Shown in pieces: positions 1 through 64,000 of a stretch of 64,000 nt of DNA. The notes below the pieces were generated by a model. It saw only the letters and a list, made by a program, of their open reading frames with translations, did no database searches and was not told the DNA's origin. The translations under genes and the position numbers were made by a program. This stretch comes from Halorussus vallis (GTDB lineage: Archaea > Halobacteriota > Halobacteria > Halobacteriales > Haladaptataceae): NCBI RefSeq assembly GCF_024138165.1, contig NZ_CP100000.1, positions 1,240,001-1,304,000 of the forward strand, in the 5' to 3' direction. How positions within the stretch are numbered: position 1 is the stretch's first letter; every line of letters starts with the position of its first letter.

Positions 1-15
1 CACTGGTGACTTCAA

Positions 16-1020
16 ATGCAGGAACACATCGAACGCGTCTCCGACGGACGAAACCTCTCGCTCGAATCGGCCCGAGACGCCGCCACGGCCGTCTTCGAGG
101 ACGCAACCGAGGCCCAGATCGGCGCACTGCTCGCCGCCCTCCGCGCGAAGGGCGAGACCGAAACCGAAATCGCGGGCTTTGCGCAGGGGATGCGCGACGC
201 CGCACGGACCATCGACCCGGACCGCGCGCCCCTGGTCGACACCTGCGGCACCGGCGGCGACGACTACGACACCATCAACGTCTCGACGACCAGCGCCATC
301 GTCGCCAGCGGCGCGGGCGTCCCGGTCGCCAAGCACGGCAACTACTCGGTGTCGTCCTCCTCGGGGAGCGCCGACGTGCTCGAGGAACTCGGCGTCGAGG
401 TCGACGCCGAACCGCCGGCGGTCGAAACCGCCATCGAGGAGGACGGCATCGGCTTCATGCTCGCGCCCGTCTTCCACCCCGCGATGAAGGCGGTCATCGG
501 TCCCCGGAAGGAACTCGGCATGCGGACCGTGTTCAACGTCCTCGGCCCGCTGACGAACCCGGCGGGCGCCGACGCCCAGATCGTCGGCGTCTACGACCCC
601 GACCTCGTGCCCGTCCTCGCCCGGGCGCTCGCCCACATGCCGGTCGAGAACGCGCTGGTCGTCCACGGCTCCGGCATGGACGAGATCACCGTCCACGACG
701 AAACCGCCGTCGCGGAAGTGCGCGGCGACGACGTCGAAGAGTACGTCATCGCGCCCGAGGACCTCGGCGTCGGTCGCCACGACATTGCCGACGTGGCGGG
801 CGGGACGCCCGCGGAGAACGCGAAGGACCTCCGGGGCATCGTCGGGGGCGACGTCCGCGGCGCGAAGCGCGACATCATCCTCGCCAACGCCGGCGCGGCC
901 GTCTACGTCGCCGGGGAGGCCGACTCCCTCGAAGACGGCGCCGAGCGCGCGGCGAAGGCCATCGACGACGGCTTGGCCGCCGACCGACTCGCCGAACTCC
1001 GACGGACCGTGACGGCATGA
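16..1020 (+). CDS. trpD: Anthranilate phosphoribosyltransferase TrpD
   Basis: 334 aa, full length for the family. It transfers the phosphoribosyl group of PRPP to anthranilate, the second step of tryptophan synthesis. The glycine-rich PRPP-binding motif (VDTCGTGGDDYDTINVST, about residues 74-91) and the KHGNYSVSS segment just after it are diagnostic, and NVLGPLTNPAG near residue 178 is also family-typical. It is the first gene of a trpD-trpF-trpE-trpG run in which each stop overlaps the next start (ATGA). Only 15 nt precede it in the window, so its promoter is not visible. Confidence 0.97.
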   Translation: MQEHIERVSDGRNLSLESARDAATAVFEDATEAQIGALLAALRAKGETETEIAGFAQGMRDAARTIDPDRAPLVDTCGTGGDDYDTINVSTTSAIVASGAGVPVAKHGNYSVSSSSGSADVLEELGVEVDAEPPAVETAIEEDGIGFMLAPVFHPAMKAVIGPRKELGMRTVFNVLGPLTNPAGADAQIVGVYDPDLVPVLARALAHMPVENALVVHGSGMDEITVHDETAVAEVRGDDVEEYVIAPEDLGVGRHDIADVAGGTPAENAKDLRGIVGGDVRGAKRDIILANAGAAVYVAGEADSLEDGAERAAKAIDDGLAADRLAELRRTVTA

Positions 1021-1667
1021 CGCGGGTGAAGATCTGCGGCATCACGAGCCGCGAGGACTTGCAGGTCGCCGTCGACGCCGGCGCCGACGCGGTCGGCCTG
1101 CTCGTGGACGTGCCGGTCGAGACGCCGCGGGAGATCTCGCCCCGTCGGGCGGCCGACCTCGCGGCCGAGGTGCCGCCGTTCGTCTCGACGGTGCTAGTGA
1201 CGATGCCGGGGACGCCCGACCGCGCGGCCGAACTGGTCCGCGCGGTCAACCCCGACACGGTTCAGGTTCACGGCGACCTCGGCCCCGGCGACCTCGCGTA
1301 CCTCACCGCGAGCGTCGAGGCCAGCGTCGTCAAGACCGTCGACGCGACCGAACTCGACCGCGCCCGCCGTTACGACGACATCGCCGACGCCCTGCTGGTC
1401 GATTCGGTCGACGATGACGGCGCGGGCGGAACCGGCCGCACCCACGACTGGGAGCGGACTCGCGCCCGGACCGCCGACCTCGACTCGCCGGTCGTGCTTG
1501 CGGGGGGCCTCGTCCCCGAGAACGTCGCCGAGGCCGTCGAGGCGGTCGACCCCTTCGCCGTGGACGTCGCCAGCGGCGTCGAATCGACCGGCGGTCGCAA
1601 GGACGCCGACGCGGTCGCGGCCTTCGTCGAGAACGCGAAGCGCGCTCGCCGCACTCCGACGCCATGA
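1017..1667 (+). CDS. trpF: Phosphoribosylanthranilate isomerase TrpF
   Basis: 216 aa. It catalyses the Amadori rearrangement of phosphoribosylanthranilate to CdRP. The start MTRVKICGIT carries the catalytic Cys of the KICGI motif; VLAGGLVPENVAEA is the first phosphate-binding loop, and VDVASGVES (about residues 180-188) holds the second together with the aspartate of the active site. The start ATG overlaps the trpD stop by 4 nt and the stop overlaps trpE, so translation is probably coupled along the operon. The start was chosen because this ATG begins exactly with the conserved first strand. Confidence 0.96.
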   Translation: MTRVKICGITSREDLQVAVDAGADAVGLLVDVPVETPREISPRRAADLAAEVPPFVSTVLVTMPGTPDRAAELVRAVNPDTVQVHGDLGPGDLAYLTASVEASVVKTVDATELDRARRYDDIADALLVDSVDDDGAGGTGRTHDWERTRARTADLDSPVVLAGGLVPENVAEAVEAVDPFAVDVASGVESTGGRKDADAVAAFVENAKRARRTPTP

Positions 1668-3322
1668 CCGGTTCCGATTCCCACGGCGACGCCGACGCGA
1701 CCTCGGCGGGCGACGCGACGCCGGGTCGCGAGCGCTTCGTCTCGTACTGCGAGGACGACGAGGCGGTCGTCGTCCGAACCGCCGTCGAACTCGACGTCGA
1801 GACGACGCCGCTGTCGGCCTACGCGGCGCTCACCGGACGGTCGAGCCCCGCCGACGCCGCCGAGTACGCGTTCCTGCTGGAGAGCGCCGAGAAGACCGCC
1901 TCCAGCGACCCCGACGGCGCGTTCGAACCCGGCGCCTCGGGCGACCGCCACGCCCGGTACTCCTACGTCGGCTACGACCCCGACGCCGTCGTCACGGCCG
2001 ACCCCGGCGACATGCACGTAGAGTCGCTCGGCGGCCGGAACGCCGAGTACGTCGACGCCGAGCGCGACGGCGACTGCCTCGACGCGCTCCGGACTGCACT
2101 GCCGGACGCCGAGCGCCGGGGATTCCCCGAGATGGACCGCCAGCACTTCGAGGGCGGCCTGGTGGGCTTTCTGGCCTACGAGGCGGTCTACGACCTCTGG
2201 CTCGACGAGGTCGGCCTCGACCACCCCGACTCGCGGTTCCCGGACGCTCAGTTCGTGCTCAACACGAAGACCCTGGCGTTCGACCACGTCGAGGAAACCG
2301 TCTCGCTGGTGTTCACGCCGGTCGTCGGCCCGGACGACGACCCCGAAGCGGTGTACGACCGACTCCGCACGGAGGCCGACCGCGTGGCCGACCTGCTCGC
2401 CGCCGCCGACCCGCCCGAGACGGGCGGGTTCGTCCGGGAGCGCGAGACGGCCGGGCCGCGAGCAGACTACGAGGAGGCGGTCCGCCGCGCCAAGGAGTGC
2501 GTCCTCGACGGCGAAATTTACCAGGGCGTCGTCTCGCGCAAGCGCGAACTCGAGGGCGACCTCGACCCGCTGGGGCTCTACGAGTCGCTCCGGGCGGTCA
2601 ACCCCTCGCCGTACATGTACCTGCTCGGCTACGACGACCTGACGGTGGTCGGCGCGAGTCCCGAGACGCTCGCGTCGGTCCGGGGCCGGGAAGTCGTCTC
2701 GAACCCCATCGCGGGCACCTGCTCGCGCGGGGCAAGTCCGGTCGAGGACCGCCGACTCGCCGGCGAGATGCTCGCCGACGGGAAGGAGCGGGCAGAACAC
2801 ACGATGCTGGTCGACCTCGCCCGCAACGACGTCCGGCAGGTCAGCGAGTCCGGCAGCGTCTCGGTCGAGGAGTTCATGAACGTCCTCAAGTACAGCCACG
2901 TCCAGCACATCGAGAGCACCGTGACCGGGCGACTCGCCGAGGGGTACGACGCCTTCGACGCGACCCGAGCGGCGTTCCCCGCCGGCACCCTCTCGGGCGC
3001 GCCGAAGATCCGGGCGATGGAGATAATCGACGACCTCGAACCGTCGCCTCGCGGCCTCTACGGCGGCGGAGTTGGCTACTACTCCTGGACCGGCGACGCC
3101 GACTTCGCCATCGTCATCCGGACCGCGGTGGTCGAGCACCTGCGCCGGCGCTCGGACGACGACTCGGGACCGACCGACCACGTGACCGTCCAGGCCGGCG
3201 CGGGCATCGTCGCCGACAGCGACCCCGGCGCGGAGTACGAGGAAACCGAGAAGAAGATGGGCGGCGTGCTCGCGGCGCTGGAGGCCATCGAGGAACCGCC
3301 CGCGCCGGAGGTGAGACGATGA
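1664..3322 (+). CDS. trpE: Anthranilate synthase component I TrpE
   Basis: 552 aa. This is the chorismate-binding subunit, which makes anthranilate from chorismate with ammonia delivered by TrpG. Chorismate-enzyme signatures are clear: SNPIAGTCSRG (about 346-356), ERAEHTMLVDLARNDV (about 374-389), and FPAGTLSGAPKIRAMEI (about 437-453). The first 30 residues are acidic and variable, as usual in haloarchaea. ATGA overlap with trpF upstream and with trpG downstream makes it the third gene of the operon. Whether the N-terminal domain binds tryptophan for feedback inhibition cannot be settled from sequence alone. Confidence 0.97.
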   Translation: MTGSDSHGDADATSAGDATPGRERFVSYCEDDEAVVVRTAVELDVETTPLSAYAALTGRSSPADAAEYAFLLESAEKTASSDPDGAFEPGASGDRHARYSYVGYDPDAVVTADPGDMHVESLGGRNAEYVDAERDGDCLDALRTALPDAERRGFPEMDRQHFEGGLVGFLAYEAVYDLWLDEVGLDHPDSRFPDAQFVLNTKTLAFDHVEETVSLVFTPVVGPDDDPEAVYDRLRTEADRVADLLAAADPPETGGFVRERETAGPRADYEEAVRRAKECVLDGEIYQGVVSRKRELEGDLDPLGLYESLRAVNPSPYMYLLGYDDLTVVGASPETLASVRGREVVSNPIAGTCSRGASPVEDRRLAGEMLADGKERAEHTMLVDLARNDVRQVSESGSVSVEEFMNVLKYSHVQHIESTVTGRLAEGYDAFDATRAAFPAGTLSGAPKIRAMEIIDDLEPSPRGLYGGGVGYYSWTGDADFAIVIRTAVVEHLRRRSDDDSGPTDHVTVQAGAGIVADSDPGAEYEETEKKMGGVLAALEAIEEPPAPEVRR

Positions 3323-3900
3323 CCCGCGTGCTGTTCGTGGACAACTTCGACTCGTTCACGTACAACTTAGTCGAGTACACCAGCGAGTTCGCCGACACCG
3401 AGGTCCTCCGCAACACTGCGAGCCTCGCCGACGTGCGCGAGGCCGACCCGGACGCCGTCGTCGTCTCGCCCGGCCCCGGCCACCCCGAGAACGACCGCGA
3501 CGTGGGCGTCACCCTCGACGTGTTCCGGGAGGTGAGCCCGGACGTCCCGACGCTCGGGGTCTGTCTCGGCCTGGAGGCCGCCGTCTACGCCTACGGCGGG
3601 TCGGTCGGCCGCGCCCCCGAACCGGTCCACGGGAAGGCGTTCCCCGTGGACCACGACGGCGAGGGCGTCTACGCGGGCCTCGACCAGGGGTTCCGGGCCG
3701 GGCGCTACCACTCGCTGGTGGCGACGGAGGTCCCCGACTGCTTCGACGTGACCGCGACCACCGAACACGGGGACGACGAACTCGTGATGGGCGTGCGCCA
3801 CCGCGAGTACCCCATCGAGTGCGTCCAGTTCCACCCCGAGAGCGTCCTGACGGCGGTGGGTCACGACGTGCTCGAAAACTTCCTCGACGGCGTCGCGTAA
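3319..3900 (+). CDS. trpG: Anthranilate synthase component II TrpG (glutamine amidotransferase)
   Basis: 193 aa class I glutamine amidotransferase. It hydrolyses glutamine and passes ammonia to TrpE. DNFDSFTYNLVEY at the N terminus, the nucleophile Cys in LGVCLG, and the His-Glu pair in CVQFHPESVLT complete the triad. The residues after the nucleophile elbow are LEAA rather than the common HQAI, a substitution that leaves the catalytic Cys intact. It closes the operon; the next gene is on the opposite strand. A PabA role is possible, but the trpE linkage argues for TrpG. Confidence 0.95.
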   Translation: MTRVLFVDNFDSFTYNLVEYTSEFADTEVLRNTASLADVREADPDAVVVSPGPGHPENDRDVGVTLDVFREVSPDVPTLGVCLGLEAAVYAYGGSVGRAPEPVHGKAFPVDHDGEGVYAGLDQGFRAGRYHSLVATEVPDCFDVTATTEHGDDELVMGVRHREYPIECVQFHPESVLTAVGHDVLENFLDGVA

Positions 3901-4030
3901 CTCGCTACTTCTACAGTAGAGAGGAGCATGGTTCCCTCGTTCAGTTTACGGAGTGAACGACGTGGTAGGTACAGAGCGTATGTTCCTCAACGGGCATGGT
4001 GAGCCTCTAACTGCTGATCGCCACTACGGG

Positions 4031-4417
4031 CTAATCACATGCACTGTCCTGATAATCGATTGCCTTTGGTCCATAGATGATGATGATGTGAAGAGGGGCG
4101 TCCGGACAACTCCCTCCGGTCCAACTATATGGACGGGAGTAAGCCGAACCGAGTTTGGTGGTGATCGAGAACGTACCCGAAGCAGATAGTTCAAACGTCC
4201 TGGCTGAACCGGATTCTAGCTCGAATGGCTCGTTTATCAATCTCTTCTCGGAGTCCTCTTTCGAAACCGTGAGGACCACACTATGTCGGTTCTCTCCGGC
4301 GTTGTGGACTTTGAGAGTTTTCGGTCCGTCGCTACCGATGAGGCCTCGTGCGCCACACCCGGCTAATAGGGTGCTAAAACCACCAGCGGTAGCCGTCAGG
4401 AACTTACGGCGCTTCAT
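4031..4417 (-). CDS. Small Tat-exported lipoprotein, function unknown
   Basis: 128 aa. The N terminus MKRRKFLTATAGGFSTLLAGCG has a twin-arginine-type charged start, a hydrophobic core and a lipobox (LAGC) with Cys near residue 21. This predicts Tat export and lipid anchoring on the outer face of the membrane, the usual route for haloarchaeal lipoproteins. The mature part is about 105 aa, probably a small beta domain (KTLKVHNAGENRHSVVLTV resembles archaeal surface beta-sandwich modules). Base composition is lower in GC than the neighbouring trp and nrdJ genes, so it may be a recent arrival. No functional family recognised. Confidence 0.75.
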   Translation of the reverse strand: MKRRKFLTATAGGFSTLLAGCGARGLIGSDGPKTLKVHNAGENRHSVVLTVSKEDSEKRLINEPFELESGSARTFELSASGTFSITTKLGSAYSRPYSWTGGSCPDAPLHIIIIYGPKAIDYQDSACD

Positions 4418-4458
4418 ATTGTACGCGGGTTAACGTTTCGGCATAAGCCTTGAGGACG

Positions 4459-4638
4459 TCACAGGACGACGACGAAGACGTACAGCGCGCCGACGACGAG
4501 GACGGCGACCGACAGCAGTCGCCACGCGAGGCGCAGGAGCAGTCGCCCGACGAACACGAAGACGAACAGTGTCACCAGCGCGACCAGTAGCTGGCCGGTC
4601 GCCGTCTCGGTAAGGGTCGCGAGCGGGGAGAGCGCCAT
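4459..4638 (-). CDS. Small membrane protein, unknown function
   Basis: 59 aa from ATG at 4638. Two adjacent hydrophobic stretches (about residues 12-34 and 36-58), separated by a short arginine-containing turn, predict a two-helix membrane hairpin. The frame is open further upstream to 4737, but that part is proline/charge-rich and unlike a membrane protein N terminus, so the internal ATG is preferred. No family assignment. Expression is unproven; the main support is the clean hydrophobic pattern and haloarchaeal codon use. Confidence 0.5.
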   Translation of the reverse strand: MALSPLATLTETATGQLLVALVTLFVFVFVGRLLLRLAWRLLSVAVLVVGALYVFVVVL

Positions 4639-4933
4639 ACCCGGACCATGACGGAACGGGGGCGTAAACGTGTCGGCCGTGGGAGGAGACGTGTCGGGAG
4701 GGAGACGAACGTCAGACGCCGAGAAACCGCCGGACAAGACGGGTTTAAGCGCCGGTTACTCAAGTGTCGGACAGCGAGCTGACCACTTTCGGTTCGGTCT
4801 ACATACTCTTATTACCCTCCGGGCCTAACCTACGGAACAACCACGGAGAGTCGCGAATCCGCCCGTTCGTCTCGGTCGGGGGAACGTTCGCGACCGACGA
4901 TAATTTTGAGAAGAGGCATCACAATTCAACTAA

Positions 4934-4951
4934 AGTTGCAGTAGTGCAACT
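4934..4951. promoter_or_regulatory. Inverted repeat in the nrdJ upstream region
   Basis: agttgca-gtag-tgcaact is a perfect 7-bp inverted repeat with a 4-nt spacer, about 115 nt before the nrdJ start in an otherwise AT-richer leader. A TATA-like ATAATTTT lies at about 4900-4907. It could be an operator or a small RNA hairpin in the leader; nothing in the sequence decides which. The rest of the 4639-5066 interval holds no convincing protein gene apart from the short leader ORF at 4984. Confidence 0.45.
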
Positions 4952-4983
4952 CGGTCAGCAAAGACTATAATGGAGGCTTCAGA

Positions 4984-5070
4984 ATGAACTCGCCGTCACG
5001 AATGAATCGCGCCACACCAGTTGCAGGACCGGAAATCGACGGACAGACGGGCGAGGTGACTCGCGCATGA
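4984..5070 (+). CDS. Possible 28-aa leader ORF overlapping nrdJ start
   Basis: ATG at 4984 opens a 28-codon frame (MNSPSRMNRATPV...) whose TGA at 5068-5070 overlaps the nrdJ ATG (ATGA). A Shine-Dalgarno-like GAGGTGA lies inside it at 5054-5060, 6 nt before the nrdJ start. It may be a leader peptide that couples translation into nrdJ, or chance. There is no hydrophobic segment and no run of regulatory codons. Confidence 0.35.
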   Translation: MNSPSRMNRATPVAGPEIDGQTGEVTRA

Positions 5071-8000
5071 GCGGCGCGGGCGAACTCACCGCCGACGACC
5101 TCACGCTCCCCATCAAGCGCACCGAGGGCGAGACGCTGGAGGAGCGGCTCACCGGCAACGCCTACCACAACATCCTCCCGGCTCGGTACCTCCGGAAGAA
5201 CGCTGACGGGAATCTCATCGAGGAACAGGAGGACCTGTTCCCGCGGGTCGCGAAGAACATCGCGCTAGCCGAGGCCGTCTACGAGGCCGACCAGCGCGAC
5301 GCGGAGATCACGGTCACGCCCGACCAGCTCAAGCCCGACCACCCCCGGCGAGACGAACTCGCCGCCGAAGTGTTCGGCAAGGGGACCACCACCGACGACG
5401 ACGCCGAGGCGACGCTGTCGGTCTACAACGTCAACAAGTTCTCCTACGAGACGGTCGTCCCCGAACTCCCCGAGGATATTCGGTCCCACGTCGAGGACGT
5501 CCGCGAGGAGTTCGAGGAGATGATGTCGGACCTCTCGTTCATGCCGAACTCGCCCACCCTGATGAACGCGGGTGACGAGCTCCAGCAGCTCTCTGCCTGT
5601 TTCGTCGACTCGCCGGGCGACGACATCACCGACATCCACCAGACCGCCAAGGAAGCCGCCGAGGTCTTCCAGTCGGGCGGCGGCATGGGCTACGCCTTCT
5701 GGAAGCTCCGCCCCTACGGCGACGCGGTGGGTAGCACCGGCGGCATCGCTTCGGGCCCCATCACGTTCATGCGGACCTACGACCAAATGTGCGAAACCAT
5801 CGCGCAGGGCGGCGCCCGGCGCGGCGCCCAGATGGGCGTCATGCGAGTCTCCCACCCCGACGTCATCCAGTTCATCCACGCCAAGAACAAGGACGTCAGC
5901 CTCGCACACACCCTGAAGCTCAACGACCCCGACGACTACACCCACAACTCGTTCAAGGAGGCCCTCGAAGAGGCCCGCGAACTCATCGACGAGGAAGGTC
6001 GGGTTCCCAAGCACCTCCGGAACGCCGCCGAGGGCCACCTCTCGAACTTCAACATCTCCGTGGGCGTCACCGACGACTTCATGGACGCACTGAAGAACGG
6101 CGAGGAGTTCACCTTCACCAACCCCCGCACGGAGGAGCCCCACGTCGCCACCGAACACACCAAGGAGATGTACGAGATGTTCGGTCTCGGCGACCACGTC
6201 GAGGTCGGCGAGGAGCTGTCGATCCGGGCCGACCTCATCTGGGACCGAATCATCGAGGGCGCCTACGAGAACGGCGAACCCGGCGTCATCTACCTCGAGC
6301 GGGTCAACAAGGAACACTCCTTCGACGTCGAGGAGCACCCCGACCACCGCATCCTCGCGACCAACCCCTGCGGCGAGCAGCCCCTCGAGGAGTACGAGGC
6401 CTGCAACCTCGGGCACATCAACCTCTCGACGCTCGCGGCGACCGACGCGCCCGACTGGCGTGTCTGGTACGACGAGCACGGCGACGAGTACGACGACTTC
6501 GGCCAGGCCGTCGACGCCTTCCTCTCGGAGGCGATGGACTGGGGCGAGTTCGACCACCGCATCGAGTACGGCACTCGCTTCCTCGAGAACGTCGTCACGA
6601 TGTCGGACTTCCCGGTCGAGAAGATCGAACAGAAGGTCCGGGAGATGCGCAAAATCGGCCTCGGCATCATGGGGCTGGCCCAACTGTACATCCAACTCGG
6701 CGTCGAGTACGGTAGCGAGGCCGGCAACGAGATCGCCGGTCAGCTGATGGAGTACATCAACCACGAGTCGAAGTGGGCCTCCCACGAACTCGCCGAGGAG
6801 CGCGGGTCGTTCGACGACTGGGAGGACAGCAAGTACGCCAACCCGACCGAGTACCGCGAGTGGTTCGAGAAGCAGACCGGCCTCAACGCCGACAAGTGGA
6901 AGGAGGGCTTCTCGGTCCGGAACCACAACACGACCACCATCGCGCCCACCGGCACCACCTCGATGGTCGGCAACACCACGGGCGGCTGCGAGCCCATCTA
7001 CAACGTCGCCTACTACAAGAACGTCTCCGACGACGTCCAGGGCGACGAGATGCTCGTCGAGTTCGACGACTACTTCCTGCGCGTCCTGGAGGCCAACGAC
7101 ATCGACGTCGAGGAGGTCAAGCGCGAGGCCCAGGACCAGATGGCGAACAACGAGTTCGACGGCGTCGAGGGCCTGGAAACCGTCCCGGACGCCATCGGCG
7201 AACTATTCGTGGTCACGGCCGACCTCACCGGCAAGGAGCACGCCGCGGTCCAGTGCGCCTGCCAGCAGGGCGTCGACTCGGCCATCAGCAAGACCTGCAA
7301 CTTCCCGAACGACGCCAGCAAGGAGGACATGGCCGAGGTCTACGAGTACATCTACGACAACGGCGGCAAGGGCGTCACCGTCTACCGCGACGGCACCCGG
7401 AGCAAGCAGGTGCTGACCACCCGCGCCGACAACAAGGACTTCGCCGACGAGGGCGAGGCCGCCGCCGCGCTGGTCGAGCAGATCGACGAGGTGTTCGGCG
7501 GCTTCGAGAGCTTCCTCGACAACGAGGAGGTCCGCGCGGCGTTCGACGCCGAGATAGAGAGCCTGCTCGCGGCCGCCGACGGCGAAACCGACCTCGGCAA
7601 GAAGCGCCCGCGGCCCGACGTGCTCCACGGCATCACCCAGCGCATCGACACCGGCTACGGCAAGCTCTACGTCAACATCAACGAGGACGACGCCGGCCGG
7701 CCGTTCGAACTGTTCGCGAACATCGGCAACTCCGGCGGCTTCACCGCGTCGTTCACCGAGGCGCTCGCCAAGACCATCTCGACGGCGCTGCGCTCGGGCG
7801 TCGACCCCGAGGAGATCGCCGACGAACTCCAGGGCATCCGGAGCCCGAAGGTCGCCTGGGACAAGGGCGAGCAGATCAACTCCATCCCGGACGCCATCGG
7901 CACCGCGATGCGCCGGTACCTCGACGGCGACGTGAACAAGGCCTACCCCCAGCAGCAGAACCTCACCGAAGTCGAGGAGGAGGTCGGGGAACCCGCGACC

Positions 8001-8174
8001 GACCCGAACCGCGAAACCGACGGCGGGAGCGCCGCAGCCGACGGCAAGGAGGCCGACCAGCAGGACATCATCGCCTCCGGCGAGAGCCCCGAGTGCCCGA
8101 GCTGCGGGTCGCTGTCGCTGTACTACTCCGAGGGTTGCAAGACCTGCGAATCGTGCGGCTGGTCCGAGTGCTGA
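5067..8174 (+). CDS. nrdJ: Adenosylcobalamin-dependent (class II) ribonucleotide reductase
   Basis: 1035 aa. It reduces ribonucleotides to deoxyribonucleotides using adenosylcobalamin to start the radical. Conserved elements in order: substrate-loop SACFVDSP (first active-site Cys, about 173-180), FQSGGGMGYAFWKLRP, the NPCGEQPLEEYEACNLG block with the catalytic Cys/Glu (about 435-450), APTGTTSMVGNTTGGCEPIY (about 630-650), and a C-terminal extension ending in a four-cysteine ribbon (CPSC...CESCGWSEC), typical of class II enzymes. The start is set by a good Shine-Dalgarno (GAGGTGA) 6 nt upstream. Monocistronic, with a pyrimidine-rich tract after the stop. Confidence 0.96.
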   Translation: MSGAGELTADDLTLPIKRTEGETLEERLTGNAYHNILPARYLRKNADGNLIEEQEDLFPRVAKNIALAEAVYEADQRDAEITVTPDQLKPDHPRRDELAAEVFGKGTTTDDDAEATLSVYNVNKFSYETVVPELPEDIRSHVEDVREEFEEMMSDLSFMPNSPTLMNAGDELQQLSACFVDSPGDDITDIHQTAKEAAEVFQSGGGMGYAFWKLRPYGDAVGSTGGIASGPITFMRTYDQMCETIAQGGARRGAQMGVMRVSHPDVIQFIHAKNKDVSLAHTLKLNDPDDYTHNSFKEALEEARELIDEEGRVPKHLRNAAEGHLSNFNISVGVTDDFMDALKNGEEFTFTNPRTEEPHVATEHTKEMYEMFGLGDHVEVGEELSIRADLIWDRIIEGAYENGEPGVIYLERVNKEHSFDVEEHPDHRILATNPCGEQPLEEYEACNLGHINLSTLAATDAPDWRVWYDEHGDEYDDFGQAVDAFLSEAMDWGEFDHRIEYGTRFLENVVTMSDFPVEKIEQKVREMRKIGLGIMGLAQLYIQLGVEYGSEAGNEIAGQLMEYINHESKWASHELAEERGSFDDWEDSKYANPTEYREWFEKQTGLNADKWKEGFSVRNHNTTTIAPTGTTSMVGNTTGGCEPIYNVAYYKNVSDDVQGDEMLVEFDDYFLRVLEANDIDVEEVKREAQDQMANNEFDGVEGLETVPDAIGELFVVTADLTGKEHAAVQCACQQGVDSAISKTCNFPNDASKEDMAEVYEYIYDNGGKGVTVYRDGTRSKQVLTTRADNKDFADEGEAAAALVEQIDEVFGGFESFLDNEEVRAAFDAEIESLLAAADGETDLGKKRPRPDVLHGITQRIDTGYGKLYVNINEDDAGRPFELFANIGNSGGFTASFTEALAKTISTALRSGVDPEEIADELQGIRSPKVAWDKGEQINSIPDAIGTAMRRYLDGDVNKAYPQQQNLTEVEEEVGEPATDPNRETDGGSAAADGKEADQQDIIASGESPECPSCGSLSLYYSEGCKTCESCGWSEC

Positions 8175-8381
8175 ACGGTCGTATCGCGGCCTGAACCGAT
8201 TTCCGTCTTCTTCTCTCTTCGCCTTCTTCTCGTCTTCTGGTCAACCGCCGCGACGCTCCGTCGGCCGGAGATATTAGGTCGGTCGATAGCATACACCACG
8301 GTCGATTATGCAACCGAATGGGGGAACTGACGTCGTGGGTCGTTCGACTCGAACCGCCGAGGAGCCGTTCGCGTGGTGGGG

Positions 8382-9662
8382 ATGAGCCGACGGGTTCGAC
8401 GTGGATTCGTGCTCGTCGTCGCGGGACTGGTCCTCGTCTCGGTCGCCTTCGGCGTGAGTTGGGCGGTCGCGCCCGACGCCAACAGGGTTTCGCAGGCGGC
8501 GAATCCGAACAACACGAGCGTGCTGGTCGGCGTCCAGGGGCCGGGACCTAACGGGAACGTGACCGCGCTCGACGGGTACGGGAACGTCCAGTGGAGCATC
8601 GGTAACATCATCAGCTACCAGAGCGTCGAGCGCCTCGACAACGGCTCGGTGCTCGCGTCGTTCGCCGCGGGCGACTACCAGAACTGCGGGCCGTACGAGT
8701 CGCCGTGCAAGCGCACCGGCATCCGAATCATCGACCCCAATCCACAACCCCGCGTGGTCTACCAGTGGAGCTACGCGGTCCGGACCCGCGAGGACAGCGA
8801 GGTACACGACGCCGAGATGCTCCCGTCGGGTAACGTGCTCGTGGCCGACATGGAGTACGAGAGCATCTTCGTGCTGAACCCGAAGACCCGCGAGCGCGTC
8901 TGGACGTGGAACGCGAGCCAGCACTACGACGCCCCGGCCGACCCGACCAAGCACGACTGGCTCCACCTGAACGACGTCGACCGCATCGGCGAGGGGCGCT
9001 ACCTCGTCTCGATTCGCAACAAGAACCAGCTCCTGATCGTCGAACGCGGCAAGGGCGTGACCGAGGTCATCAACGAGAACAGCGACCCGGGCGTCCTCGA
9101 CAAGCAACACAACCCCCACTGGCTCGGCGAGGGCGCGGTGCTAGTCGCCGACTCCGAGAACCACCGCATCGTCGAACTCCACGAGAACGAATCGACCGGA
9201 AAGTGGGAAGTGTCGTGGGCCGTCTCGAAGGTCGGCGGCCTCCACTTCGACTGGCCGCGGGACGCCGACCGCCTGCCGAACGGTCACACCTTCGTCACCG
9301 ACAGCCGGAACAACCGCGTGGTCGAGATTACCCGCAACGGGAGCGTCGTGGCGAGCTACACCGTTCCCTCGCTCCCCTACGAGGCCGACCGGCTCCCGTA
9401 CGGCGAGAGCGCCAGCGGGAACGTCGCCGCGTACGCGAACCCCCGGTCGACCGCCTCCGCCCCGCTCGGCGGCCAGGTCCCGGTGCTCTCGACGCTCCTC
9501 GCCGGCGCTCGCCACGTCGTCGCGCTCCCGTTCTGGGTGTCCGAGATCCACGTCGCGGCCGTCGGCGTCGCGGCCCTGCTGTGGCTCTGGGGCGGGTTCC
9601 TGCTCGTGCAGGAGGGCGTCCAGCGAGCGTCCGGCGGTCCGGGCGTCGCGGGGGAACGATAA
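8382..9662 (+). CDS. ASST-like (arylsulfotransferase-family) exported beta-propeller protein
   Basis: 426 aa from ATG 8382; an in-frame GTG lies 9 nt upstream. A positively charged N terminus and hydrophobic helix (residues about 5-27) act as signal anchor. Repeated blade-like motifs follow (ALDGYGNVQWSIG, VHDAEMLPSGNVLVAD, WLHLNDVDRIGEGRYLVSIR, HFDWPRDADRLPNGHTFVTDSRNNRVVEI), the pattern of the Arylsulfotran_2 family. A second hydrophobic helix lies near the C terminus (about 380-405). Several N-X-S/T sequons suggest a glycosylated outer-surface domain. A true sulfotransferase activity is not shown; archaeal members may be scaffolds. It is followed after 40 nt by a small zinc-finger gene. 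Confidence 0.8.
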   Translation: MSRRVRRGFVLVVAGLVLVSVAFGVSWAVAPDANRVSQAANPNNTSVLVGVQGPGPNGNVTALDGYGNVQWSIGNIISYQSVERLDNGSVLASFAAGDYQNCGPYESPCKRTGIRIIDPNPQPRVVYQWSYAVRTREDSEVHDAEMLPSGNVLVADMEYESIFVLNPKTRERVWTWNASQHYDAPADPTKHDWLHLNDVDRIGEGRYLVSIRNKNQLLIVERGKGVTEVINENSDPGVLDKQHNPHWLGEGAVLVADSENHRIVELHENESTGKWEVSWAVSKVGGLHFDWPRDADRLPNGHTFVTDSRNNRVVEITRNGSVVASYTVPSLPYEADRLPYGESASGNVAAYANPRSTASAPLGGQVPVLSTLLAGARHVVALPFWVSEIHVAAVGVAALLWLWGGFLLVQEGVQRASGGPGVAGER

Positions 9663-9702
9663 TCGAGAAAGAGTGATGACGCTCGCGCGGCGTGGTGAGC
9701 AC

Positions 9703-9867
9703 ATGGGCGACGAAACGGACGGTCGGCGCGGGGACGAGGACCGCGGCCGAACCGAGGCCAGCGGTCGGCCCTGTCCTCTCTGCGAAGAGCCGATGTACCA
9801 CCGCCATTGCAAGTACGTCTGCCCGCAACACGGCGTGGTCTACGATTGCTCGGACACCTTCTACTGA
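9703..9867 (+). CDS. Small CPxC zinc-finger protein (HVO_2523-like)
   Basis: 54 aa from ATG 9703. A hydrophilic tail of about 20 residues precedes CPLCEEPMYHRHCKYVCPQHG, in which Cys and His residues form a compact zinc site, ending in the conserved-looking VVYDCSDTFY. I recall very similar small zinc proteins in other haloarchaea (HVO_2523 type), from memory, not a search. The upstream GGTGAG at 9694-9699 fits this start better than the ATGs at 9673/9676. Role unknown; probably protein-protein or nucleic-acid contact. Confidence 0.72.
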   Translation: MGDETDGRRGDEDRGRTEASGRPCPLCEEPMYHRHCKYVCPQHGVVYDCSDTFY

Positions 9868-10155
9868 CTACTTCATCGTCACCCACGTCAGGAACGCGAG
9901 CGCGACGAGTTGCATTCCCCGGAGCACCAGCACCGCCCACTGGACCGTCGGGTCGCCGGAGTACAGCATCTTCATGCTGAAGAAGAAGTAGAGGGCAGTG
10001 ACGTTCTCCGCCAGCATGACCACCGCGAACGCCAGGAGGCCGGCCACGAGCGACGAACGGAACTTCCGGTAGTTGCGGACCCAGACGGCCGTCAGCAGCC
10101 CCAGCAGGACGATGTTGACCACCGCGAGGCCGCTCGCGAGTTGTATCGAACTCAT
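9868..10155 (-). CDS. Three-helix membrane protein downstream of ArsR-like regulator
   Basis: 95 aa with three predicted membrane spans (about 5-24, 35-58, 72-93). Its stop directly abuts the stop of the convergent zinc-finger gene. Its ATG overlaps by ATGA a possible 47-aa ORF, which in turn overlaps the ArsR-like regulator gene, so the three may be translated as a coupled unit. Pairing of a small winged-helix protein with a short membrane protein is common in haloarchaea (I associate this with the DUF7521 group, unverified). It may be a membrane partner or sensor for the regulator. Confidence 0.7.
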   Translation of the reverse strand: MSSIQLASGLAVVNIVLLGLLTAVWVRNYRKFRSSLVAGLLAFAVVMLAENVTALYFFFSMKMLYSGDPTVQWAVLVLRGMQLVALAFLTWVTMK

Positions 10156-10295
10156 CGGTGCACCTCCGGGCGCATCTCGGTCGTTCCGGCGTTCGTCCCG
10201 GTCGTTCTCGCGTCGGCGAGTCTCTCGGTGCCGGCGACTCTCTCCGTGGCGGTGGCGCTGTCGTGCGTGCGGTGCTGGGCGCGTGGGTCGGTCAT
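10152..10295 (-). CDS. Possible 47-aa coupled small ORF
   Basis: ATG at 10295 overlaps the regulator stop (ATGA at 10292-10295), and its TGA overlaps the start of the three-helix protein (ATGA at 10152-10155). The product (MTDPRAQHRTHDSATATERV...) is hydrophilic and Thr/Ala/Arg-rich, with no recognisable domain. GC at third positions is about 85 percent, like real genes here, but three AGA codons are unusual. It may be a genuine small protein or a chance frame through a 140-nt gap. Confidence 0.4.
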   Translation of the reverse strand: MTDPRAQHRTHDSATATERVAGTERLADARTTGTNAGTTEMRPEVHR

Positions 10296-10567
10296 TCTAT
10301 TTGCTCCATTATTTCCTCGAAGGCGTCGCGGTGCTGTTCGAACTGGTCGGTGAGGAAGTAGAGTTTCCCGTAGGAGTTCTCGCCCGGTTCGACCACGCCG
10401 TGGTCGGCGAGCATGTCGAGGTGGTGGCGAACCGTCTTGTACCGGACGTCGAGCGTTTCGGCGAGTTGATTCGCGTTTTGCGGGCGCTCGGAGAGGGCTC
10501 GAATGATTCGCGCGCGGTTCTCGCCGCCGCGGGTCGCCGTGAGCAGGTACCAGAGCGCCTTGTCCAT
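10292..10567 (-). CDS. ArsR-like winged-helix transcriptional regulator
   Basis: 91 aa from ATG 10567. The fold is a single winged helix: NRARIIRALSERPQNANQLAETLDVRYKTVRHHLDMLADHGVV spans the helix-turn-helix, followed by a beta wing (GKLYFLT). The C-terminal tail (FEQHRDAFEEIMEQIE) is probably a dimerisation helix. A TATA-like TTATAT at 10603-10608 lies right after the molybdoenzyme stop, about 36 nt before this start, so it can be transcribed independently of the upstream Met-rich/molybdoenzyme pair, although read-through is likely. It probably controls itself and the membrane protein downstream. Confidence 0.82.
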   Translation of the reverse strand: MDKALWYLLTATRGGENRARIIRALSERPQNANQLAETLDVRYKTVRHHLDMLADHGVVEPGENSYGKLYFLTDQFEQHRDAFEEIMEQIE

Positions 10568-10602
10568 CGGGCGTTCACTCGTGTCTGTGACATGGAGGGT
10601 TG

Positions 10603-10608
10603 ATATAA
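10603..10608 (-). promoter_or_regulatory. TATA-like box for the ArsR-like regulator
   Basis: On the minus strand TTATAT starts immediately after the TAG of the molybdoenzyme gene and lies 36-41 nt upstream of the regulator ATG, leaving a short 5' leader. Sequence-only call. Confidence 0.5.
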
Positions 10609-12189
10609 CTACGGCTCGACGCGCCGACTGACCCAGCCGGTCGGCCCGCTGGGGAACGCCTGCCGGCGTTTCTTCGGCTGGAGCGTCCCAGTGCCGTCGG
10701 TGGCCCGGACTACGACCTCGTGGGAGTCGCTGGCCTCGTAGGTGTGCTCCCACTGGCGCCAGACGTCGTTGTCAGACTGCGTCTGGCCGCTCGTCGAGCT
10801 TCGCTCGGCGGTGTTGCCCGGAAGCGGTTCCGAAAGGTTCGCCTCCGTCCACGAGTCGCCGCCGTCGGTCGAGACTTCCACCTTCCGGATGCCCCGCGTG
10901 CCCGCGTAGGCGTGGCCGCCCACCTGGACTTTGCCCGCCTCGGGGCGGTTGATGGCGTGGAGCTTCGCCACCGTGTTGACCGGGCCGGTGCCGTGCCAAC
11001 CCCGCTTCTCCCAGTAGCCCTTCTGCTCCTGTTCTAAGACCTCTATCTTGTCGACCCACTTGACGTTGATCTCGCCCCAGTGGCCCGGCACCAGCAGTCG
11101 CACCGGCGCGCCGTGGCCCCGCGGGAGCGGGTCGCCGTTCATCTCGTAGGCCAGCAGGGCGTCTTCGAGCGCCGCCAGCGGGAACTCCTCGAAGTAGTCG
11201 TCGACCGCCCGGACCATCACGCAACACTGGTCGGGGAGTTCCTCCCACTCCAGGAGGTCGGTCACGGGCACGCCGGTCCAGAGCGCGGTGTCCATCTTCT
11301 TGCCGTTCAGCCCCTCGCCGACGCACCGGAGGGTCATGAACCGCCGCTCGGCGGCCATCCCGGTGAGGTCGTCGTAGTCGAACTCCCGTTGCTCGGGCAC
11401 GGCGCCGGTCAGCGCGAGCGTCCAGTCGTCGGGGTCGACGACCGGGTTGACGCTGTTAATGTCGACCTGGTAGAAGTTCCCGCTCACGAGCCCTTCGAGG
11501 CCGTCGACCGCGAGCGACTTCGACTCGGCCTCCGAGAGCAGGCCCGCGACGTCGGGTGAAGCGGTCCCGGGTTCGGCGTTCGAGTCCCGACTCGCGCTCG
11601 GGGCCTCCGTGGCCGGGGCGCGCCGGCGACCGAGGACGACGCCGAGGCTGCCGATGCCGAGCGCGGCGGCCACGGCCCCCAGGACGCGCCGTCTGGCGGG
11701 CGAGGACGACGCGTCGTCCTCGCCCGCCCCGCCGCTCTCGCCGGTCCAGCTATCGCTTAGTCCACCAGCGAGTCGAGCGAGTCCGACGACGACGCCCGCG
11801 GCCACCCCGGCGACGACGCCGGGGACGGCCGCGCCGGTCAGCGCGAGCGCCACCGCGAGGCCGGCCATCGCCGCGACCGGCGCGGCCGGGACCGCGGCGC
11901 GGTCGGCCAGTTCGACGGCGACGAGCGCCGCGACGCCGAACAGTCCGGCCGTGAGCACGAGCGCCAGCAGGAAGCTCAACTGGTGACCAAGGTCGCCGAG
12001 TACGCGAATCGACCAGGCGACCACCGCGCCCGGGGTGAGTCGGACGACGAGGGCGCTGACCGGCGCGGCGGCGAACGCCGGGGTGAACCCGGCCGCCGCG
12101 TACGACCCGGCGACGGACGCGACGCCCGCCGCGAGCGCGACGACGCCCTCGCCGACCGTCGGCCGGCCGCGTCCGTCGTCGCGGGTCAC
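10609..12189 (-). CDS. Membrane-anchored sulfite-oxidase-family molybdopterin oxidoreductase
   Basis: 526 aa from GTG 12189, which lies 1 nt after the stop of the methionine-rich gene. Residues 1-140 hold about five hydrophobic helices, another spans about 168-187 (RRRVLG start), then the catalytic part. FMTLRCVGEG carries Cys289, the expected molybdenum ligand; HGAPVRLLVPGHWGEINVKWVDKIEV is the family signature; a C-terminal dimerisation-type beta domain follows (VQVGGHAYAGTRGIRKVEVSTDGGDSW). The family includes sulfite oxidase and the protein-methionine-sulfoxide reductase MsrP/YedY. The membrane part shows only one His, so it is not a YedZ/MsrQ-like haem domain. A 15-residue loop (NTAERSSTSGQTQSD) looks inserted. 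Substrate unknown; context suggests methionine sulfoxide. Confidence 0.88.
   Translation of the reverse strand: MTRDDGRGRPTVGEGVVALAAGVASVAGSYAAAGFTPAFAAAPVSALVVRLTPGAVVAWSIRVLGDLGHQLSFLLALVLTAGLFGVAALVAVELADRAAVPAAPVAAMAGLAVALALTGAAVPGVVAGVAAGVVVGLARLAGGLSDSWTGESGGAGEDDASSSPARRRVLGAVAAALGIGSLGVVLGRRRAPATEAPSASRDSNAEPGTASPDVAGLLSEAESKSLAVDGLEGLVSGNFYQVDINSVNPVVDPDDWTLALTGAVPEQREFDYDDLTGMAAERRFMTLRCVGEGLNGKKMDTALWTGVPVTDLLEWEELPDQCCVMVRAVDDYFEEFPLAALEDALLAYEMNGDPLPRGHGAPVRLLVPGHWGEINVKWVDKIEVLEQEQKGYWEKRGWHGTGPVNTVAKLHAINRPEAGKVQVGGHAYAGTRGIRKVEVSTDGGDSWTEANLSEPLPGNTAERSSTSGQTQSDNDVWRQWEHTYEASDSHEVVVRATDGTGTLQPKKRRQAFPSGPTGWVSRRVEP
10789..10814 (-). repeat. Intragenic palindromic repeat, copy 1 (in molybdoenzyme)
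   Basis: A 26-nt sequence, shared with 43864-43889 apart from one base, encodes T-A-E-R-S-S-T-S in the molybdoenzyme. It contains a hairpin cgtcgagc-ttc-gctcggcg (10792-10810) with one wobble mismatch. It sits in a surface loop between the dimerisation-domain strands and is in frame. Its core, GCGAAGC on the coding strand, is known as an unusually stable DNA mini-hairpin. Confidence 0.65.
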
Positions 12190-12190
12190 G

Positions 12191-12826
12191 TCACGACCTC
12201 CGTCGGACCACCAGGACGGCCCCCAGTAGCGCGACCACCGCGGCGCCGACGCCGAATCCGGGCGCGAACGCGCTCGCGCCGCCCTCACCGTCGGTCGTCT
12301 CGTCGGCCATCGCGGCCTCGCTCGTGGCGTCGTCCATCATCTCGGTCGTCCCGTCCGACATCCCGTCGGTGGTCGACCCGTCGGACATCCCGCCGTCCGG
12401 GCACGCAGTGGTCGTGGCCATCCCGTCGTCCATCGTGGTTTCGGTCCCCATCATCGTCTCGTTGCCCATCGACTCGTTGCTCATGGACTCGTTCATCGAA
12501 TGGGTGGTCGTTCCGCTCATCGACCCGTTGGCCATCGACTCGTTGTTCATCGACTCGCTCATCGTGGTCTCGTTGGCCATCATCGTCTCGTTGCCCATCG
12601 TCTCGTTCCCCATCCCGTCCATCGTGGTCGTCTCGCCGGCCATCTCGTCCATCGTGGTCGTCTCGCCGGCCATCTCGTCCATCGTGGTCGTCTCGCCGGC
12701 CATCTCGTCCATCGTCGTCTGGCATTGGACGGTCGCCTGGTCCGCCGCGCCGCCCGCCGCGGCGAGCGGTGCGAGACTGACCGTCAACACGACCATCGCG
12801 ACCGTAATCGGAGTTGCTGAGCGCAT
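12191..12826 (-). CDS. Methionine-rich PGF-CTERM surface protein
   Basis: 211 aa. Signal peptide about residues 1-25, a low-complexity middle, then PGF (189-191), a hydrophobic helix and RRRS: the PGF-CTERM signal for archaeosortase processing and lipid anchoring. The middle has 27 Met in about 160 residues, including a TTMDEMAGET unit repeated three to four times and GNETM/NESM units that make eight N-X-S/T sequons. Two Cys remain (QCQTT, TACPD). The gene is directly upstream of the molybdoenzyme (1-nt gap), so co-expression is near certain. A sacrificial oxidant sink repaired by that enzyme is the favoured inference; copper binding by Met clusters is the main alternative. Confidence 0.88.
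   Translation of the reverse strand: MRSATPITVAMVVLTVSLAPLAAAGGAADQATVQCQTTMDEMAGETTTMDEMAGETTTMDEMAGETTTMDGMGNETMGNETMMANETTMSESMNNESMANGSMSGTTTHSMNESMSNESMGNETMMGTETTMDDGMATTTACPDGGMSDGSTTDGMSDGTTEMMDDATSEAAMADETTDGEGGASAFAPGFGVGAAVVALLGAVLVVRRRS
12631..12720 (-). repeat. Three tandem 30-bp units in the Met-rich gene
   Basis: A 30-nt unit encoding TTMDEMAGET occurs three times head to tail. The first two copies are identical and the third (12691-12720) differs only in its last bases. Near-identity at DNA level points to recent duplication and probable length variation between strains. Confidence 0.9.
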
Positions 12827-12849
12827 ACGTCTACCGGCGACGGACGACG

Positions 12850-12857
12850 TAAAAGGG
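12850..12857 (-). promoter_or_regulatory. TATA-like box for the Met-rich/molybdoenzyme operon
   Basis: CTTTTACG on the minus strand lies about 27 nt before the ATG at 12826, the spacing expected for a leaderless haloarchaeal transcript. Confidence 0.55.
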
Positions 12858-12979
12858 ATTTTTCGAACTCTCGCCCACTTCGTTCCGACTCGGACCCACT
12901 CCGTTCCAAATCTCTTCCAGTATCGTGACGCTCCCCGAAAACGGAATCTAGTGGTCGAAGATGCGCCGACGGTCGGCGA

Positions 12980-13636
12980 CTACCCGCCTCGCTCGGGCGC
13001 GGTCATCGCCCGGTAGGCGGGGCCGACGAGCAACGCGACGGCCACCGCGCCCGCGGCCGCGATGAGCTCCCACCCGACCGCGTCCAGCCCCGAGACGGTC
13101 AGGTTCTCCAACGAACTCCCGGCCAGCACGGCCGCGACCGTCCAGGGCACCTCGCCCAGCGCGGTGCCCGCGACGAACGCAGGCGTCGAGACGCCGGAGA
13201 GCCCCGCGGCGGCCGACACCGGGTCGGAGGGCGCGGGGGCGAGTCGCGAGGCGACCATCCCCCGCAGGTCGCCGGTCGCCGCGAAGAATCGCTCGCCGGT
13301 CGCCGCGAGGCGGGCGACGGGTCCGGTACCGCTCCCGAACCGGCGCGCAAATAGGAACGGCAGGAGCGCGCTCGCGGTCGTTCCGGCGAGCGCGACCGGG
13401 AAGCCGACCGTCGGCCCGTAGCCGTATCCGGCCACGACGGCCACGAGCGTCGTCGGCCACGCCAGCAGGGGTCGGACGAGGTAGACTCCGGCGAGCAGCG
13501 CGCCGAAGACGAACGGTCTGTCGGCGACCGCTCGAACCGTCCCGAGGAGGAAGTCGGGCGAGGCCAGCAGGCTCGCCGCCGCCACGACCGCCAGCAGGGC
13601 GAGTCCGCCGACCTGCCGGCGCACAAAGTCGGTCAT
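12980..13636 (-). CDS. VTT-domain (TVP38/DedA-like) membrane protein
   Basis: 218 aa from ATG 13636. Hydrophobic helices alternate with a central cytoplasmic-type stretch; the region FGALLAGVYLVRPLLAWPTTLVAVVAGYGYGPTVGFPVALAGTTASALLPFLFARRFG matches the VTT/SNARE-associated signature (G-x-G-P re-entrant loop followed by glycine-rich helix). Members are thought to act in lipid flipping or envelope upkeep. It is transcribed divergently from the next gene across an 82-nt spacer. The substrate is unknown. The long open frame upstream of 13636 is a shadow of the neighbour on the other strand. Confidence 0.8.
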   Translation of the reverse strand: MTDFVRRQVGGLALLAVVAAASLLASPDFLLGTVRAVADRPFVFGALLAGVYLVRPLLAWPTTLVAVVAGYGYGPTVGFPVALAGTTASALLPFLFARRFGSGTGPVARLAATGERFFAATGDLRGMVASRLAPAPSDPVSAAAGLSGVSTPAFVAGTALGEVPWTVAAVLAGSSLENLTVSGLDAVGWELIAAAGAVAVALLVGPAYRAMTAPERGG

Positions 13637-13718
13637 CGGCGGCGGTTCGCCCGCCCCCGTTAACTCGCTTTTGGGTCGGCGCGCAACCTTTAATCCGCTC
13701 GGCCGTCCACTTCGACCG

Positions 13719-14246
13719 ATGGCCGACGACGGCGACGCCGGCGAGCAGGGCGACCTCTCGGAGTTCGTCGCGACGAGCGAGGAGTCCGACGACTCTCGAG
13801 ACGCAGACGACGCGAGCGGAACGCCGCCGGACACGGGCGACGCAAACACGACTTCTCCCGACGCGGTCGGGTCGGCCGCGGCCGACCCTGACCCCGACCC
13901 CGTGGAACTCGGCGTCGAACTCCTCTCGAAGCTCGAACACGAGGAGCTGTCGGTCGCCGACGCGGTCGATCGCATCGAGACGGTGACGACCCACCCGTCG
14001 ACCACCCGGACGATACTCGACGAGGCCGAGAAGCGCGGCCTCGTCGAACGCGAAAACGGCATCATCAGACCGACCGGTGGCGGCGGGTTCGTCAGCTTCC
14101 AGAGCGAGGTCGTCACCAAGGAGGGCGAGTTCTCGTGTCGGCGCTGCGGCGCGAGCATCTCGACGGGCTACTTCATGAAACTCGACGCCGGCGAACACGG
14201 ACCGTTCGGCCCCGAGTGCATCCGGAAGGTCACCGGGCGGGACTGA
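13719..14246 (+). CDS. Winged-helix protein with C-terminal zinc motif (DUF5830-like)
   Basis: 175 aa from ATG 13719; TTTAAT at 13690-13695 places a TATA box about 27 nt upstream. The first 60 residues are acidic and disordered. A compact helix-turn-helix follows (ELLSKLEHEELSVADAVDRIETVTTHPSTTRTILDEAEKRGLV), with a GGGGFVSF wing. The end has CRRCGAS...PFGPEC, a probable three- or four-ligand zinc site. I link it from memory to the haloarchaeal DUF5830 group. Probably a DNA-binding regulator of unknown target. Confidence 0.75.
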   Translation: MADDGDAGEQGDLSEFVATSEESDDSRDADDASGTPPDTGDANTTSPDAVGSAAADPDPDPVELGVELLSKLEHEELSVADAVDRIETVTTHPSTTRTILDEAEKRGLVERENGIIRPTGGGGFVSFQSEVVTKEGEFSCRRCGASISTGYFMKLDAGEHGPFGPECIRKVTGRD

Positions 14247-14264
14247 GCGCGGTCCGCTCCGCGT

Positions 14265-15581
14265 TCACCGACCGCGCCGGAGTTCGTCCACCAGCGTTTC
14301 GAGCGTCTCCTGCTGGCGAGCGAGCAGTTCGTTATGGCGCTCGACCGCCTCGGCCAGCGCGTCGAGTCGGGCCTCGGTGTCGCCGTCGTCGAAGTCCGAA
14401 CTCGCGGGCTCGAACCCCGAGTCGGCGAAGCCGCCGGTTCCGTCGGCCGACTCTCCGGGGTCGGCAGCCTCGCTCGCGTCGGACTCGCCGTTCACCTCGG
14501 CCGTCTCGGTCGCCGCGGTCGTTTCGGTCGCTTCGACCGTCTCCGTCGCCGAGACGGGCGAATCGGCGGCGGCTGCCGACTCACCGGCCGCGGATCGCGG
14601 GTCGGTTTCCCCGGAGTCGGCTTCGGTCGCGGCCGTTCCGCGATCTGCGCCGGCCGAACTACCTGCGGCGTCGGACCCCGCGGCGTCCGAGTGCGCGCTC
14701 GACGCGGGTGCGCTCGCCGAATCGGCCGACTCCGCGCCGGTCGACGCTTCGGCTCCCGCTTCCGCGTTTGCGTCGACGGCGCGCTCGCCGGTCGTCACGC
14801 TCACATCGTCCTCGATGATGGCTCCGCTCTCGTCGAGTTCGGGCGGGTTGGCCTCGATGGGGTCGACTCCACCCGCGAGCGGGTCGTTCTCGTTCGGAAC
14901 GTCGGCGTCGGCCTCGCGCTCGGCTTCGGCGTGGTCCTCGGGGTCGGCGTGTTCGCGCGCGAACTCCTCGTAACTGGCCATGCCGTGGTGGGCCAGTAAG
15001 GCGCGCTCGATGCGCTCGCGGACCTCGCGGGTCTGGTCGCTCGGCGTCTTGATGCGCTGGGGCCGCCCGTCGACCTCGATGATGATCTGGGAGGAGACGC
15101 TCCCCTCCTCGACGTCGAGGGCCGTCACGTCGGCGAACGGGAACTCCTCGTAGTCCTGGTCCCAGACGGCCGCGCCCACGTGCTTGACGACGCGCTCGCT
15201 GGTGATGACCAGCGTGAGTTCACTAAACTGGTAGGTCTGCTTGACCGTCTCGTCCGACCCGGTGACGTCGGCGGCGTTCAACACGCCCGCCAGCACCGGG
15301 TGGAGCGCCTCGTAGAGGCGGTTCGTGGGAATCTTGAACTTCTGACTGCCGTCGATGCCGTAGTCGAGGGCGATGGCCGACTTGCGCCGACCCTCCGAAA
15401 CCTCGATTCGCTCGGCGTCGTGGGCGTACGATTCGACCGACTCGTCGCTCAACAAGCCGTCCGCGCGGTAGATGAGGGTGCGGGTCGGCGTCACGAAGAG
15501 GGCGTCTTCGCCGCCCAACGAAACCTGCGCCGCGACCTGTTCGCCGTCGAGCCGGGACTGTACGATACCGGGAACGCTCAT
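14265..15581 (-). CDS. Tandem PH-like domains, acidic linker and C-terminal coiled coil
   Basis: 438 aa from ATG 15581 (TTTTAAG at about 15607-15613 gives a leaderless start). Residues 1-105 (ALFVTPTRTLIYRADGLLS, IEVSEGRRKSAIALDYG) and 110-190 (ELTLVITSERVVKHVG, FADVTALDVEEGSVSSQIIIEV, then an amphipathic helix) look like two bacterial-PH-type domains. A roughly 200-residue Asp/Glu/Ala/Ser linker follows, then a heptad-type coiled coil at the end (EARLDALAEAVERHNELLARQQETLETLVDEL). I recall this architecture as DUF7115. It may be a membrane-associated or self-assembling scaffold. Function unknown. Confidence 0.72.
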   Translation of the reverse strand: MSVPGIVQSRLDGEQVAAQVSLGGEDALFVTPTRTLIYRADGLLSDESVESYAHDAERIEVSEGRRKSAIALDYGIDGSQKFKIPTNRLYEALHPVLAGVLNAADVTGSDETVKQTYQFSELTLVITSERVVKHVGAAVWDQDYEEFPFADVTALDVEEGSVSSQIIIEVDGRPQRIKTPSDQTREVRERIERALLAHHGMASYEEFAREHADPEDHAEAEREADADVPNENDPLAGGVDPIEANPPELDESGAIIEDDVSVTTGERAVDANAEAGAEASTGAESADSASAPASSAHSDAAGSDAAGSSAGADRGTAATEADSGETDPRSAAGESAAAADSPVSATETVEATETTAATETAEVNGESDASEAADPGESADGTGGFADSGFEPASSDFDDGDTEARLDALAEAVERHNELLARQQETLETLVDELRRGR

Positions 15582-15718
15582 GTGCAGGTATCCTGACCCC
15601 CCCGGCTTAAAACCGCCGGGTGGTCGGTCGCCCCGCAGACAGGTACGTCCGAGGTCACGTCGCGTTCGGGCCGGCGAAAACCCGTGCGTCCCGGTGGCGT
15701 ACCCGGGGAAGATGAGAA

Positions 15719-15726
15719 CTTTAAAG
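15719..15726 (+). promoter_or_regulatory. TATA-like box for tRNA-Met
   Basis: CTTTAAAGG-type box centred about 31 nt before the tRNA 5' end, standard spacing for archaeal tRNA promoters. Confidence 0.6.
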
Positions 15727-15752
15727 GGTACTACCCGCTTACGACGAACTGA

Positions 15753-15903
15753 GCCCGGGTGGCTTAGCTGGACATAGCGCCGCACTCATAGGGTTACTGA
15801 GATTCGGTGCTCAGGCCTTGGAAGCCTCCCCATGTCCGCGAGGCCCGCCGAGCCTCTAACCTGGGACATGCGGAGATCGAGGGTTCGGAGCCCTCCCCGG
15901 GCA
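15753..15903 (+). tRNA. tRNA-Met (CAU, elongator) with a 77-nt intron
   Basis: Acceptor stem GCCCGGG/CCCGGGC, D stem GCT/AGC, anticodon stem CCGCA (15780-15784) with TGCGG (15869-15873), anticodon CAT at 15787-15789, T arm GAGGG-TTCGGAG-CCCTC and discriminator A. The intron runs from about 15791 to 15867, after position 37, the canonical archaeal site cut by the bulge-helix-bulge endonuclease. Haloferax elongator tRNA-Met also carries an intron near 75 nt. The archaeal initiator has a different acceptor stem, so this is the elongator. The mature tRNA would be 74 nt without CCA, which is not encoded. Confidence 0.93.
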
Positions 15904-16254
15904 TGTTCTTCCGACGCTTCGACCTAGAGAGCCTCGCTCCTCTTCGGTCGAGATTCTCCGCCCCGACATCCGTCGAAATGCCACCGTCCCGTAGCCTTCG
16001 GTATCGATATCGCCGTCTCGACTCACTCGGTCGCGTCTCGACGTTTGAGTTCGTCACGCGCGTACGATGGTGGTTCGGCCGTCGCTCGACGGACGTTCAT
16101 TAGTGGTGGACGGTCGACAGTTGTGACAGGTACCGCCAGAAATTAATGCTCAGTTCTGACAGTTTCGGTAGGCAACGGTTGATTACCGAGTTCGAAACCG
16201 AATTACGGCCTCGTTTCGGCGGTCGCGGCTCGACGGAGAAAAACGATTAGATGC

Positions 16255-16273
16255 CGTTTTAAATTTTAAAACG
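16255..16273. repeat. AT-rich perfect palindrome
   Basis: cgttttaaa-t-tttaaaacg is a perfect 9-bp inverted repeat with a 1-nt centre, in a 500-nt gene-free stretch (15904-16405). It could be a regulator-binding site or a bidirectional TATA region. A second weak hairpin (gagagtt/aactctc) spans 16308-16338. Nothing else in the stretch looks coding. Confidence 0.5.
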
Positions 16274-16354
16274 CCTTCTCGACGCTTCGTGAAAGGTTAC
16301 GGTTCGTGAGAGTTTTCGGTGAACTGAAGTGAACTCTCGCTAACGCTCGGCCCA

Positions 16355-16360
16355 TTATAT
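16355..16360 (+). promoter_or_regulatory. TATA-like box upstream of the 98-aa membrane protein
   Basis: TTATAT about 47 nt before the ATG at 16406; predicts a start near 16384 and a short leader containing GAGGTG (16392-16397), a good Shine-Dalgarno. Confidence 0.5.
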
Positions 16361-16405
16361 GGTGTCGGGGGTCTAAGATGCTATCGAGGCCGAGGTGTCC
16401 TCCCA

Positions 16406-16702
16406 ATGACCGAATCCCTCCAAAACGAAAACAAGTCCGCTATCGGTTCCCCTGCTGACGCCGGTGAAGCGACCGCAGGGCGTCACAAGCTCTCGCAGCT
16501 GTTCGACCGCTACCACGAGCACTCGCTCACGACCCCGCTGGAAGTCGCCGGCTTCTGGACGGCGGTCGTCCTCCCGTTCCTCTACATGCCGATGCTCCTC
16601 ACCGGTATCGACGCCGGGAGCGGCGAACTGCTCACCTTCTTCGGCCTGCTCGCCCTCAACCTCGCCGCGCTGATGGTCGGCCACGGCCACAAGCGCGACT
16701 GA
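16406..16702 (+). CDS. Small two-helix membrane protein
   Basis: 98 aa. A hydrophilic N-terminal half (about 45 residues ending in LFDRYHEHSLTTPLE) precedes two hydrophobic helices (about 47-66 and 72-92), with a charged GHGHKRD tail. The start is supported by GAGGTG 8 nt upstream. It stands alone behind a long, palindrome-bearing non-coding region, so it may be strongly regulated. No function recognised. Confidence 0.68.
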   Translation: MTESLQNENKSAIGSPADAGEATAGRHKLSQLFDRYHEHSLTTPLEVAGFWTAVVLPFLYMPMLLTGIDAGSGELLTFFGLLALNLAALMVGHGHKRD

Positions 16703-16860
16703 CCCCTCGTTCGACTCTCCACCGCCGTCACTCCGGTCCCCGACGGCCCTCCATCCCGCCGCCCGTCTCCGCCCGCTCGGTCCGGCGATTCTCCCGCTTT
16801 CGCTTCTGCACTCGTCCTTCCGACGGACTCCATCGCTGCGCCCGCGTCCGAATGAGTGCG

Positions 16861-16867
16861 TTTAATT
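16861..16867 (+). promoter_or_regulatory. TATA-like box for the aldo/keto reductase
   Basis: TTTAATT 24-30 nt upstream of ATG 16891; it decides in favour of the shorter start over the in-frame ATG at 16852. Confidence 0.55.
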
Positions 16868-16890
16868 CGACGCCCCGACGACGAGACGGT

Positions 16891-17859
16891 ATGGACCTGG
16901 ACGTAGTGTCGCTCGGCCGAACCGGCACGAAGGTCAGCGAGATCGCGTTCGGCACGTGGCGCTTCGGCCGAGCGAACGACGAGGGCGATATCGAGATCGG
17001 CGAAGCGCGCGCCCACGACCTCCTCGACGCCTACGCCGACGCCGGCGGCAACTTCATCGACACCGCCGACATGTACGGCGACGGCCGGAGCGAGGAGTAC
17101 ATCGGCGACTGGCTGGCCGAGCGCGACCGCGAGGAGTTCGTGGTCGCCTCGAAGATCTACTGGCCGACCGCCGACCACCCGAACGGCCGCGGACTGTCTC
17201 GCAAACACCTCCGGAACAACGTCGACGAGATCTTAGAGCGGTTGGGCACCGACTACGTCGACGTCCTCTACGTCCACCGCTGGGACGACGACACGCCGGC
17301 CGAGGAGTTCGTGCGCACGCTCGACGAGTTCGTCCGCGACGGCAAGGTCAACTATCTGGGCACCTCGACGCTCGAACCCAACGCCTGGAAGGTCGCGAAG
17401 GCCAACGAGATCGCCGACAGACGGGGCTACGAGCCGTTCAAACTCGCCCAGCCCCGCTACAACCTCGCGAACCGCGAGATAGAGGGCAACTACCTCGAGA
17501 TGTGCGCCGACTACGACGTCGGCGTCGTGCCGTGGAGCCCGCTGGCCGGCGGATTCCTGACCGGCAAGTACGAACGGAGCGAGCAACCGCGACCCGGCAC
17601 CCGCGGCGCGACCGACCAGCAGTTCCGCGACTCCTATCTCACCGACGAGAACTTCGACGTGATGGAGGCGGTCGAGGCGGTCGCCCGGGAGGTCGGCGCA
17701 TCGCCGGCCCAAGTAAGCCTCGCCTGGCTCATCCAGCACGACAAGGTCACCGCGCCCATCGTCGGCGCGCGCACGGTCGACCAACTGGAGGAGAACCTCG
17801 CGGCCGCCGACGTCGACCTCACGCGCGACCAGTTCGAACGGCTGGCGAACGCGAAGTAG
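16891..17859 (+). CDS. Aldo/keto reductase
   Basis: 322 aa (beta/alpha)8-barrel oxidoreductase, NADP-dependent in most relatives. Signatures: GTWRFGRANDEGDIEIG, then GGNFIDTADMYGDGRSEEYIGDWL with catalytic Asp and Tyr, KIYWPT for the Lys, YVDVLYVHRWDDDTPAEE with His, and the C-terminal phosphate-binding SLAWLIQHDKVTAPIVGARTVDQLEENL. The family reduces carbonyls in sugars and aldehydes; the substrate here is unknown. Single gene with its own promoter. The 315 nt after it (17860-18174) show no supported feature. Confidence 0.92.
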   Translation: MDLDVVSLGRTGTKVSEIAFGTWRFGRANDEGDIEIGEARAHDLLDAYADAGGNFIDTADMYGDGRSEEYIGDWLAERDREEFVVASKIYWPTADHPNGRGLSRKHLRNNVDEILERLGTDYVDVLYVHRWDDDTPAEEFVRTLDEFVRDGKVNYLGTSTLEPNAWKVAKANEIADRRGYEPFKLAQPRYNLANREIEGNYLEMCADYDVGVVPWSPLAGGFLTGKYERSEQPRPGTRGATDQQFRDSYLTDENFDVMEAVEAVAREVGASPAQVSLAWLIQHDKVTAPIVGARTVDQLEENLAAADVDLTRDQFERLANAK

Positions 17860-18174
17860 CGGACCGTTTGTCGTTCTCGAGCAACCGAAGCGGTCGACCG
17901 CACCGCCGACGGCGGCGGGACGACGACAGCACCGCAGACCGAGACTCACACGATACAACTGAGTACTGACCTGACAGCGTGCGCCGTGGCTCGGCGGAGG
18001 AGTTCGCGCATCCTCACAGCCGGCGCGGCGCGTGCGGTCGCGGCGCAGTGACTCGGTCGAATCATGCAAGTAGCGGTTGCTGTCGCGGTTACAGTACCCT
18101 CAGTCGCGTCGTCTACGTAGCGGAGACGTCCAAAGTCGTCAAACGGGTACTGGACTCGTCAGAACAATTTCGTC

Positions 18175-18408
18175 TCACCGCTCGTCCAGATACAGGGGCA
18201 ACAACAACGCGAGCGAGGCGACCGAAACGAGCGGATTCGATAGCGCGTCGACGCCGAAGAAGTACAGCGCGGCGTTGAGCGCGGCGACCGCGAGGCCGAC
18301 GACGAACAGCACGATCGCGGCGCGACGTTTGAGTTCCGCCGCGAACGTCGGCGCGGGGTCTGACGCGGCGGTTCTCCCGTCGGTCGTGGCGGTCGTCCGG
18401 TCTGGCAT
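18175..18408 (-). CDS. Small two-helix membrane protein
   Basis: 77 aa. After about 28 hydrophilic residues (ELKRRAAI boundary) come two hydrophobic helices (about 30-50 and 55-73), ending in YLDER. Resembles the many small haloarchaeal membrane proteins of unknown role. The gene-sized frame and membrane pattern support it. Position between the EamA transporter and the aldo/keto reductase gives no functional clue. Confidence 0.55.
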   Translation of the reverse strand: MPDRTTATTDGRTAASDPAPTFAAELKRRAAIVLFVVGLAVAALNAALYFFGVDALSNPLVSVASLALLLPLYLDER

Positions 18409-18495
18409 CGACTCGTCGTGTTCGGCCGGAGGTCATAGTCCTTGCGGAGACGGAAGGCGCCGTCCGTCGGGTTCACCGTCGTCGGTCGTCCGGCG

Positions 18496-19422
18496 TCACC
18501 GGTCGGCGACCGCCGCCCGAAGCCGCGGGAGTTCGCGGGCGAGCGCCCGCCGCTTCAGCAGGCAGAAGCCCGCGAAGATGACGAGGAAGCCCGCGACCGT
18601 CGACGGCGTAATCGGTTCCTCCAGATACCACAGTCCCGCGAGCGCAGCGAAGATGGGCGCGACGTACGAGACGAGGTTGATCTCGATGGGGCCGAGTCGC
18701 TCCAGGAGGTCGAAGTAGATGAGGAAGCCGAGCGCGCTGGCGACGACGGCGAGGTACGCGAGCGCGCCGACGGCCTCGGCCGTCCACTCTATCGCGGCGA
18801 ACGACTCGCTCGGCCGGGCCAGACTCACCGCGTGCATCAGGAGCGCGCCCAGCAGCATCGACCACGCCTCCATCGTCTCGATGGGGAGTTCGGCGTCGAT
18901 GCGCCGGGTGAGGACGCTCCCGAGCGCGAACGACGCGGCGGCGGCGAACACCAGCAGTTGGCCGACGACGCCGTCGGTGAGGAGGTTGTTCGGGTCGGGA
19001 TCGCTCAGAATGACGACGCCAACGAGTCCCAGCAGGAGGCCCGCGACGCCCGCCGGGGTCAGACGCTCGCTGGGCAGGAACACCCGCGCGAACCCCGTGG
19101 TCAGCACGGGGCTCAAACTGACGATGACCGCGGCGACGGCGCTCGTGGTGTGCTGCTCGCCGACGAAGAGGAAGGCGTGGTAGGCGGCGATCATCAGCGC
19201 ACCGCCGACGCCGACCAGCGTCCACTCGCTCCGGCCGCGGGGTCGCCACCGGTCGGTCGCGTAGACGGCGTAGCCGAGCATCAGGACGCCGGCGACGTCG
19301 TAGCGGACGGCCGCGAACAGCACCGGCGGAAAGTAGTCGAGTCCGGCCTTGATGGCCATGAACGCCGACCCCCACGCCGCCGCCAGCGCGATGAACAATC
19401 CGAAGTTCCGGTATCGGCTCAC
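18496..19422 (-). CDS. EamA/DMT-family transporter
   Basis: 308 aa with about ten hydrophobic helices in two homologous halves, each an EamA domain. The first starts FGLFIALAAAWGSAFMAIKAGL; the second has VGALAYLAVVASALGFLIYFDLLERLGPIEINLVSYVAPIFAALAGLWYLEEPITPSTVAGFLVIFAGF, the typical end of the second half. Drug/metabolite exporters of this kind move amino acids, nucleosides or small metabolites; the substrate cannot be inferred. Length is typical. Confidence 0.92.
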   Translation of the reverse strand: MSRYRNFGLFIALAAAWGSAFMAIKAGLDYFPPVLFAAVRYDVAGVLMLGYAVYATDRWRPRGRSEWTLVGVGGALMIAAYHAFLFVGEQHTTSAVAAVIVSLSPVLTTGFARVFLPSERLTPAGVAGLLLGLVGVVILSDPDPNNLLTDGVVGQLLVFAAAASFALGSVLTRRIDAELPIETMEAWSMLLGALLMHAVSLARPSESFAAIEWTAEAVGALAYLAVVASALGFLIYFDLLERLGPIEINLVSYVAPIFAALAGLWYLEEPITPSTVAGFLVIFAGFCLLKRRALARELPRLRAAVADR

Positions 19423-19495
19423 TGTGGCCTTTCGACGCCGGCAGGGGGTGAAGGTTTCGAAAGCGGAGATTCGGGGACGGTTCGGAGACGCCTGC

Positions 19496-20002
19496 CTACG
19501 GGCGGCCCGCGGCGCTCCGGCGCTGGTCGCGGATCGCCCGGAGCAGGTCCTGGCGCGCGACGATGCCGACCAGTCGGCCGTCTTCGAGCACTGGCAGGCG
19601 GTTGATGTCCTGCTCGTCGTCGACCAGCAGGTCGAGCATCTCGTCCATGCTGGCGTCGGGCGAGACGGTGACGACGTCCTCGGTCATGATGGTGCTGACC
19701 GGCTTGCCCGCGTGTTTCAACAGGTCGAGTTCGGTGTCGAGGTCGTCCCACGAGAGGTCGATGGCGTACTCCAGGGTTTCCAGGAACGGCGGGAAGCCGA
19801 CCGGAATCCACAGCGTCCGGTCGCTCGGCTGGAAGAGGTGGACCAGGTCGTGCTGGGTGACGATGCCGACCAGCGTCCCGTCGTCGTCGACCACCGGGTA
19901 GCCGTTGAAGTCCTCCTGGGCGAGTTCGGTCAGCACCTCGCTGATCTCGTCGTCCGGATGGACCGTCTCGACGTCGGTCGTCATCAGGTCGCGGGCGTTC
20001 AT
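19496..20002 (-). CDS. CBS-domain pair protein
   Basis: 168 aa from ATG 20002. Two CBS motifs: MNARDLMTTDVETVHPDDEISEVLTELAQEDFNGYPVVDDDGTLVGIV (residues 1-50) and STIMTEDVVTVSPDASMDEMLDLLVDDEQDINRLPVLEDGRLVGIVARQDLLRAI (about 102-157). Together they form a Bateman module that senses adenine nucleotides or similar ligands. A 50-residue insertion (FPPFLETLEYAIDLSWDDLDTELDLLKHAGKPV) lies between them, longer than the usual linker. No effector domain is attached, so it probably acts on a partner protein. Confidence 0.88.
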   Translation of the reverse strand: MNARDLMTTDVETVHPDDEISEVLTELAQEDFNGYPVVDDDGTLVGIVTQHDLVHLFQPSDRTLWIPVGFPPFLETLEYAIDLSWDDLDTELDLLKHAGKPVSTIMTEDVVTVSPDASMDEMLDLLVDDEQDINRLPVLEDGRLVGIVARQDLLRAIRDQRRSAAGRP

Positions 20003-20149
20003 GCCGGGAACGAGGAGCGCGCGGCCCGTATCGTTTCCGGTCGTCGGACGGGGTCGGCGGCGGTCCTGCCCGCAGGACCGCCGCGCCGACACTCCTCCCG
20101 CCGACCCGTCCGACGAAGACTTACGGCCGCGGCGAACGTAGCGCGGTCC

Positions 20150-20245
20150 ATGGAGGAGCGATACGTATGCGAAGCCTGCGGTCGGGAGTTCGACACCGAG
20201 CGCGAACTCAGAGAACACCTCTACTCGGTGGGGTTGGTCGACTGA
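20150..20245 (+). CDS. 31-aa C2H2-like mini-protein
   Basis: 31 aa: YVCEACGREFDTERELREHLYSVGLVD is half of a classic C2H2 finger (C-x2-C-x12-H), but the fourth ligand is missing at the usual spacing, so metal binding would need dimerisation or another residue. Near-identical short proteins occur in other haloarchaea (from memory). It is followed 3 nt after its stop by a strong hairpin. Confidence 0.65.
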   Translation: MEERYVCEACGREFDTERELREHLYSVGLVD

Positions 20246-20248
20246 GAC

Positions 20249-20284
20249 GCCGGCGGGCCTGCCCGACCGGGCAGGCCCGCCGGC
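20249..20284. terminator. 16-bp perfect hairpin between convergent genes
   Basis: gccggcgggcctgccc / gggcaggcccgccggc with a 4-nt loop, lying between the convergent zinc-finger and RNase HI genes. Terminator-like by position; archaeal termination does not need hairpins, so the function is inferred. Confidence 0.55.
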
Positions 20285-20312
20285 GAAGAGCGCGTGGTCG
20301 CGCGACCGTCGG

Positions 20313-20945
20313 TCAGTCGCTGGCGCGTCGGTCGCGCCGCGACGGCGGCGGAATCTGGGCCTCGCTCGACCCGGGGCTGTCGGGGAGCAGACACCGGTCG
20401 CGCTCGCGGTTGACGTGTTCGTACTCGTCGGGGGCGTTCGCCAGGAAGTGAGCAGGGTTCTGGTCACTGTCGACGACGGCCGCCCGAACTTCGCCGAACC
20501 CGCAGATGCGGGCGCGGATGCCCCGCCAGTGGTGGCGACCGGCGTGCGGAACCGCCAGTTTCCGCGGCGGGGTGCGGTCGGTTCGGCGTGTCGCCAACGC
20601 CGCGCTGTTGACGTTCGCCGCTAGGTCGTCGTGGTCGACGAGGACGCCGACGCGCGCGTCTCGCGGCGCGCGCGCGGCGAGCACGTCGAGGCCGAGGTGG
20701 AGCGCCCGGTACTCCGCGACGTTGTTGTCGGTCACCTGGTCGGGCATCGCGAGGCGCGCGACACGCTCGCCGTCTCGCGTCTCGATGATGACGCCGAGTC
20801 CACCGTCGTCGCTGTCGAGTTTGTACGAACCGTCGGTGGCGACGTAGAAGTCCCGGAGGTGAGTCCGCGGCGGATGGGCGATGTGCGGCGTTGGTGATTC
20901 GTCGAACAGTGCCCGCAACTGGGAGGGACGGCCGTGAACGGCCAT
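20313..20945 (-). CDS. rnhA: Ribonuclease HI
   Basis: 210 aa. RNase H fold: FYVATDGSYKLDSDDGGLGVII carries the first catalytic Asp, NNVAEYRALHLGLDVL the Glu, and VGVLVDHDDL the second Asp; VVDSDQNPAHFLANAPDEYEHVNRERDRCL supplies the last acidic position and the family's H/N-rich end. It cleaves the RNA strand of RNA:DNA hybrids. The first 30 residues are extra to the core domain and have His-Pro repeats. Haloarchaeal type 1 RNases H of this length are known. Convergent with the 31-aa gene. Confidence 0.88.
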   Translation of the reverse strand: MAVHGRPSQLRALFDESPTPHIAHPPRTHLRDFYVATDGSYKLDSDDGGLGVIIETRDGERVARLAMPDQVTDNNVAEYRALHLGLDVLAARAPRDARVGVLVDHDDLAANVNSAALATRRTDRTPPRKLAVPHAGRHHWRGIRARICGFGEVRAAVVDSDQNPAHFLANAPDEYEHVNRERDRCLLPDSPGSSEAQIPPPSRRDRRASD

Positions 20946-20982
20946 ATTTCCCGCTTCGGTACCGTTCTACTTAAGCTTACGG

Positions 20983-21060
20983 CCTGTCATCGACAGGGCG
21001 GAACAGGGCCGCCCTCCATCGGAAATATCGGACCGTCGGCGCGCGGTATTTATAAGCCGA
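20983..21060. other. Hairpins and orphan TATA box in the rnhA-HTH divergent gap
   Basis: The 389-nt gap 20946-21334 has cctgtc-atc-gacagg (20983-20997), agggcgg/ccgccct (about 20995-21015), and a strong TATA-like ATTTATAAG at about 21048-21056 reading rightward, 280 nt before the next start. A short non-coding transcript or a long leader is possible. I see no protein gene. Confidence 0.35.
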
Positions 21061-21334
21061 GGTGAGACGCGAGGGTTTCGCGCACCAACCGTTCGCGAAC
21101 TCGCGGTTCGGTCCCGACCGACGGCGGTGTGACTTCCGGTTATCGCCGGACGACGCCGCCGCCATTTCGTTACCGTCGGCGGTAACCTGAATTGTCCGGC
21201 ACTATCCTTATCGGCGTCAGCGTGTTCGTGTGTGAGACGGGACGACAGATTGTGCGTCCGTCTCCGTCCGCGGGGAGGGGCGACGGCCGGAGGCCGTTCG
21301 CGCGACGCGCAGTTCGCACTCGTTCCGACCAATC

Positions 21335-21739
21335 ATGAGTCACAACGACAAGGGTGAGACCGACGTTTCCCCACCGCACGTCTCGAAGCAGGACGTACTG
21401 CCGGTCGAAAGCGAGAGCGAGACGCTCGACTCTGTGTTCCGGGCGCTCGCCGACCATCGGCGTCGCTGCATCTGTCACTACCTGGCGCGACGGTCCGAGC
21501 CGATACCGGTCGACGAACTCGCGGAACTGGTCGCCGCCTCGATGAGCGAGAAGACCCGTGCGGTGCTCACGTCGGCGGAGATCGAACAGACTCGCGCCGA
21601 ACTCCACCAGATGCACCTGCCGAAACTCCAGGAGGCGGGCGTGGTGGAGTACGACGCCGACGACGGCGTCGTCCGACTGGTCGAATCGCCGGGGGTGACC
21701 GACTGTTTGCGGGCGGCCGAAGTGGTCGACTTCGAGTGA
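21335..21739 (+). CDS. DUF7344-type winged-helix regulator
   Basis: 134 aa. The core ETLDSVFRALADHRRRCICHYLARRSEPIPVDELAELV is the haloarchaeal DUF7344 helix-turn-helix, followed by LHQMHLPKLQEAGVVEYDADDGVVRLV, the recognition and wing part with the family hallmark (H-LPKL--AG). Members are thought to be transcription factors responding to unknown cues. Two more family members occur at 29415 and 58573. It stands alone. Confidence 0.82.
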   Translation: MSHNDKGETDVSPPHVSKQDVLPVESESETLDSVFRALADHRRRCICHYLARRSEPIPVDELAELVAASMSEKTRAVLTSAEIEQTRAELHQMHLPKLQEAGVVEYDADDGVVRLVESPGVTDCLRAAEVVDFE

Positions 21740-21900
21740 CGCTCTTTTGACGGCCATCGCGGACTGCGAAACCGCGGTCGGTGTGCGAACAGCGGAAAAC
21801 GTGAGAGGAACGAGCGGCAAGCACGGCGTGTCAGCGACCGCGAGGGCCGATGGCCCTCGCGGTCGCTCCGTGCGGAGTCGGCTCCGGGGCGAGCGTCGGG

Positions 21901-24159
<2,259 letters not shown>

Positions 24160-24182
24160 GGTGCGAGAAATCGCGCCCGGCC

Positions 24183-24190
24183 GTATAAAG
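24183..24190 (-). promoter_or_regulatory. TATA-like box for maeB
   Basis: CTTTATAC on the minus strand, 24-31 nt before ATG 24159. Confidence 0.6.
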
Positions 24191-24243
24191 CTAACCGAAG
24201 GCGTCGAATACTACATTCGACGTTCGTCGAAAACGATGGGCGG

Positions 24244-24289
24244 TCGGCGGTCGGAACCGTCGGCATCGGCCGACGGCTCCGACCGCCGA
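24244..24289. terminator. 21-bp hairpin downstream of the M24-fold gene
   Basis: Stem 24244-24264 pairs with 24269-24289 with one mismatch and a 4-nt loop (atcg). It follows the stop of the M24-fold gene and precedes the maeB promoter, fitting a boundary between two same-strand units. Confidence 0.5.
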
Positions 24290-24319
24290 CGGTACTGACC
24301 GCCGACCGCTCCGACATCC

Positions 24320-25426
24320 TCACCAGTCGCCGTCCTTTACCAGCACGTCCGGGCGCTCGACGACGGCGTCGTAATCGTATGCGTCCACGGGCGTGGTCGG
24401 CCACTGGCCGGTGTCGGTCAACACCTCGAAGCCGTCGTCGGTGACCAGGACCGTGTCCTCGCTCTTGGCACCCTGGACGGTCGGGTTCCAGGCGTAGGCC
24501 ATCGGCGTCGTGACCGCGGCGTCGAGGTCCAGCGTGGCGATCCACTCGCGGCCCGCGTAGCCCGCCGCGCCGCCCTGGTGGTGTCTCCGCCACTCGTCGG
24601 CGTGGCCGACGTGTTCGTAGGCGGCCTGGATGCCCTGGAAGACGCTGGCCGCGTCGCCGTCCAGCCTCGCGACGGCCTGGGTCGCGCCGAGCGCCGTCAC
24701 CTCGACGATTCGGGCGGCGTGGTGCCTGTCGCCCAGTTCGTTCAGCGCGGGGTCGTCCTCGTCGCCGAACGCCACGGTCCGGGTCGTGCTGGCGTGGAGG
24801 CCGTCCCGCTCGGCGGTCACCGACACCAGCGCGTAGTCGCCGATCTCTTGCTGGGTGGGCGTGTAGTGGCGGTACCGCTTGGCGCGCTCGGCCCCGCCGA
24901 CCAGCGCGACCGGCGCCTCGATGTCCCGCGCGGAGAGCGCGACCCGGAGCGCGGAGGCGACCTCGTGTTCGACGTCGCCGGGCCGGAGTTCGCGGCAGAC
25001 CGCCTCGACCGCCTCGGCGGTTTCGCGGCCGAGTTCGCGGTACTTCTCGACGTCCTCGTCGGTCAGCGGTTGGCGGAGCGGCGAGGCGTCGACCGACTCG
25101 AAGCCGGGGACGTCGAAGTCTGCCGCGGCGGGGTCGGGGCTGTGGTCGGCGACCGCCTCGGCGAGCGACCCGTCGTACCACTCGAACTCGGTCACGGGCA
25201 CGTCGTCTTCGAGTTCCTCGTCGCGGAGTCGGTCGGCCTCGATGTCGTTCGTCACGACTTCGAGGCCGTCACCGTCGTAACCGACCGCGGCGACGCCGAC
25301 GTCGCCCTCGCGGTCTACGACGTTGTCGCCGCCGGTCAGCCACGCGAAGGCGTTGGGGCGGGCGAACCAGACGGCTTCGAGGTCCCGGTCGTCGAGGTAG
25401 GCGTCGAGGCGGTCCTGTTTGGTCAT
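24320..25426 (-). CDS. M24/creatinase-fold protein lacking metal ligands
   Basis: 368 aa from ATG 25426. The N-terminal domain begins KQDRLDAYLDDRDLEAVWFARPNAFAWLTGG as in Xaa-Pro/creatinase proteins, and the C-terminal pita-bread domain aligns through EVASALRVALSARDIE, GDYALVSVTAERDGLHASTTRTV and SEDTVLVTDDGFEVLT. The two Asp ligands of active M24 peptidases are Ser here (S202, S213) and the Glu of the EPG motif is Asn. Like creatinase, it therefore probably does not bind the metal pair. It may be a metal-independent hydrolase or a non-enzymatic protein. Confidence 0.78.
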   Translation of the reverse strand: MTKQDRLDAYLDDRDLEAVWFARPNAFAWLTGGDNVVDREGDVGVAAVGYDGDGLEVVTNDIEADRLRDEELEDDVPVTEFEWYDGSLAEAVADHSPDPAAADFDVPGFESVDASPLRQPLTDEDVEKYRELGRETAEAVEAVCRELRPGDVEHEVASALRVALSARDIEAPVALVGGAERAKRYRHYTPTQQEIGDYALVSVTAERDGLHASTTRTVAFGDEDDPALNELGDRHHAARIVEVTALGATQAVARLDGDAASVFQGIQAAYEHVGHADEWRRHHQGGAAGYAGREWIATLDLDAAVTTPMAYAWNPTVQGAKSEDTVLVTDDGFEVLTDTGQWPTTPVDAYDYDAVVERPDVLVKDGDW

Positions 25427-25560
25427 ACTGGTCGCTTGTGGCCCACCGCCTTGAAGCAGGCGACTTCGGTATCTTTCGCGCGGGTGAGAGGCCCGGCGAC
25501 GAGGCGACGACGGACCCGACAACCACCGGCTTTTTCGGCGCGCGACTCCCTCTCCCGAAC

Positions 25561-26925
25561 ATGAAGACGCTGGCATTCGACGGCCGGATGGGCGCGAGCG
25601 GCGACATGCTACTCGCCGCGCTCCTCGCGGCCGGGGCCGACCGCGACGCGCTCTCGCCCGTCGAGGACGCCCTGCCGATACGCTACGAGGTCGGCACCGC
25701 CGACAAAAACGGCATCTCGGCGACGACGGTCGACGTGTTGTTGACCGACGACGAAGGTGACCGCGACGACGAAAACGAACCGGGTCACGACCACGGTCAC
25801 TCCCACGACGGGGACGTACACGACCACTCCCACGAGGAACACGGTCACGGTCATTCCCACGACGGCCACTCTCACACCCACGACCACTCGCACGACCACG
25901 CGGAGGGGTCCGGCCCACTCAGAACCTACCCCGAGGTCGTCGAAATCGTCGAGTCGATGGCACTCCCCACGGGCGTCGAAGACGATGCGCTCGCCGTCTT
26001 CGAACGCCTCGGCGAGGCCGAGGCCGCCGTCCACGGTACCGACCTCGACGCGACACACTTCCACGAGGTCGGCGCCGACGACGCCATCGCCGACGTGGTC
26101 GGGGCGGCGCTCCTCGTGGCCGACCTCGACCCCGAGCGAATCGTCACCGGGCCGCTGGCCGCGGGCGGCGGCGAGGTCGAGATGAGCCACGGCGTCTACC
26201 CGGTGCCGACGCCCGCCGTGGTCGAGATCGCCGAGCGCGCCGACTGGCATCTCCGGGGCGGCCTGGTCGAGGCCGAATTGCTGACCCCGACCGGCGCGGC
26301 CATTCTCGCCCACTTCGCGGAAGGCGTCGATTCGCTTCCGCCACTGAAGGTGACGGCCTCCGGATACGGCGCCGGCGGGTACGACTTCCCCGACCACCCC
26401 AACGTCCTGCGAGCGCTCGTCGGCGAGGGGGTCGAGGGCGAAGACGCGGGAGCGTCGGCGGCAGGCGGCCTGGTCCCCGACGACGTCGCGGTCCTGGAGA
26501 CGAACCTCGACGACGCGCCGCCCGAGGTGCTCGGCGGCCTCCACGAGTCGCTCGCCGAGGTCGGCGCGCGCGACGTGTCGGTCGTCCCGCTCACGATGAA
26601 GAAATCCCGGCCGGGCCACCTCGTGAAGGTGGTCTGCAAGCCCGACGACGCCGAGCGGGTCGCCCGACGACTCGCCGAGGAAACCGGCACGCTCGGGATT
26701 CGCGAAGGCGGCGCGCGCCACCGCTGGATAGCGAACCGCGAGTTCGAGACGGTCACCGTGGAAATCGAGGGCGACAGCTACGAGGTGAGCGTGAAACTGG
26801 CCAGCGACGACGCCGGCGAGGTTTACGACGTCAGCGCCGAGTACGACGACTGCGCCGCGGTCGCGCGCGAAGCGGGCGTGCCCGTGCGCGAGGTGATGCG
26901 CCTGGCCGAGTCGGCGGTCCGTTAA
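25561..26925 (+). CDS. larC: LarC, nickel-pincer cofactor cyclometallase
   Basis: 454 aa. The start MKTLAFDGRMGASGDMLLAALLAAGAD is family-typical. Residues about 78-115 are a His/Asp-rich metal-binding insert (repeated HDHSH/HGHSHDGH). Then HFHEVGADDAIADVVG, the GGGEVEMSHGVYPVPTPAVVEI block, LTPTGAAIL, and a C-terminal ferredoxin-like half starting VAVLETNLDDAPPEVLGGLHE. LarC inserts nickel into the pyridinium dithiocarboxylate cofactor of lactate racemase-type enzymes. No larA, larB or larE lies in the window. The frame is open upstream of 25561, but this ATG starts the conserved domain. Confidence 0.93.
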   Translation: MKTLAFDGRMGASGDMLLAALLAAGADRDALSPVEDALPIRYEVGTADKNGISATTVDVLLTDDEGDRDDENEPGHDHGHSHDGDVHDHSHEEHGHGHSHDGHSHTHDHSHDHAEGSGPLRTYPEVVEIVESMALPTGVEDDALAVFERLGEAEAAVHGTDLDATHFHEVGADDAIADVVGAALLVADLDPERIVTGPLAAGGGEVEMSHGVYPVPTPAVVEIAERADWHLRGGLVEAELLTPTGAAILAHFAEGVDSLPPLKVTASGYGAGGYDFPDHPNVLRALVGEGVEGEDAGASAAGGLVPDDVAVLETNLDDAPPEVLGGLHESLAEVGARDVSVVPLTMKKSRPGHLVKVVCKPDDAERVARRLAEETGTLGIREGGARHRWIANREFETVTVEIEGDSYEVSVKLASDDAGEVYDVSAEYDDCAAVAREAGVPVREVMRLAESAVR

Positions 26926-27752
26926 TCCTCGGCGTCCGTCTCGGCGGTGGGGTCGTCGCCCTCGCCGCCGCACCGCGTTCCGTTCTCGTCCCCGGCCGAT
27001 TCGGACTCCGGGCCGTTCCGGTGTTCGTCCATCGCTTCCTCGAGGGTCAGCCGACCGGTGGCGACCCGCCGGGCCAACTCCTCGTCTATCTCGCGGTTGT
27101 CGGCCGACCGCTCGCGGGAGCGACTCTTGATGACCTGTAGCTCCCCGGCGGTCGGTTCGATAGTTCGGCCCTCGACGCGCTCGCCCGACAGTCGCGCGAT
27201 GTTGACCGCCGCGAGCACGTCGCCCATCCCCCGCGCGCCGGTTCCGAGGTAGGGCGTGGTCCCCGTCTCGTCGACGAGTTCGACCGGCACGTCGTCGAGT
27301 TCGCGGACGATCTTCGCGCCCTGGAGGCGGGCGCCGTCGCCGACCCGGACGACGGGGTCGACGGCGTCCTCGACCTCGCTCCGGACGACCTCGGCCACGT
27401 CGGCCAGCGGGACGTGGAACGCTGCGACCACGAGGTCGCCCGACAGCACCGCGACCCCGGGGCGGGTGCCGGGGTCGACGCCGACCACGGTCCGTCCCTC
27501 GCTCCCCCGGAGGAGCGAAAGCGCCTCCTCGACGGCCAGCCGGGGGTTCTCGGGGTCGGCGACGACCGTCTTCACGTCCGTTCTTTCTTCGCCCACGTCG
27601 ACCTCGTCGTCGGCCGCCCGGACGACGACGCGCGTCCGCTCCGGTAGGTCGTCGCCGGGTTCGACCGTGGTAAAGGTCACGCCGCGGTCGCGTAGCTCGT
27701 TCACTACGCCGTGGTACAGCTCGAAGTCCTCGGTGGCGACGACGACGGTCAC
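26922..27752 (-). CDS. RuvC/RNase H-like protein divergent from radB
   Basis: 276 aa from GTG 27752, 24 nt downstream of a TTTTTACG box. The first part (VTVVVATEDFELYHGVVNELRDRGVTFTTV) resembles a small Rossmann-like domain. RTVVGVDPGTRPGVAVLSGDLVVAAFHVP then looks like the first strand pair of the RuvC-like RNase H fold with its catalytic Asp (VGVDPG), followed by an alternating alpha/beta pattern and a charged tail. It shares a 118-nt divergent promoter region with radB, so a DNA repair or recombination role is a reasonable inference. Its stop overlaps the larC stop by 4 nt, tail to tail. Confidence 0.7.
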   Translation of the reverse strand: MTVVVATEDFELYHGVVNELRDRGVTFTTVEPGDDLPERTRVVVRAADDEVDVGEERTDVKTVVADPENPRLAVEEALSLLRGSEGRTVVGVDPGTRPGVAVLSGDLVVAAFHVPLADVAEVVRSEVEDAVDPVVRVGDGARLQGAKIVRELDDVPVELVDETGTTPYLGTGARGMGDVLAAVNIARLSGERVEGRTIEPTAGELQVIKSRSRERSADNREIDEELARRVATGRLTLEEAMDEHRNGPESESAGDENGTRCGGEGDDPTAETDAED

Positions 27753-27870
27753 TTTTCCCGGCTTGGACGCCGAGCGTAAAAACTCGTTCCATCGGGGAAG
27801 CTCGACCCGCCGAACCCGCTCGTCGGAACGAATCCGGAGGCTTTTGGCCGGGGAGAGCCAAGCGACCGGC

Positions 27871-28566
27871 GTGAACGACGAGTACATCTCGACCGGCTGT
27901 GGCCCCCTCGACGAACTCCTCGGCGGCGGATTCGAGCGCGGCACGGTCACGCAGGTCTACGGCGCGCCCGCGGCGGGCAAGACCAACGTCGCGCTGGGGG
28001 CGGCGGTCGAAGTCGCCGCGGAAGGCGGCACCGCGGTCTACATCGACACCGAGGGGCTGTCGCTCTCGCGGTTCGAGCAGGTCGCGCGCGCCCGGAGCGA
28101 CGACGTGGAGGACCTGACCTCCCGCATCATCATCAAGGAGGCCTACGACTTCGACGAACAGGAGGAGGCGGTCAAGGACACCGCCGAACTCGCCGAGCGC
28201 GCCGACGTGGTGGCCCTCGACAGCGCGACGGGGTTCTACCGACTGAGGCGCAACGAGGACACCGAGGGCGGCGAGGCGCTCCGGGACGTCGCCCGGCAAG
28301 TCACCCACCTGCTGTCGCTCGCGCGCAAGTACGACCTCGCGGTCGTGCTGACCAACCAGGTCTACACCGACCCCGACAGCGACCGGACGCGACCGCTCGG
28401 AGGCCACACCCTCGAACACTGGACGGGGACGGTGCTCCGCATCGACCGCTTCCGCGGGGGCAACCGTCGCGCCACCCTCGAGAAACACCGCGCCAAGCCC
28501 GCCGGCGGGAAGGCCCAGTTCCGTATCACGGACGCGGGGCTGGAAGGCGTCGACGATACGCCCTGA
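27871..28566 (+). CDS. radB: DNA repair and recombination protein RadB
   Basis: 231 aa, the exact size of archaeal RadB. STGCGPLDELLGGGFERGTVTQVYGAPAAGKTNVALGAAV contains Walker A (GAPAAGKT); VVALDSATGFYRL is Walker B; VVLTNQVYTDPDSDRTRPLGGHTLEHWT is the RecA-family L2-side block. It lacks the N-terminal DNA-binding domain of RadA. RadB acts as a recombination mediator for RadA. The start is a GTG at 27871; CTTTTGG about 29 nt upstream serves as TATA box. The frame is open further 5', but that part is the shadow of the divergent gene. Confidence 0.95.
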   Translation: MNDEYISTGCGPLDELLGGGFERGTVTQVYGAPAAGKTNVALGAAVEVAAEGGTAVYIDTEGLSLSRFEQVARARSDDVEDLTSRIIIKEAYDFDEQEEAVKDTAELAERADVVALDSATGFYRLRRNEDTEGGEALRDVARQVTHLLSLARKYDLAVVLTNQVYTDPDSDRTRPLGGHTLEHWTGTVLRIDRFRGGNRRATLEKHRAKPAGGKAQFRITDAGLEGVDDTP

Positions 28567-28596
28567 AAAAACGGAATCGCGAACGTCGCTTTCGGA

Positions 28597-28968
28597 TTAC
28601 TCTTCGAGGACCGCGTTCACGTTGCCGGTCTGGCCGGGCCGGGACGTGACGCGGGCCGTGCCCTCGCTGGTCTCGATGACCGCGCCCTTGGTGATGATGT
28701 TCCGCCGGACGTAGTTGGGGTTGGCGCCGTTCTCGGTCACGTCCTGAATCTCGGCCTGGACCGTCTCGTCGCCGGTGGCGACGTTGGCGACGTTCGTCGA
28801 GAGCGCGCGGGTCTTCTTCGTGTTACCGCGGGTGTCGATGACGCGGAACTTCGGCTCGCCGAGTCGCGTCTCGGTCGGCTGTCGGCCGAGTTCGTACTTC
28901 TTCTTCTTGTGCTGGGGTCGGAGGCGTCCGCCCGTGCGCTTGCGCGTGGAGCGTCCCTGGTCTTTCAT
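28597..28968 (-). CDS. rps8e: 30S ribosomal protein S8e
   Basis: 123 aa from ATG 28968. Archaeal S8e: MKDQGRSTRKRTGGRLRPQHKKKKYELGRQPTETRLGE, the RGNTKKTRAL motif, and the C-terminal beta core ending GNVNAVLEE. It binds 16S rRNA in the small subunit. ATATAAG on the minus strand at about 28993-29000 lies 25-32 nt before this ATG, so the six-residue longer start at 28986 is disfavoured. Single gene, convergent with radB. Confidence 0.97.
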   Translation of the reverse strand: MKDQGRSTRKRTGGRLRPQHKKKKYELGRQPTETRLGEPKFRVIDTRGNTKKTRALSTNVANVATGDETVQAEIQDVTENGANPNYVRRNIITKGAVIETSEGTARVTSRPGQTGNVNAVLEE

Positions 28969-28992
28969 ACCCTCCAAATTGCTCACGCGACA

Positions 28993-29000
28993 CTTATATG
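28993..29000 (-). promoter_or_regulatory. TATA box for rps8e
   Basis: CATATAAG on the minus strand, correctly spaced for a leaderless transcript from ATG 28968; decides the start. Confidence 0.65.
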
Positions 29001-29181
29001 CCTCGTTTCAGCTCCATCGTTTCCTTCGTCGGGTGCTAGCAATGCTCGAATCTCGTTCGGACTGACTGGCAGTCGTGACGATAGATGCGTGGTGGGATCT
29101 TGCAAGAACTCACTGAGACTCGTACTATAACGCTGTGGTTCGTCCAACTGTACACGATGAACCACGACGCCTCGACGGGAG

Positions 29182-29418
29182 TCAGTCGTCGTATGCCAGA
29201 GTATCAACTGGTTGGTGGTCGACGATGTCGGAACACCGGCCACAGATAGTCAACCCCAGTTGTTCCGCCGACTTTCGAGATAACACCTCCGCAATGTCGG
29301 ACGCGAACTGGCTTTCTTCGTTTATTGACCCGCAGCGACTCGCGGTATCTCCATCACTCAAGAAGTGATAATGACCGGAGTATCCCGCCGTGGTTTCGTG
29401 CGCAACAACGACCTTCAT
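29182..29418 (-). CDS. Small protein coupled to a DUF7344 regulator
   Basis: 78 aa from ATG 29418, overlapping the stop of the upstream regulator by ATGA. Starts MKVVVAHETT, contains GHYHFLSDGDTASRCGS, and near the end LTICGRCSDIV, so two cysteine pairs/His could bind zinc. The remainder is acidic. No family recognised, but gene coupling to a transcription factor suggests a partner or an autoregulated target. GC content is lower than in most neighbours (many AT-ending codons), as across 29.1-30.8 kb. Confidence 0.6.
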   Translation of the reverse strand: MKVVVAHETTAGYSGHYHFLSDGDTASRCGSINEESQFASDIAEVLSRKSAEQLGLTICGRCSDIVDHQPVDTLAYDD

Positions 29419-29816
29419 AGTCTCTCCTGTGTTGCTGGCGTCCAGAACAGCGACCGAAGTAGGGGCAGTTCGTTTTGGTTGTCCTGTGCCCACTCCATCA
29501 GGGACGGTTCGCTCCAGTTTCGAATGGTTTGACTGCGAGCGTCGTAGTCAATGAGGCCGGCCTCCGCCAATTTTGGCAAGTGATTGTGGTGGAGGTACAT
29601 TCGAATTCGCTCGTGCGTGGTGTCACGCATCCTCTCTTGTTCCTCCATGTCCTGCTGGTCTCGCTCGGCGACGTAGTCGGCTACCTCGTCGAGTGTGACG
29701 ACATCAAACTCGGTTGCATTGAGGTGATAGAGCGTGTAACGGCGGTGTCTATCGGCCAAGAGTCGAAGCAAGTGGTCAAGTGTTCTCTCAGTTTCAACGT
29801 CGCTTTCTCTGGACAT
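29415..29816 (-). CDS. DUF7344-type winged-helix regulator
   Basis: 133 aa from ATG 29816; an in-frame GTG at 29828 is an alternative, and a TATATC box at about 29857-29861 would fit it as a nearly leaderless start. Core TLDHLLRLLADRHRRYTLYHLNATEFDVVTLDEVADYVAERD matches the family, and MYLHHNHLPKLAEAGLIDYDARSQTI carries the H-LPKL--AGLIDYD hallmark. A charged MEEQERMRDTTHERI stretch links helix-turn-helix and wing. Translation is coupled to the 78-aa gene downstream. Confidence 0.78.
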   Translation of the reverse strand: MSRESDVETERTLDHLLRLLADRHRRYTLYHLNATEFDVVTLDEVADYVAERDQQDMEEQERMRDTTHERIRMYLHHNHLPKLAEAGLIDYDARSQTIRNWSEPSLMEWAQDNQNELPLLRSLFWTPATQERL

Positions 29817-29962
29817 AGCGTCAGACACCTTGCCATGGACTACCAGGCGCGTTCGGATATAGATTGTTTAATCCGCAACTGATTGATTACGGCTTTTGGC
29901 CACTATCGGCCCAATTATTGTTTATTCGGTAGTATTATCCTTGGAGTATGGATGTGAACTGG

Positions 29963-30445
29963 CTAAAATTCGAGGTCGTCGAACGCTTGGAAGTGGTGGG
30001 AAACCATAATCTCGGAACTGACTATCTCAAGGCCGAGGTCGTTCAACTCCTCGGTGATGGCAGTCAAGTCGTGGGTGTTCTGTGCGATGACCTCAATGAA
30101 GAGGTTGCGCTGGCTGGTCATCATCTCGCGGACGTCGACCACCCCTCGGATGGCGAGGGCGTCTGCGCTCAATCGCGCCCGATTGTCGGTCCGGGCAGTC
30201 GCGACGAACATCACGCGAAGTTGGTAGCCCGCGTTTTCGTAGTTGATGACCGGTTGGTACGCCTCGATGACGCCGGTTTCTTCGAGGTTCGCGATGCGAT
30301 TCCGAACAGTGCTGGCCGAGACGTCGACTTCATCGGCAATCTCTTGGGCGGTACTGTTTCGGGCGTCCCGCTGGAGCGCGAACAGTATGCCTCGGTCAAC
30401 GTCATCGAGTGAATAGTCGGGGGTGTCACCACCTTCGTTCGCCAT
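29963..30445 (-). CDS. Lrp/AsnC-family transcriptional regulator
   Basis: 160 aa. The N-terminal helix-turn-helix is DVDRGILFALQRDARNSTAQEIADEVDVSASTVRNRIANLEETGVIEAYQPVINYENAGY (about 14-73). The C-terminal RAM ligand-binding domain runs from LRVMFVATAR to MVSHHF (about 75-150). Such proteins sense amino acids or similar metabolites and act as octamers. A near-palindromic CGCTCATGAGTG lies about 25 nt upstream and might be an operator. Moderately AT-rich compared with the core genes around it. Confidence 0.92.
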   Translation of the reverse strand: MANEGGDTPDYSLDDVDRGILFALQRDARNSTAQEIADEVDVSASTVRNRIANLEETGVIEAYQPVINYENAGYQLRVMFVATARTDNRARLSADALAIRGVVDVREMMTSQRNLFIEVIAQNTHDLTAITEELNDLGLEIVSSEIMVSHHFQAFDDLEF

Positions 30446-30571
30446 GTAGTACTATTCGAGGCCACGCTCATGAGTGTTGGCCGACGGGGAGGTGACGATT
30501 CTGGGTAAACGAGACACCGTCCTTCAGCGGTGTCAATACGATCTCGAATCGCGTAAACCAGGGAAGAGTAG

Positions 30572-30763
30572 TCAGTCAGTGGGTGATTTACCACGCGACG
30601 CAGCTCCACCATTACTGGCAGGTTCTTTTTCCTCATCAACTATTGTAAATTCGAGAGAAAGACATTCAGCGCATGCAGGTTCGAAGGGTAGTACGTCACC
30701 ACTCTTTAGCCGTGCCGTCCGAATTTCCCCGCATTGGACGCATTCAATCGTAAAGACAACCAT
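30572..30763 (-). CDS. Small zinc-ribbon protein
   Basis: 63 aa. Two CxxC pairs (ECVQCGE at residues 7-13 and ACAECL at about 31-36) form a typical zinc ribbon, followed by a charged tail. TTTAATAG on the minus strand about 28-35 nt upstream supports a leaderless start at 30763. Resembles the many CPxCG-related mini-proteins of haloarchaea; role unknown. The interval 30764-31128 to the right holds no other supported gene. Confidence 0.68.
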   Translation of the reverse strand: MVVFTIECVQCGEIRTARLKSGDVLPFEPACAECLSLEFTIVDEEKEPASNGGAASRGKSPTD

Positions 30764-31128
30764 TGTTAGGAGTCACACAGTGAAGACTATTAAACGTCAT
30801 TACCGTTATGATTATTCCAGCACGATGCAGGAGGGAACGTAGCGCGCACGGCCCGACGAACTCTGACTTGACTACGACACCGGATTTCCGGTGCAACATG
30901 GCCTCGACTTGCGTTGGGTCTGTGACCTCGCCGACGTAGAGGGGGTGCGACTAACGGGATGCCCGAGACACGCTCTCTATCTATCGGTGAATCGAGCCTC
31001 CGTCTGTCGTAGCGTTCCCACGAGGACGCCAGTGCGACGGACCGTGACCGTCGAAGCGCAGAACGTCCGTCCCACTCCCCCGGCGCACATCGTCACCTTT
31101 AGGCCGGACACCCGCACGCTTTGGACCG

Positions 31129-31572
31129 ATGAGTCTGCGCAGCGCGGTCGCCGCCCCGTTCCAGCAGAAGGGCCGCGAGCAGATGGCAGAGAGCGAGTTC
31201 GTCGTCGCGCTGTCGCTCGACCGCGACTGGTTCTCGCCCGACCAGGCCGAGCGCCTGCTCGACGTCGCGGCCGGCCAGGGCCTGCTCGCCCGCGAGGACG
31301 GCGACGTGGTGACCCAGTTCGACCCCGCCGACGTGGAGATTCCCGAGGAGTTCGTCCCCGACGAGAACATCCTCCAGGAGCAGTCGACCTTCGAGAAGGT
31401 GCTCGAAAAGGTGGTTTCGGCCGGCACCGACAAGCAGACCGCCGTCGCCGAGGTCAACCAGCTACAGGGCCGACTCGGCGTCACCATCGAAGCCGCTGCA
31501 GTCGTCTACGCCCGGCGCAACGGCGTCGACGTCGGCGAGGAGGCCGCCGCCGCCCGCGAGGAATTGAAGTAG
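31129..31572 (+). CDS. DUF2240-family protein
   Basis: 147 aa. MSLRSAVAAPFQQKGREQMAESEFVVALSLDRDWFSPDQAERLLDVAAGQGLL is an all-helical winged-helix-like unit, followed by VTQFDPADVEIPEEFVPDENIL and a helical tail with QTAVAEVNQLQGRLGVTIEAAAVVYARRNGVD. This matches the archaeal DUF2240 family as I remember it. Function unknown, possibly nucleic-acid binding. A TTTAGG-type TATA box at about 31098-31103 gives a leaderless start. The next gene follows after 66 nt on the same strand. Confidence 0.8.
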   Translation: MSLRSAVAAPFQQKGREQMAESEFVVALSLDRDWFSPDQAERLLDVAAGQGLLAREDGDVVTQFDPADVEIPEEFVPDENILQEQSTFEKVLEKVVSAGTDKQTAVAEVNQLQGRLGVTIEAAAVVYARRNGVDVGEEAAAAREELK

Positions 31573-31638
31573 CCCGGCGGCGGTCGGGCACGACCCGAAA
31601 GCCGAAGACTAATCGGCTCGGTCGCCCTCCCGGAAGGT

Positions 31639-32106
31639 ATGGTCGAGGACCGAACCACCGACGGAAAGCGCATCGCCCAACTGCTCTCCTCGGAGGTGGA
31701 CGGCCGCGAGGACTCGGGGTTCGCCGCCCTCGCGGTCGTCGACGCCGACCCCGACGTCGAGGGTTCGGCCGACGGCGAACTCGCGTACCGGGTCGCTCGC
31801 CGGGCCGAAGAAGCGACCGACGAGAGCGGCGAGGCCGAGGACGACGAGAACGACGAGGCCGATGAGATTCTCGCGGAGGTGTACGTCCACGACGACCGCG
31901 TCAGAGTCGAGTTCCGCGAGGGCGTCGACGCCGCGGCCGAGGCCGCCGGCGATGTCGGTCTGCGCGTCCGCCCCAAGGCGGTGCGACCGCCGCGGACGCT
32001 CGTGTTCGTCGAGGACGGCGCGGAGGTCAAGCGCGCGACCGACGTGTTCGTCGCGGTGCTACGGGCTCTCGGCGGAGGCGGCGAGTCCGTCGAGGATTCT
32101 CGGTAG
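31639..32106 (+). CDS. Conserved haloarchaeal hypothetical protein
   Basis: 155 aa, very acidic in the middle. Possible alpha/beta domain: RIAQLLSSEVDG and FAALAVVDADPDVEGSADGELAYRVARRA, then ILAEVYVHDDRVRVEFREGVDAAAEAAGDVGLRVRPKAVRPPRTLVFVEDGAEVKRATDVFVAVL. No motif points to a function. Its last 48 nt overlap the end of the convergent HAD gene, which is unusually deep for this window and may force antisense interference. Confidence 0.65.
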   Translation: MVEDRTTDGKRIAQLLSSEVDGREDSGFAALAVVDADPDVEGSADGELAYRVARRAEEATDESGEAEDDENDEADEILAEVYVHDDRVRVEFREGVDAAAEAAGDVGLRVRPKAVRPPRTLVFVEDGAEVKRATDVFVAVLRALGGGGESVEDSR

Positions 32107-32739
32107 CTCAGCGGCGAGTTCGTCGCGCTCGACGTAGGCGTCGACCTCCGGGGCCGGGTCGGGACCGCCCTCGAAGACGACCTGGACCGCGTACATCCCT
32201 GCGCCCTTCGCCCCGCGGACGTCGGCGTCGGGGTCGTCGCCCACGTAGACGGCCTGCTCGGGTTCGACGCCGAGCGCGTCGAGCACCGCCTTGAACGCGC
32301 GCTCGTCGGGTTTGCCGGCGTCGAGGTTGCCGGTGATTACCACGGCCTCGAAGTCGTCGAGCCAGTCGAATCGGTCGAGTTTGCTCTGCTGGGCGCGGAC
32401 CGACCCGTTGGTGAGCAGGCCGAGTCGATACTCCTCCTTGAGGTCGGCCAGCATCCCCTCGACGCCCGGGACGGACACGAGCGCGTCGCCGACCGCGTCG
32501 CGGTAGGCCGCCGCGAGGGCGGCGGGGTCGGCGTCGGAGCCCTCCGCTTCGAGTATCTCGGCGAAGATGGGTTCGCGCGAGTCGGCGTCGAGGTAGCGGG
32601 CGTGGACCTCCTGGTACCGCGCTCGGGTGATTGGCGGTGCCCCGACCGACTCGGCGGCTTCCGCGAGAATGTCGTCTCGCGGGCGGTTCGGCACGGCCAG
32701 TGTGTAGTCGAAGTCGAAAACGACGGCGGCGATGGACAT
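32059..32739 (-). CDS. HAD-superfamily hydrolase
   Basis: 226 aa from ATG 32739. Motif I AVVFDFDYTLAV (nucleophile and acid Asp), motif II LGLLTNGS (Thr/Asn), motif III Lys in DAGKPDERAF, and motif IV VYVGDDPDADVRGAKGAGM. A four-helix cap lies between motifs I and II, making this a class I HAD, of the phosphoglycolate phosphatase-like type. Likely a small-molecule phosphatase; substrate undetermined. Divergent from pyrF across 81 nt, but no metabolic tie is evident. Confidence 0.87.
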   Translation of the reverse strand: MSIAAVVFDFDYTLAVPNRPRDDILAEAAESVGAPPITRARYQEVHARYLDADSREPIFAEILEAEGSDADPAALAAAYRDAVGDALVSVPGVEGMLADLKEEYRLGLLTNGSVRAQQSKLDRFDWLDDFEAVVITGNLDAGKPDERAFKAVLDALGVEPEQAVYVGDDPDADVRGAKGAGMYAVQVVFEGGPDPAPEVDAYVERDELAAELPRILDGLAASAESP

Positions 32740-32820
32740 CCACCCGTCCCTTCTCGACCCGGTGTCTTGACACCTGCGGCGGAGAGTAAGGAACTTGACC
32801 CGGCGCCGGCAACCGGGGGT

Positions 32821-33639
32821 ATGACCGCGACCCCCTTCGAGCGCATCGGGGAGCGAATCCGGGCCACCGACAGCGTCCTCTCGGTCGGCCTCGACCCCGC
32901 GCTCGACCGACTCCCCGACGCCGTCTCCGACTACGACTACCCACGGCGGGCGTTCAACCGCCGCATCGTCGACGCGACACACGAGCACGTCGCGGCCTAC
33001 TCGGCGAACCTCGCGTTCTACGAGGACCCCGACGGCTGGACCGCGCTGGCCGAGACCATCGCCTACGCGCAGGGCAAGGGCGTGCCGGTCGTCCTCGACG
33101 GCAAGCGCGCCGACATCGGAAACACCTCCAGCCAGTACGCGAAACTCGCCGACTCGGCCGACGCGGTGACGGTGAACCCTTACCTCGGTCGAGACGCCCT
33201 CGACCCGTTCTTCGAGCGCGAAACCGCGGTCTTCGTCGCCTGCCGGACGCCGAACGCCGGCGCGGTCGACCTCCAGACGCGGGAGCTCGCCGGCGGCGAA
33301 ACCCTCGCCGAGCGGGTGGCGTCGCTGGTCGAAGAGTGGGCCGACGACGCCGCGGCCGACGTGGGTCTGCTGGTCGGCGGCGACGCCGAGGCCGTCGAGG
33401 GCCTCCGCGAGCGCGCGCCGGACCTGCCGTTCTTCGTCGTCGGGGGCGCGAGAAACGACCCGGAGGTCGCCGCGTTCGCAGTGCCGGAGGGCGCCGGCGT
33501 CGGCCTCGTCAACGTCTCGCGGGAGGTCATCTACGCGGGCGTGGGGGTCGCCGGCGGTCGGGGTGGCGAGGACGCCTTCGCCGCGGCGGCCGGACAGGCG
33601 GCCCGGCGGCTCGCGCGCCAACTGAACCGGCACCGGTGA
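32821..33639 (+). CDS. pyrF: Orotidine 5'-phosphate decarboxylase
   Basis: 272 aa, type 2 (longer) OMP decarboxylase. VLSVGLDPALDRLP at the N terminus, NLAFYEDPDGWTALAETIAYAQGKGVPVVLDGKRADIGNTSSQYAKL holds the catalytic KxxD-type charged network (LDGKRADIGNT), and FVVGGARNDPE is followed by GLVNVSREVIYAG for phosphate binding. It makes UMP, the last step of pyrimidine synthesis. The ATG at 32821 is chosen because it begins the conserved region. A perfect 38-nt palindrome follows the gene. Confidence 0.95.
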   Translation: MTATPFERIGERIRATDSVLSVGLDPALDRLPDAVSDYDYPRRAFNRRIVDATHEHVAAYSANLAFYEDPDGWTALAETIAYAQGKGVPVVLDGKRADIGNTSSQYAKLADSADAVTVNPYLGRDALDPFFERETAVFVACRTPNAGAVDLQTRELAGGETLAERVASLVEEWADDAAADVGLLVGGDAEAVEGLRERAPDLPFFVVGGARNDPEVAAFAVPEGAGVGLVNVSREVIYAGVGVAGGRGGEDAFAAAAGQAARRLARQLNRHR

Positions 33640-33670
33640 AATCGGCACGTCAACTCGACATCGGACCGGC

Positions 33671-33708
33671 GAGCGCGTCGGGGCCGGCGCGCCGGCCCCG
33701 ACGCGCTC
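33671..33708. terminator. Perfect 38-nt palindrome between convergent genes
   Basis: gagcgcgtcggggccggcg followed at once by its exact reverse complement, no loop. It lies between the convergent pyrF and zinc-finger genes. Terminator-like by position. Confidence 0.55.
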
Positions 33709-33718
33709 GGACTCGGAG

Positions 33719-33928
33719 TCAGAACCGCATCACTTCGTCGTCGTCCAGGTCCTCGGGCGAGACGCGACCGCCCGGTTCGCGGTTGACACCCTCGACCGTC
33801 GCCGCGCACTGGACGCAGAGGTCGAACTCCTCGTTCCAGTGTTTCTCGCAGGCGAGCGTGCCGCAGTTTGGACAGGAGTGTTCGGCTTCGCGGCTCTCGC
33901 AGATCTGGCAGAGGCCGGATACGCTCAT
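33719..33928 (-). CDS. Zinc-finger (HIT-type-like) small protein
   Basis: 69 aa. CQICESREAEHSCPNCGTLACEKHWNEEFDLCVQC contains eight Cys/His positions in the interleaved CxxC spacing of HIT/B-box type fingers, binding probably two zinc ions. A short acidic tail follows (VSPEDLDDDEVMRF). Homologues are common next to housekeeping genes in haloarchaea; role unknown. Located between pyrF and tRNA-Leu. Confidence 0.72.
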   Translation of the reverse strand: MSVSGLCQICESREAEHSCPNCGTLACEKHWNEEFDLCVQCAATVEGVNREPGGRVSPEDLDDDEVMRF

Positions 33929-34068
33929 GGGATTCGAACAGTTGTGTTCGCGGGCGTATCAGTCTGTGGGTCGGTTTCGCACGGTCGCGCGTTCGTCAGG
34001 TTTCGAGGACCCGGACGTCGCTCGCATACCGAAACCCACTTGCGGGTGTGCGGTAAACGAAAATCCGC

Positions 34069-34153
34069 GCGAGGGTTGCCCAGCCTGGCCAACGGCGGCG
34101 GGCTTAAGACCCGCTCCCGTAGGGGTCCGAGGGTTCAAATCCCTCCCCTCGCA
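34069..34153 (+). tRNA. tRNA-Leu (UAA)
   Basis: 85 nt class II tRNA. Acceptor GCGAGGG/CCCTCGC, anticodon arm GCGGG-CTTAAGA-CCCGC with anticodon TAA, long variable arm (TCCCGTAGGGG region), T arm GAGGG-TTCAAAT-CCCTC, discriminator A. No intron; CCA not encoded. Confidence 0.95.
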
Positions 34154-34244
34154 TCTCACCTTCCGGAAGCCTCGAGTCACCGAGGCGCACCTCCGTCCCG
34201 CAGTCGAAACCCACATTCCGGCCAGTCCCCTACCACGATGCAAG

Positions 34245-34790
34245 ATGACCGACGAGACAGTAGACCGCGCGTTCCGCGAACACCCGTCGTTCGAGGCGGT
34301 CGGCGACGGCGAGTACGAGACGACCGGCAAGCCGTTCGAGGGGACCGTGGTCGCGAATGAAACGCACGGGTCTACCGGCGCGTCCGGCGGTGACGCCGCC
34401 GCCGAGTATCGCGTCGTCGTCCGCGTCCCGGTCCTCGACGCGGTGGTCGAAGGCGAGGAGGTCGCCGACGTCGTCCAGGACGGCTGGTACGAGACGCTGG
34501 AACTCAGACTCGAAGACGTCCACACCGTCGCGCAGACCGACGCGGCGTCGCCGCCCGAAATCGAGCGCGAGGGCGAGGAGGTCGTCGTGACGGTGACCTT
34601 CGAGCGTTCGGACCCCGAACTCGCCGCCGAGGACGCGCTGGCGATAGTCGACTACGTCGAGGGGACCTGGGTACAGGGCATCATCCCCGGCTACGACTAC
34701 CGCGAACCGGCGGCGGGACTCATCGACCGGGCGACGCAGAACTACGACGAGGACGGTGCGGGGAGTCCGTCGGGCGGGCCACCCCTGTAG
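34245..34790 (+). CDS. DUF5813-like conserved protein
   Basis: 181 aa from ATG 34245. MTDETVDRAFREHPSFEAVGDGEYETTGKPFEGTVVA, YRVVVRVPVLDAVVEGEEVADVVQDGWYETLELRLEDVHTV, and VVVTVTFERSDPELAAEDALAIVDYVEGTWVQGIIPGYDYREP. Alternating beta strands and helices suggest a compact alpha/beta fold. I recall it as the haloarchaeal DUF5813 family. No catalytic motif is visible. It starts 91 nt after tRNA-Leu. Confidence 0.75.
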   Translation: MTDETVDRAFREHPSFEAVGDGEYETTGKPFEGTVVANETHGSTGASGGDAAAEYRVVVRVPVLDAVVEGEEVADVVQDGWYETLELRLEDVHTVAQTDAASPPEIEREGEEVVVTVTFERSDPELAAEDALAIVDYVEGTWVQGIIPGYDYREPAAGLIDRATQNYDEDGAGSPSGGPPL

Positions 34791-34833
34791 GGTGTCGGCC
34801 TCGCCTCGGTTTCGCGCTCTTCTGGCTCGGTTC

Positions 34834-35064
34834 TCAGTCCATCGCGATGTAGGTCTGGGTGTCCTCGACCCCGCGAATGCTCTGGATGCCGTCGGCCGCG
34901 ATGTCCTTGACCTCCGCGGGCGAGTCCACGTCGAGTTTGGCGATGATGTCGACGTCCCCCGCCACGATGTGGGCGTCGACCACGCCGTCGATGTCAAGCA
35001 TCGCGTTCTTCAGCCTGTCCGCCTCGCCCGTGTTCGCCTTGACCATGACGTACGCGGTGACCAT
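34834..35064 (-). CDS. Stand-alone RAM (Lrp/AsnC ligand-binding) domain protein
   Basis: 76 aa: VTAYVMVKANTGEADRLKNAMLDIDGVVDAHIVAGDVDIIAKLDVDSPAEVKDI is the beta-alpha-beta RAM domain of Lrp/AsnC regulators with no helix-turn-helix. RAM proteins bind small effectors and oligomerise. The ATG begins 1 nt after the trkA stop, so it is co-transcribed with trkA. A homologous RAM-only gene lies on the other side of trkA at 35899. Confidence 0.88.
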   Translation of the reverse strand: MVTAYVMVKANTGEADRLKNAMLDIDGVVDAHIVAGDVDIIAKLDVDSPAEVKDIAADGIQSIRGVEDTQTYIAMD

Positions 35065-35065
35065 C

Positions 35066-35761
35066 TCAGTTCCCTCCTGAGAGCGCTTGTGCGGTTTCGC
35101 GGCTGGCGTCGCCGACCAGTATCTGTCGCACGTCGCCCAGCACCTCGAAGTCGGCCAGCACCGCGAGGCGGTCGCCGACTTCGAGCGAGTCGTCCGGCAG
35201 CGGGATGTCCATCGGTTCGTCGTGCTTGCCGAACGCCAGAATCCGGGCGTTCGCCGGGAGCGAGAGTTCGCTGATGGAGTAGCCCTTCACCGGCGAGTCG
35301 TCGGTGATGGTGAGTTCGACGACCTGCAGACTCTGGGCGATGTCGGCGATGGCCCGGATGTTCCCGCCGAGTAGCGCGTTCTTCGCGCCGATGGCGCCGA
35401 GGCGCTCGGGGTAGACTACCTCGTCGACCTCGCTGGCGAACTTCCGGTAGATATCCTCGCGGTAGTCCTCGTCGATGCGCAGGACGGTCCGACAGCCGTG
35501 GTGCTTGGCGACCATGCACGCCGCGAAGTTGGCGTTCAGGTCGCCCGTGAGCGCGCCAGCGGCGTCGGCGGATTCGAGGTCGGCCTCCTCCAGCACCGAC
35601 TCGCGCGAGCCGTCGCCCTCGATGACGTCGAAGTCGTCGTTGCGGGCGCGCTCGGCCTTGGTGGCGTCGCGCTCGACGAGCGTGACCTCGTGGCCCTCCT
35701 CCCGGAGGACGCGGGCCGTCCGAAGCCCCACTCGCCCCGAACCAATGATAACGAATCGCAT
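35066..35761 (-). CDS. trkA: TrkA-family K+ channel/transport regulator (RCK protein)
   Basis: 231 aa. Residues 1-120 are TrkA_N: FVIIGSGRVGLRTARVLREEGHEVTLVERD is the Rossmann GxGxxG NAD(H)-binding motif with Glu/Asp at the end of strand 2. Residues about 145-220 are TrkA_C (SLQVVELTITDDSPVKGYSISELSLPANARILAFG). It binds a potassium transporter on the cytoplasmic face and gates it by nucleotide. No membrane subunit is in the window. TTATTC box about 27 nt upstream; operon with the RAM gene downstream. Confidence 0.9.
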   Translation of the reverse strand: MRFVIIGSGRVGLRTARVLREEGHEVTLVERDATKAERARNDDFDVIEGDGSRESVLEEADLESADAAGALTGDLNANFAACMVAKHHGCRTVLRIDEDYREDIYRKFASEVDEVVYPERLGAIGAKNALLGGNIRAIADIAQSLQVVELTITDDSPVKGYSISELSLPANARILAFGKHDEPMDIPLPDDSLEVGDRLAVLADFEVLGDVRQILVGDASRETAQALSGGN

Positions 35762-35898
35762 GGTAACGAGTACACCGGACGGGTTGAATAATGTTACTCC
35801 GAGCGCGACCGGCGGCGCGCGCCGCCCGAGCGCCGGAACGCGGCGGGTGCGAGCGGCCCCAAAGGCTTTTCTCGTATGGTAGTGAATCGCACACCACT

Positions 35899-36129
35899 AT
35901 GGTTCACGCCTTTATCATGGTGAAGACCGCCGCCGGGCGCTCGGAGGACCTGCTGGCGTCGATCCGCGAACACGAGCGGGTCACCGAGGCCCACGTCGTC
36001 GCCGGCGACTTCGACATCGTCGTGGAAGCTGACGCCGAGGAGGTGTACGACGTGCTCCAGACCGCCTCGTCGGGCATCTCCGGGATGGAGGGCGTCGCCG
36101 ACACCAAGACGTACATGTCGCTCGACTGA
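35899..36129 (+). CDS. Stand-alone RAM (Lrp/AsnC ligand-binding) domain protein
   Basis: 76 aa: MVHAFIMVKTAAGRSEDLLASIREHERVTEAHVVAGDFDIVVEADAEEVYDVLQTASSGISGMEGVADTKTYMSLD. Same length and layout as the RAM protein at 34834 and clearly paralogous. CTTTTCTC about 30 nt upstream is the likely TATA element. It is divergent from trkA, giving a RAM - TrkA - RAM arrangement. Confidence 0.87.
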   Translation: MVHAFIMVKTAAGRSEDLLASIREHERVTEAHVVAGDFDIVVEADAEEVYDVLQTASSGISGMEGVADTKTYMSLD

Positions 36130-36219
36130 GCTCCTTCTGGCGCGTTGCAGGCCCTCGGAAACCGACGACAAGCGTCAGCCTCGGGAAACGTTTACGCCCC
36201 GGCGGACTCCAGTTCGGGT

Positions 36220-37158
36220 ATGGCCGCGAAGAGTCCGCTCCAGTTGTACCTCGTCGTCGTCTTCGTGCTCTTCGCGTCGCTCGCCGCGGCCGTGCTGTAC
36301 GTGAGCGGCGACCGGAACCTCCGACGACACGCTCGACGGGTCGGGGTGTCGCGACGACTCGGAGTCGCGGTCGCCGCGCTCGGCATCCTCGTTCCCGCGG
36401 GCCTCGCGCTCGCCGGTTCGCTCCACGAGTTCGGTCGGTTCGCCGAGATGGGTCGCTACGAGTTTCGCTCCCACGCGCTCGGACTCCTGTTCGACTGGGC
36501 GCTGTTCGTCGGCGGCCTGCTCGGATTCGCGGCCGCGGCGGGGAACGCCCGGACGTACTACGGACTGACCCGCTCGCCGTCGCGCGACGGCGAGCGGGTC
36601 GCCGTCTCCGGCGTCGCGAAGGGCGACCCGGCGACGACGCCGGTTCGACGCCGACCGGCGCTCTGCTGGCGCTGGCGCTTCGAGGTCCACGACCCCTTCG
36701 CCACCGGCAACGACACCTGGCTGGTCCGGGGCGAGGGGAGCGACGGGGTCCCCTTCCGCGTCGAAACCGACGCCGGCCCGGTTCGCGTCGACCCGACCGA
36801 CGCGCGCCTCGACCTCCTCGAAGAGCGCACCCTGTCGCTCGGTCCCGACGAGTCGCTGTCCGACTCGGTCGACCACGAGGACGCTCGGAAACTCGACCGG
36901 GAGCACGCCGGGAACCAGCGCCGGTACGTCGAGTCGGCGCTCGCGCCCGGCGCCGCCGCGACCGCCGTCGGACCGTGCGTCGAACGCGCCGACGGTCTGG
37001 CACTCGAAGCCGATGCCGCCGGGACGACGACGATACACGAAGGGTCGGCGGCCGCGGTCCGGTCCAGATACCGACTGCGAATCGCGGCGGCCGCGCTCCT
37101 CGGCGCGGCGGCGACCTGGTTCGGGTTCGCTTCGCTCCGGGCGTTCTTCGGCCTGTGA
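36220..37158 (+). CDS. Membrane protein with GIDE-like domain
   Basis: 312 aa from ATG 36220, 25-30 nt after a TTTACG box. Hydrophobic helices at about 8-30, 46-66, 86-108 and a last one at about 288-308. Between them the domain VAVSGVAKGDPATTPVRRRPALCWRWRFEVHD...WLVRGEGSDGVPFRVETDAGPVRVDP resembles the GIDE/MULAN-type membrane domain found in prokaryotes without a RING finger. That assignment is from memory and weak. Possibly an envelope or stress protein. Confidence 0.65.
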   Translation: MAAKSPLQLYLVVVFVLFASLAAAVLYVSGDRNLRRHARRVGVSRRLGVAVAALGILVPAGLALAGSLHEFGRFAEMGRYEFRSHALGLLFDWALFVGGLLGFAAAAGNARTYYGLTRSPSRDGERVAVSGVAKGDPATTPVRRRPALCWRWRFEVHDPFATGNDTWLVRGEGSDGVPFRVETDAGPVRVDPTDARLDLLEERTLSLGPDESLSDSVDHEDARKLDREHAGNQRRYVESALAPGAAATAVGPCVERADGLALEADAAGTTTIHEGSAAAVRSRYRLRIAAAALLGAAATWFGFASLRAFFGL

Positions 37159-37207
37159 GTCTTCGACTCAGGGCGCCCCGAAAGGAGTCGGATTCTCGCG
37201 ACCGAAC

Positions 37208-38281
37208 TCAGTCGTCGACTTCCTGCACGTCGTGGTCTTCGAGGAACGAGTCGAGCCACGCCCGCTGGTCGCGGAGGCGCCCGGTGGGTTCGGCGTACAC
37301 GTGGTCGAACACGTCGTGGGGGTCGGCCTCGGCCACCGACTCGGCGCGTTCGACCGCCTCGTCGAGTTCGGCGTCGGCGGCCTCCTCGACTTCCGCGACG
37401 AACTCGTCGTCGATGACGCCCTGTTCGCGGAGGTACCGCTCGTACCGTTCGAGCGGGTCGGCGGTCCGCCACGACGGCAGGTCCCGGCCGGCGTCCTCGT
37501 ACTGGCTCGGGTCGTCGCTGGTGGTGTGGGCGCCCTGTCGGTAGGTCAGGCTCTCGACCAGCACCGGAGAGCCGTCCCGGGCGCTCGCGAGCGCGTCGGC
37601 GACCGTCTCGCGGACCGCCAGCGGGTCGTTGCCGTCGACCTCCACGCCCTCGAACCCGTAGGCGCGGGCCTTCTCGGCGATGGTTTCGCTGGCGGTCTGC
37701 CGGTGACGCGGGAGGCTGATGGCCCACTCGTTGTTCTCGCAGAAGAAGACGACCGGCGCGTCGAAGACGCCCGCGAAGTTCATGCCCTCGTGGAAGTCGC
37801 CCTCGCTGGTCGCGCCGTCGCCGAAGTAACAGAGTGCCGCGCCCTTCTCTCCGCTCTCTCCGTCGCCCTTCACGCGCTTCTCGTAGTTCATCGCCATCCC
37901 GGCGCCCGCGGCGTGGGGAATCTGGGTGGCGATGGGGACCGCCTGCGGGAAGTTCGGCACGTCGTGACCCGAGGCGAACTCGGGGCGACCCCGCCGGAAG
38001 AGCAGGATGTCGCTCATCGGCACGTCGCGGGCGATCTGCATCGCGTTCGAGCGGTAGGTGGGAAAGAGCCAGTCGTCGTCGTCCATCGCCAGCGCGGCCC
38101 CGACCTGCGACCCCTCCTGGCCCTTGTACGGCGGCCAACTGCTCATCCACCCCCGCCGCTGGAGCGCCAGCGCCCGCTCGTCGAACGCCCGCGCCCGGAC
38201 CATCCCGCGGTACACCTCGCGCGCCTGCTCTTCGGAGAACCGCGTCTCCGAGAGGTCTCGCTCGCCGATGATGCGGTTCAT
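37208..38281 (-). CDS. pdhA: 2-oxoacid (pyruvate-type) dehydrogenase E1 alpha subunit
   Basis: 357 aa from ATG 38281. TPP-binding motif GDGATSEGDFHEGMNFAGVFDAPVVFFCENN; N-terminal YRGMVRARAFDERALALQRRG and GQEGSQVGAALAMDDDDWLFPTYRSN are E1-alpha hallmarks; YRQGAHTTSDDPSQYED ends the core with the flexible phosphorylation-loop region. It decarboxylates a 2-oxoacid together with E1-beta and passes the acyl group to lipoyl E2. No E1-beta, E2 or E3 is adjacent on either side, unlike usual pdh or bkd operons, so it is a solitary paralogue of unclear substrate. Confidence 0.88.
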   Translation of the reverse strand: MNRIIGERDLSETRFSEEQAREVYRGMVRARAFDERALALQRRGWMSSWPPYKGQEGSQVGAALAMDDDDWLFPTYRSNAMQIARDVPMSDILLFRRGRPEFASGHDVPNFPQAVPIATQIPHAAGAGMAMNYEKRVKGDGESGEKGAALCYFGDGATSEGDFHEGMNFAGVFDAPVVFFCENNEWAISLPRHRQTASETIAEKARAYGFEGVEVDGNDPLAVRETVADALASARDGSPVLVESLTYRQGAHTTSDDPSQYEDAGRDLPSWRTADPLERYERYLREQGVIDDEFVAEVEEAADAELDEAVERAESVAEADPHDVFDHVYAEPTGRLRDQRAWLDSFLEDHDVQEVDD

Positions 38282-38457
38282 GCGCGGGCGGTTTGCCCGC
38301 CCGCCGCATAGTGGTTCCGGTAACACTTGCGTCCGGGACGCCCGCGGGTCCTCCGTCGGCGTCCAGAAGCGTATCGGAAGTCGGCGTCGAACCGACGCCG
38401 ACCGCTCCGGCCGCCGGTTCCCCAACGGTTAACGCCTCCGGCCCGCACGTCTCGGGT

Positions 38458-40023
38458 ATGACAGCGGCGGCAGACCTCATACTCACCAACGCGAAGGTAC
38501 ACTCGCTCGCGTCCGGCGACGGTGGCGACCCGGACGCGGAGGCGGTCGCGGTTCGAGACGGCGAAATCGTGCGGGTCGACCGGGCGTACGAAGTCGACTT
38601 CCTCGAAGGCGTCGAGACGACGGTCGTCGACCTCGGCGGGCGCGTCCTGCTTCCGGGGTTCGTCGACGCTCACACCCACCTCCAGCACCTCGGTCGCTCG
38701 CTCGTCCACGCCGACCTCTCGGCGGCCGACTCGCCCGGCGACTGCGTCGACCTGCTGGCCGACCTGGCCGAGGAGACGGAAGACGGAGGAGGCGGGAGCG
38801 ACGAGTGGATTCTCGGCTTCGGCTACGACGAGAGCACCTGGGACGACTCGCGTTACCTCACCCGCGAGGACCTGGACCGCGTGAGCGAGACGCGCCCGGT
38901 CGCGGCGTTCCGCGAGGACATGCACATCGCGGCGGTCAACGGTGCGGCGCTCGACCGCTACCGCGGCGAGATGCCCGACGACGACGTCCGCACCGAAGGC
39001 GGCGACCCCACGGGCGTCGTCGTCGAGGAAGCCGTCGACGTGCTCTACGAGGCCATCGAACCCGACGCCGCCGAAACCCGCGAACTCCTCGACGCCGCCC
39101 AGCGCGAGGCCCACCGGAAGGGCGTCACGAGCGTCCACGACATGGTCCGGGAGTCCCGGGCGCCGGAGGTGTACCGCCAGATGGACGCGGACGGCGACCT
39201 CGCGCTCCGGGTGCGACTCAACTACTGGACCGACCACCTCGACGCCGTGATCGAGACGGGCCTGCGGACCAACCACGGCAGCGAGTTCGTCCGCGTCGGC
39301 GGTATCAAATCGTTCACCGACGGAAGCTTCGGCGGCCGGACCGCCAAGCTATCGGAACCCTACGCGGACGCCGAAGACGAAACCGGCCAGTGGGTCGTGA
39401 CGCCCGAGGAACTCCGGGAGTTCGTCGGCCGAGCGGACGCCGAGGGCCTGCAGTTCACCGCCCACGCCATCGGCGACGCCGCCGTCGACGCGGTGCTCGA
39501 CGCCTACGAGGCGACCGACGACCCCGGCGCGGCCCGCCACCGGGTCGAGCACGCCGAACTCGTCTCCGACGAGGCGCTCGACCGGTTCGCCGACTCTGGC
39601 GTCGTCGCCTCCATGCAACCGAACTTCCTGAAGTGGGTCGGCGAGGACGGTCTCTACGAGTCGCGTATCGGCACCGAGCGCAGGCTGAAAGCCGACCGCC
39701 TCGCCGACCTCGCCGACGCCGACGTCCCGCTTGCGTTCGGGAGCGACTGCATGCCCCTGGACCCGCTGTTCGGCGTCCACCAGGCCGTCAACGCCCCATC
39801 GGAGGCGCAGCGACTCTCGGTGACCGAGGCCCTGCGGGCCTACACCGTCGGGGCGGCCTACGCCGGGTTCGACGATGACCGTCTCGGCACCGTCGAGGTC
39901 GGCAAGAAGGCCGACTTCGTGGCCCTGGAGCGCTCGCCGTGGGACCATCCTGAGGACATCGAGAACATCGACGTGGCGCTGACGGTCGTGGACGGCGACG
40001 TGGTCTACGACGCCCGCAAGTGA
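38458..40023 (+). CDS. Amidohydrolase (YtcJ-like)
   Basis: 521 aa from ATG 38458. DLILTNAKVHSL opens the beta-sandwich; GFVDAHTHLQHLG is the metal-binding HxH; GIKSFTDGSFGGRTAKLSEPY is typical of the YtcJ group; FTAHAIGDAAVDAVLDAYE and HRVEHAELV supply further His ligands; AFGSDCMPLDPLFGVHQAVNAP carries the Asp; GTVEVGKKADFVALERSPWD closes it. It hydrolyses C-N bonds of an unknown, probably exogenous amide or cyclic substrate. Length fits the family. Confidence 0.9.
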   Translation: MTAAADLILTNAKVHSLASGDGGDPDAEAVAVRDGEIVRVDRAYEVDFLEGVETTVVDLGGRVLLPGFVDAHTHLQHLGRSLVHADLSAADSPGDCVDLLADLAEETEDGGGGSDEWILGFGYDESTWDDSRYLTREDLDRVSETRPVAAFREDMHIAAVNGAALDRYRGEMPDDDVRTEGGDPTGVVVEEAVDVLYEAIEPDAAETRELLDAAQREAHRKGVTSVHDMVRESRAPEVYRQMDADGDLALRVRLNYWTDHLDAVIETGLRTNHGSEFVRVGGIKSFTDGSFGGRTAKLSEPYADAEDETGQWVVTPEELREFVGRADAEGLQFTAHAIGDAAVDAVLDAYEATDDPGAARHRVEHAELVSDEALDRFADSGVVASMQPNFLKWVGEDGLYESRIGTERRLKADRLADLADADVPLAFGSDCMPLDPLFGVHQAVNAPSEAQRLSVTEALRAYTVGAAYAGFDDDRLGTVEVGKKADFVALERSPWDHPEDIENIDVALTVVDGDVVYDARK

Positions 40024-40032
40024 GTTCGGGGG

Positions 40033-42645
40033 TCAGTCGCCACCTTCGCCTCCTCCGCTTTCTTCACCTTCGTTCCGGCCTTCTTCGCCTTCGACCTCCG
40101 CCTCTCGCACGGCGTCGACGACGGTGGGGTAGACGTCCACGAGCCGTTTCGCGGGAAGTTTGGTCATCGGAACGTCCGCATAGTACTCACGGGTTTCGTC
40201 GAGCACCGCCTTCAACCCGACGAGCGGGCCGGCGGGCGAGTCGTCGTCCGCATCGGAATCCGTCGCCGTGTCCGCGTCCGCGGTTTCGTCCGACTCCTCC
40301 GTTCGGTCCCGGTCGGTGGCGGTTTCCGACTTCCGCGGTTCCTCCTCGGAGGTTTCTGCAACTCGGTCGAGAAGCGCTTCGACCGCGTCCGACCGGCGGC
40401 GAGGGAACGATTGGGCGAGCGACTCGACGGAATCGGCCCGACGACGGACGGCGTCGTCCACGCCCTGAGGAACGACCGACGCGAGTTTGCAGAGGGCCTT
40501 GGCCGCGTTGCGTCTCGTCAGGCGTCGCTCTTCCCCGTCGACGAACCGCCCGGCGAGCGGTTCGACGGCGTCAGTAACCAGTTCGGCCCGCCACTCGGCG
40601 ACGCGACGGAGTGCGATGGCGGCGTTCCGACGCCCGCGTTCGGAGTCGGCGGACGCCTGCCGGACGACTTCGTCGAGCGTCGGTCCGACGAGTTCCCGAC
40701 CCGCGTCCGTGCCGGCGACTTCGACCACGAGTTCGCCGATTCCTTCGGCGGTGCCCCGCCCGACTTCCGGGAGGTCCGCGCGGGCGTCGTCCAGGACCGA
40801 CCGGACGAACTCCGGCCGTTCGGTCCCGAGAACCGCGAGCGGCCGTTCGGACTCGTCGGAATCGACGTCAACGAGCGGGGTCGCGAACTCCGGAATCACG
40901 CTCGGTTCGGCCTCGCCGAGACGCGATAGCGTTCTCGCGACCGACCTGCGTGCGGTCGAGTTCCTCGTCGCTAACTGCGCGGCGATATCGTCCGCCGCGG
41001 CCGAGACGAGCGTCGGGTCCCGCTCGGCGACCGACCGAATCGCCGTCGAGAGGTCGGCACGCTCGAAGCGTCCGAGTCGGTCGAGCGACCCCGCCATCCG
41101 TTCGACGACGGGTACTACCGTCTCCGGATACTCCGTCCCCAACCGGCCGAGCGTCTCCGCCGCTCGGTCGCGGACGTCCGAATCTGGGCTCTCCAACAGG
41201 TCGGCCAACACCGGCACCGCGGGTTCGACCGTGCGCCGGTCGGTCTCTGCGAGTTGCACGAGCAGGAATCCCTCGGAGCGGCGTCCGTCCGCTCGGAGGT
41301 TCTCGGCGAGTCCCGCAACCCGCCGGCCGACGAACTCGGGGTCCTCGTCCGCGAGCACCGAGAGCGGGTCGCCGATTTCACCGTCGGCGTCGGCGGCCGC
41401 GAGCGCCCGGACCGCCTCCGAAGCCTCGTCGGAGCGCTCCCGCCCGACGACCGCGAGCGCCCGTGCGACCGCCCTGCGACCCTCACGGTCCGGGGTTTCG
41501 AGGCCGGCTATCAGGGCCGGCGCGACGGCGGAGGCGTCGTCGGGGTCGTGACGAAGCACGTTCTCGACGACCGACGCGGCGTACCGTACGAGCACCGCGT
41601 CCTCCACCATCTCCGCGCATCTCGGGAGGGCGTGAGCCAGCGCCTCGGGGTGGTCTTCGGAGACGGACGCGACGGCTCGCATGACGTTGCCCCGGAGCGG
41701 ACCGGCGTCCTCGGAGACGTAAGCGAAGAGGTCGTCGACCGCGAATCGGAACGCGTCTGGGCGTTCTCGGGCGAAGCTCCAGATCAGGCTCGTCGCGCGA
41801 CGAACCAGGAGTTCGGAGTCTGCCTCCAACGCGTCCGCGAGTGCGTCGGCAATGCGTCGCCAGCGGTCCGGACCGAGTTCCATCGCGCGGGTCAACCGCT
41901 CCGCCCGGTCCAACACCGTCGTCGCAGTGAGGCGAACGCTCGTTCGGTCGTCGCGCAGGTGGTAGACGGCGGCGTCGACCGTCTCGGCTGCGCCGCGGTC
42001 GAGCGTGTCCTCGGTATCGAAGACGAGTTCGCCGAGCAGCGCGAGCGCGTTCGCCCGCACCGCCGGGTTCGGGTCGTCTGTGAGTTCCAGCAACGTCGGA
42101 TCCACTCCGTCCAGTCGTCGGTCCAGTTTCCGCCTCGCGTGGTACAGCGTCTTCACGGCGTACTCCCGCACGGTCTCGTCTTCGTCTTCGAGGCGGTCGA
42201 CGAGGGCGTCCGTCGCCGGTTCGAGCGAACCGGGGCTGGTCTTGCTCACCCAGAACAGGTACCGTAGCGTCCGCCGATGAGTCCCCTCCGTCGACAGTTC
42301 AGCGGCGAGTTCCTCGACGGGCGGAACGACCTCGCCCGCCGAATCGAGCGCCTCCCGGAGCGCACCGCCCGCGTAGGGCCGCGTTCGCTCGTCGTCCAGA
42401 TGCGGTATCAGTTCGAACGCGACGGACTGGACCGCGTCCCCGGAAACCCGTGAAACGGCGTGGATCTGACGCAATGCCGGAACTCGGACGTCCGGGTCGC
42501 CCGATTCGAGGTCCTCGGCCACCGCTTCGACGGCTTCGGCTAGCGTTCCCGGACGCTCGGCGGCGAGACGTCGAACCGCGTCGGCGGACCCCTCACTCGC
42601 GTCCGATTCCAGTCGGTCCGCGAACGCCGCGAGCAGGTCCATCAA
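40033..42645 (-). CDS. HEAT-repeat protein with acidic C-terminal linker
   Basis: 870 aa. From residue 1 to about 760 it is a chain of helical pairs of the HEAT/ARM type (for example PNPAVRANALALLGELV, DRTSVRLTATTVLDRAE, DSDVRDRAAETLGRLGTEYPE, ERGRRNAAIALRRVAEW, RRLTRRNAAKALCKLA), forming a long solenoid. Then a Glu/Asp/Ser/Thr linker (about 770-815) and a final helical segment. Such solenoids are scaffolds for proteins or nucleic acids. Its ATG overlaps the stop of the 119-aa gene upstream. No enzymatic motif. The stop is 9 nt from the convergent amidohydrolase stop. Confidence 0.85.
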   Translation of the reverse strand: MMDLLAAFADRLESDASEGSADAVRRLAAERPGTLAEAVEAVAEDLESGDPDVRVPALRQIHAVSRVSGDAVQSVAFELIPHLDDERTRPYAGGALREALDSAGEVVPPVEELAAELSTEGTHRRTLRYLFWVSKTSPGSLEPATDALVDRLEDEDETVREYAVKTLYHARRKLDRRLDGVDPTLLELTDDPNPAVRANALALLGELVFDTEDTLDRGAAETVDAAVYHLRDDRTSVRLTATTVLDRAERLTRAMELGPDRWRRIADALADALEADSELLVRRATSLIWSFARERPDAFRFAVDDLFAYVSEDAGPLRGNVMRAVASVSEDHPEALAHALPRCAEMVEDAVLVRYAASVVENVLRHDPDDASAVAPALIAGLETPDREGRRAVARALAVVGRERSDEASEAVRALAAADADGEIGDPLSVLADEDPEFVGRRVAGLAENLRADGRRSEGFLLVQLAETDRRTVEPAVPVLADLLESPDSDVRDRAAETLGRLGTEYPETVVPVVERMAGSLDRLGRFERADLSTAIRSVAERDPTLVSAAADDIAAQLATRNSTARRSVARTLSRLGEAEPSVIPEFATPLVDVDSDESERPLAVLGTERPEFVRSVLDDARADLPEVGRGTAEGIGELVVEVAGTDAGRELVGPTLDEVVRQASADSERGRRNAAIALRRVAEWRAELVTDAVEPLAGRFVDGEERRLTRRNAAKALCKLASVVPQGVDDAVRRRADSVESLAQSFPRRRSDAVEALLDRVAETSEEEPRKSETATDRDRTEESDETADADTATDSDADDDSPAGPLVGLKAVLDETREYYADVPMTKLPAKRLVDVYPTVVDAVREAEVEGEEGRNEGEESGGGEGGD

Positions 42646-43001
42646 TGGCGCACCCCCTCGATGCCGTGTTCTCGGCTGAAGTAATCGAGAACGTCACGAC
42701 CCATGTACGACTCCTCACCGTTCACCGCGTCGCTGAACCGGAGCGCTCCGTCGCGGCGCTCGTAGAGGTGTCCGTCGGAGGCGTTCACGGTGTCGTTCGA
42801 CGCGACGACCAGCGCCCGCTCGGCCGGAACGTCGAGTTCGGCCACCGTCCGGTGGTCGAAGCGACCGGTTTCCTTCCAGACGAGGGTGCCGGCGCGCTCG
42901 AACGTCTCCGGGTCCACGGTCTCGTCCCGGAGCGCCGATTCGAGCGACTCCAGAGACGTTCCCTCGGTCGGTTCCAGCGTGATTCGGGTCCACGAACTCA
43001 T
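42642..43001 (-). CDS. Small conserved protein coupled to the HEAT-repeat gene
   Basis: 119 aa from ATG 43001; an AGTATATT box about 29 nt upstream supports it over the GTG at 43025. Content: SSWTRITLEPTEGTSLESLESALRDETVDPETFERAGTLVWKETGRFDHRTVAELDVPAERALVVASNDTVNASDGHLYER, then YMGRDVLDYFSREHGI. No known domain. ATGA overlap with the HEAT-repeat gene implies equimolar production and perhaps a complex. Confidence 0.68.
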   Translation of the reverse strand: MSSWTRITLEPTEGTSLESLESALRDETVDPETFERAGTLVWKETGRFDHRTVAELDVPAERALVVASNDTVNASDGHLYERRDGALRFSDAVNGEESYMGRDVLDYFSREHGIEGVRH

Positions 43002-43056
43002 GTACGCCCACGTGTAACCTGACACGAATATACTTTCTCCCGATACGTCGGTTCGA

Positions 43057-44619
43057 TTACTCTAGCAGATTCTCGCCGGTCATCGCCGCTGGCTGGTCGA
43101 CGCCGATGAGCGAGAGGAGCGTCGGCGCGACGTCCGCGAGCGTGCCGCCCTCGCGGACGTGCCTACCGGCACCGTCGCCGTCGGGCGAGAGGTAGACGAG
43201 GGGAACCGGGTTGTAGGTGTGGGCGGTGTGGGGATTCTCGGGCGTCCCCATATCGTCGGCGTTGCCGTGGTCCGCGGTGATGAGGACGTGGGCGCCGCGG
43301 TCTTCGAGGACCTCGACGAGTCGACCCAGTTGAGCGTCGACGGCCTCGACCGCCTCGACGGCGGCGTCGAAGTCGCCGGTGTGACCCACCATGTCCGGGT
43401 TCGCGTAGTTCAACACCAGCACGTCGGGGTCGTCGCTCTCGACCACCGAGATGGCGGTGTCGGTGACGCCCTCGGCGCTCATCTCCGGTTGCCGGTCGTA
43501 GGTCGGCACGTCCGGACTCTCGATTATCTCGCGAATCTCGCCGTCGAACTCCACCTCGCGCCCGCCGTTCAGGAAGTAGGTGACGTGGGCGTACTTCTCG
43601 GACTCGGCGATGCGAAGCTGGGTGAGTCCGGCGTCGGCGAGCACCTCGCCGAGGACGTCCTCTGGCTGGTGGGGCGCGAACGCGACGGGCAGGTCGAACT
43701 CCTTGTCGTACTCGGTCATCGTCGCCAGCCGAATCTCGGGCGGGTTCGTCTCGAACTCCCAGACCGGGTCGATGTCGGCGAGCATCCGGGTGAGTTGACG
43801 GGCGCGGTCCGACCGGAAGTTGAAGAAGACCACCGCGTCGCCGTCATCGAGCTTGCCTCGATTGCTCGTCGAGCTTCGCTCGACGGTGTCCGAGAGGGCG
43901 GGGCCGCCCTCGACGAGCGTGGGTTCGACGAACTCGTCGGTGTCGCCGCGTTCGTAGCTCTGCTCGACCGCCTCGACCGCCGTCTCGGCCTCCCACTCGG
44001 CCTCGCGGTTCACGATGGCGTCGTAGGCCCGGCGGGTGCGCTCCCAGTTCTGGTCGCGGTCCATCGCATAGTAGCGTCCGGAGACGGTCGCCACGTCGCC
44101 CGTGCCGTACTCGTCGATCTTCGACTGGAGGGCCGTGAGGAAGTCCGCGCCGCTCTTCGGCGGGGTGTCCCGTCCGTCGGTGAAGGCGTGGGTGACGGCG
44201 TCGACGCCGCGCTCGGCGGCGAGTTCGATGAGCGCGTAGAGGTGGCGCTGGTCGGAGTGGACCCCGCCCTCGCTGACCAGCCCCGTGAAGTGGACGCAGC
44301 CGTCGTGCTCGGTCGCGTAGTCGAACGCCGAATCGATGGCCTCGTTCTCGCCGAGTTCGCCGTTCGCGATGGCGTCCTGGATGCGGGTGTACTCCTGTTT
44401 GACCACTCGTCCGGCGCCGATGTTGAGGTGGCCGACCTCGCTGTTGCCCATCTGGCCGTCCGGGAGTCCGACCCGCCGGCCGGTGACTTCGAGCGTGCCG
44501 TAGGCTCCCTCCGCGGCGTAGCGGTCGAAGTTCGGCGTGTCGGCGGCTTCGATGGCGTTGCGACCCCCGTCTTCGCTCCCGAGTCCCCAGCCGTCGAGGA
44601 CTATCAGCGCGCCCTTCAT
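43057..44619 (-). CDS. gpmI: 2,3-bisphosphoglycerate-independent phosphoglycerate mutase
   Basis: 520 aa, alkaline-phosphatase superfamily. LIVLDGWGLG is the metal-binding start, DGQMGNSEVGHLNIGAGRVVKQ holds the catalytic Ser, HAFTDGRDTPPKSG and GRYYAMDRDQNWERT are substrate-binding, and ITADHGNADDM plus NPVPLVYLSPDG complete the Mn site. It interconverts 2- and 3-phosphoglycerate. A loop SDTVERSSTSNRGK (about 245-258) is absent from the family consensus I know and is encoded partly by the palindromic repeat at 43864. Confidence 0.96.
   Translation of the reverse strand: MKGALIVLDGWGLGSEDGGRNAIEAADTPNFDRYAAEGAYGTLEVTGRRVGLPDGQMGNSEVGHLNIGAGRVVKQEYTRIQDAIANGELGENEAIDSAFDYATEHDGCVHFTGLVSEGGVHSDQRHLYALIELAAERGVDAVTHAFTDGRDTPPKSGADFLTALQSKIDEYGTGDVATVSGRYYAMDRDQNWERTRRAYDAIVNREAEWEAETAVEAVEQSYERGDTDEFVEPTLVEGGPALSDTVERSSTSNRGKLDDGDAVVFFNFRSDRARQLTRMLADIDPVWEFETNPPEIRLATMTEYDKEFDLPVAFAPHQPEDVLGEVLADAGLTQLRIAESEKYAHVTYFLNGGREVEFDGEIREIIESPDVPTYDRQPEMSAEGVTDTAISVVESDDPDVLVLNYANPDMVGHTGDFDAAVEAVEAVDAQLGRLVEVLEDRGAHVLITADHGNADDMGTPENPHTAHTYNPVPLVYLSPDGDGAGRHVREGGTLADVAPTLLSLIGVDQPAAMTGENLLE
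43864..43889 (-). repeat. Intragenic palindromic repeat, copy 2 (in gpmI)
   Basis: 26 nt identical to 10789-10814 except one base, encoding T-V-E-R-S-S-T-S in the same frame. It includes the perfect hairpin cgtcgagc-ttc-gctcgacg (43867-43885). Confidence 0.7.
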
Positions 44620-44731
44620 GGACGAATCGTGGACAGCGGGGCGTAACTAATCTTCGCTTACGTCGAAATACGCGGGCAAAGACGGCTCCAGAATCGGAGG
44701 AGAAGGCCGGTATGATGGTGAAGAACAGCTA

Positions 44732-45061
44732 GAAAGCCCCCGGGCGCTCGCGGTCGCTCAGCGACATATCCGGCTCACGCCTTCGGCGCTCGCCCGATAG
44801 GGGTCGCTGAGACGACTGAAATGAACGCGAGCGCCCGGCCCCTTTCAGTCCCGCCCCGCCGGTTAGTCAGTCGAGCGTTCGACGGTGGACCAGTCCACCG
44901 AGTGTTTCGAGGGTGAACGTTCAGCATGGCGCGCGTTCATCTCGCGCCTTCTCCGTGCGAGGTCTGCGCGAGCGAAGCGACCGAGAAGCGCAGTCGGTTG
45001 GGGAGGGCGTGGCTGTCGCGGTGCGGTGCTGTCCGGGCGGATGAAAGGGGCGGGGGCTTTC
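44732..45061. repeat. Possible non-autonomous element with 11-bp terminal inverted repeats
   Basis: In the 581-nt gap between gpmI and nurA. gaaagcccccg (44732-44742) is repeated inverted as cgggggctttc (45051-45061). Inside the left end a long two-step hairpin forms: cgggcgctcgcg (44741-44752) with cgcgagcgcccg (44826-44837), and ctcagcgac (44757-44765) with gtcgctgag (44803-44811). A further stem ggtggac-ca-gtccacc is at about 44883-44898. No transposase frame and no clear target duplication. It may be a MITE-like element or a structured RNA. Confidence 0.45.
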
Positions 45062-45200
45062 GAAGTGTTCTCGTTGTCTGTCGGTACTGAATCCGGTGGT
45101 AATCAACCAGACGTTTCCGTGACGCATCCACTCCTCACCCAACCACGACGCGGTCGATGGAACCCAATACTTTTTCCCCATCGGGCGGGACGAGAGTGCC

Positions 45201-46460
45201 ATGACCCTCGACCCCGTACACTTCGACGGCATCGCGGGGCTCGCCGACCACATCGACTACGACGCCGAGGACCGCGACCACCGGGAGTTCGCCGAAACCG
45301 TCTGGGAGAACTACCTCGACCCGCTCCGAGACGACGACGGCGGAAAGGTCCTCGAACCGATGGACGAACTCCGGCGGCGCCGCGTGAGCGTCGAGGAGGT
45401 GGCCCTCGAAGATGACGCCTTCCCGACGATGCACAGCCTCGACTCGGGGACGCTCAACCCCCGGCCGTTCAAGAACGGCCTCGTCCTCGACGTGGCCCAC
45501 GCCGCCATGAGCGCGACGCCCTCCGACCTGGACCTCCACAACTCCCGAACGGTGGTGAAGGCGGTCCACTCCAACGACACCTCCCGCAACTTCGACACCG
45601 AGTGGGACGAGTACGACGAGCGGAGCAAGCGCCGAATCGTCCACACCCACCTCCCGGAGAGCCAGTACGAGGAGGACGTGGTCCACGCGCTGGCGCTCTA
45701 CCTCGCGGAGAGTCGCCACGCGCTGGACAACGCCGAGAACGTGTCCGATTTCCTGCTGCTCGACGGACCCATCTACCCCAAGGGCGTCCTGCGGTGGTAC
45801 TACCGGAGTTCCGCGCTGACCGACCTCTTCGAGGAGTCCGACCACGTCATGCGCATCCTTGACAACTACGTCCGACTGGTCGAGACGTTCGCCGAGCGGG
45901 GAGTTCCGCTCGCGGGGTTCGTCAAGAACGTCTCGGCGAAGTCGGTCGTCCGGACGCTCAAGGACAAGTCGACGGTCGGACCCGTGCCGTGGGCCCACGA
46001 CGCCGGCTTCTTCTCGCAGGTGCTCGAACGCCGGGAACTGGTCGACGGCGAGTTCGAGCGCCTGACCGACGACCTCACGCTGACGAACTGGTTCACCTCC
46101 CACGCGGGGACCGACCAGTTCTTCAGCGACGAGAACAACCGGCACCTCGACCGGGAACTCGCCCCCGAGCGGTACCGCGTGACCTTCTGCGTCGTCTACG
46201 ACCCGCGCCGCGATCTGATATTCAAGGTCGAAGCGCCCGCGGCGTTCACCGAGGACGAGGCGATGCGCGAGCGAATCGAGCGCCAGATTCTCAAGGAGGT
46301 GGCGATTCGGGGCGGGCCGCCGCTGGCGCTCACCAAGGCCGACAGCCTCGCCGCCATCGACCGCGGGAGCGTCGACTCGCTGATCACGTCGTTCGAGCGG
46401 TCGCTCGACACGGAGTTGGACGAGAACTACAACGCGGTCCGGTGGGGCAGAAACTACTGA
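45201..46460 (+). CDS. nurA: NurA 5'-3' nuclease
   Basis: 419 aa. TMHSLDSGTLNPRPFKNGLVLDVAHAAMS contains the first catalytic Asp of the RNase H-like NurA core; FLLLDGPIYPKGVLRWYY supplies the second; AGFVKNVSAKSVVRTL and the GPPLALTKADSLAAIDRGSVDSLITSFE end are family-typical. NurA resects DNA ends together with HerA, which lies 0.5 kb downstream on the same strand. The intervening gene is on the opposite strand, so the two are not one simple operon. ATG 45201 follows a TACTTTTT-type AT box. Confidence 0.92.
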   Translation: MTLDPVHFDGIAGLADHIDYDAEDRDHREFAETVWENYLDPLRDDDGGKVLEPMDELRRRRVSVEEVALEDDAFPTMHSLDSGTLNPRPFKNGLVLDVAHAAMSATPSDLDLHNSRTVVKAVHSNDTSRNFDTEWDEYDERSKRRIVHTHLPESQYEEDVVHALALYLAESRHALDNAENVSDFLLLDGPIYPKGVLRWYYRSSALTDLFEESDHVMRILDNYVRLVETFAERGVPLAGFVKNVSAKSVVRTLKDKSTVGPVPWAHDAGFFSQVLERRELVDGEFERLTDDLTLTNWFTSHAGTDQFFSDENNRHLDRELAPERYRVTFCVVYDPRRDLIFKVEAPAAFTEDEAMRERIERQILKEVAIRGGPPLALTKADSLAAIDRGSVDSLITSFERSLDTELDENYNAVRWGRNY

Positions 46461-46473
46461 TAGACGGCGAAGA

Positions 46474-46818
46474 CTACCTCGGCTCGGCGTGCTCGGCCTT
46501 CTCGACGGTTATCTCGACGTCCTCGGGGTCGACGCCGATGCGGGCGAACTGGGTCCGGACGTGGTCGCGGGCGGCCGCCTCGGCCTGGTCGCGGGTGTCG
46601 AACCCCCGCGGCATCGGCGACTCGAAGGCCACGTGGACCTCCTCGCCCTCGACCAACTGGACGGTCCCGCCGCTCTCGACCTCGTAGAATTCGTCGCAGA
46701 CCCAGACGTACGGGGCGTCCTCGTCGGGCGCACCCTTGAACCGCGGCGCTCGCTCACCCCGCTCGTAGAGCGTTCCCGTGAGAGTGGTTCCCCCCGCTTC
46801 GCCACGGATGAGTAACAT
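46474..46818 (-). CDS. Small conserved protein between nurA and herA
   Basis: 114 aa from ATG 46818. Mostly beta in the first half (MLLIRGEAGGTTLTGTLYERGERAPRFKG, YVWVCDEFYEVESGGTVQLVEGEEVHVAFESPMPRGFDTR), with a C-terminal helix QAEAAARDHVRTQFARIGV and strand VEITVEKAEHAEPR. It appears to be a haloarchaeal family of unknown function. Its place between nurA and herA may be incidental; its stop is 13 nt from the convergent nurA stop. Confidence 0.68.
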   Translation of the reverse strand: MLLIRGEAGGTTLTGTLYERGERAPRFKGAPDEDAPYVWVCDEFYEVESGGTVQLVEGEEVHVAFESPMPRGFDTRDQAEAAARDHVRTQFARIGVDPEDVEITVEKAEHAEPR

Positions 46819-46959
46819 GGGACGACGATACGGCGTGAGAAGGTAAAAGGGACGCGCCCGGGCCGTCTTTCGAAAGACACACACCGAGGCGTCCCCGAAG
46901 GCCCGACCTCGCCCCCGGAGGGAAACGCGTTTGTCCCATGCGCTCATTGCCGGGGAACG

Positions 46960-48969
46960 ATGACTGACCTCGGCGACTTCAGCAGGTCCGGCGGGACCGA
47001 CGAGGACGACTCGGCGACAGCCGAGTCGGACGCCCCCGAAACCGCCGCCCGCGACGCGGACGCCACCGAGACGAGCGCCGGCGACGCCGCGACCGACGCC
47101 TCGGAAACCGACACCTCCGCGACCGCCTCCTCCGAAACAGACACCAGCGCGACCACCGACGACGATGCCGCCTCCGAGTTCGGTCCGAGTACCGACATCG
47201 GCGACTTCGGGGCCGGCGGGTCGGCGACCGACGCGTCGGATTCCGGCGCGACCGACGATCGCTTCGAGGAGATGGCGACCAGCCCCGTCGGGAGCGACCG
47301 GGGCATCGGGACCCTGACCGCCTCGGAGGGCCTGCGGATCTCCGAGGACGGCGAGGAGACCCACCTCCAGGCGTACGTGACCGCCGACAACCGCGAGGAC
47401 GTCCGGGTCGGCAAATATCTGCTGGTTCCCTACCCCGATGGCGAGAAACTGTTCTGTCGTATCACCGCTTTGGAGTACCAGCGGGAGTTCCACAGCGACG
47501 ACGCGACCGAGATTCACTCCCGGCGAGCGATGCGCCGCGACTCCATCGAGGAGGCCGACTACAAGTTCATGGCGACGCTCGACCCCGTCGCCGTGCTCTA
47601 CGACGACGACGGCGAACTCAAGCGCCGGATGACCGACCGGGTTCCCAAGCCCGAGGCGGTGGTCCGCGAGGCCGCCGACAAGGACGAGATAAAGACGGGG
47701 CTGAAGATGCCGGGCGACGGCGTCTTCCTCGGCCACCTCTCGGTCGGCGGCGAGAAGGTGAAGACGGCGGCGCGACCCCCGACCATCGACTACCGGCTCA
47801 AGGACGATTATCGGGACGGCGACCCGCTGGTCTTCCGCCACACCCTCGTGGCCGGCGGAACGGGGTCGGGCAAGACCCACGGCGCGAAGAACATCCTCCG
47901 ACAGTTCCTCGGTGAGGAGCGCCGCTACGACATGGAGGACGACGCCGAGCGCCGGGCCGCGGTCGTCCAGTTCGACCCGCAGGACGAGTACGCCCAGATG
48001 CACGACGACAACCCCGACGTGACCCCCGACGACGAGCGCCGGTGGGAGCGCGAGGGCGTCGCCTGCGGCGGCCACGACGACACCGTGGCGTTCGTCCCGA
48101 AGGTCGGCCGGAGCAGTTACGCCGCCGACCACCACCGCGCCGAGCAGGTCGAGTTCACGATTCCGTTCTCGATGGTCCGCCGACGGCCGTGGCTGGTCGC
48201 GGGCGCGAGCCTCAACGACAACCAGTACAACGCGCTGCGACTCCTGCTCGACCGCTTCTTCAACACGCACGGCGAATCGGGCACCTACGGCGACTTCGTG
48301 GACTTCGTCGACGACCCAGCGCTCCGGGAGGAACTCGACGAGAGCGGCCACGTCCACGAGGCGACCTACGACGCGGTCAAGCGCCGGGCCATCAGCGCGA
48401 CGTTCAACGACGTGTTCGACCAGGACGCCCGACCCATCACCGACCAGGTCAAGAAGTTCGTCCGGCCCGGCGGCCTGACGGTGGTGCCGACCTACCACGT
48501 AAACGACTCGCGGGCGACCGAAGTGGTCGTGCTGGCGCTGGCCAGCCTGCTCGTCGACGAGAAGCTCTCGAACGACCCCCGGTACGGTCGCATCAAGGAG
48601 ACGCCGCTGGTGGTCGGGATGGACGAGGCCCACAACTTCCTCACCGACGCCGAGAACGTCCAGGCCCGGAAGGTCATCACGAAGTTCACCGAGGCCGCCA
48701 AACAGGGCCGCAAGGAGCGCCTCGGCCTGTTTCTCATCACCCAGGACCCCCAGGACATCGCCGACTCGGTGTTCAAGCAGGTCAACACCACCGTCGTGCT
48801 GAACCTCGGCGACGAGGACGCCATCAAGAGCGTCAACATCCCGGCGGAACTGGAGGGGAAGGTCCCCTACATGGAGAAGGGCCAGATGGTGGTCTACTCG
48901 CCGGACAACTCCGAACCGGTCGAGATAATCGGGCTTCCGAAGTGCGTGACCAAACACGGGCGGGAGTAG
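46960..48969 (+). CDS. herA: HerA-family hexameric DNA translocase/ATPase
   Basis: 669 aa. Residues 1-110 are Asp/Thr/Ser-rich and disordered. A HAS-type beta barrel follows (LQAYVTADNREDVRVGKYLLVPYPDG). Walker A is VAGGTGSGKTHGAKNILRQFL (about 303-323), Walker B is PLVVGMDEAHNFL (about 547-559), and sensor/Arg-finger segments are RLGLFLITQDPQDIADSVFKQVNTTVVLNL. HerA pumps DNA into NurA during end resection. Typical HerA is about 500-600 aa; the extra length is the acidic N terminus. A strong hairpin follows the stop. Confidence 0.92.
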   Translation: MTDLGDFSRSGGTDEDDSATAESDAPETAARDADATETSAGDAATDASETDTSATASSETDTSATTDDDAASEFGPSTDIGDFGAGGSATDASDSGATDDRFEEMATSPVGSDRGIGTLTASEGLRISEDGEETHLQAYVTADNREDVRVGKYLLVPYPDGEKLFCRITALEYQREFHSDDATEIHSRRAMRRDSIEEADYKFMATLDPVAVLYDDDGELKRRMTDRVPKPEAVVREAADKDEIKTGLKMPGDGVFLGHLSVGGEKVKTAARPPTIDYRLKDDYRDGDPLVFRHTLVAGGTGSGKTHGAKNILRQFLGEERRYDMEDDAERRAAVVQFDPQDEYAQMHDDNPDVTPDDERRWEREGVACGGHDDTVAFVPKVGRSSYAADHHRAEQVEFTIPFSMVRRRPWLVAGASLNDNQYNALRLLLDRFFNTHGESGTYGDFVDFVDDPALREELDESGHVHEATYDAVKRRAISATFNDVFDQDARPITDQVKKFVRPGGLTVVPTYHVNDSRATEVVVLALASLLVDEKLSNDPRYGRIKETPLVVGMDEAHNFLTDAENVQARKVITKFTEAAKQGRKERLGLFLITQDPQDIADSVFKQVNTTVVLNLGDEDAIKSVNIPAELEGKVPYMEKGQMVVYSPDNSEPVEIIGLPKCVTKHGRE

Positions 48970-49008
48970 GGAGATTTGCCGGGGCCGAACCGGCCCCGGC
49001 AAATCTCC
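48970..49008. terminator. 18-bp hairpin immediately after herA
   Basis: ggagatttgccggggccg-aac-cggccccggcaaatctcc, a perfect stem starting at the first base after the herA stop. A smaller hairpin gcggc-gaa-gccgc sits at about 49018-49030. No T-run follows. Confidence 0.55.
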
Positions 49009-49140
49009 GAATACGAGCGGCGAAGCCGCGAGTAGGAAGATTCGGAGTGAGCGAAGCGAGAATCTCCGAAAGAAGAGTAAACTTCTCGGACGCCAAGAAT
49101 TGCCTGAAAGGTTAAACGAATAGAGAGCCTATCTTCGGGC

Positions 49141-49569
49141 ATGGCCAAGAAAGTGCTCGTCCCCATCGACGGGTCGTCCCAGTCCGACCACGCACTCGAA
49201 CACGCACTGGAGGAGTTCGCCGACGACGACATCACCGTCATCCACGTCATCGACCCCATCGACGCGGGGTACACCACCTCGGTCGGCATGCCGGGCGGGT
49301 CCCAGGAGTGGTACGACAACGCCCAGAAGGAGGCCGACGCGCTGTTCGAGGAGGCCCAGGAGGTCGCCGACGAGTACGGCGTGACCCTCGACACCGCCGA
49401 GGAGATGGGTCGGCCGTCCCGGACCATCGTGGAGTACGCCGAGGACGAGGGCTTCGACCAGATAGTGATGGGGAGCCACGGCCGTTCGGGCGTCTCGCGC
49501 ATCCTGCTCGGGAGCGTCGCCGAGAACGTGGTCCGGCGCTCGCCGATGCCGGTGACGGTGGTGCGGTAA
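49141..49569 (+). CDS. Universal stress protein UspA
   Basis: 142 aa. VLVPIDGSSQSDHALEHALEEF at the N terminus and the ATP-binding loop MGSHGRSGVSRILLGSVAENVVRRSPMPVTVV (G-x2-G-x9-G-S) mark a nucleotide-binding Usp fold. Cytoplasmic stress protein, probably dimeric; specific role unknown. It is followed by a run of two hairpins before the convergent KaiC-like gene. Confidence 0.93.
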   Translation: MAKKVLVPIDGSSQSDHALEHALEEFADDDITVIHVIDPIDAGYTTSVGMPGGSQEWYDNAQKEADALFEEAQEVADEYGVTLDTAEEMGRPSRTIVEYAEDEGFDQIVMGSHGRSGVSRILLGSVAENVVRRSPMPVTVVR

Positions 49570-49630
49570 GCGAAAGCTCCGGACGACCGACCCGCAGGGC
49601 GCGAAGCGCCCGCACCAGTGGTAGCTAGAT

Positions 49631-49671
49631 GCGACCGAGATGGCCGCGCGATGCGCGGCCATCTCGGTCGC
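49631..49671. terminator. 19-bp hairpin with T-run
   Basis: gcgaccgagatggccgcgc-gat-gcgcggccatctcggtcgc, followed at about 49678-49683 by a T-run. Best terminator candidate in the window, on the uspA side. Confidence 0.65.
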
Positions 49672-49709
49672 GTGTCCTTTTTTGGCCCAGATTTTTTCGA
49701 GGAGCGGTG

Positions 49710-49738
49710 GCTGATGCGCCGCTTTGCGGCGCATCAGC
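49710..49738. terminator. 13-bp hairpin facing the KaiC-like gene
   Basis: gctgatgcgccgc-ttt-gcggcgcatcagc. On the minus strand a CCTTTTTTC run (about 49752-49760) lies between the KaiC-like stop and this hairpin, so both ends of the convergent pair have their own termination-like signals. Confidence 0.55.
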
Positions 49739-49775
49739 GACCCGACGAAGAAAAAAGGTGGGAACGAAAGGTGGG

Positions 49776-50942
49776 TTAGAAGATATTCGCCTGCCGGTAG
49801 ACGCTGATGCCCTCGTTCGTGATGGAGTAGGGTTTTATCTCCCGGGAGTGGTTGGCGTCGCGAATCTTCTGAATCTCGACCGCCAGCCTCGTCTCGCGGA
49901 AGTCGTCGGTGCTCCGGATGTACCGGAGGACGAACACCGCGTCGACGAGGTACTCGATGATGCCGTGCCGGGAGGCGTAGGGGTTGTCCTCGCTGGCCTC
50001 GCTGGTGAGCATCGTCGTCACGCCCGCCTCCTTGAGGCTCTTGGTGAAGTCGTACACCTCGTTGCGCCGGGTCGCCTGATTGTCGTACATCATCTCCAGC
50101 AGCGACACCGAGTCGAGCACGAGGCGGGAAGCGTCGAACTCCGCGACCAGTCGCGGGAGGTCGTTGCGGATGCTGGTGAGGCTGTTCGCCATCTCGATGG
50201 GGTCGAGGTCGATGACCGCCAGCCGACCCTCTTCGACGTACTCCTCGAACGGCCAGCCCTTCTCGGTGGCGGTGTTGACGATGCGGTCGTGGCTCTCCTC
50301 GAGGGTGATGAACACGGCGTTCTCGCCCTCCCGGAGCGCCTCGTGGAGGAACTGCAGGCCGAACGTGGTCTTGCCGGTGCCCGCCGACCCGATGGTGGTC
50401 ATCAGCGTCCGCTCGGGCACCCCGCCTTGGATCATGTTGTCGAGGCCCTCGATGCCGACGTCCACGCGCGGGATGTCCGAGTCGAACTCCTCCTCGGCCG
50501 CGAACGCGTCCTCGTCGGCCGGACCGGCGTCGCCGAATCCGCCGCCGAAGCCGGCTTGCGCGCCCGCGCCGAACGCGGCGTCGCCGCCCCCGTTCGAATC
50601 GTCGCCGACGTCGACGCTCGGGGCGTTCGCGAACGCGCTGGCGAAGTCCTCCTCGAAGAGGTCGTTCCCGTCGGCGTCGGCGTCGTAGGGGTCTGCGTCG
50701 GCGAAACCTCCGGTGTCAGCACCGTCGCCGGCGTCGGTTTCTCCGGCGGCGTCGAAACTCGGCGCGTCGGCGTCTGCGAAGCCGTCTCCGCCGTCGGAAT
50801 CGTCGGGCTCGGTGTGCTCGTCGTCGCTCGCTTCCTCGGCCGAGTCGGCCGGTTCGGCCGACTCGGCCTCCCCGCGCTCGTCGTCTTCCGCGCTCTCATC
50901 GTCTTCGCGGAGCGCGCGCTCGAACCAGTCGTCGTCGCTCAC
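49776..50942 (-). CDS. KaiC-domain RecA-like ATPase with acidic N terminus
   Basis: 388 aa from GTG 50942, chosen because GGAGGTG lies 6 nt upstream; ATG 51005 is the longer alternative. Residues about 1-150 are Asp/Glu/Ala/Gly-rich and disordered. The single KaiC/RadA-type domain has Walker A ([22 protein letters not shown]), [26 protein letters not shown], and Walker B ([18 protein letters not shown]). Single-domain KaiC-like ATPases occur widely in archaea, often tied to signalling or motility; the partner here is unknown. Divergent from nadK. Confidence 0.87.
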
Positions 50943-51065
50943 GCGAGCCACCTCCGGGTCGTTCGAGCGCGTCCAGTCATGTTCGACCCGTCGAACCCGC
51001 TCCATTTGAATGTTACTCGCTCGGCGTCCGGCGGATTTTTGCCCGGCGGCCGAGAAAGGCCAACG

Positions 51066-51914
51066 ATGAACGTCGGTATCGTCGCCCAGAAGGGGAACGC
51101 CCAGGCGACCGCGCTCGCCGCTCGGATTCGCGAGACGCTGCACGAGGACGTGACGGTGATGCTCGACGCGGCGACGGCGGAGGCGCTGGACGCCGACTCG
51201 GCGGTCGCGTCCGCGTCGGTCGAAGGGCTCGCGGTCGAGGAGATGGACGACTGCGACCTCGTCGTCTCCATCGGCGGCGACGGGACCTTCCTCTTCGCGG
51301 CCCGCGGGGCCGGCCCGACGCCCGTGCTGGGAGTCAACCTCGGCGAGGTCGGGTTCCTCAACGGTGTCACGCCCGGCGAGGCGGTCGAGACCGTCGAACG
51401 CGTGGTCGAGCGCTACCGCGACACCGGCGACATCGCCGCCCGCGAAGCGCCGCGCCTCCAGGCCTCGGGCGAGGGCGACTGGGAGATTCACCCCGCGTTG
51501 AACGAGATCGTCGTACAGGGCCACCAGCGCGGCCACGGCAACGGCGTCGACTACGAACTGCTGGTCGACGGTCGGGCCTACGCCAGCGGCCACGCCGACG
51601 GCATCCTCGTCTCCACGCCGACCGGAAGCACGGCCTACAATCTCAGCGAGGGCGGCCCGCTCGTCCACCCCGAAACCGACGCGCTCGTCGTCACGGAGAT
51701 GGCGGCGACCGAGTCGATGCCGCCGCTGGTCGTCTCCACCGACCACGAGGTGACCATCGAGGTGCTGGGCGCCGAGAGCGGTTTCATCAGCGCCGACAGC
51801 ACCCGCAAGGCCATCGACGTCCCCCAGACGATCACGGTCGCGCCGGCCGACGAACCGGCCCGGGTCGCAGAGCCCTCCAGCGACTTCTTCGAGGCGCTCG
51901 ACAAACTCGACTGA
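51066..51914 (+). CDS. nadK: NAD kinase
   Basis: 282 aa from ATG 51066. [16 protein letters not shown] is the GGDG motif, [13 protein letters not shown] follows, [29 protein letters not shown] carries the NE motif, and [27 protein letters not shown] is the conserved substrate loop. It phosphorylates NAD to NADP with ATP. Starts 124 nt from the divergent KaiC-like gene. Confidence 0.95.
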
Positions 51915-51964
51915 GTTCGCCGAAACGGAAAGCACTAACCCCGCCCGGCCGCTACGCCCCGACA

Positions 51965-52894
51965 ATGGACGGACAACTGCCGGACGTACAGGCGACCGAG
52001 CCCGACGTGACGGTGGGGTTGAACCGCGTCGGCGTGACGGGCGTGAAGAAACTGGTCGAGATCGCCCGCCCCGACAAGCGACCCATCGTGCTGACCGCCG
52101 AGTTCGAGGTGCTGGTCGACCTCCCGAGTTGGCGGAAGGGCGCCGACATGAGCCGCAACATGGAGGTCATCGACGAGACGCTGGAGGACGCGGTGAGCGA
52201 ACCCACCTACCGCGTCGAAGACGTCTGCGGCGACGCCGCCGAGCGCCTGCTCGACAAACACGACTACACCACCAAGGCGGAGGTCAGCATGGAAGCGGAG
52301 TACATGCTCAAGGACGAGACGCCCGAGAGCGAGCGCCTCTCGCAGGCGACCGTCGACATCGTCGCGGGCGCGACCGCCACCGAGGACGGCACCCGCGAGG
52401 AGATCGGCGCGCGCGTCACGGGCATGACGGTCTGTCCCTGCTCGCAGGGGATGATGAGCCAGACCGCCCGGGACAAACTCGAAGAACTCGGCGTCGGCGA
52501 GGCCGAGGTCAGCGAGTTCCTCCGGGAGGTCCCGCAGGCGGGCCACTCCCAGCGGGGTCACGCCACCCTCACCGTCGAGAGCGAGGGCGCGCCCGAGGTG
52601 GACCTGCGCGACCTCGTGGAGGTCGCCCGCGACTCGATGAGCGCCCGCATCTACAACCTCGCCAAGCGCCCCGACGAGGACCACATGACCTTCCAGGCCC
52701 ACGCGAACGCGAAGTTCGTCGAGGACTGCGTGCGCGACATGGCCGAGGGCGTCGTGACCGAGTTCCCCGACCTCCCCGACGACGCGGTGGTCACGATGAA
52801 ACAGAGCAACGACGAGTCCATCCACCAGCACAACGCCCACGCCGAGCGCGTCGCCGAGATGGAGACGCTCCGAGAAGAGCTGACAGACAACTAA
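51965..52894 (+). CDS. mptA: GTP cyclohydrolase MptA (type IB)
   Basis: 309 aa. It opens GTP to the cyclic phosphate of dihydroneopterin, the first step of archaeal pterin cofactor synthesis, using Fe(II). [49 protein letters not shown] is the family start; [15 protein letters not shown] contains the metal-binding Cys; [16 protein letters not shown] and [18 protein letters not shown] provide His/Glu ligands. Starts 50 nt after nadK on the same strand; possibly co-transcribed. Confidence 0.95.
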
Positions 52895-53032
52895 GGCCGA
52901 ATCGAAGGTCTTGGTGGCCGTGGAGGAGTTAGGTCGCTGCCCAACGTTTCTCGATTCTAATTGGTTCGTCTCCTTCAAATAGACCCCCTAAACACTGTCC
53001 GGATTCAATACAGAGAGCATAGACGGTAGAGG

Positions 53033-53782
53033 CTATCGTATTGAATCAAGGTAGTCCGTGAATTCAGGCCATAGCTCAGCATAGAATATCACGCTCATCC
53101 TTTCGTCTGGCTCAACGACTGCGGTTTCGGCTGAAACAGTGAGAGCGTTCAGACAGAGATTGTAGAGATGTTCATCGACGATACGGGCGAGTTGAAATGT
53201 GGATAAAATAAGTAGCGGAAAACGACTACCAAGTACGTAGTCATTCCAGAACCAGACTGCGAGAAGGTCACCAGTACTACCGTGGGGGACATTGTCATAA
53301 GCAAGAGCGTCAATGAGTGCAATCCGGACACTAACTGAGATGATAAGCAGCAGGGTAACAACTCCAAGGGCATATGCCCAAAATACACCCCATGATTGAT
53401 GGGTAGAAGTAATTGCAACACCTGTGATTAGCCAACTTGCTCCAAACTCCCCTATCTCGAACTTCTGTTGGTTACTTACAGTGGCCTCACTTGCTCGTCT
53501 GCGGATGTCCTCTAATACAAGCCGTTTAGGATAGCCCTCGATTTCATGTCGTTCAACAGCCGCTGCCCCTGCACCCGAAAAGGCAACCATCATATCATCA
53601 CGGATTTCTCGAAGGTCAGTAATTGAGACAGCGAGATGAAGCAGGAATGAGGGCATTTTAGCAAACATTCTGAAACGGCCGAGAACACCGATTAGAAGTG
53701 AAAAGAGGGAGAGAAGGACGAGAAACATGCGGAGCAATCCTCGAAGAAAACCACCGATAAGTTTCACCAGATGATGAACCAT
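53033..53782 (-). CDS. AT-rich membrane protein, unknown, probably acquired
   Basis: 249 aa. Hydrophobic helices at about 15-38 (LLRMFLVLLSLFSLLIGVLG), 112-130 and 133-155 (WAYALGVVTLLLIISVSVRIALI). The N-terminal stretch has basic residues, and a charged region with RRRASEATVSNQQKFEIGEF lies before the second helix. Codon use is AT-rich with many A/T-ending codons, unlike the flanking mptA and the acidic core genes, and the protein is less acidic. No family recognised. Confidence 0.7.
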   Translation of the reverse strand: MVHHLVKLIGGFLRGLLRMFLVLLSLFSLLIGVLGRFRMFAKMPSFLLHLAVSITDLREIRDDMMVAFSGAGAAAVERHEIEGYPKRLVLEDIRRRASEATVSNQQKFEIGEFGASWLITGVAITSTHQSWGVFWAYALGVVTLLLIISVSVRIALIDALAYDNVPHGSTGDLLAVWFWNDYVLGSRFPLLILSTFQLARIVDEHLYNLCLNALTVSAETAVVEPDERMSVIFYAELWPEFTDYLDSIR

Positions 53783-53865
53783 GTTAGACCTGAGAAAATC
53801 TAGTCATATGAAATATGGTGGTTAAATCTTTGACCACTCCTTCTCTGAGGACCAAGGCGGTGCTC

Positions 53866-54150
53866 TCACTCTTCTATCTGCCAGTAGAGGTACTGCTGGA
53901 CGAACGACGAGAAGTGGTCGTGACCGCAGTCGGGGCAGTCGTAGCCCGCGACTTCGTCGACGCCGACCGGGTAGACGTATCCGCAACCGTTCTGGCACTT
54001 CTTTCCGCGGAACGTGGTCGCGAACTCCGCAAGCAGTTCGTCGCGGTGTTCGTCTTCGAGGTGCGTCCTGCTCCGGCCTTTCACGCGTTCGCTGGTAGCG
54101 TCTCGAATCACCGTATCGCAGAACGCGCAGTCCAATTGAAATCCGCCCAT
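53866..54150 (-). CDS. Two-zinc-site small protein (C2H2-like plus zinc ribbon)
   Basis: 94 aa. First site: DCAFCDTV ... RTHLEDEHRDELL, a C-x2-C with H-x4-H as in C2H2 fingers. Second: KCQNGCGYVYPVG...YDCPDCGHDHF, a zinc ribbon with a CxxxC and a CxxC pair. The tail SSFVQQYLYWQIEE is aromatic. TTTATATAG on the minus strand at about 54176-54184 gives a leaderless start at 54150. Probably DNA/RNA-binding. The GC content is normal here, so this gene marks the right border of the AT-rich insert. Confidence 0.75.
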   Translation of the reverse strand: MGGFQLDCAFCDTVIRDATSERVKGRSRTHLEDEHRDELLAEFATTFRGKKCQNGCGYVYPVGVDEVAGYDCPDCGHDHFSSFVQQYLYWQIEE

Positions 54151-54175
54151 AACACCTGTCAGGTATACTTACTTG

Positions 54176-54184
54176 CTATATAAA
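54176..54184 (-). promoter_or_regulatory. TATA box for the two-zinc-site gene
   Basis: TTTATATAG, 26-34 nt before ATG 54150. The same bases read TATATAAA on the plus strand, where no gene follows within 800 nt. Confidence 0.6.
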
Positions 54185-54329
54185 GTCGGAGTACGGTCCC
54201 GGTCCGTCCCGACGTCCGAAACGTTCGACGACCGTTCCGTCTGCCAGTCTGGAGCGATCCGCGGGTCACAGCAGGACGAGCGGAGCGCGGCGACCCGACG
54301 AAGAAAAGCGGTCGACCGAAAAGAGGGTA

Positions 54330-54878
54330 CTACTCGTGAATCTCGACGCGTTCGAGGACCACGTCCTCCTTCGGCTTGTCGTTGGGGCCGGTTTCGACCG
54401 AACCGATCTCCCGGACGACATCCATCCCGTCGGTTACCTCGCCGAAGACCGCGTGGCGGTCGTCGAGGTGCGGTTGGGCGCCGAGGGTGATGAAGAACTG
54501 CGACCCGTTGGTGTTCGGCCCGGAGTTCGCCATCGAGAGTTTGCCCTCGTCGTCGTGGCGGAGTTCGTCGTGGAACTCGTCGTCGAACTGGTAGCCAGGA
54601 CCGCCCCGGCCGGTGCCGGTCGGGTCGCCGCCCTGAATCATGAAGTCCTCGATGATGCGGTGGAAGACGGTGCCGTCGTAGAGGCCGTCGCCCCGGACCT
54701 CGCCCGACTCGGGGTCCTCCCAGGTGGTCGTGTCGCGGGCGGGGTCGTCGTTCGCGGCGGGGTCGTGTTTTGCCAAGTTGACGAAGTTCTCGACGGTCTT
54801 TGGCGCGCGGTCGGCGAACAGTCGGACCTCGATGTCGCCGTGGTTCGTGTGCAGCGTCGCGGTCGGGTTGTCGCTCAT
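54330..54878 (-). CDS. Cyclophilin-type peptidyl-prolyl isomerase
   Basis: 182 aa from ATG 54878. ATLHTNHGDIEVRLFADRAPKTVENFVNLAKHD, GTVFHRIIEDFMIQGGDPTGTGRGGPGYQFDDEF, and KLSMANSGPNTNGSQFFITLGAQPHLDDRHAVFGEVTDGMDVV contain the cyclophilin active-site Arg, Phe, Gln and His positions. It catalyses cis-trans isomerisation of proline bonds in the cytoplasm. An insertion of about 20 residues (AANDDPARDTTTWEDPESGEVRGD) follows the first helix, seen in haloarchaeal members. Confidence 0.94.
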   Translation of the reverse strand: MSDNPTATLHTNHGDIEVRLFADRAPKTVENFVNLAKHDPAANDDPARDTTTWEDPESGEVRGDGLYDGTVFHRIIEDFMIQGGDPTGTGRGGPGYQFDDEFHDELRHDDEGKLSMANSGPNTNGSQFFITLGAQPHLDDRHAVFGEVTDGMDVVREIGSVETGPNDKPKEDVVLERVEIHE

Positions 54879-55027
54879 GGTTCCGGGATGGCGCGCCGGG
54901 TAGAAAACAGTGCTGGCTTCGACTCGCGAGCGCGCCTGCCGACTGGCGTCGGCGAGCGACTGCACGGGGACCGACCGGAACTGTCCGCGCCGAAAGCGTT
55001 GACCGTCGCGGGCCACACCTTCGCACC

Positions 55028-56032
55028 ATGGAACACGACAGCGAGCGCGTCGCGCTGGCGCGACTTCCCTCCGGCGTGGAGGTTTCGACGACCGTCCACA
55101 CCTACCGGGGGAGAGACGGCGACGGGGGAAGCGGTGACGGGAAAGGCGGCGACGACCCGACCGTCTACGTCCAGGCCGCCCAGCACGGCCGCGAGATAAA
55201 CGGCACCGAGGTTCTTCGCCGGATTCACGAGCGGTTCACGGACGAAGACCCGGCGCTCTCGGGGACGGTCGTGACGGTTCCGGTCGCCGACCCGCTGACG
55301 TTCGACCGGGTGTCGTACACCACGCCCGAGCAACTCGACAGCGTTAACCCGAACATGAACCGGGTCTGGCCGGGCGACGCGGAGGGGACGCTCCACGAGC
55401 GGATGGCGGCTCGCCTCTGGGAGTACGCCGGCGCCGCCGACGCCGTCGTCGACCTCCACACCGGGAGTCCCGACATGCTCCCCCACGTGGTGTTCACCGA
55501 GGGCCACGCCGAGTCGCGCGCGCTGGCGGAGGCGTTCGGCACCGACCTGCTCCTCTCCGAACCGATGGGCGAGGACGCGGACGCGGAGTGGGCCGACCGC
55601 GCCTTCGACGGGAAACTCCGGGTGACGGCCGCCCGCGAGGACATCCCGACCATCACGCCCGAGCTCGCACACAACAAGCAGTTCGTCGAGAGCGCGGTCG
55701 AAACCGGCGTGACGGGGGTGCTGAACGTCCTCCGGCACCTCGGCGCGCTCGCGGACGACCCCGAACCGAACGGGACGCCGACGCTGGCCCGCAACCACCT
55801 CGGCAGGGTCACGACCGACGACGCAGGCCTGTTCCGGGCCGACCCCGACCGGGCGGTCGGCCAGCGCGTCGAGGCGGGCGACCGACTCGGGACCGTCTAC
55901 GACCCGACGACGTTCGAGACGCTCCAGATCGTCGAGGCCGACCGCGACGGAATCCTCTACGCGCTGACCAGGGAGGCGACCGTCACGGGCGGCGAGAAAC
56001 TGGCGAACGTCGCGTTAGAACGAGATGAGTAG
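55028..56032 (+). CDS. AstE/AspA-family (M14-like) deacylase
   Basis: 334 aa from ATG 55028. TVYVQAAQHGREINGTEVLRRIHE is the zinc-binding HxxE motif with His and Glu; VVDLHTGSPDMLPHVVF carries the third zinc ligand; PTITPELAHNKQF holds the catalytic Glu. The succinylglutamate desuccinylase/aspartoacylase family removes acyl groups from amino acids or acts as a carboxypeptidase. The C-terminal beta barrel (LFRADPDRAVGQRVEAGDRLGTVYDP) is typical. Substrate unknown. Starts 149 nt from the divergent cyclophilin gene. Confidence 0.88.
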   Translation: MEHDSERVALARLPSGVEVSTTVHTYRGRDGDGGSGDGKGGDDPTVYVQAAQHGREINGTEVLRRIHERFTDEDPALSGTVVTVPVADPLTFDRVSYTTPEQLDSVNPNMNRVWPGDAEGTLHERMAARLWEYAGAADAVVDLHTGSPDMLPHVVFTEGHAESRALAEAFGTDLLLSEPMGEDADAEWADRAFDGKLRVTAAREDIPTITPELAHNKQFVESAVETGVTGVLNVLRHLGALADDPEPNGTPTLARNHLGRVTTDDAGLFRADPDRAVGQRVEAGDRLGTVYDPTTFETLQIVEADRDGILYALTREATVTGGEKLANVALERDE

Positions 56033-56049
56033 TTCGTCGCTGGCGTCGT

Positions 56050-56310
56050 TCACCGACGCGCGGTGACGTACAGCAGGGGCGCGACGATGAGGAGCGCGAG
56101 GCCGAGGAACTTGTAGTGAAGCGGCGCGAGGGTCGCGGGCGTCACCACGAAGAGGAGGCCGAACACGATGGAGTTGATCGACAGCAGTTTCCGGGAACCG
56201 AGCGGGAGCGCCGCCAGCACCGAGAGGATGAACAGCAGCAGCAGCGCCTGCCCGATGTTGTACTTGATCAGGAAGTCGTCGATGAGGGGCAGTGGGACGA
56301 ACTCGATCAT
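56050..56310 (-). CDS. Small membrane protein
   Basis: 86 aa with three hydrophobic helices (about 18-37, 43-60, 66-84) after an amphipathic start (MIEFVPLPLIDDFLIKYN). Possibly in an operon with the 66-aa membrane protein 52 nt upstream. No function recognised. Confidence 0.62.
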   Translation of the reverse strand: MIEFVPLPLIDDFLIKYNIGQALLLLFILSVLAALPLGSRKLLSINSIVFGLLFVVTPATLAPLHYKFLGLALLIVAPLLYVTARR

Positions 56311-56362
56311 CGTTGTTCGAAACTCGACCCGAAAAACCCTTTAAAGTTCCGCTATACGGCGG

Positions 56363-56563
56363 TCACTCGGTCGCACCGTGCAAATCGAGCGGCCGAATCC
56401 AGATGTACCAGATGAGCAGTATCGCGGTGAGGTAGCCCGTCGCCCAGACGACCTGCGCGAGCGACTCGTACCCCGCAGAGCTGAGTGCGTAGTCGGCCAG
56501 TCCCGGGACGGTCACCCCGATGGCGAGCGCCGCGCCGAACCGGAGCTTCTCGGCCCGACCCAT
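56363..56563 (-). CDS. Small membrane protein
   Basis: 66 aa: MGRAEKLRFGAALAIGVTVPGLADYALSSAGYESLAQVVWATGYLTAILLIWYIWIRPLDLHGATE. Two helices (about 8-26 and 35-55) with aromatic residues at the membrane boundary. Located just upstream of the 86-aa membrane protein on the same strand. Unknown role. Confidence 0.62.
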   Translation of the reverse strand: MGRAEKLRFGAALAIGVTVPGLADYALSSAGYESLAQVVWATGYLTAILLIWYIWIRPLDLHGATE

Positions 56564-56708
56564 CAGCGACCGCCTCCACGTTCGGTCATGGTCGACGCTA
56601 CGTGTTCGAGCAAAGTGAACCGCTCGGTTCGTCGCGCGCCGCGGCGACCGCTCGGAGGCGGCGTGCGGCCCGAAGGTGGAGGGGAGAGAGCGGGAGGCGG
56701 CGTCGACT

Positions 56709-56800
56709 GTGGCTGGTCAGTGACGTGGCTGGCGTACACTGGCGCGCGTACGCCGTGGCGGACGTACGCTGTGGCTGGCGTGTGGCGTGCGCGATGGTGC
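56709..56800. repeat. Imperfect GTGGC/GTACG repeats in the gene-free stretch
   Basis: The 447-nt interval 56564-57010 has no supported gene. Within it gtggctgg and cgtacg-type words recur at uneven 16-20 nt spacing (gtggctggtcagt, gtggctggcgtac, gtggcggacgtac, gtggctggcgtgtggcg). It may be a regulator-binding array or decaying repeat; a weak call. Confidence 0.3.
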
Positions 56801-57010
56801 AGATGACAGGGTCTGCGTTTCGCACGACGAGCGTTTCGAGGCGTTCCGTGGCGAGACGGCGGCGGCACGCCACGTTCGAGTGGTCCGACCGCGTTCCCAA
56901 ATAGCTCGCTAAGTGGACAACGTACCGGTCGGTATCGCTCTATTGAGAGTCGTCCCCGTGCGGAGAGCGAAATGCTAACCGGTATCACGGGGGAGTTCGT
57001 ACCGACCGTC

Positions 57011-57391
57011 ATGCCGACAGTCCGATTCCGCGGCCAGCGAATCGAGTGCGAGCGCGACACGGTGTTGCGCGACGTGTTGCTCGACGCCGACAGTTCGCCG
57101 CACAACGGGACGAGCCGGCATCTCAACTGCCGGGGCCGGGCCGCCTGCGGCACGTGCGCCGTCGAGGTCAGCGGCCCGGTGAGCGAGATGGACGACGACG
57201 AGCGAAAGCGCCTGTCGCTGCCGCCCCACGGAATCGAGTCCGGGCTTCGACTGTCGTGCCGGACGAAGGTCCGGGACAACGTCGAGGTCGTGAAGCACTC
57301 GGGGTTCTGGGGTCAGAGGGTCGAGCAGGACGACGAGGGGGACGCGGGGGACGCGGGGTCGGACTCGGTCGAGTCCGAAGGCGAGAAGTGA
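57011..57391 (+). CDS. 2Fe-2S ferredoxin
   Basis: 126 aa from ATG 57011. The plant-type cluster motif is HLNCRGRAACGTCAVEV (C-x5-C-x2-C) with the fourth Cys in LRLSCRTKV. An acidic C-terminal tail follows. It carries electrons for an unknown oxidoreductase. An in-frame ATG at 56972 would add 13 residues that look unlike the family start. It lies after the 447-nt gene-free stretch. Confidence 0.88.
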   Translation: MPTVRFRGQRIECERDTVLRDVLLDADSSPHNGTSRHLNCRGRAACGTCAVEVSGPVSEMDDDERKRLSLPPHGIESGLRLSCRTKVRDNVEVVKHSGFWGQRVEQDDEGDAGDAGSDSVESEGEK

Positions 57392-57428
57392 GCGGACGAA
57401 ACGACTAATCGAACGACAGTATCCGTTT

Positions 57429-58202
57429 TCACAGGAGTTCGTCGACGTCGGCGACCGAATCGAGGACGAAATCCGGCGGCGCGCTCGCCTGCTCGGCGTC
57501 CACCTTGGTCGCCACGCCGGTCAGCACCAGCGCCGTCCGCATGCCGGCGCGTTCGCCCATGGCGAGGTCGGTGTCGAGTCGGTCGCCGACGACGAGGCAG
57601 TCGCCGGGCGCCGCGTCCAACCGCGCGAGCGCCGCCCGTCCCGCGCGTTCGGAGGGTTTGCCGAGCGTCGCGTCCGGGTCGCGGTCGGCGGCGCCGCCGA
57701 CCGCGGCGACGATTGCTCCCGACCCCGGCACGGGTCGGTCGACCGCCGGAATCGTCCGGTCGGGGTCGGTCGCGACGAACGTCGCCCCGTCGAGCGCCCA
57801 GAGGGCGTCGCGCAGTCGGTCGTAGTCGAACTCGCGGTCTATCGAGGCGACGACCACCTCGGCGGCGTCGGGGTCGGAGGTGAGGTCGATTCCCCGGTCG
57901 CGGAGGAGCGCCCGCAGGCCGCGTTCGCCGACGACGAACGTCGGCGAGACGGGGAACTCGGCGGCGAGATAGTCGGCGGTGACCGCGCCACAGGTGAGGA
58001 TCTCCTCGGGCGCGACCGCGAAGCCGAGTTCGGCCAGCCAGTCGGCGTAGTCGACCGGCGCGCGGGTCGGGTTGTTCGAGAACAGCAACACGTCCCGGCC
58101 CGCCTCGCGCAGGCGCTCGACGGCGTCGGCCGCGCCCGGTATCGGTTCGTCGCCGCGGACGAGCGTCCCGTCGACGTCGAGGATTACGTTCCCGAAGGTC
58201 AC
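57429..58202 (-). CDS. NagD-like HAD-IIA hydrolase
   Basis: 257 aa. VILDVDGTLVRGDEPIPGAADAVERLREAGRDVLLFSNNPTR has the nucleophile motif and the second motif typical of HAD-IIA; TLGKPSERAGRAALARLDA has the Lys; CLVVGDRLDTDLAMGERAGMRTALVLTGV is motif IV. The cap lies between (about 70-180). NagD-type enzymes dephosphorylate small phosphate esters such as phosphoglycolate or UMP. Haloarchaeal relatives serve various sugar-phosphate roles. Convergent with the ferredoxin gene. Confidence 0.9.
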   Translation of the reverse strand: MTFGNVILDVDGTLVRGDEPIPGAADAVERLREAGRDVLLFSNNPTRAPVDYADWLAELGFAVAPEEILTCGAVTADYLAAEFPVSPTFVVGERGLRALLRDRGIDLTSDPDAAEVVVASIDREFDYDRLRDALWALDGATFVATDPDRTIPAVDRPVPGSGAIVAAVGGAADRDPDATLGKPSERAGRAALARLDAAPGDCLVVGDRLDTDLAMGERAGMRTALVLTGVATKVDAEQASAPPDFVLDSVADVDELL

Positions 58203-58247
58203 GAACGTATCGACGGGGCGGCGGCGCTTAACCCTCGGGGGCGACGC

Positions 58248-58282
58248 GCCGACGAACGCCGACGAGGTCGGCGTTCGTCGGC
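58248..58282. other. 16-bp hairpin in a 370-nt intergenic stretch
   Basis: gccgacgaacgccgac-gag-gtcggcgttcgtcggc lies 46 nt upstream of the NagD-like start, in the divergent gap to the DUF7344 gene. The gap also has a TTTATA box at about 58469-58474 and TTTTATAT at about 58536-58543. As both flanking genes start here, it is more likely an operator or small RNA than a terminator. Confidence 0.4.
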
Positions 58283-58535
58283 CACCGCTCGCCGGCGATG
58301 CGGCGGAAACGGTCAGGAAACGGAAAATTACCGGCCGCCCGCGGTCGCGTGGGTGTCATTCTGTGTCACGAGAACGTACCGGTTAGATTAGCGATAACGC
58401 CGGGCTACGAGAAGCGTGGAGTATGTGGGGTCTTTAAGGCGGGATTTACTTACCAACTTCGGGACCGTTTATACCGTTTAATCGCAAGACGTGAACGGAT
58501 TGCAACAGTCTGAAAGTCACTGCTATCGCCAATCC

Positions 58536-58543
58536 GTTTTATA
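58536..58543 (+). promoter_or_regulatory. TATA box for the transmembrane DUF7344 gene
   Basis: TTTTATAT about 30-37 nt upstream of ATG 58573. Confidence 0.55.
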
Positions 58544-58572
58544 TCAACCCGGTGTCTGCCTCCAGTTGGCCA

Positions 58573-59178
58573 ATGAGCGTCGAAACGCAATCACCCTCCG
58601 ACGAACCGGCGACGAGTTCGAAATCCGAGACGACCGAGGAACTGTCGGTCGACCAAGTGTTTCACCTCCTCCAGACGGAGCGACGTCGGAACGCGCTGAA
58701 GTACCTCGCCCGCCACGACGGCCCGGTCGAGATGCGCGACATGGCCGAGCAGGTCGCGGCGTGGGAGTACGACACCACGGTCGAGGGGCTGACCTCCGAC
58801 CAGCGCCAGCGCGTCTACATCGGACTCTACCAGACCCACCTCCCGAAGCTCGACGAGGCAGGCGTCGTCGAGTACAACCAGAGCCGCGGTATCGTCGAAC
58901 GGACGCCCGCCGCGTCCCAGTTCGACCGGTACCTGGACGACGCGCCCGGCGGCGCGGACGAGGAGTCCGACGACTCCGACGGGCGCGGGTTCGCCGCGCG
59001 AGTCGGCGACCGCTGGCAAGCGTGGCGGCGCCGGACCACGCTGTTCGGCGCGGGCGCGCTCACCACGCTCTGGTTCAACCTCGCCCAGTTCGCCTCGTAC
59101 TCGAACCGAGTGTTGAGCGTCACGATGGGCGCGCTCCTCGTCGCGTTCGCCGGCTTCCAGTACGGCGCGAACCGCTAA
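58573..59178 (+). CDS. DUF7344 winged-helix protein with C-terminal membrane helices
   Basis: 201 aa from ATG 58573. After an acidic N terminus comes SVDQVFHLLQTERRRNALKYLARHDGPVEMRDMAEQVAAWEYDTTVEGLTSDQRQRVYIGLYQTHLPKLDEAGVVEYNQSRGIVERT, the DUF7344 unit. An acidic linker (EESDDSDGRGF) leads to two membrane helices at about 163-182 and 184-198. The DNA-binding domain would sit at the inner face of the membrane. The next gene is also a membrane-linked regulator, so the two may work together. Confidence 0.82.
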   Translation: MSVETQSPSDEPATSSKSETTEELSVDQVFHLLQTERRRNALKYLARHDGPVEMRDMAEQVAAWEYDTTVEGLTSDQRQRVYIGLYQTHLPKLDEAGVVEYNQSRGIVERTPAASQFDRYLDDAPGGADEESDDSDGRGFAARVGDRWQAWRRRTTLFGAGALTTLWFNLAQFASYSNRVLSVTMGALLVAFAGFQYGANR

Positions 59179-59328
59179 CCCCGCCGCCCGACCACGACGA
59201 CCCCCGAACCGCCCGCGCCGCCCGACCGCACGACGGCGCGCGAACGTCCCCGCGAGAAATCGGCGGAAGCCGAATCCACTAAGTGGTGGCCCTGACCACC
59301 GTCGAAGACAGGCAGACCTCCAACAAAC

Positions 59329-60618
59329 ATGGCGAGACGTAGCAACCGACCGACCGACCGCTCCCTCGCGAAGGTTGCCCTCCTGGCGTGCCTCCTCCTG
59401 GCGACCGTCGCATGGGCCCCGGTAGCCGACGCCGCGGCGCGCGACGAGCGCCCGCGGGGTGTGTGGATCACCGGAACGAACCGAAGCGGCGATTCGGTCG
59501 TCCGGACGACCAACGCGACCGCGTACGTCTGGCACTCAGAGCGGCACTCGGTCACCGTGGACTTCCACTCTCAGCGAAAGAAGACCACGTACTCCGTGTG
59601 TCTGTACGGGCTCTCTAACGGCGAGAAGGGGGACCAAATCGGTTGCGACGTCGCCGAACGGGTCGCCAACGGCACGAACGCCAGCGTCACCGTCGAAGTC
59701 CCGAACCGGGAACTCGCCAACGGGAGCGCGCTGGTCGAACTCCGGCCGGCGTTCGCCGACTCGGGTCGGGAACCGCTCGACGTGCGCGTCCTCCGGTATC
59801 AGGTGCTCAAACGCACCGCCGACCCGGACGGCGACGGACTCTCCAACGAACGCGAGGTCGAGGAGGGACTGAACTTCTCGAACCCCGACATCGACACGGA
59901 CGGCCTCCTGGACGGACGGGAAGTGACGGTCTACAAGACCGACCCGAAGAGCCAGGACAGCGACGGCGACGGTCGACCCGACGGCGCGGAGATTCGGGAC
60001 GGGACCGACCCCACCGCGCCGACGACCACGACCCGGTCCACCCCCAGTTCGACCACGACGGAGTCCGGGACCACGCTCGCCGGTCAGTCGGACGCGATTC
60101 GCCGGGTGGCTATCGTCGCGGGCATCGTCATCCTCGGCGGACTCGGCGCGGTCCTCATCTGGCGGCGGGGCGGCGTGCCCGCCGCCGCGTCGGACGACCC
60201 GGCGACCGCCGCGCCGCCGTCGGGGCCCGAGCCGACTCGAACGGGCGAGTCGCCCGAGGGTCCCCGACCGCAGCGACCGCCGACGCCGTCCCGGTCGAGT
60301 TCCGAGGAGGAGGGAGCAGACGACCCGTCACCGCCGCTCTCCGACGACATCCTCCTCACCGACGAGGACAAGATATACGAACTCGTCTCCGACAACGGCG
60401 GCCAGATGAAACAGGCCAAGATCGTCGAGGCGATGGACTGGTCGAAGTCGAAGGTGAGCCGCCTGCTGTCGAAGATGGAGCGCAACGGCCGCGTGAACAA
60501 ACTCCGAATCGGCCGCGGGAACGTCATCTACCTCGACGGGTCGATTCCGGATGCGGCCCGGAGCACCCACGACGAGGACGCAAACGGCGACGGCCGGGAC
60601 GACGGCGAAGACGAGTGA
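59329..60618 (+). CDS. Transmembrane one-component regulator: external Ca-repeat domain, inner winged helix
   Basis: 429 aa. Signal peptide about 1-36; outer beta domain with N-X-S/T sequons; three thrombospondin-3-like Ca repeats at about 165-225 (DPDGDGLSNEREVEEG, NPDIDTDGLLDGREV, DSDGDGRPDGAEIRDG); Thr/Ser-rich linker; membrane helix about 258-280 (VAIVAGIVILGGLGAVLIWRR); Pro-rich inner linker; winged helix about 345-405 (TDEDKIYELVSDNGGQMKQAKIVEAMDWSKSKVSRLLSKMERNGRVNKLRIGRGNVIYL). It could sense an external signal and regulate DNA directly. Similar PGF-less membrane HTH proteins occur in haloarchaea. Target unknown. Confidence 0.85.
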   Translation: MARRSNRPTDRSLAKVALLACLLLATVAWAPVADAAARDERPRGVWITGTNRSGDSVVRTTNATAYVWHSERHSVTVDFHSQRKKTTYSVCLYGLSNGEKGDQIGCDVAERVANGTNASVTVEVPNRELANGSALVELRPAFADSGREPLDVRVLRYQVLKRTADPDGDGLSNEREVEEGLNFSNPDIDTDGLLDGREVTVYKTDPKSQDSDGDGRPDGAEIRDGTDPTAPTTTTRSTPSSTTTESGTTLAGQSDAIRRVAIVAGIVILGGLGAVLIWRRGGVPAAASDDPATAAPPSGPEPTRTGESPEGPRPQRPPTPSRSSSEEEGADDPSPPLSDDILLTDEDKIYELVSDNGGQMKQAKIVEAMDWSKSKVSRLLSKMERNGRVNKLRIGRGNVIYLDGSIPDAARSTHDEDANGDGRDDGEDE

Positions 60619-60661
60619 CCGGACGCGGCGTTCGGACGCGGCGTCCGAACGCCGCGTCCGG
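60619..60661. terminator. 20-bp hairpin after the one-component regulator gene
   Basis: ccggacgcggcgttcggacg-cgg-cgtccgaacgccgcgtccgg, starting at the base after the TGA of the regulator. Perfect stem. It separates this gene from mobA on the same strand. Confidence 0.55.
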
Positions 60662-60663
60662 CG

Positions 60664-60690
60664 CGTTCGCGAACGGTACGTTCGCGAACG
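60664..60690. promoter_or_regulatory. Two tandem 12-bp palindromes upstream of mobA
   Basis: cgttcgcgaacg-gta-cgttcgcgaacg: two identical perfect palindromes, 15-nt period, ending about 8 nt before a TTTTAG TATA-like element (about 60699-60704) and 37 nt before the mobA ATG. The layout suits an operator for a dimeric regulator. Confidence 0.55.
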
Positions 60691-60726
60691 GAACGACATT
60701 TTAGCGACCGTCACGTACCCACTTCC

Positions 60727-61335
60727 ATGACCGCCGGAGTCATCGTGGCGGGCGGACGGTCGACCCGGTTCGGCGACCGAGACAAGGCCGTCGCCGAACT
60801 CGCGGGGGTTCCGATGGTCCGTCGGGTCGCCGACCGTATCGAGAGACTGGTCGACGAACTGGTCGTCAACTGCCGGAGCGAGCAGGTGGACTCGTTAGAC
60901 GATGCGCTGGAGGGGTACGCGCGGCCGGTCCGGTTCGCCGAGGACGAGGAACCCGACCGCGGGCCGATGGCCGGCATCCGGACGGGACTGCGCGCCGCCG
61001 AGGAGACGTACGCGTTCGTCGTCGCCTGCGACATGCCGTTCGTCGACCCCGCGCTCGTCGAACACCTCGTCGACCGGGCCGACGGACACGACGCCGCGGT
61101 GCCGCGGTTGGACGACCGATGGTTCCAGACCACCCATGCAGTCTACCGCGCCGAACCGATGGCAGCGGCGTGCGAGGACGCGCTCGAACGCGGCGAGCAC
61201 AAGATACTCGAACCGCTGTTCGAACTCGACTACGTCGTCGTCGACGACGAGGAAGTTCGCCGGCACGGGACCGCCGAGAGCTTCGAGAACGTCAACACGC
61301 ACGAGGAGTTCGAGGCGGCGGCGGAACGACTGTAA
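60727..61335 (+). CDS. mobA: Molybdenum cofactor guanylyltransferase MobA
   Basis: 202 aa. GVIVAGGRSTRFGDRDKAVAELAGVPMVRRVADRI is the GTP/Mg-binding nucleotidyltransferase start (AGGxSxRxGxDKA); EDEEPDRGPMAGIRTGL and VVACDMPFVDPALVEHLV carry substrate loop and the metal Asp. It adds GMP to molybdopterin to form the bis-MGD-type cofactor used by the adjacent formate-dehydrogenase-like enzyme. It is convergent with that gene. The promoter region has two tandem palindromes. Confidence 0.93.
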   Translation: MTAGVIVAGGRSTRFGDRDKAVAELAGVPMVRRVADRIERLVDELVVNCRSEQVDSLDDALEGYARPVRFAEDEEPDRGPMAGIRTGLRAAEETYAFVVACDMPFVDPALVEHLVDRADGHDAAVPRLDDRWFQTTHAVYRAEPMAAACEDALERGEHKILEPLFELDYVVVDDEEVRRHGTAESFENVNTHEEFEAAAERL

Positions 61336-61363
61336 TTGGGGTCGGTACCGACCGCCGTTACCG

Positions 61364-64000
61364 TCAGTCTTCGCTCTCGAGCGGTTCGTCGTCGCCCGCC
61401 AGTTCCTCGGGCGACGTCGGTTCGACGTCGGGGTCCGCGCCGAGCGGCCGGACCTGGACGTTCGTCACCTTGTACTGGGGAATCTTGCTCGTCGGGTCGA
61501 ACTCCTCCTTGGTCAGCGTGTTGACCGCGCCGTGGACGAAGTGCATCGGGATGAACAGCACGTCCGGTCCGGACGTCTCCTCGACGTTGGCCCGCACGAC
61601 GATTTCGCCCTGGCTGGACTCGACGGCGACGTACTCGCCGTCGGAGACGCCGAGTCGTCTGGCCGCCTCCGGGTGGACGGTGACGAAGCTCTCGGGCACC
61701 TGCTGCATCGACGCTCGCGCGCGGCGGGTCATCGACCCCGTGTGCCAGTGGTAGAGCACGCGTCCGGTGGTGAGCGTGAACGGGAACTCCTCGGTCGGCG
61801 TGGGGTAGCGCTCCTCGGCGAGTTCGGCCGGCACGAACCGGGCCTTCCCGTCGTCGAAGTTGAACTCCTCCTCGTAGAGGTACGGCGTTCCGGGGTGGTC
61901 CTCGTCCCAGCACGGCCACTGGATGCCGTCTTCGCGCGCTTCGAGGCGGTCGTACGTGACCCCACCGTAGATGGGTGCGAGGTCGTTTATCTCGTCCATC
62001 ACGTCGGCGGGACCGTCGTAGTTCCAGTCGAAGCCCATCCGGCCGGCGAGGTCCTGGAGGATGGCGGCGTCGGTGCGGGCCTCGCCGGGCGACTCGACGG
62101 CGGGCCGGACGAGTTGAATCCGGCGCTCGGTGTTCGTGGCCGTGCCGTACTTCTCGGCCATCGACGCCGCCGGCAGCACCACGTCAGCGAACTTCGCCGT
62201 CTCGGTCATGAACAGCTCCTGGACCACGAGGAAGTCCAGCGCCTCCAGCGCCTCGTCGGCGTGGCTGATGTCGGGTTCGGATATCGCGGGGTTCTCGCCG
62301 ACGATGTACATCCCGCGCAGGTCGGTGTTGCCCGGAGTGTAGCCCTCCTCGGCGCTCGGGTCGTCGGTCCCCCGCTCGTGCTCGTCGGCGGCGTCGTCGC
62401 CGCCGTACGCGTCGCTTCCCTCCCCGCCGGAGACGGTTCGTTCGACGCCCGGGACGGCGCTGAACATCTCGGTGATGCGGAGGCCGACCCGGTCGGGCGG
62501 CCGGACGCCCCACGCGTCCTCGAACTTGTCGAGCACGTCTGGGTCGTCGACCGGCTGATAGCCGGGCAGGTTGTTGGGAATCGGCCCCATGTCCCCGCCG
62601 CCGCCCTGGACGTTGTTCTGGCCCCGGAACGGCGACAGCCCCGAGCGGGGTTTGCCGAGGTGCCCGCAGACCAGCGCCAGGTTCGCGATGGCGAGCGCGT
62701 TGTGGGTGCCGTGGGCGTGCTGGGTCAGCCCCATCGCCCAGCCGTAGACGCAAGTGTCGGCCGCCGCGATGGTTTCGGCCGCGCGCGTGAGCTGGTCGGG
62801 TGGCACGTCGGTCACGTCCTCGACCAGTTCGGGGGTGTAGGGCTCGACGGCCGCCTTCAGGTCCTCGAAGTGCTTCGTCCGCTCCTCGACGAACCGCTCG
62901 TCGTAGAGGTCCTCCTCGACGATGTGGCGAATCAGCCCGTTGAGCCAGACTACGTCGGTGCCGGGCCTGGTGCGGGCGTACTGGTCGGCGTGCTCGGCGA
63001 TGGTCATCTTCCGCGGGTCGAAGACGAACAGGTCGGCGCCGTCCCGGACGTTCTGGACGATGCGCGTCGCCAGCACCGGGTGGGTTTCGGTGGTGTTCGA
63101 CCCAGTGATGAGATAGCAGTCGGTTTCGCCGATGTCCTCGTTGATGCGGTTGGTCATCGCGCCGAAGCCGACCGTCTGCTTGAGCGCCGCGACCGTCGAG
63201 GAGTGACACAGCCGGGTGCAGTTGTCGACGTGGGGCGTCCCCAACACCTGCCTGGCGAACTTCTGGGCGAGGAAGTTCTCCTCGTTGGTCGCCTTCGAGG
63301 AGGAGGTCACCGCCAGCGAGTCGGCGCCGTGCTCGTCGCGAATCTCGCCCAGTCGCTCGGCGACGCGGTCCAGCGCCTCGTCCCACGACGCCTCGCGGAA
63401 CTCGCCGTCCTCCTTCACCAGCGGCGTCGTCAGTCGTTCGTCGGAGTCGACGAAGTCGTAGCCGAACTTCCCCTTCACGCAGGTCGAGAAGTCGTTGGCC
63501 GGCGTCTGCTCGGGGTCGGCCGGCCTGACGCCCAGCACCTCCTCGCCCTTGCCGTAGAGGTCGAACCGACAGCCGACCCCGCAGTAGGTGCAGGTGGTGT
63601 CCGCCACCGTGATGTTGCGTTTTCGCGCGCCGGCGACGCCCTGAGCCACGTCGAAGAGTTGGCCGACGGTCATCGACTTCTCGGCGACCCCCTCCGCCGA
63701 CTGCTCGACCGCCTTGAGCGCCCCGTCTGTCGCCCGCTTCGAGACGTCCGACGCTCGCCGCTTGGCCTTCGCCATGAACGCCGCGACGCCCGAGAGTTCC
63801 TCGCCGTCGGCCGCGGTCGGTGCGCCGGCCCCGGCGCCGTCGCGGCCCTCCCCGGGCACGTCGCGGTTCGGCGCTTCGGCCGTGTCGGCCGTCTCCACGG
63901 GGTCTTCCTCCTTGACCGTCCCGATGGAGTTCTTCTGCGTGAACCCCGGCAACGGGATGGTGGTCGCGTCGGTCAACCCGTCCTCGACCAGCGACCCGGT
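61364..64000 (-). CDS. fdhA: Formate-dehydrogenase-like molybdopterin oxidoreductase, partial 5' end
   Basis: At least 878 aa; the frame remains open at the right edge, so the true start lies outside. A Glu/Ala-rich N-terminal region (about 100 aa) with AFMAKAKRRASDVSKRATDGALKAVEQSAEGVAEKS precedes the 4Fe-4S binding site CTYCGVGCRFDLYGKG with its last Cys in STCVKGKFGYDFV. The Mo ligand is Cys in NCTRLCHSSTVAALKQT, not selenocysteine. SPFRGQNNVQGGGGDMGPIPNNLPGYQPV and TLTTGRVLYHWHTGSMTRRA follow, with a C-terminal dinucleotide-binding domain. It probably oxidises formate or a related substrate. Partner subunits are not in view. Confidence 0.88.
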   Translation of the reverse strand, partial: TGSLVEDGLTDATTIPLPGFTQKNSIGTVKEEDPVETADTAEAPNRDVPGEGRDGAGAGAPTAADGEELSGVAAFMAKAKRRASDVSKRATDGALKAVEQSAEGVAEKSMTVGQLFDVAQGVAGARKRNITVADTTCTYCGVGCRFDLYGKGEEVLGVRPADPEQTPANDFSTCVKGKFGYDFVDSDERLTTPLVKEDGEFREASWDEALDRVAERLGEIRDEHGADSLAVTSSSKATNEENFLAQKFARQVLGTPHVDNCTRLCHSSTVAALKQTVGFGAMTNRINEDIGETDCYLITGSNTTETHPVLATRIVQNVRDGADLFVFDPRKMTIAEHADQYARTRPGTDVVWLNGLIRHIVEEDLYDERFVEERTKHFEDLKAAVEPYTPELVEDVTDVPPDQLTRAAETIAAADTCVYGWAMGLTQHAHGTHNALAIANLALVCGHLGKPRSGLSPFRGQNNVQGGGGDMGPIPNNLPGYQPVDDPDVLDKFEDAWGVRPPDRVGLRITEMFSAVPGVERTVSGGEGSDAYGGDDAADEHERGTDDPSAEEGYTPGNTDLRGMYIVGENPAISEPDISHADEALEALDFLVVQELFMTETAKFADVVLPAASMAEKYGTATNTERRIQLVRPAVESPGEARTDAAILQDLAGRMGFDWNYDGPADVMDEINDLAPIYGGVTYDRLEAREDGIQWPCWDEDHPGTPYLYEEEFNFDDGKARFVPAELAEERYPTPTEEFPFTLTTGRVLYHWHTGSMTRRARASMQQVPESFVTVHPEAARRLGVSDGEYVAVESSQGEIVVRANVEETSGPDVLFIPMHFVHGAVNTLTKEEFDPTSKIPQYKVTNVQVRPLGADPDVEPTSPEELAGDDEPLESED

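Follow-up and report, generated by a model that had tools for sequence, protein, structure and literature searches.

The closest described systems are bacterial. MrpX/BcrX and YedYZ (MsrPQ), from Azospira and Brucella, are described as an exported methionine-rich protein, a molybdoenzyme and a dedicated regulator (PMC8315932). BcrX, an MXKDX protein, is co-transcribed with MsrPQ homologues and induced by HOCl, and constitutes a bacterial precedent (PMC8315932). MsrP has been reported to act well on methionine sulfoxide in the acidic/polar peptide QWGAGM(O)QAEED (PMC7402097). In archaea, according to a 2018 review, enzymes of the sulfite oxidase family are widespread but have no known part in reducing methionine sulfoxide (PMC6211008). 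No archaeal pair of a methionine-rich protein and a molybdoenzyme was found in the open-licence papers searched, in line with an earlier note on this DNA, which knew of no archaeal version.

Such a pair is encoded on the minus strand of a 64,000-nucleotide stretch of the Halorussus vallis genome (the whole stretch analyzed, hereafter the window). The first gene (12191..12826, minus strand) encodes a methionine-rich exported surface protein of 211 aa, P0001, with a signal peptide, an acidic low-complexity methionine-rich region and a PGF-CTERM anchor. Methionine accounts for 27 of the 163 residues of its exposed part (16.6%, against 1.5% in the genome background; binomial p ~3e-20), at spacings of 1–11 residues, 5 being the commonest. 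The exposed part also contains 2 Cys, 1 His, 34 Asp/Glu and 8 N-glycosylation sequons, and none of its 163 residues is Lys or Arg. The PGF-CTERM at the C-terminus exceeded the cut-offs of two curated models (TIGR04126, 30.9 bits against 24.5; PF18204, 22.1 against 18.8), and the description in the earlier note of a 211-aa exported protein with about 17% methionine in its exposed part and a PGF-CTERM was thereby borne out. The window and 13 sampled stretches of 20 kb, together 324 kb of this genome, showed no second plausibly coding ORF of similar methionine density. P0001 shares with MrpX/BcrX its small size, its export and its methionine-rich repeats, and is likewise encoded together with a molybdoenzyme of the sulfite oxidase family. 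Unlike them, it is anchored, acidic and devoid of Lys, and its score with the MXKDX/MrpX family model TIGR02953 was 15.5 bits, below the cut-off of 41.

The second gene (10609..12189, minus strand; GTG start) encodes P0002, a membrane-anchored molybdoenzyme of 526 aa with the sulfite oxidase fold (PF00174 and PF03404). A single base separates the TGA stop codon of P0001 from this GTG, which confirmed the gap of one nucleotide that had been claimed between the two genes. A GGAGG lies shortly upstream of the GTG and, since it sits inside the end of P0001, the two genes may be translationally coupled. In P0002, the N-terminal helices, an RRR motif and the last membrane helix are followed by the Oxidored_molyb (PF00174, 1e-37; 129.7 bits against a gathering score of 24) and Mo-co_dimer (PF03404) domains, which probably lie outside the cell. 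The Mo-coordinating Cys, C289, is invariant. The genome encodes two further PF00174 proteins (L001 and L002); both were put aside, showing no N-terminal membrane region comparable to that of P0002.

The family placement given in the earlier note, sulfite oxidase/MsrP-YedY, held for the superfamily (PF00174) but not for MsrP/YedY. P0002 fails the curated MsrP equivalog NF003767, scoring 51.7 bits against a cut-off of 207; its relatives scored 45–56 bits with this model and E. coli MsrP 504. All of the sulfite dehydrogenase equivalogs were failed as well (SorT 103 of 570 bits, SoxC 98 of 420, SorA 88 of 600). Judged by these curated models, P0002 is nearer to the sulfite dehydrogenase side of the family than to MsrP/YedY. 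The best matches of its predicted structure (mean pLDDT 80.5) were also sulfite dehydrogenases (E 4e-20 and above, against ~3e-9 for MsrP), a gap due in part to the lack of the dimer domain in MsrP.

The active site was compared in a sequence-only alignment with annotated sulfite oxidases, SoxC, actinobacterial relatives and E. coli MsrP. The Arg motif of sulfite oxidases (VRNHFPSP, VCHRNDIP, ERHHAGVP) is replaced in P0002 by FYQVDINSVNP, CAGNGR is replaced by CVGE, and W398, invariant in a 30-sequence alignment, aligns with the active-site Tyr. In sulfite oxidases, the Arg motif, CAGNGR and the Tyr have a role in sulfite binding. The replacing segment (FYxVD...P) resembles FYEFGLDKADP of MsrP, and the MsrP-like FY...P and RCV are both present in P0002. 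By this alignment, P0002 is without the sulfite-site signature and does not look like an ordinary sulfite oxidase. With E. coli MsrP (YedY) it shares the Oxidored_molyb fold, the RCV around the Mo-Cys and the FY...DP motif (31% identity over 156 columns), but MsrP has neither the Mo-co_dimer domain nor the membrane helices. With sulfite oxidase, SorA, SorT and SoxC it shares the fold and the Mo-co_dimer domain, but not the three sulfite-site elements, all replaced, and the curated models failed. Oxidation of sulfite at the surface by P0002, with the methionine-rich protein as a structural partner, would agree with SorT, SoxC and SorA giving the best curated scores (88–103 bits) and with the structural matches; those scores are far under cut-offs of 420–600, the Arg motif, CAGNGR and Tyr are gone, and we regard such a role as very improbable.

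The nearest bacterial relatives of P0002 examined were actinobacterial membrane molybdopterin oxidoreductases encoded beside fasciclin proteins, for which no description of function was found. These enzymes (Rhodococcus, Streptomyces plasmids) resemble P0002 in having an N-terminal hydrophobic region plus the catalytic domain, FYR(I/V)D...P and a Trp at the Tyr position, and an exported-type partner is encoded next door, in one case also near a sigma factor gene. They differ in that the partner is a fasciclin-domain protein and not a methionine-rich one. Two of these membrane molybdoenzymes beside fasciclin-domain proteins (L307 2450-4909 and L308 3296-5669) possibly belong to the same functional theme.

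The electron route was considered as well. A search of the H. vallis genome gave no MsrQ-type haem protein (no PF01794 match at E <= 0.001). The membrane helices of P0002 contain no His conserved in the 30-sequence alignment, and a haem role for them was dropped for this reason. The genome also encodes MsrA and MsrB. Compared with the enzyme of the MrpX/BcrX system, P0002 is of a different subfamily, which has membrane helices of its own and a dimer domain, and an MsrQ-type protein was not found. The analogy drawn in the earlier note with MrpX and a methionine sulfoxide reductase therefore stands in part: the precedent (PMC8315932) fits and the pair recurs, but P0002 falls short of the curated MsrP model (52 of 207 bits), and the genome search gave no MsrQ-type partner. 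The haloarchaeal unit may function in the manner of the MrpX system, although none of the curated models tested places it there.

Lack of the pair in other genomes had been named as evidence against this idea; the pair recurs in many haloarchaeal genera. A search for the enzyme in 391 haloarchaeal genomes gave 235 with a match at 1e-60, and the upstream gene was read at 121 non-redundant enzyme loci, a sample that leans to closer relatives because it was chosen from the higher-scoring matches. Methionine-rich upstream ORFs were picked by same-strand methionine density; gene picking by GC3 was replaced, as it misread some of these ORFs as antisense genes. A methionine-rich exported anchored protein was encoded directly upstream of the enzyme at 18 of the 121 loci. 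Eleven of these have a C-terminal PGF-CTERM or similar helix (the window locus L012, L014, L015, L016, L019, L020, L034, L079, L089, L099 and L152) and seven a Tat lipoprotein anchor (L112, L125, L129, L134, L147, L148 and L153). Four more pairs were obtained with a methionine-rich query (L173, L178, L207 and L208), and the resulting 22 loci span seven family-level groups (f1, f3, f4, f5, f7, f8 and f10). Most orthologues of the enzyme are without a methionine-rich partner. In a second scan with organism names, covering 80 enzyme loci and overlapping partly with the 121-locus sample, 13 were pure methionine-rich cases, from Halorussus, Haladaptatus, Halomicrococcus, Halonotius, Halorientalis, Halobellus, Halostella, Halobaculum, Natronomonas and two further lineages. 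On the enzyme tree, the methionine-rich trait showed at least 15 changes (a raw count), and would therefore have been gained or lost many times. Together with the two anchor types, this argues that composition, and not one inherited gene, tracks the enzyme.

Seven more enzyme loci carried a Tat lipoprotein with a shorter methionine-rich linker and either spondin_N (L026, L030, L036 and L038) or DUF7482 (L024, L149 and L150). The spondin_N/Met-linker lipoproteins occupy the place of the pure methionine-rich protein upstream of the enzyme. In Natrinema and relatives (L024, L149, L150 and L154), the same slot holds a DUF7482 lipoprotein with or without a methionine-rich linker.

Downstream of P0002, the third gene of the unit (10292..10567, minus strand) encodes a winged-HTH (ArsR-like) protein of 91 aa, the Pfam assignment (HTH_20/HTH_5) being made on a relative, and the fourth (9868..10155, minus strand) a small membrane protein of 95 aa with no Pfam match, presumably DUF7521. 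An HTH protein thus adjoins the haloarchaeal unit, whereas the MrpX/BcrX system has an ECF sigma/anti-sigma pair. At 18 of the 22 methionine-rich loci, the genes for the HTH and small membrane proteins come immediately after the enzyme gene, and at three more they are nearby; at the 22nd (L173), they are visible in a wider stretch (L209). The pair was thus found near 21 of the 22, compared with some 44 of the 104 other enzyme loci, and at all 13 of the named methionine-rich loci. A pairwise test corrected for relatedness pointed in the same direction (~5:1) and was not significant (p ~0.2). Other genes were noted around the unit. A VTT (DedA-type) membrane protein is encoded upstream (window 12980-13636), as at 7 of the 22 methionine-rich loci and 22 of the 104 others. 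An Arylsulfotransferase/NHL-like protein is encoded on the opposite strand (window 8373-9662) and also near several related loci.

Upstream of the P0001 gene, on the same strand, lie two operator-like repeats, GGAACGGAGTGGG (12895..12907), part of a recurring upstream block, and GGAACGAAGTGGG (12874..12886), 21 bp from the first, followed by a BRE/TATA-like core, TTCGAAAAATCCCTTTTACG (12848..12867), for which relatives carry a comparable sequence, similarly placed. The recurring block consists of GGAACGGAGT-type repeats or ATTCTAGAAC, followed, ~30-45 nt ahead of the start of the methionine-rich gene, by a TTCGAAAAATCCCTTTTA-like core. Within the window, GGAACGRAGTGGG (<=1 mismatch) occurs only at 12895-12907 and 12874-12886. 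GAACGGA was found 18 times at 34 methionine-rich/Met-linker loci, at least one of which did not contribute an upstream stretch, whereas mononucleotide shuffles gave an expectation of 0.4. TCTAGAA was present at 6 of these 34 loci, at 9 of 37 other loci with the HTH pair and at none of 58 loci without it. These counts are descriptive, because the motifs were picked after viewing the sequences and many of the loci are related. The repeats may be the operator of the adjacent HTH protein.

The ArsR-like fold of the HTH protein is one used by metal sensors, and spaced methionines are ligands of soft metals. The acidic methionine-rich chain might then bind Cu(I)/Ag(I) extracellularly, with the unit serving in a metal stress response. 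Three observations make this decidedly unlikely: the exposed part of P0001 has only 1 His and 2 Cys, the HTH protein of the window lacks Cys, and no metal transporter or copper protein recurred beside the methionine-rich loci inspected.

The same 391 genomes were also searched from the methionine-rich side. P0001 returned mostly PGF-CTERM tails and was replaced as a class-wide query by a synthetic methionine-rich sequence without this tail, the better-scoring hits being inspected. Of 20 methionine-dense hits inspected (>=8 Met per 40 residues), 13 adjoined the enzyme, as did two less dense ones. Among the others, L174 and L177 are methionine-rich Tat lipoproteins encoded next to the HTH pair, with no enzyme in the ~5 kb examined on each side. 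L188 is a Met-linker spondin lipoprotein that stands alone with no enzyme nearby, and no related neighbour was seen for the methionine-dense L179, L323, L324 and L334, L323 being perhaps not a real gene. The association between methionine-dense protein and enzyme is therefore strong, but not exclusive. Some of these proteins deserve separate mention. Methionine-rich Tat lipoproteins with the HTH pair and no molybdoenzyme nearby are found at L204 4822-5169 and L205 5041-5313. At L324 2241-2642, a methionine-dense lipoprotein with MTEDGMDDG repeats adjoins a small-multidrug-resistance-like gene, the enzyme being absent.

The orthologues without a methionine-rich partner, and the two methionine-rich lipoproteins that keep the HTH pair with no enzyme nearby, would be expected if the genes shared a stress regulon and were not enzyme and substrate. 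The methionine-rich protein would then soak up oxidant and be replaced, and the molybdoenzyme would repair other surface proteins or reduce another S- or N-oxide. The strong adjacency, the one-base spacing in the window and the recurrence with different anchors favor a direct link, and we consider the shared regulon rather unlikely. Functionless repeats are a further alternative: surface proteins of haloarchaea have acidic Thr/Asp/Ser repeats that serve as spacers or glycosylation stems, and slippage would have expanded methionine repeats. The MDDDS and MTDDS repeats do look recently expanded, and similar repeats with little methionine exist (L314); the clustering of the methionine-dense versions beside the enzyme across seven family groups makes drift of this kind hardly credible.

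The reading we prefer, and hold to be just about probable, is that the unit would combine a methionine redox sink anchored at the surface with an enzyme for its repair, an archaeal analogue, of different construction, of the MrpX/BcrX–MsrP hypochlorite sink. The methionine-rich protein would be exported and held at the outer face of the membrane, by PGF-CTERM in the window and by a lipid anchor elsewhere, and its acidic, methionine-dense chain would be oxidized by hypohalous acids or other oxidants instead of other surface proteins. The membrane molybdoenzyme, with its active site outward, would turn the methionine sulfoxides back into methionine, drawing electrons from the membrane along a route other than MsrQ. 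Control of the unit through the upstream repeats would fall to the adjacent HTH protein, perhaps together with the small membrane protein. Composition, anchoring, spacing, recurrence with different anchors, the lost sulfite-site signature and the bacterial precedent argue for the sink, as do the hits from the methionine-rich side, the HTH pair at most methionine-rich loci, the shared upstream motif, the MsrP-like FY...P and RCV and the reported action of MsrP on an acidic/polar peptide. Against it count the failed MsrP model, the predicted fold nearer to sulfite dehydrogenases, the search that gave no PF01794 protein, the lack of a conserved helix His, the majority of orthologues without a methionine-rich partner, the methionine-dense proteins without an enzyme nearby (L174, L177, L179, L188, L323, L324 and L334) and the non-significant relatedness-corrected test of methionine-rich protein and HTH pair.

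More tentatively, the membrane molybdoenzyme subfamily common to haloarchaea and actinobacteria might be an MsrQ-independent extracytoplasmic sulfoxide reductase with a dedicated regulator and exchangeable anchored partners (methionine-rich sinks, spondin- or DUF7482-domain Met-linker lipoproteins, fasciclin proteins); we see this as possible, although on balance doubtful. If true, it would represent a separately built extracytoplasmic methionine-repair system, new for archaea. If the pair works as proposed, it would give extracellular methionine repair to the haloarchaea, dwellers of halide-rich sunlit brines, and would suggest a function for a large enzyme subfamily.
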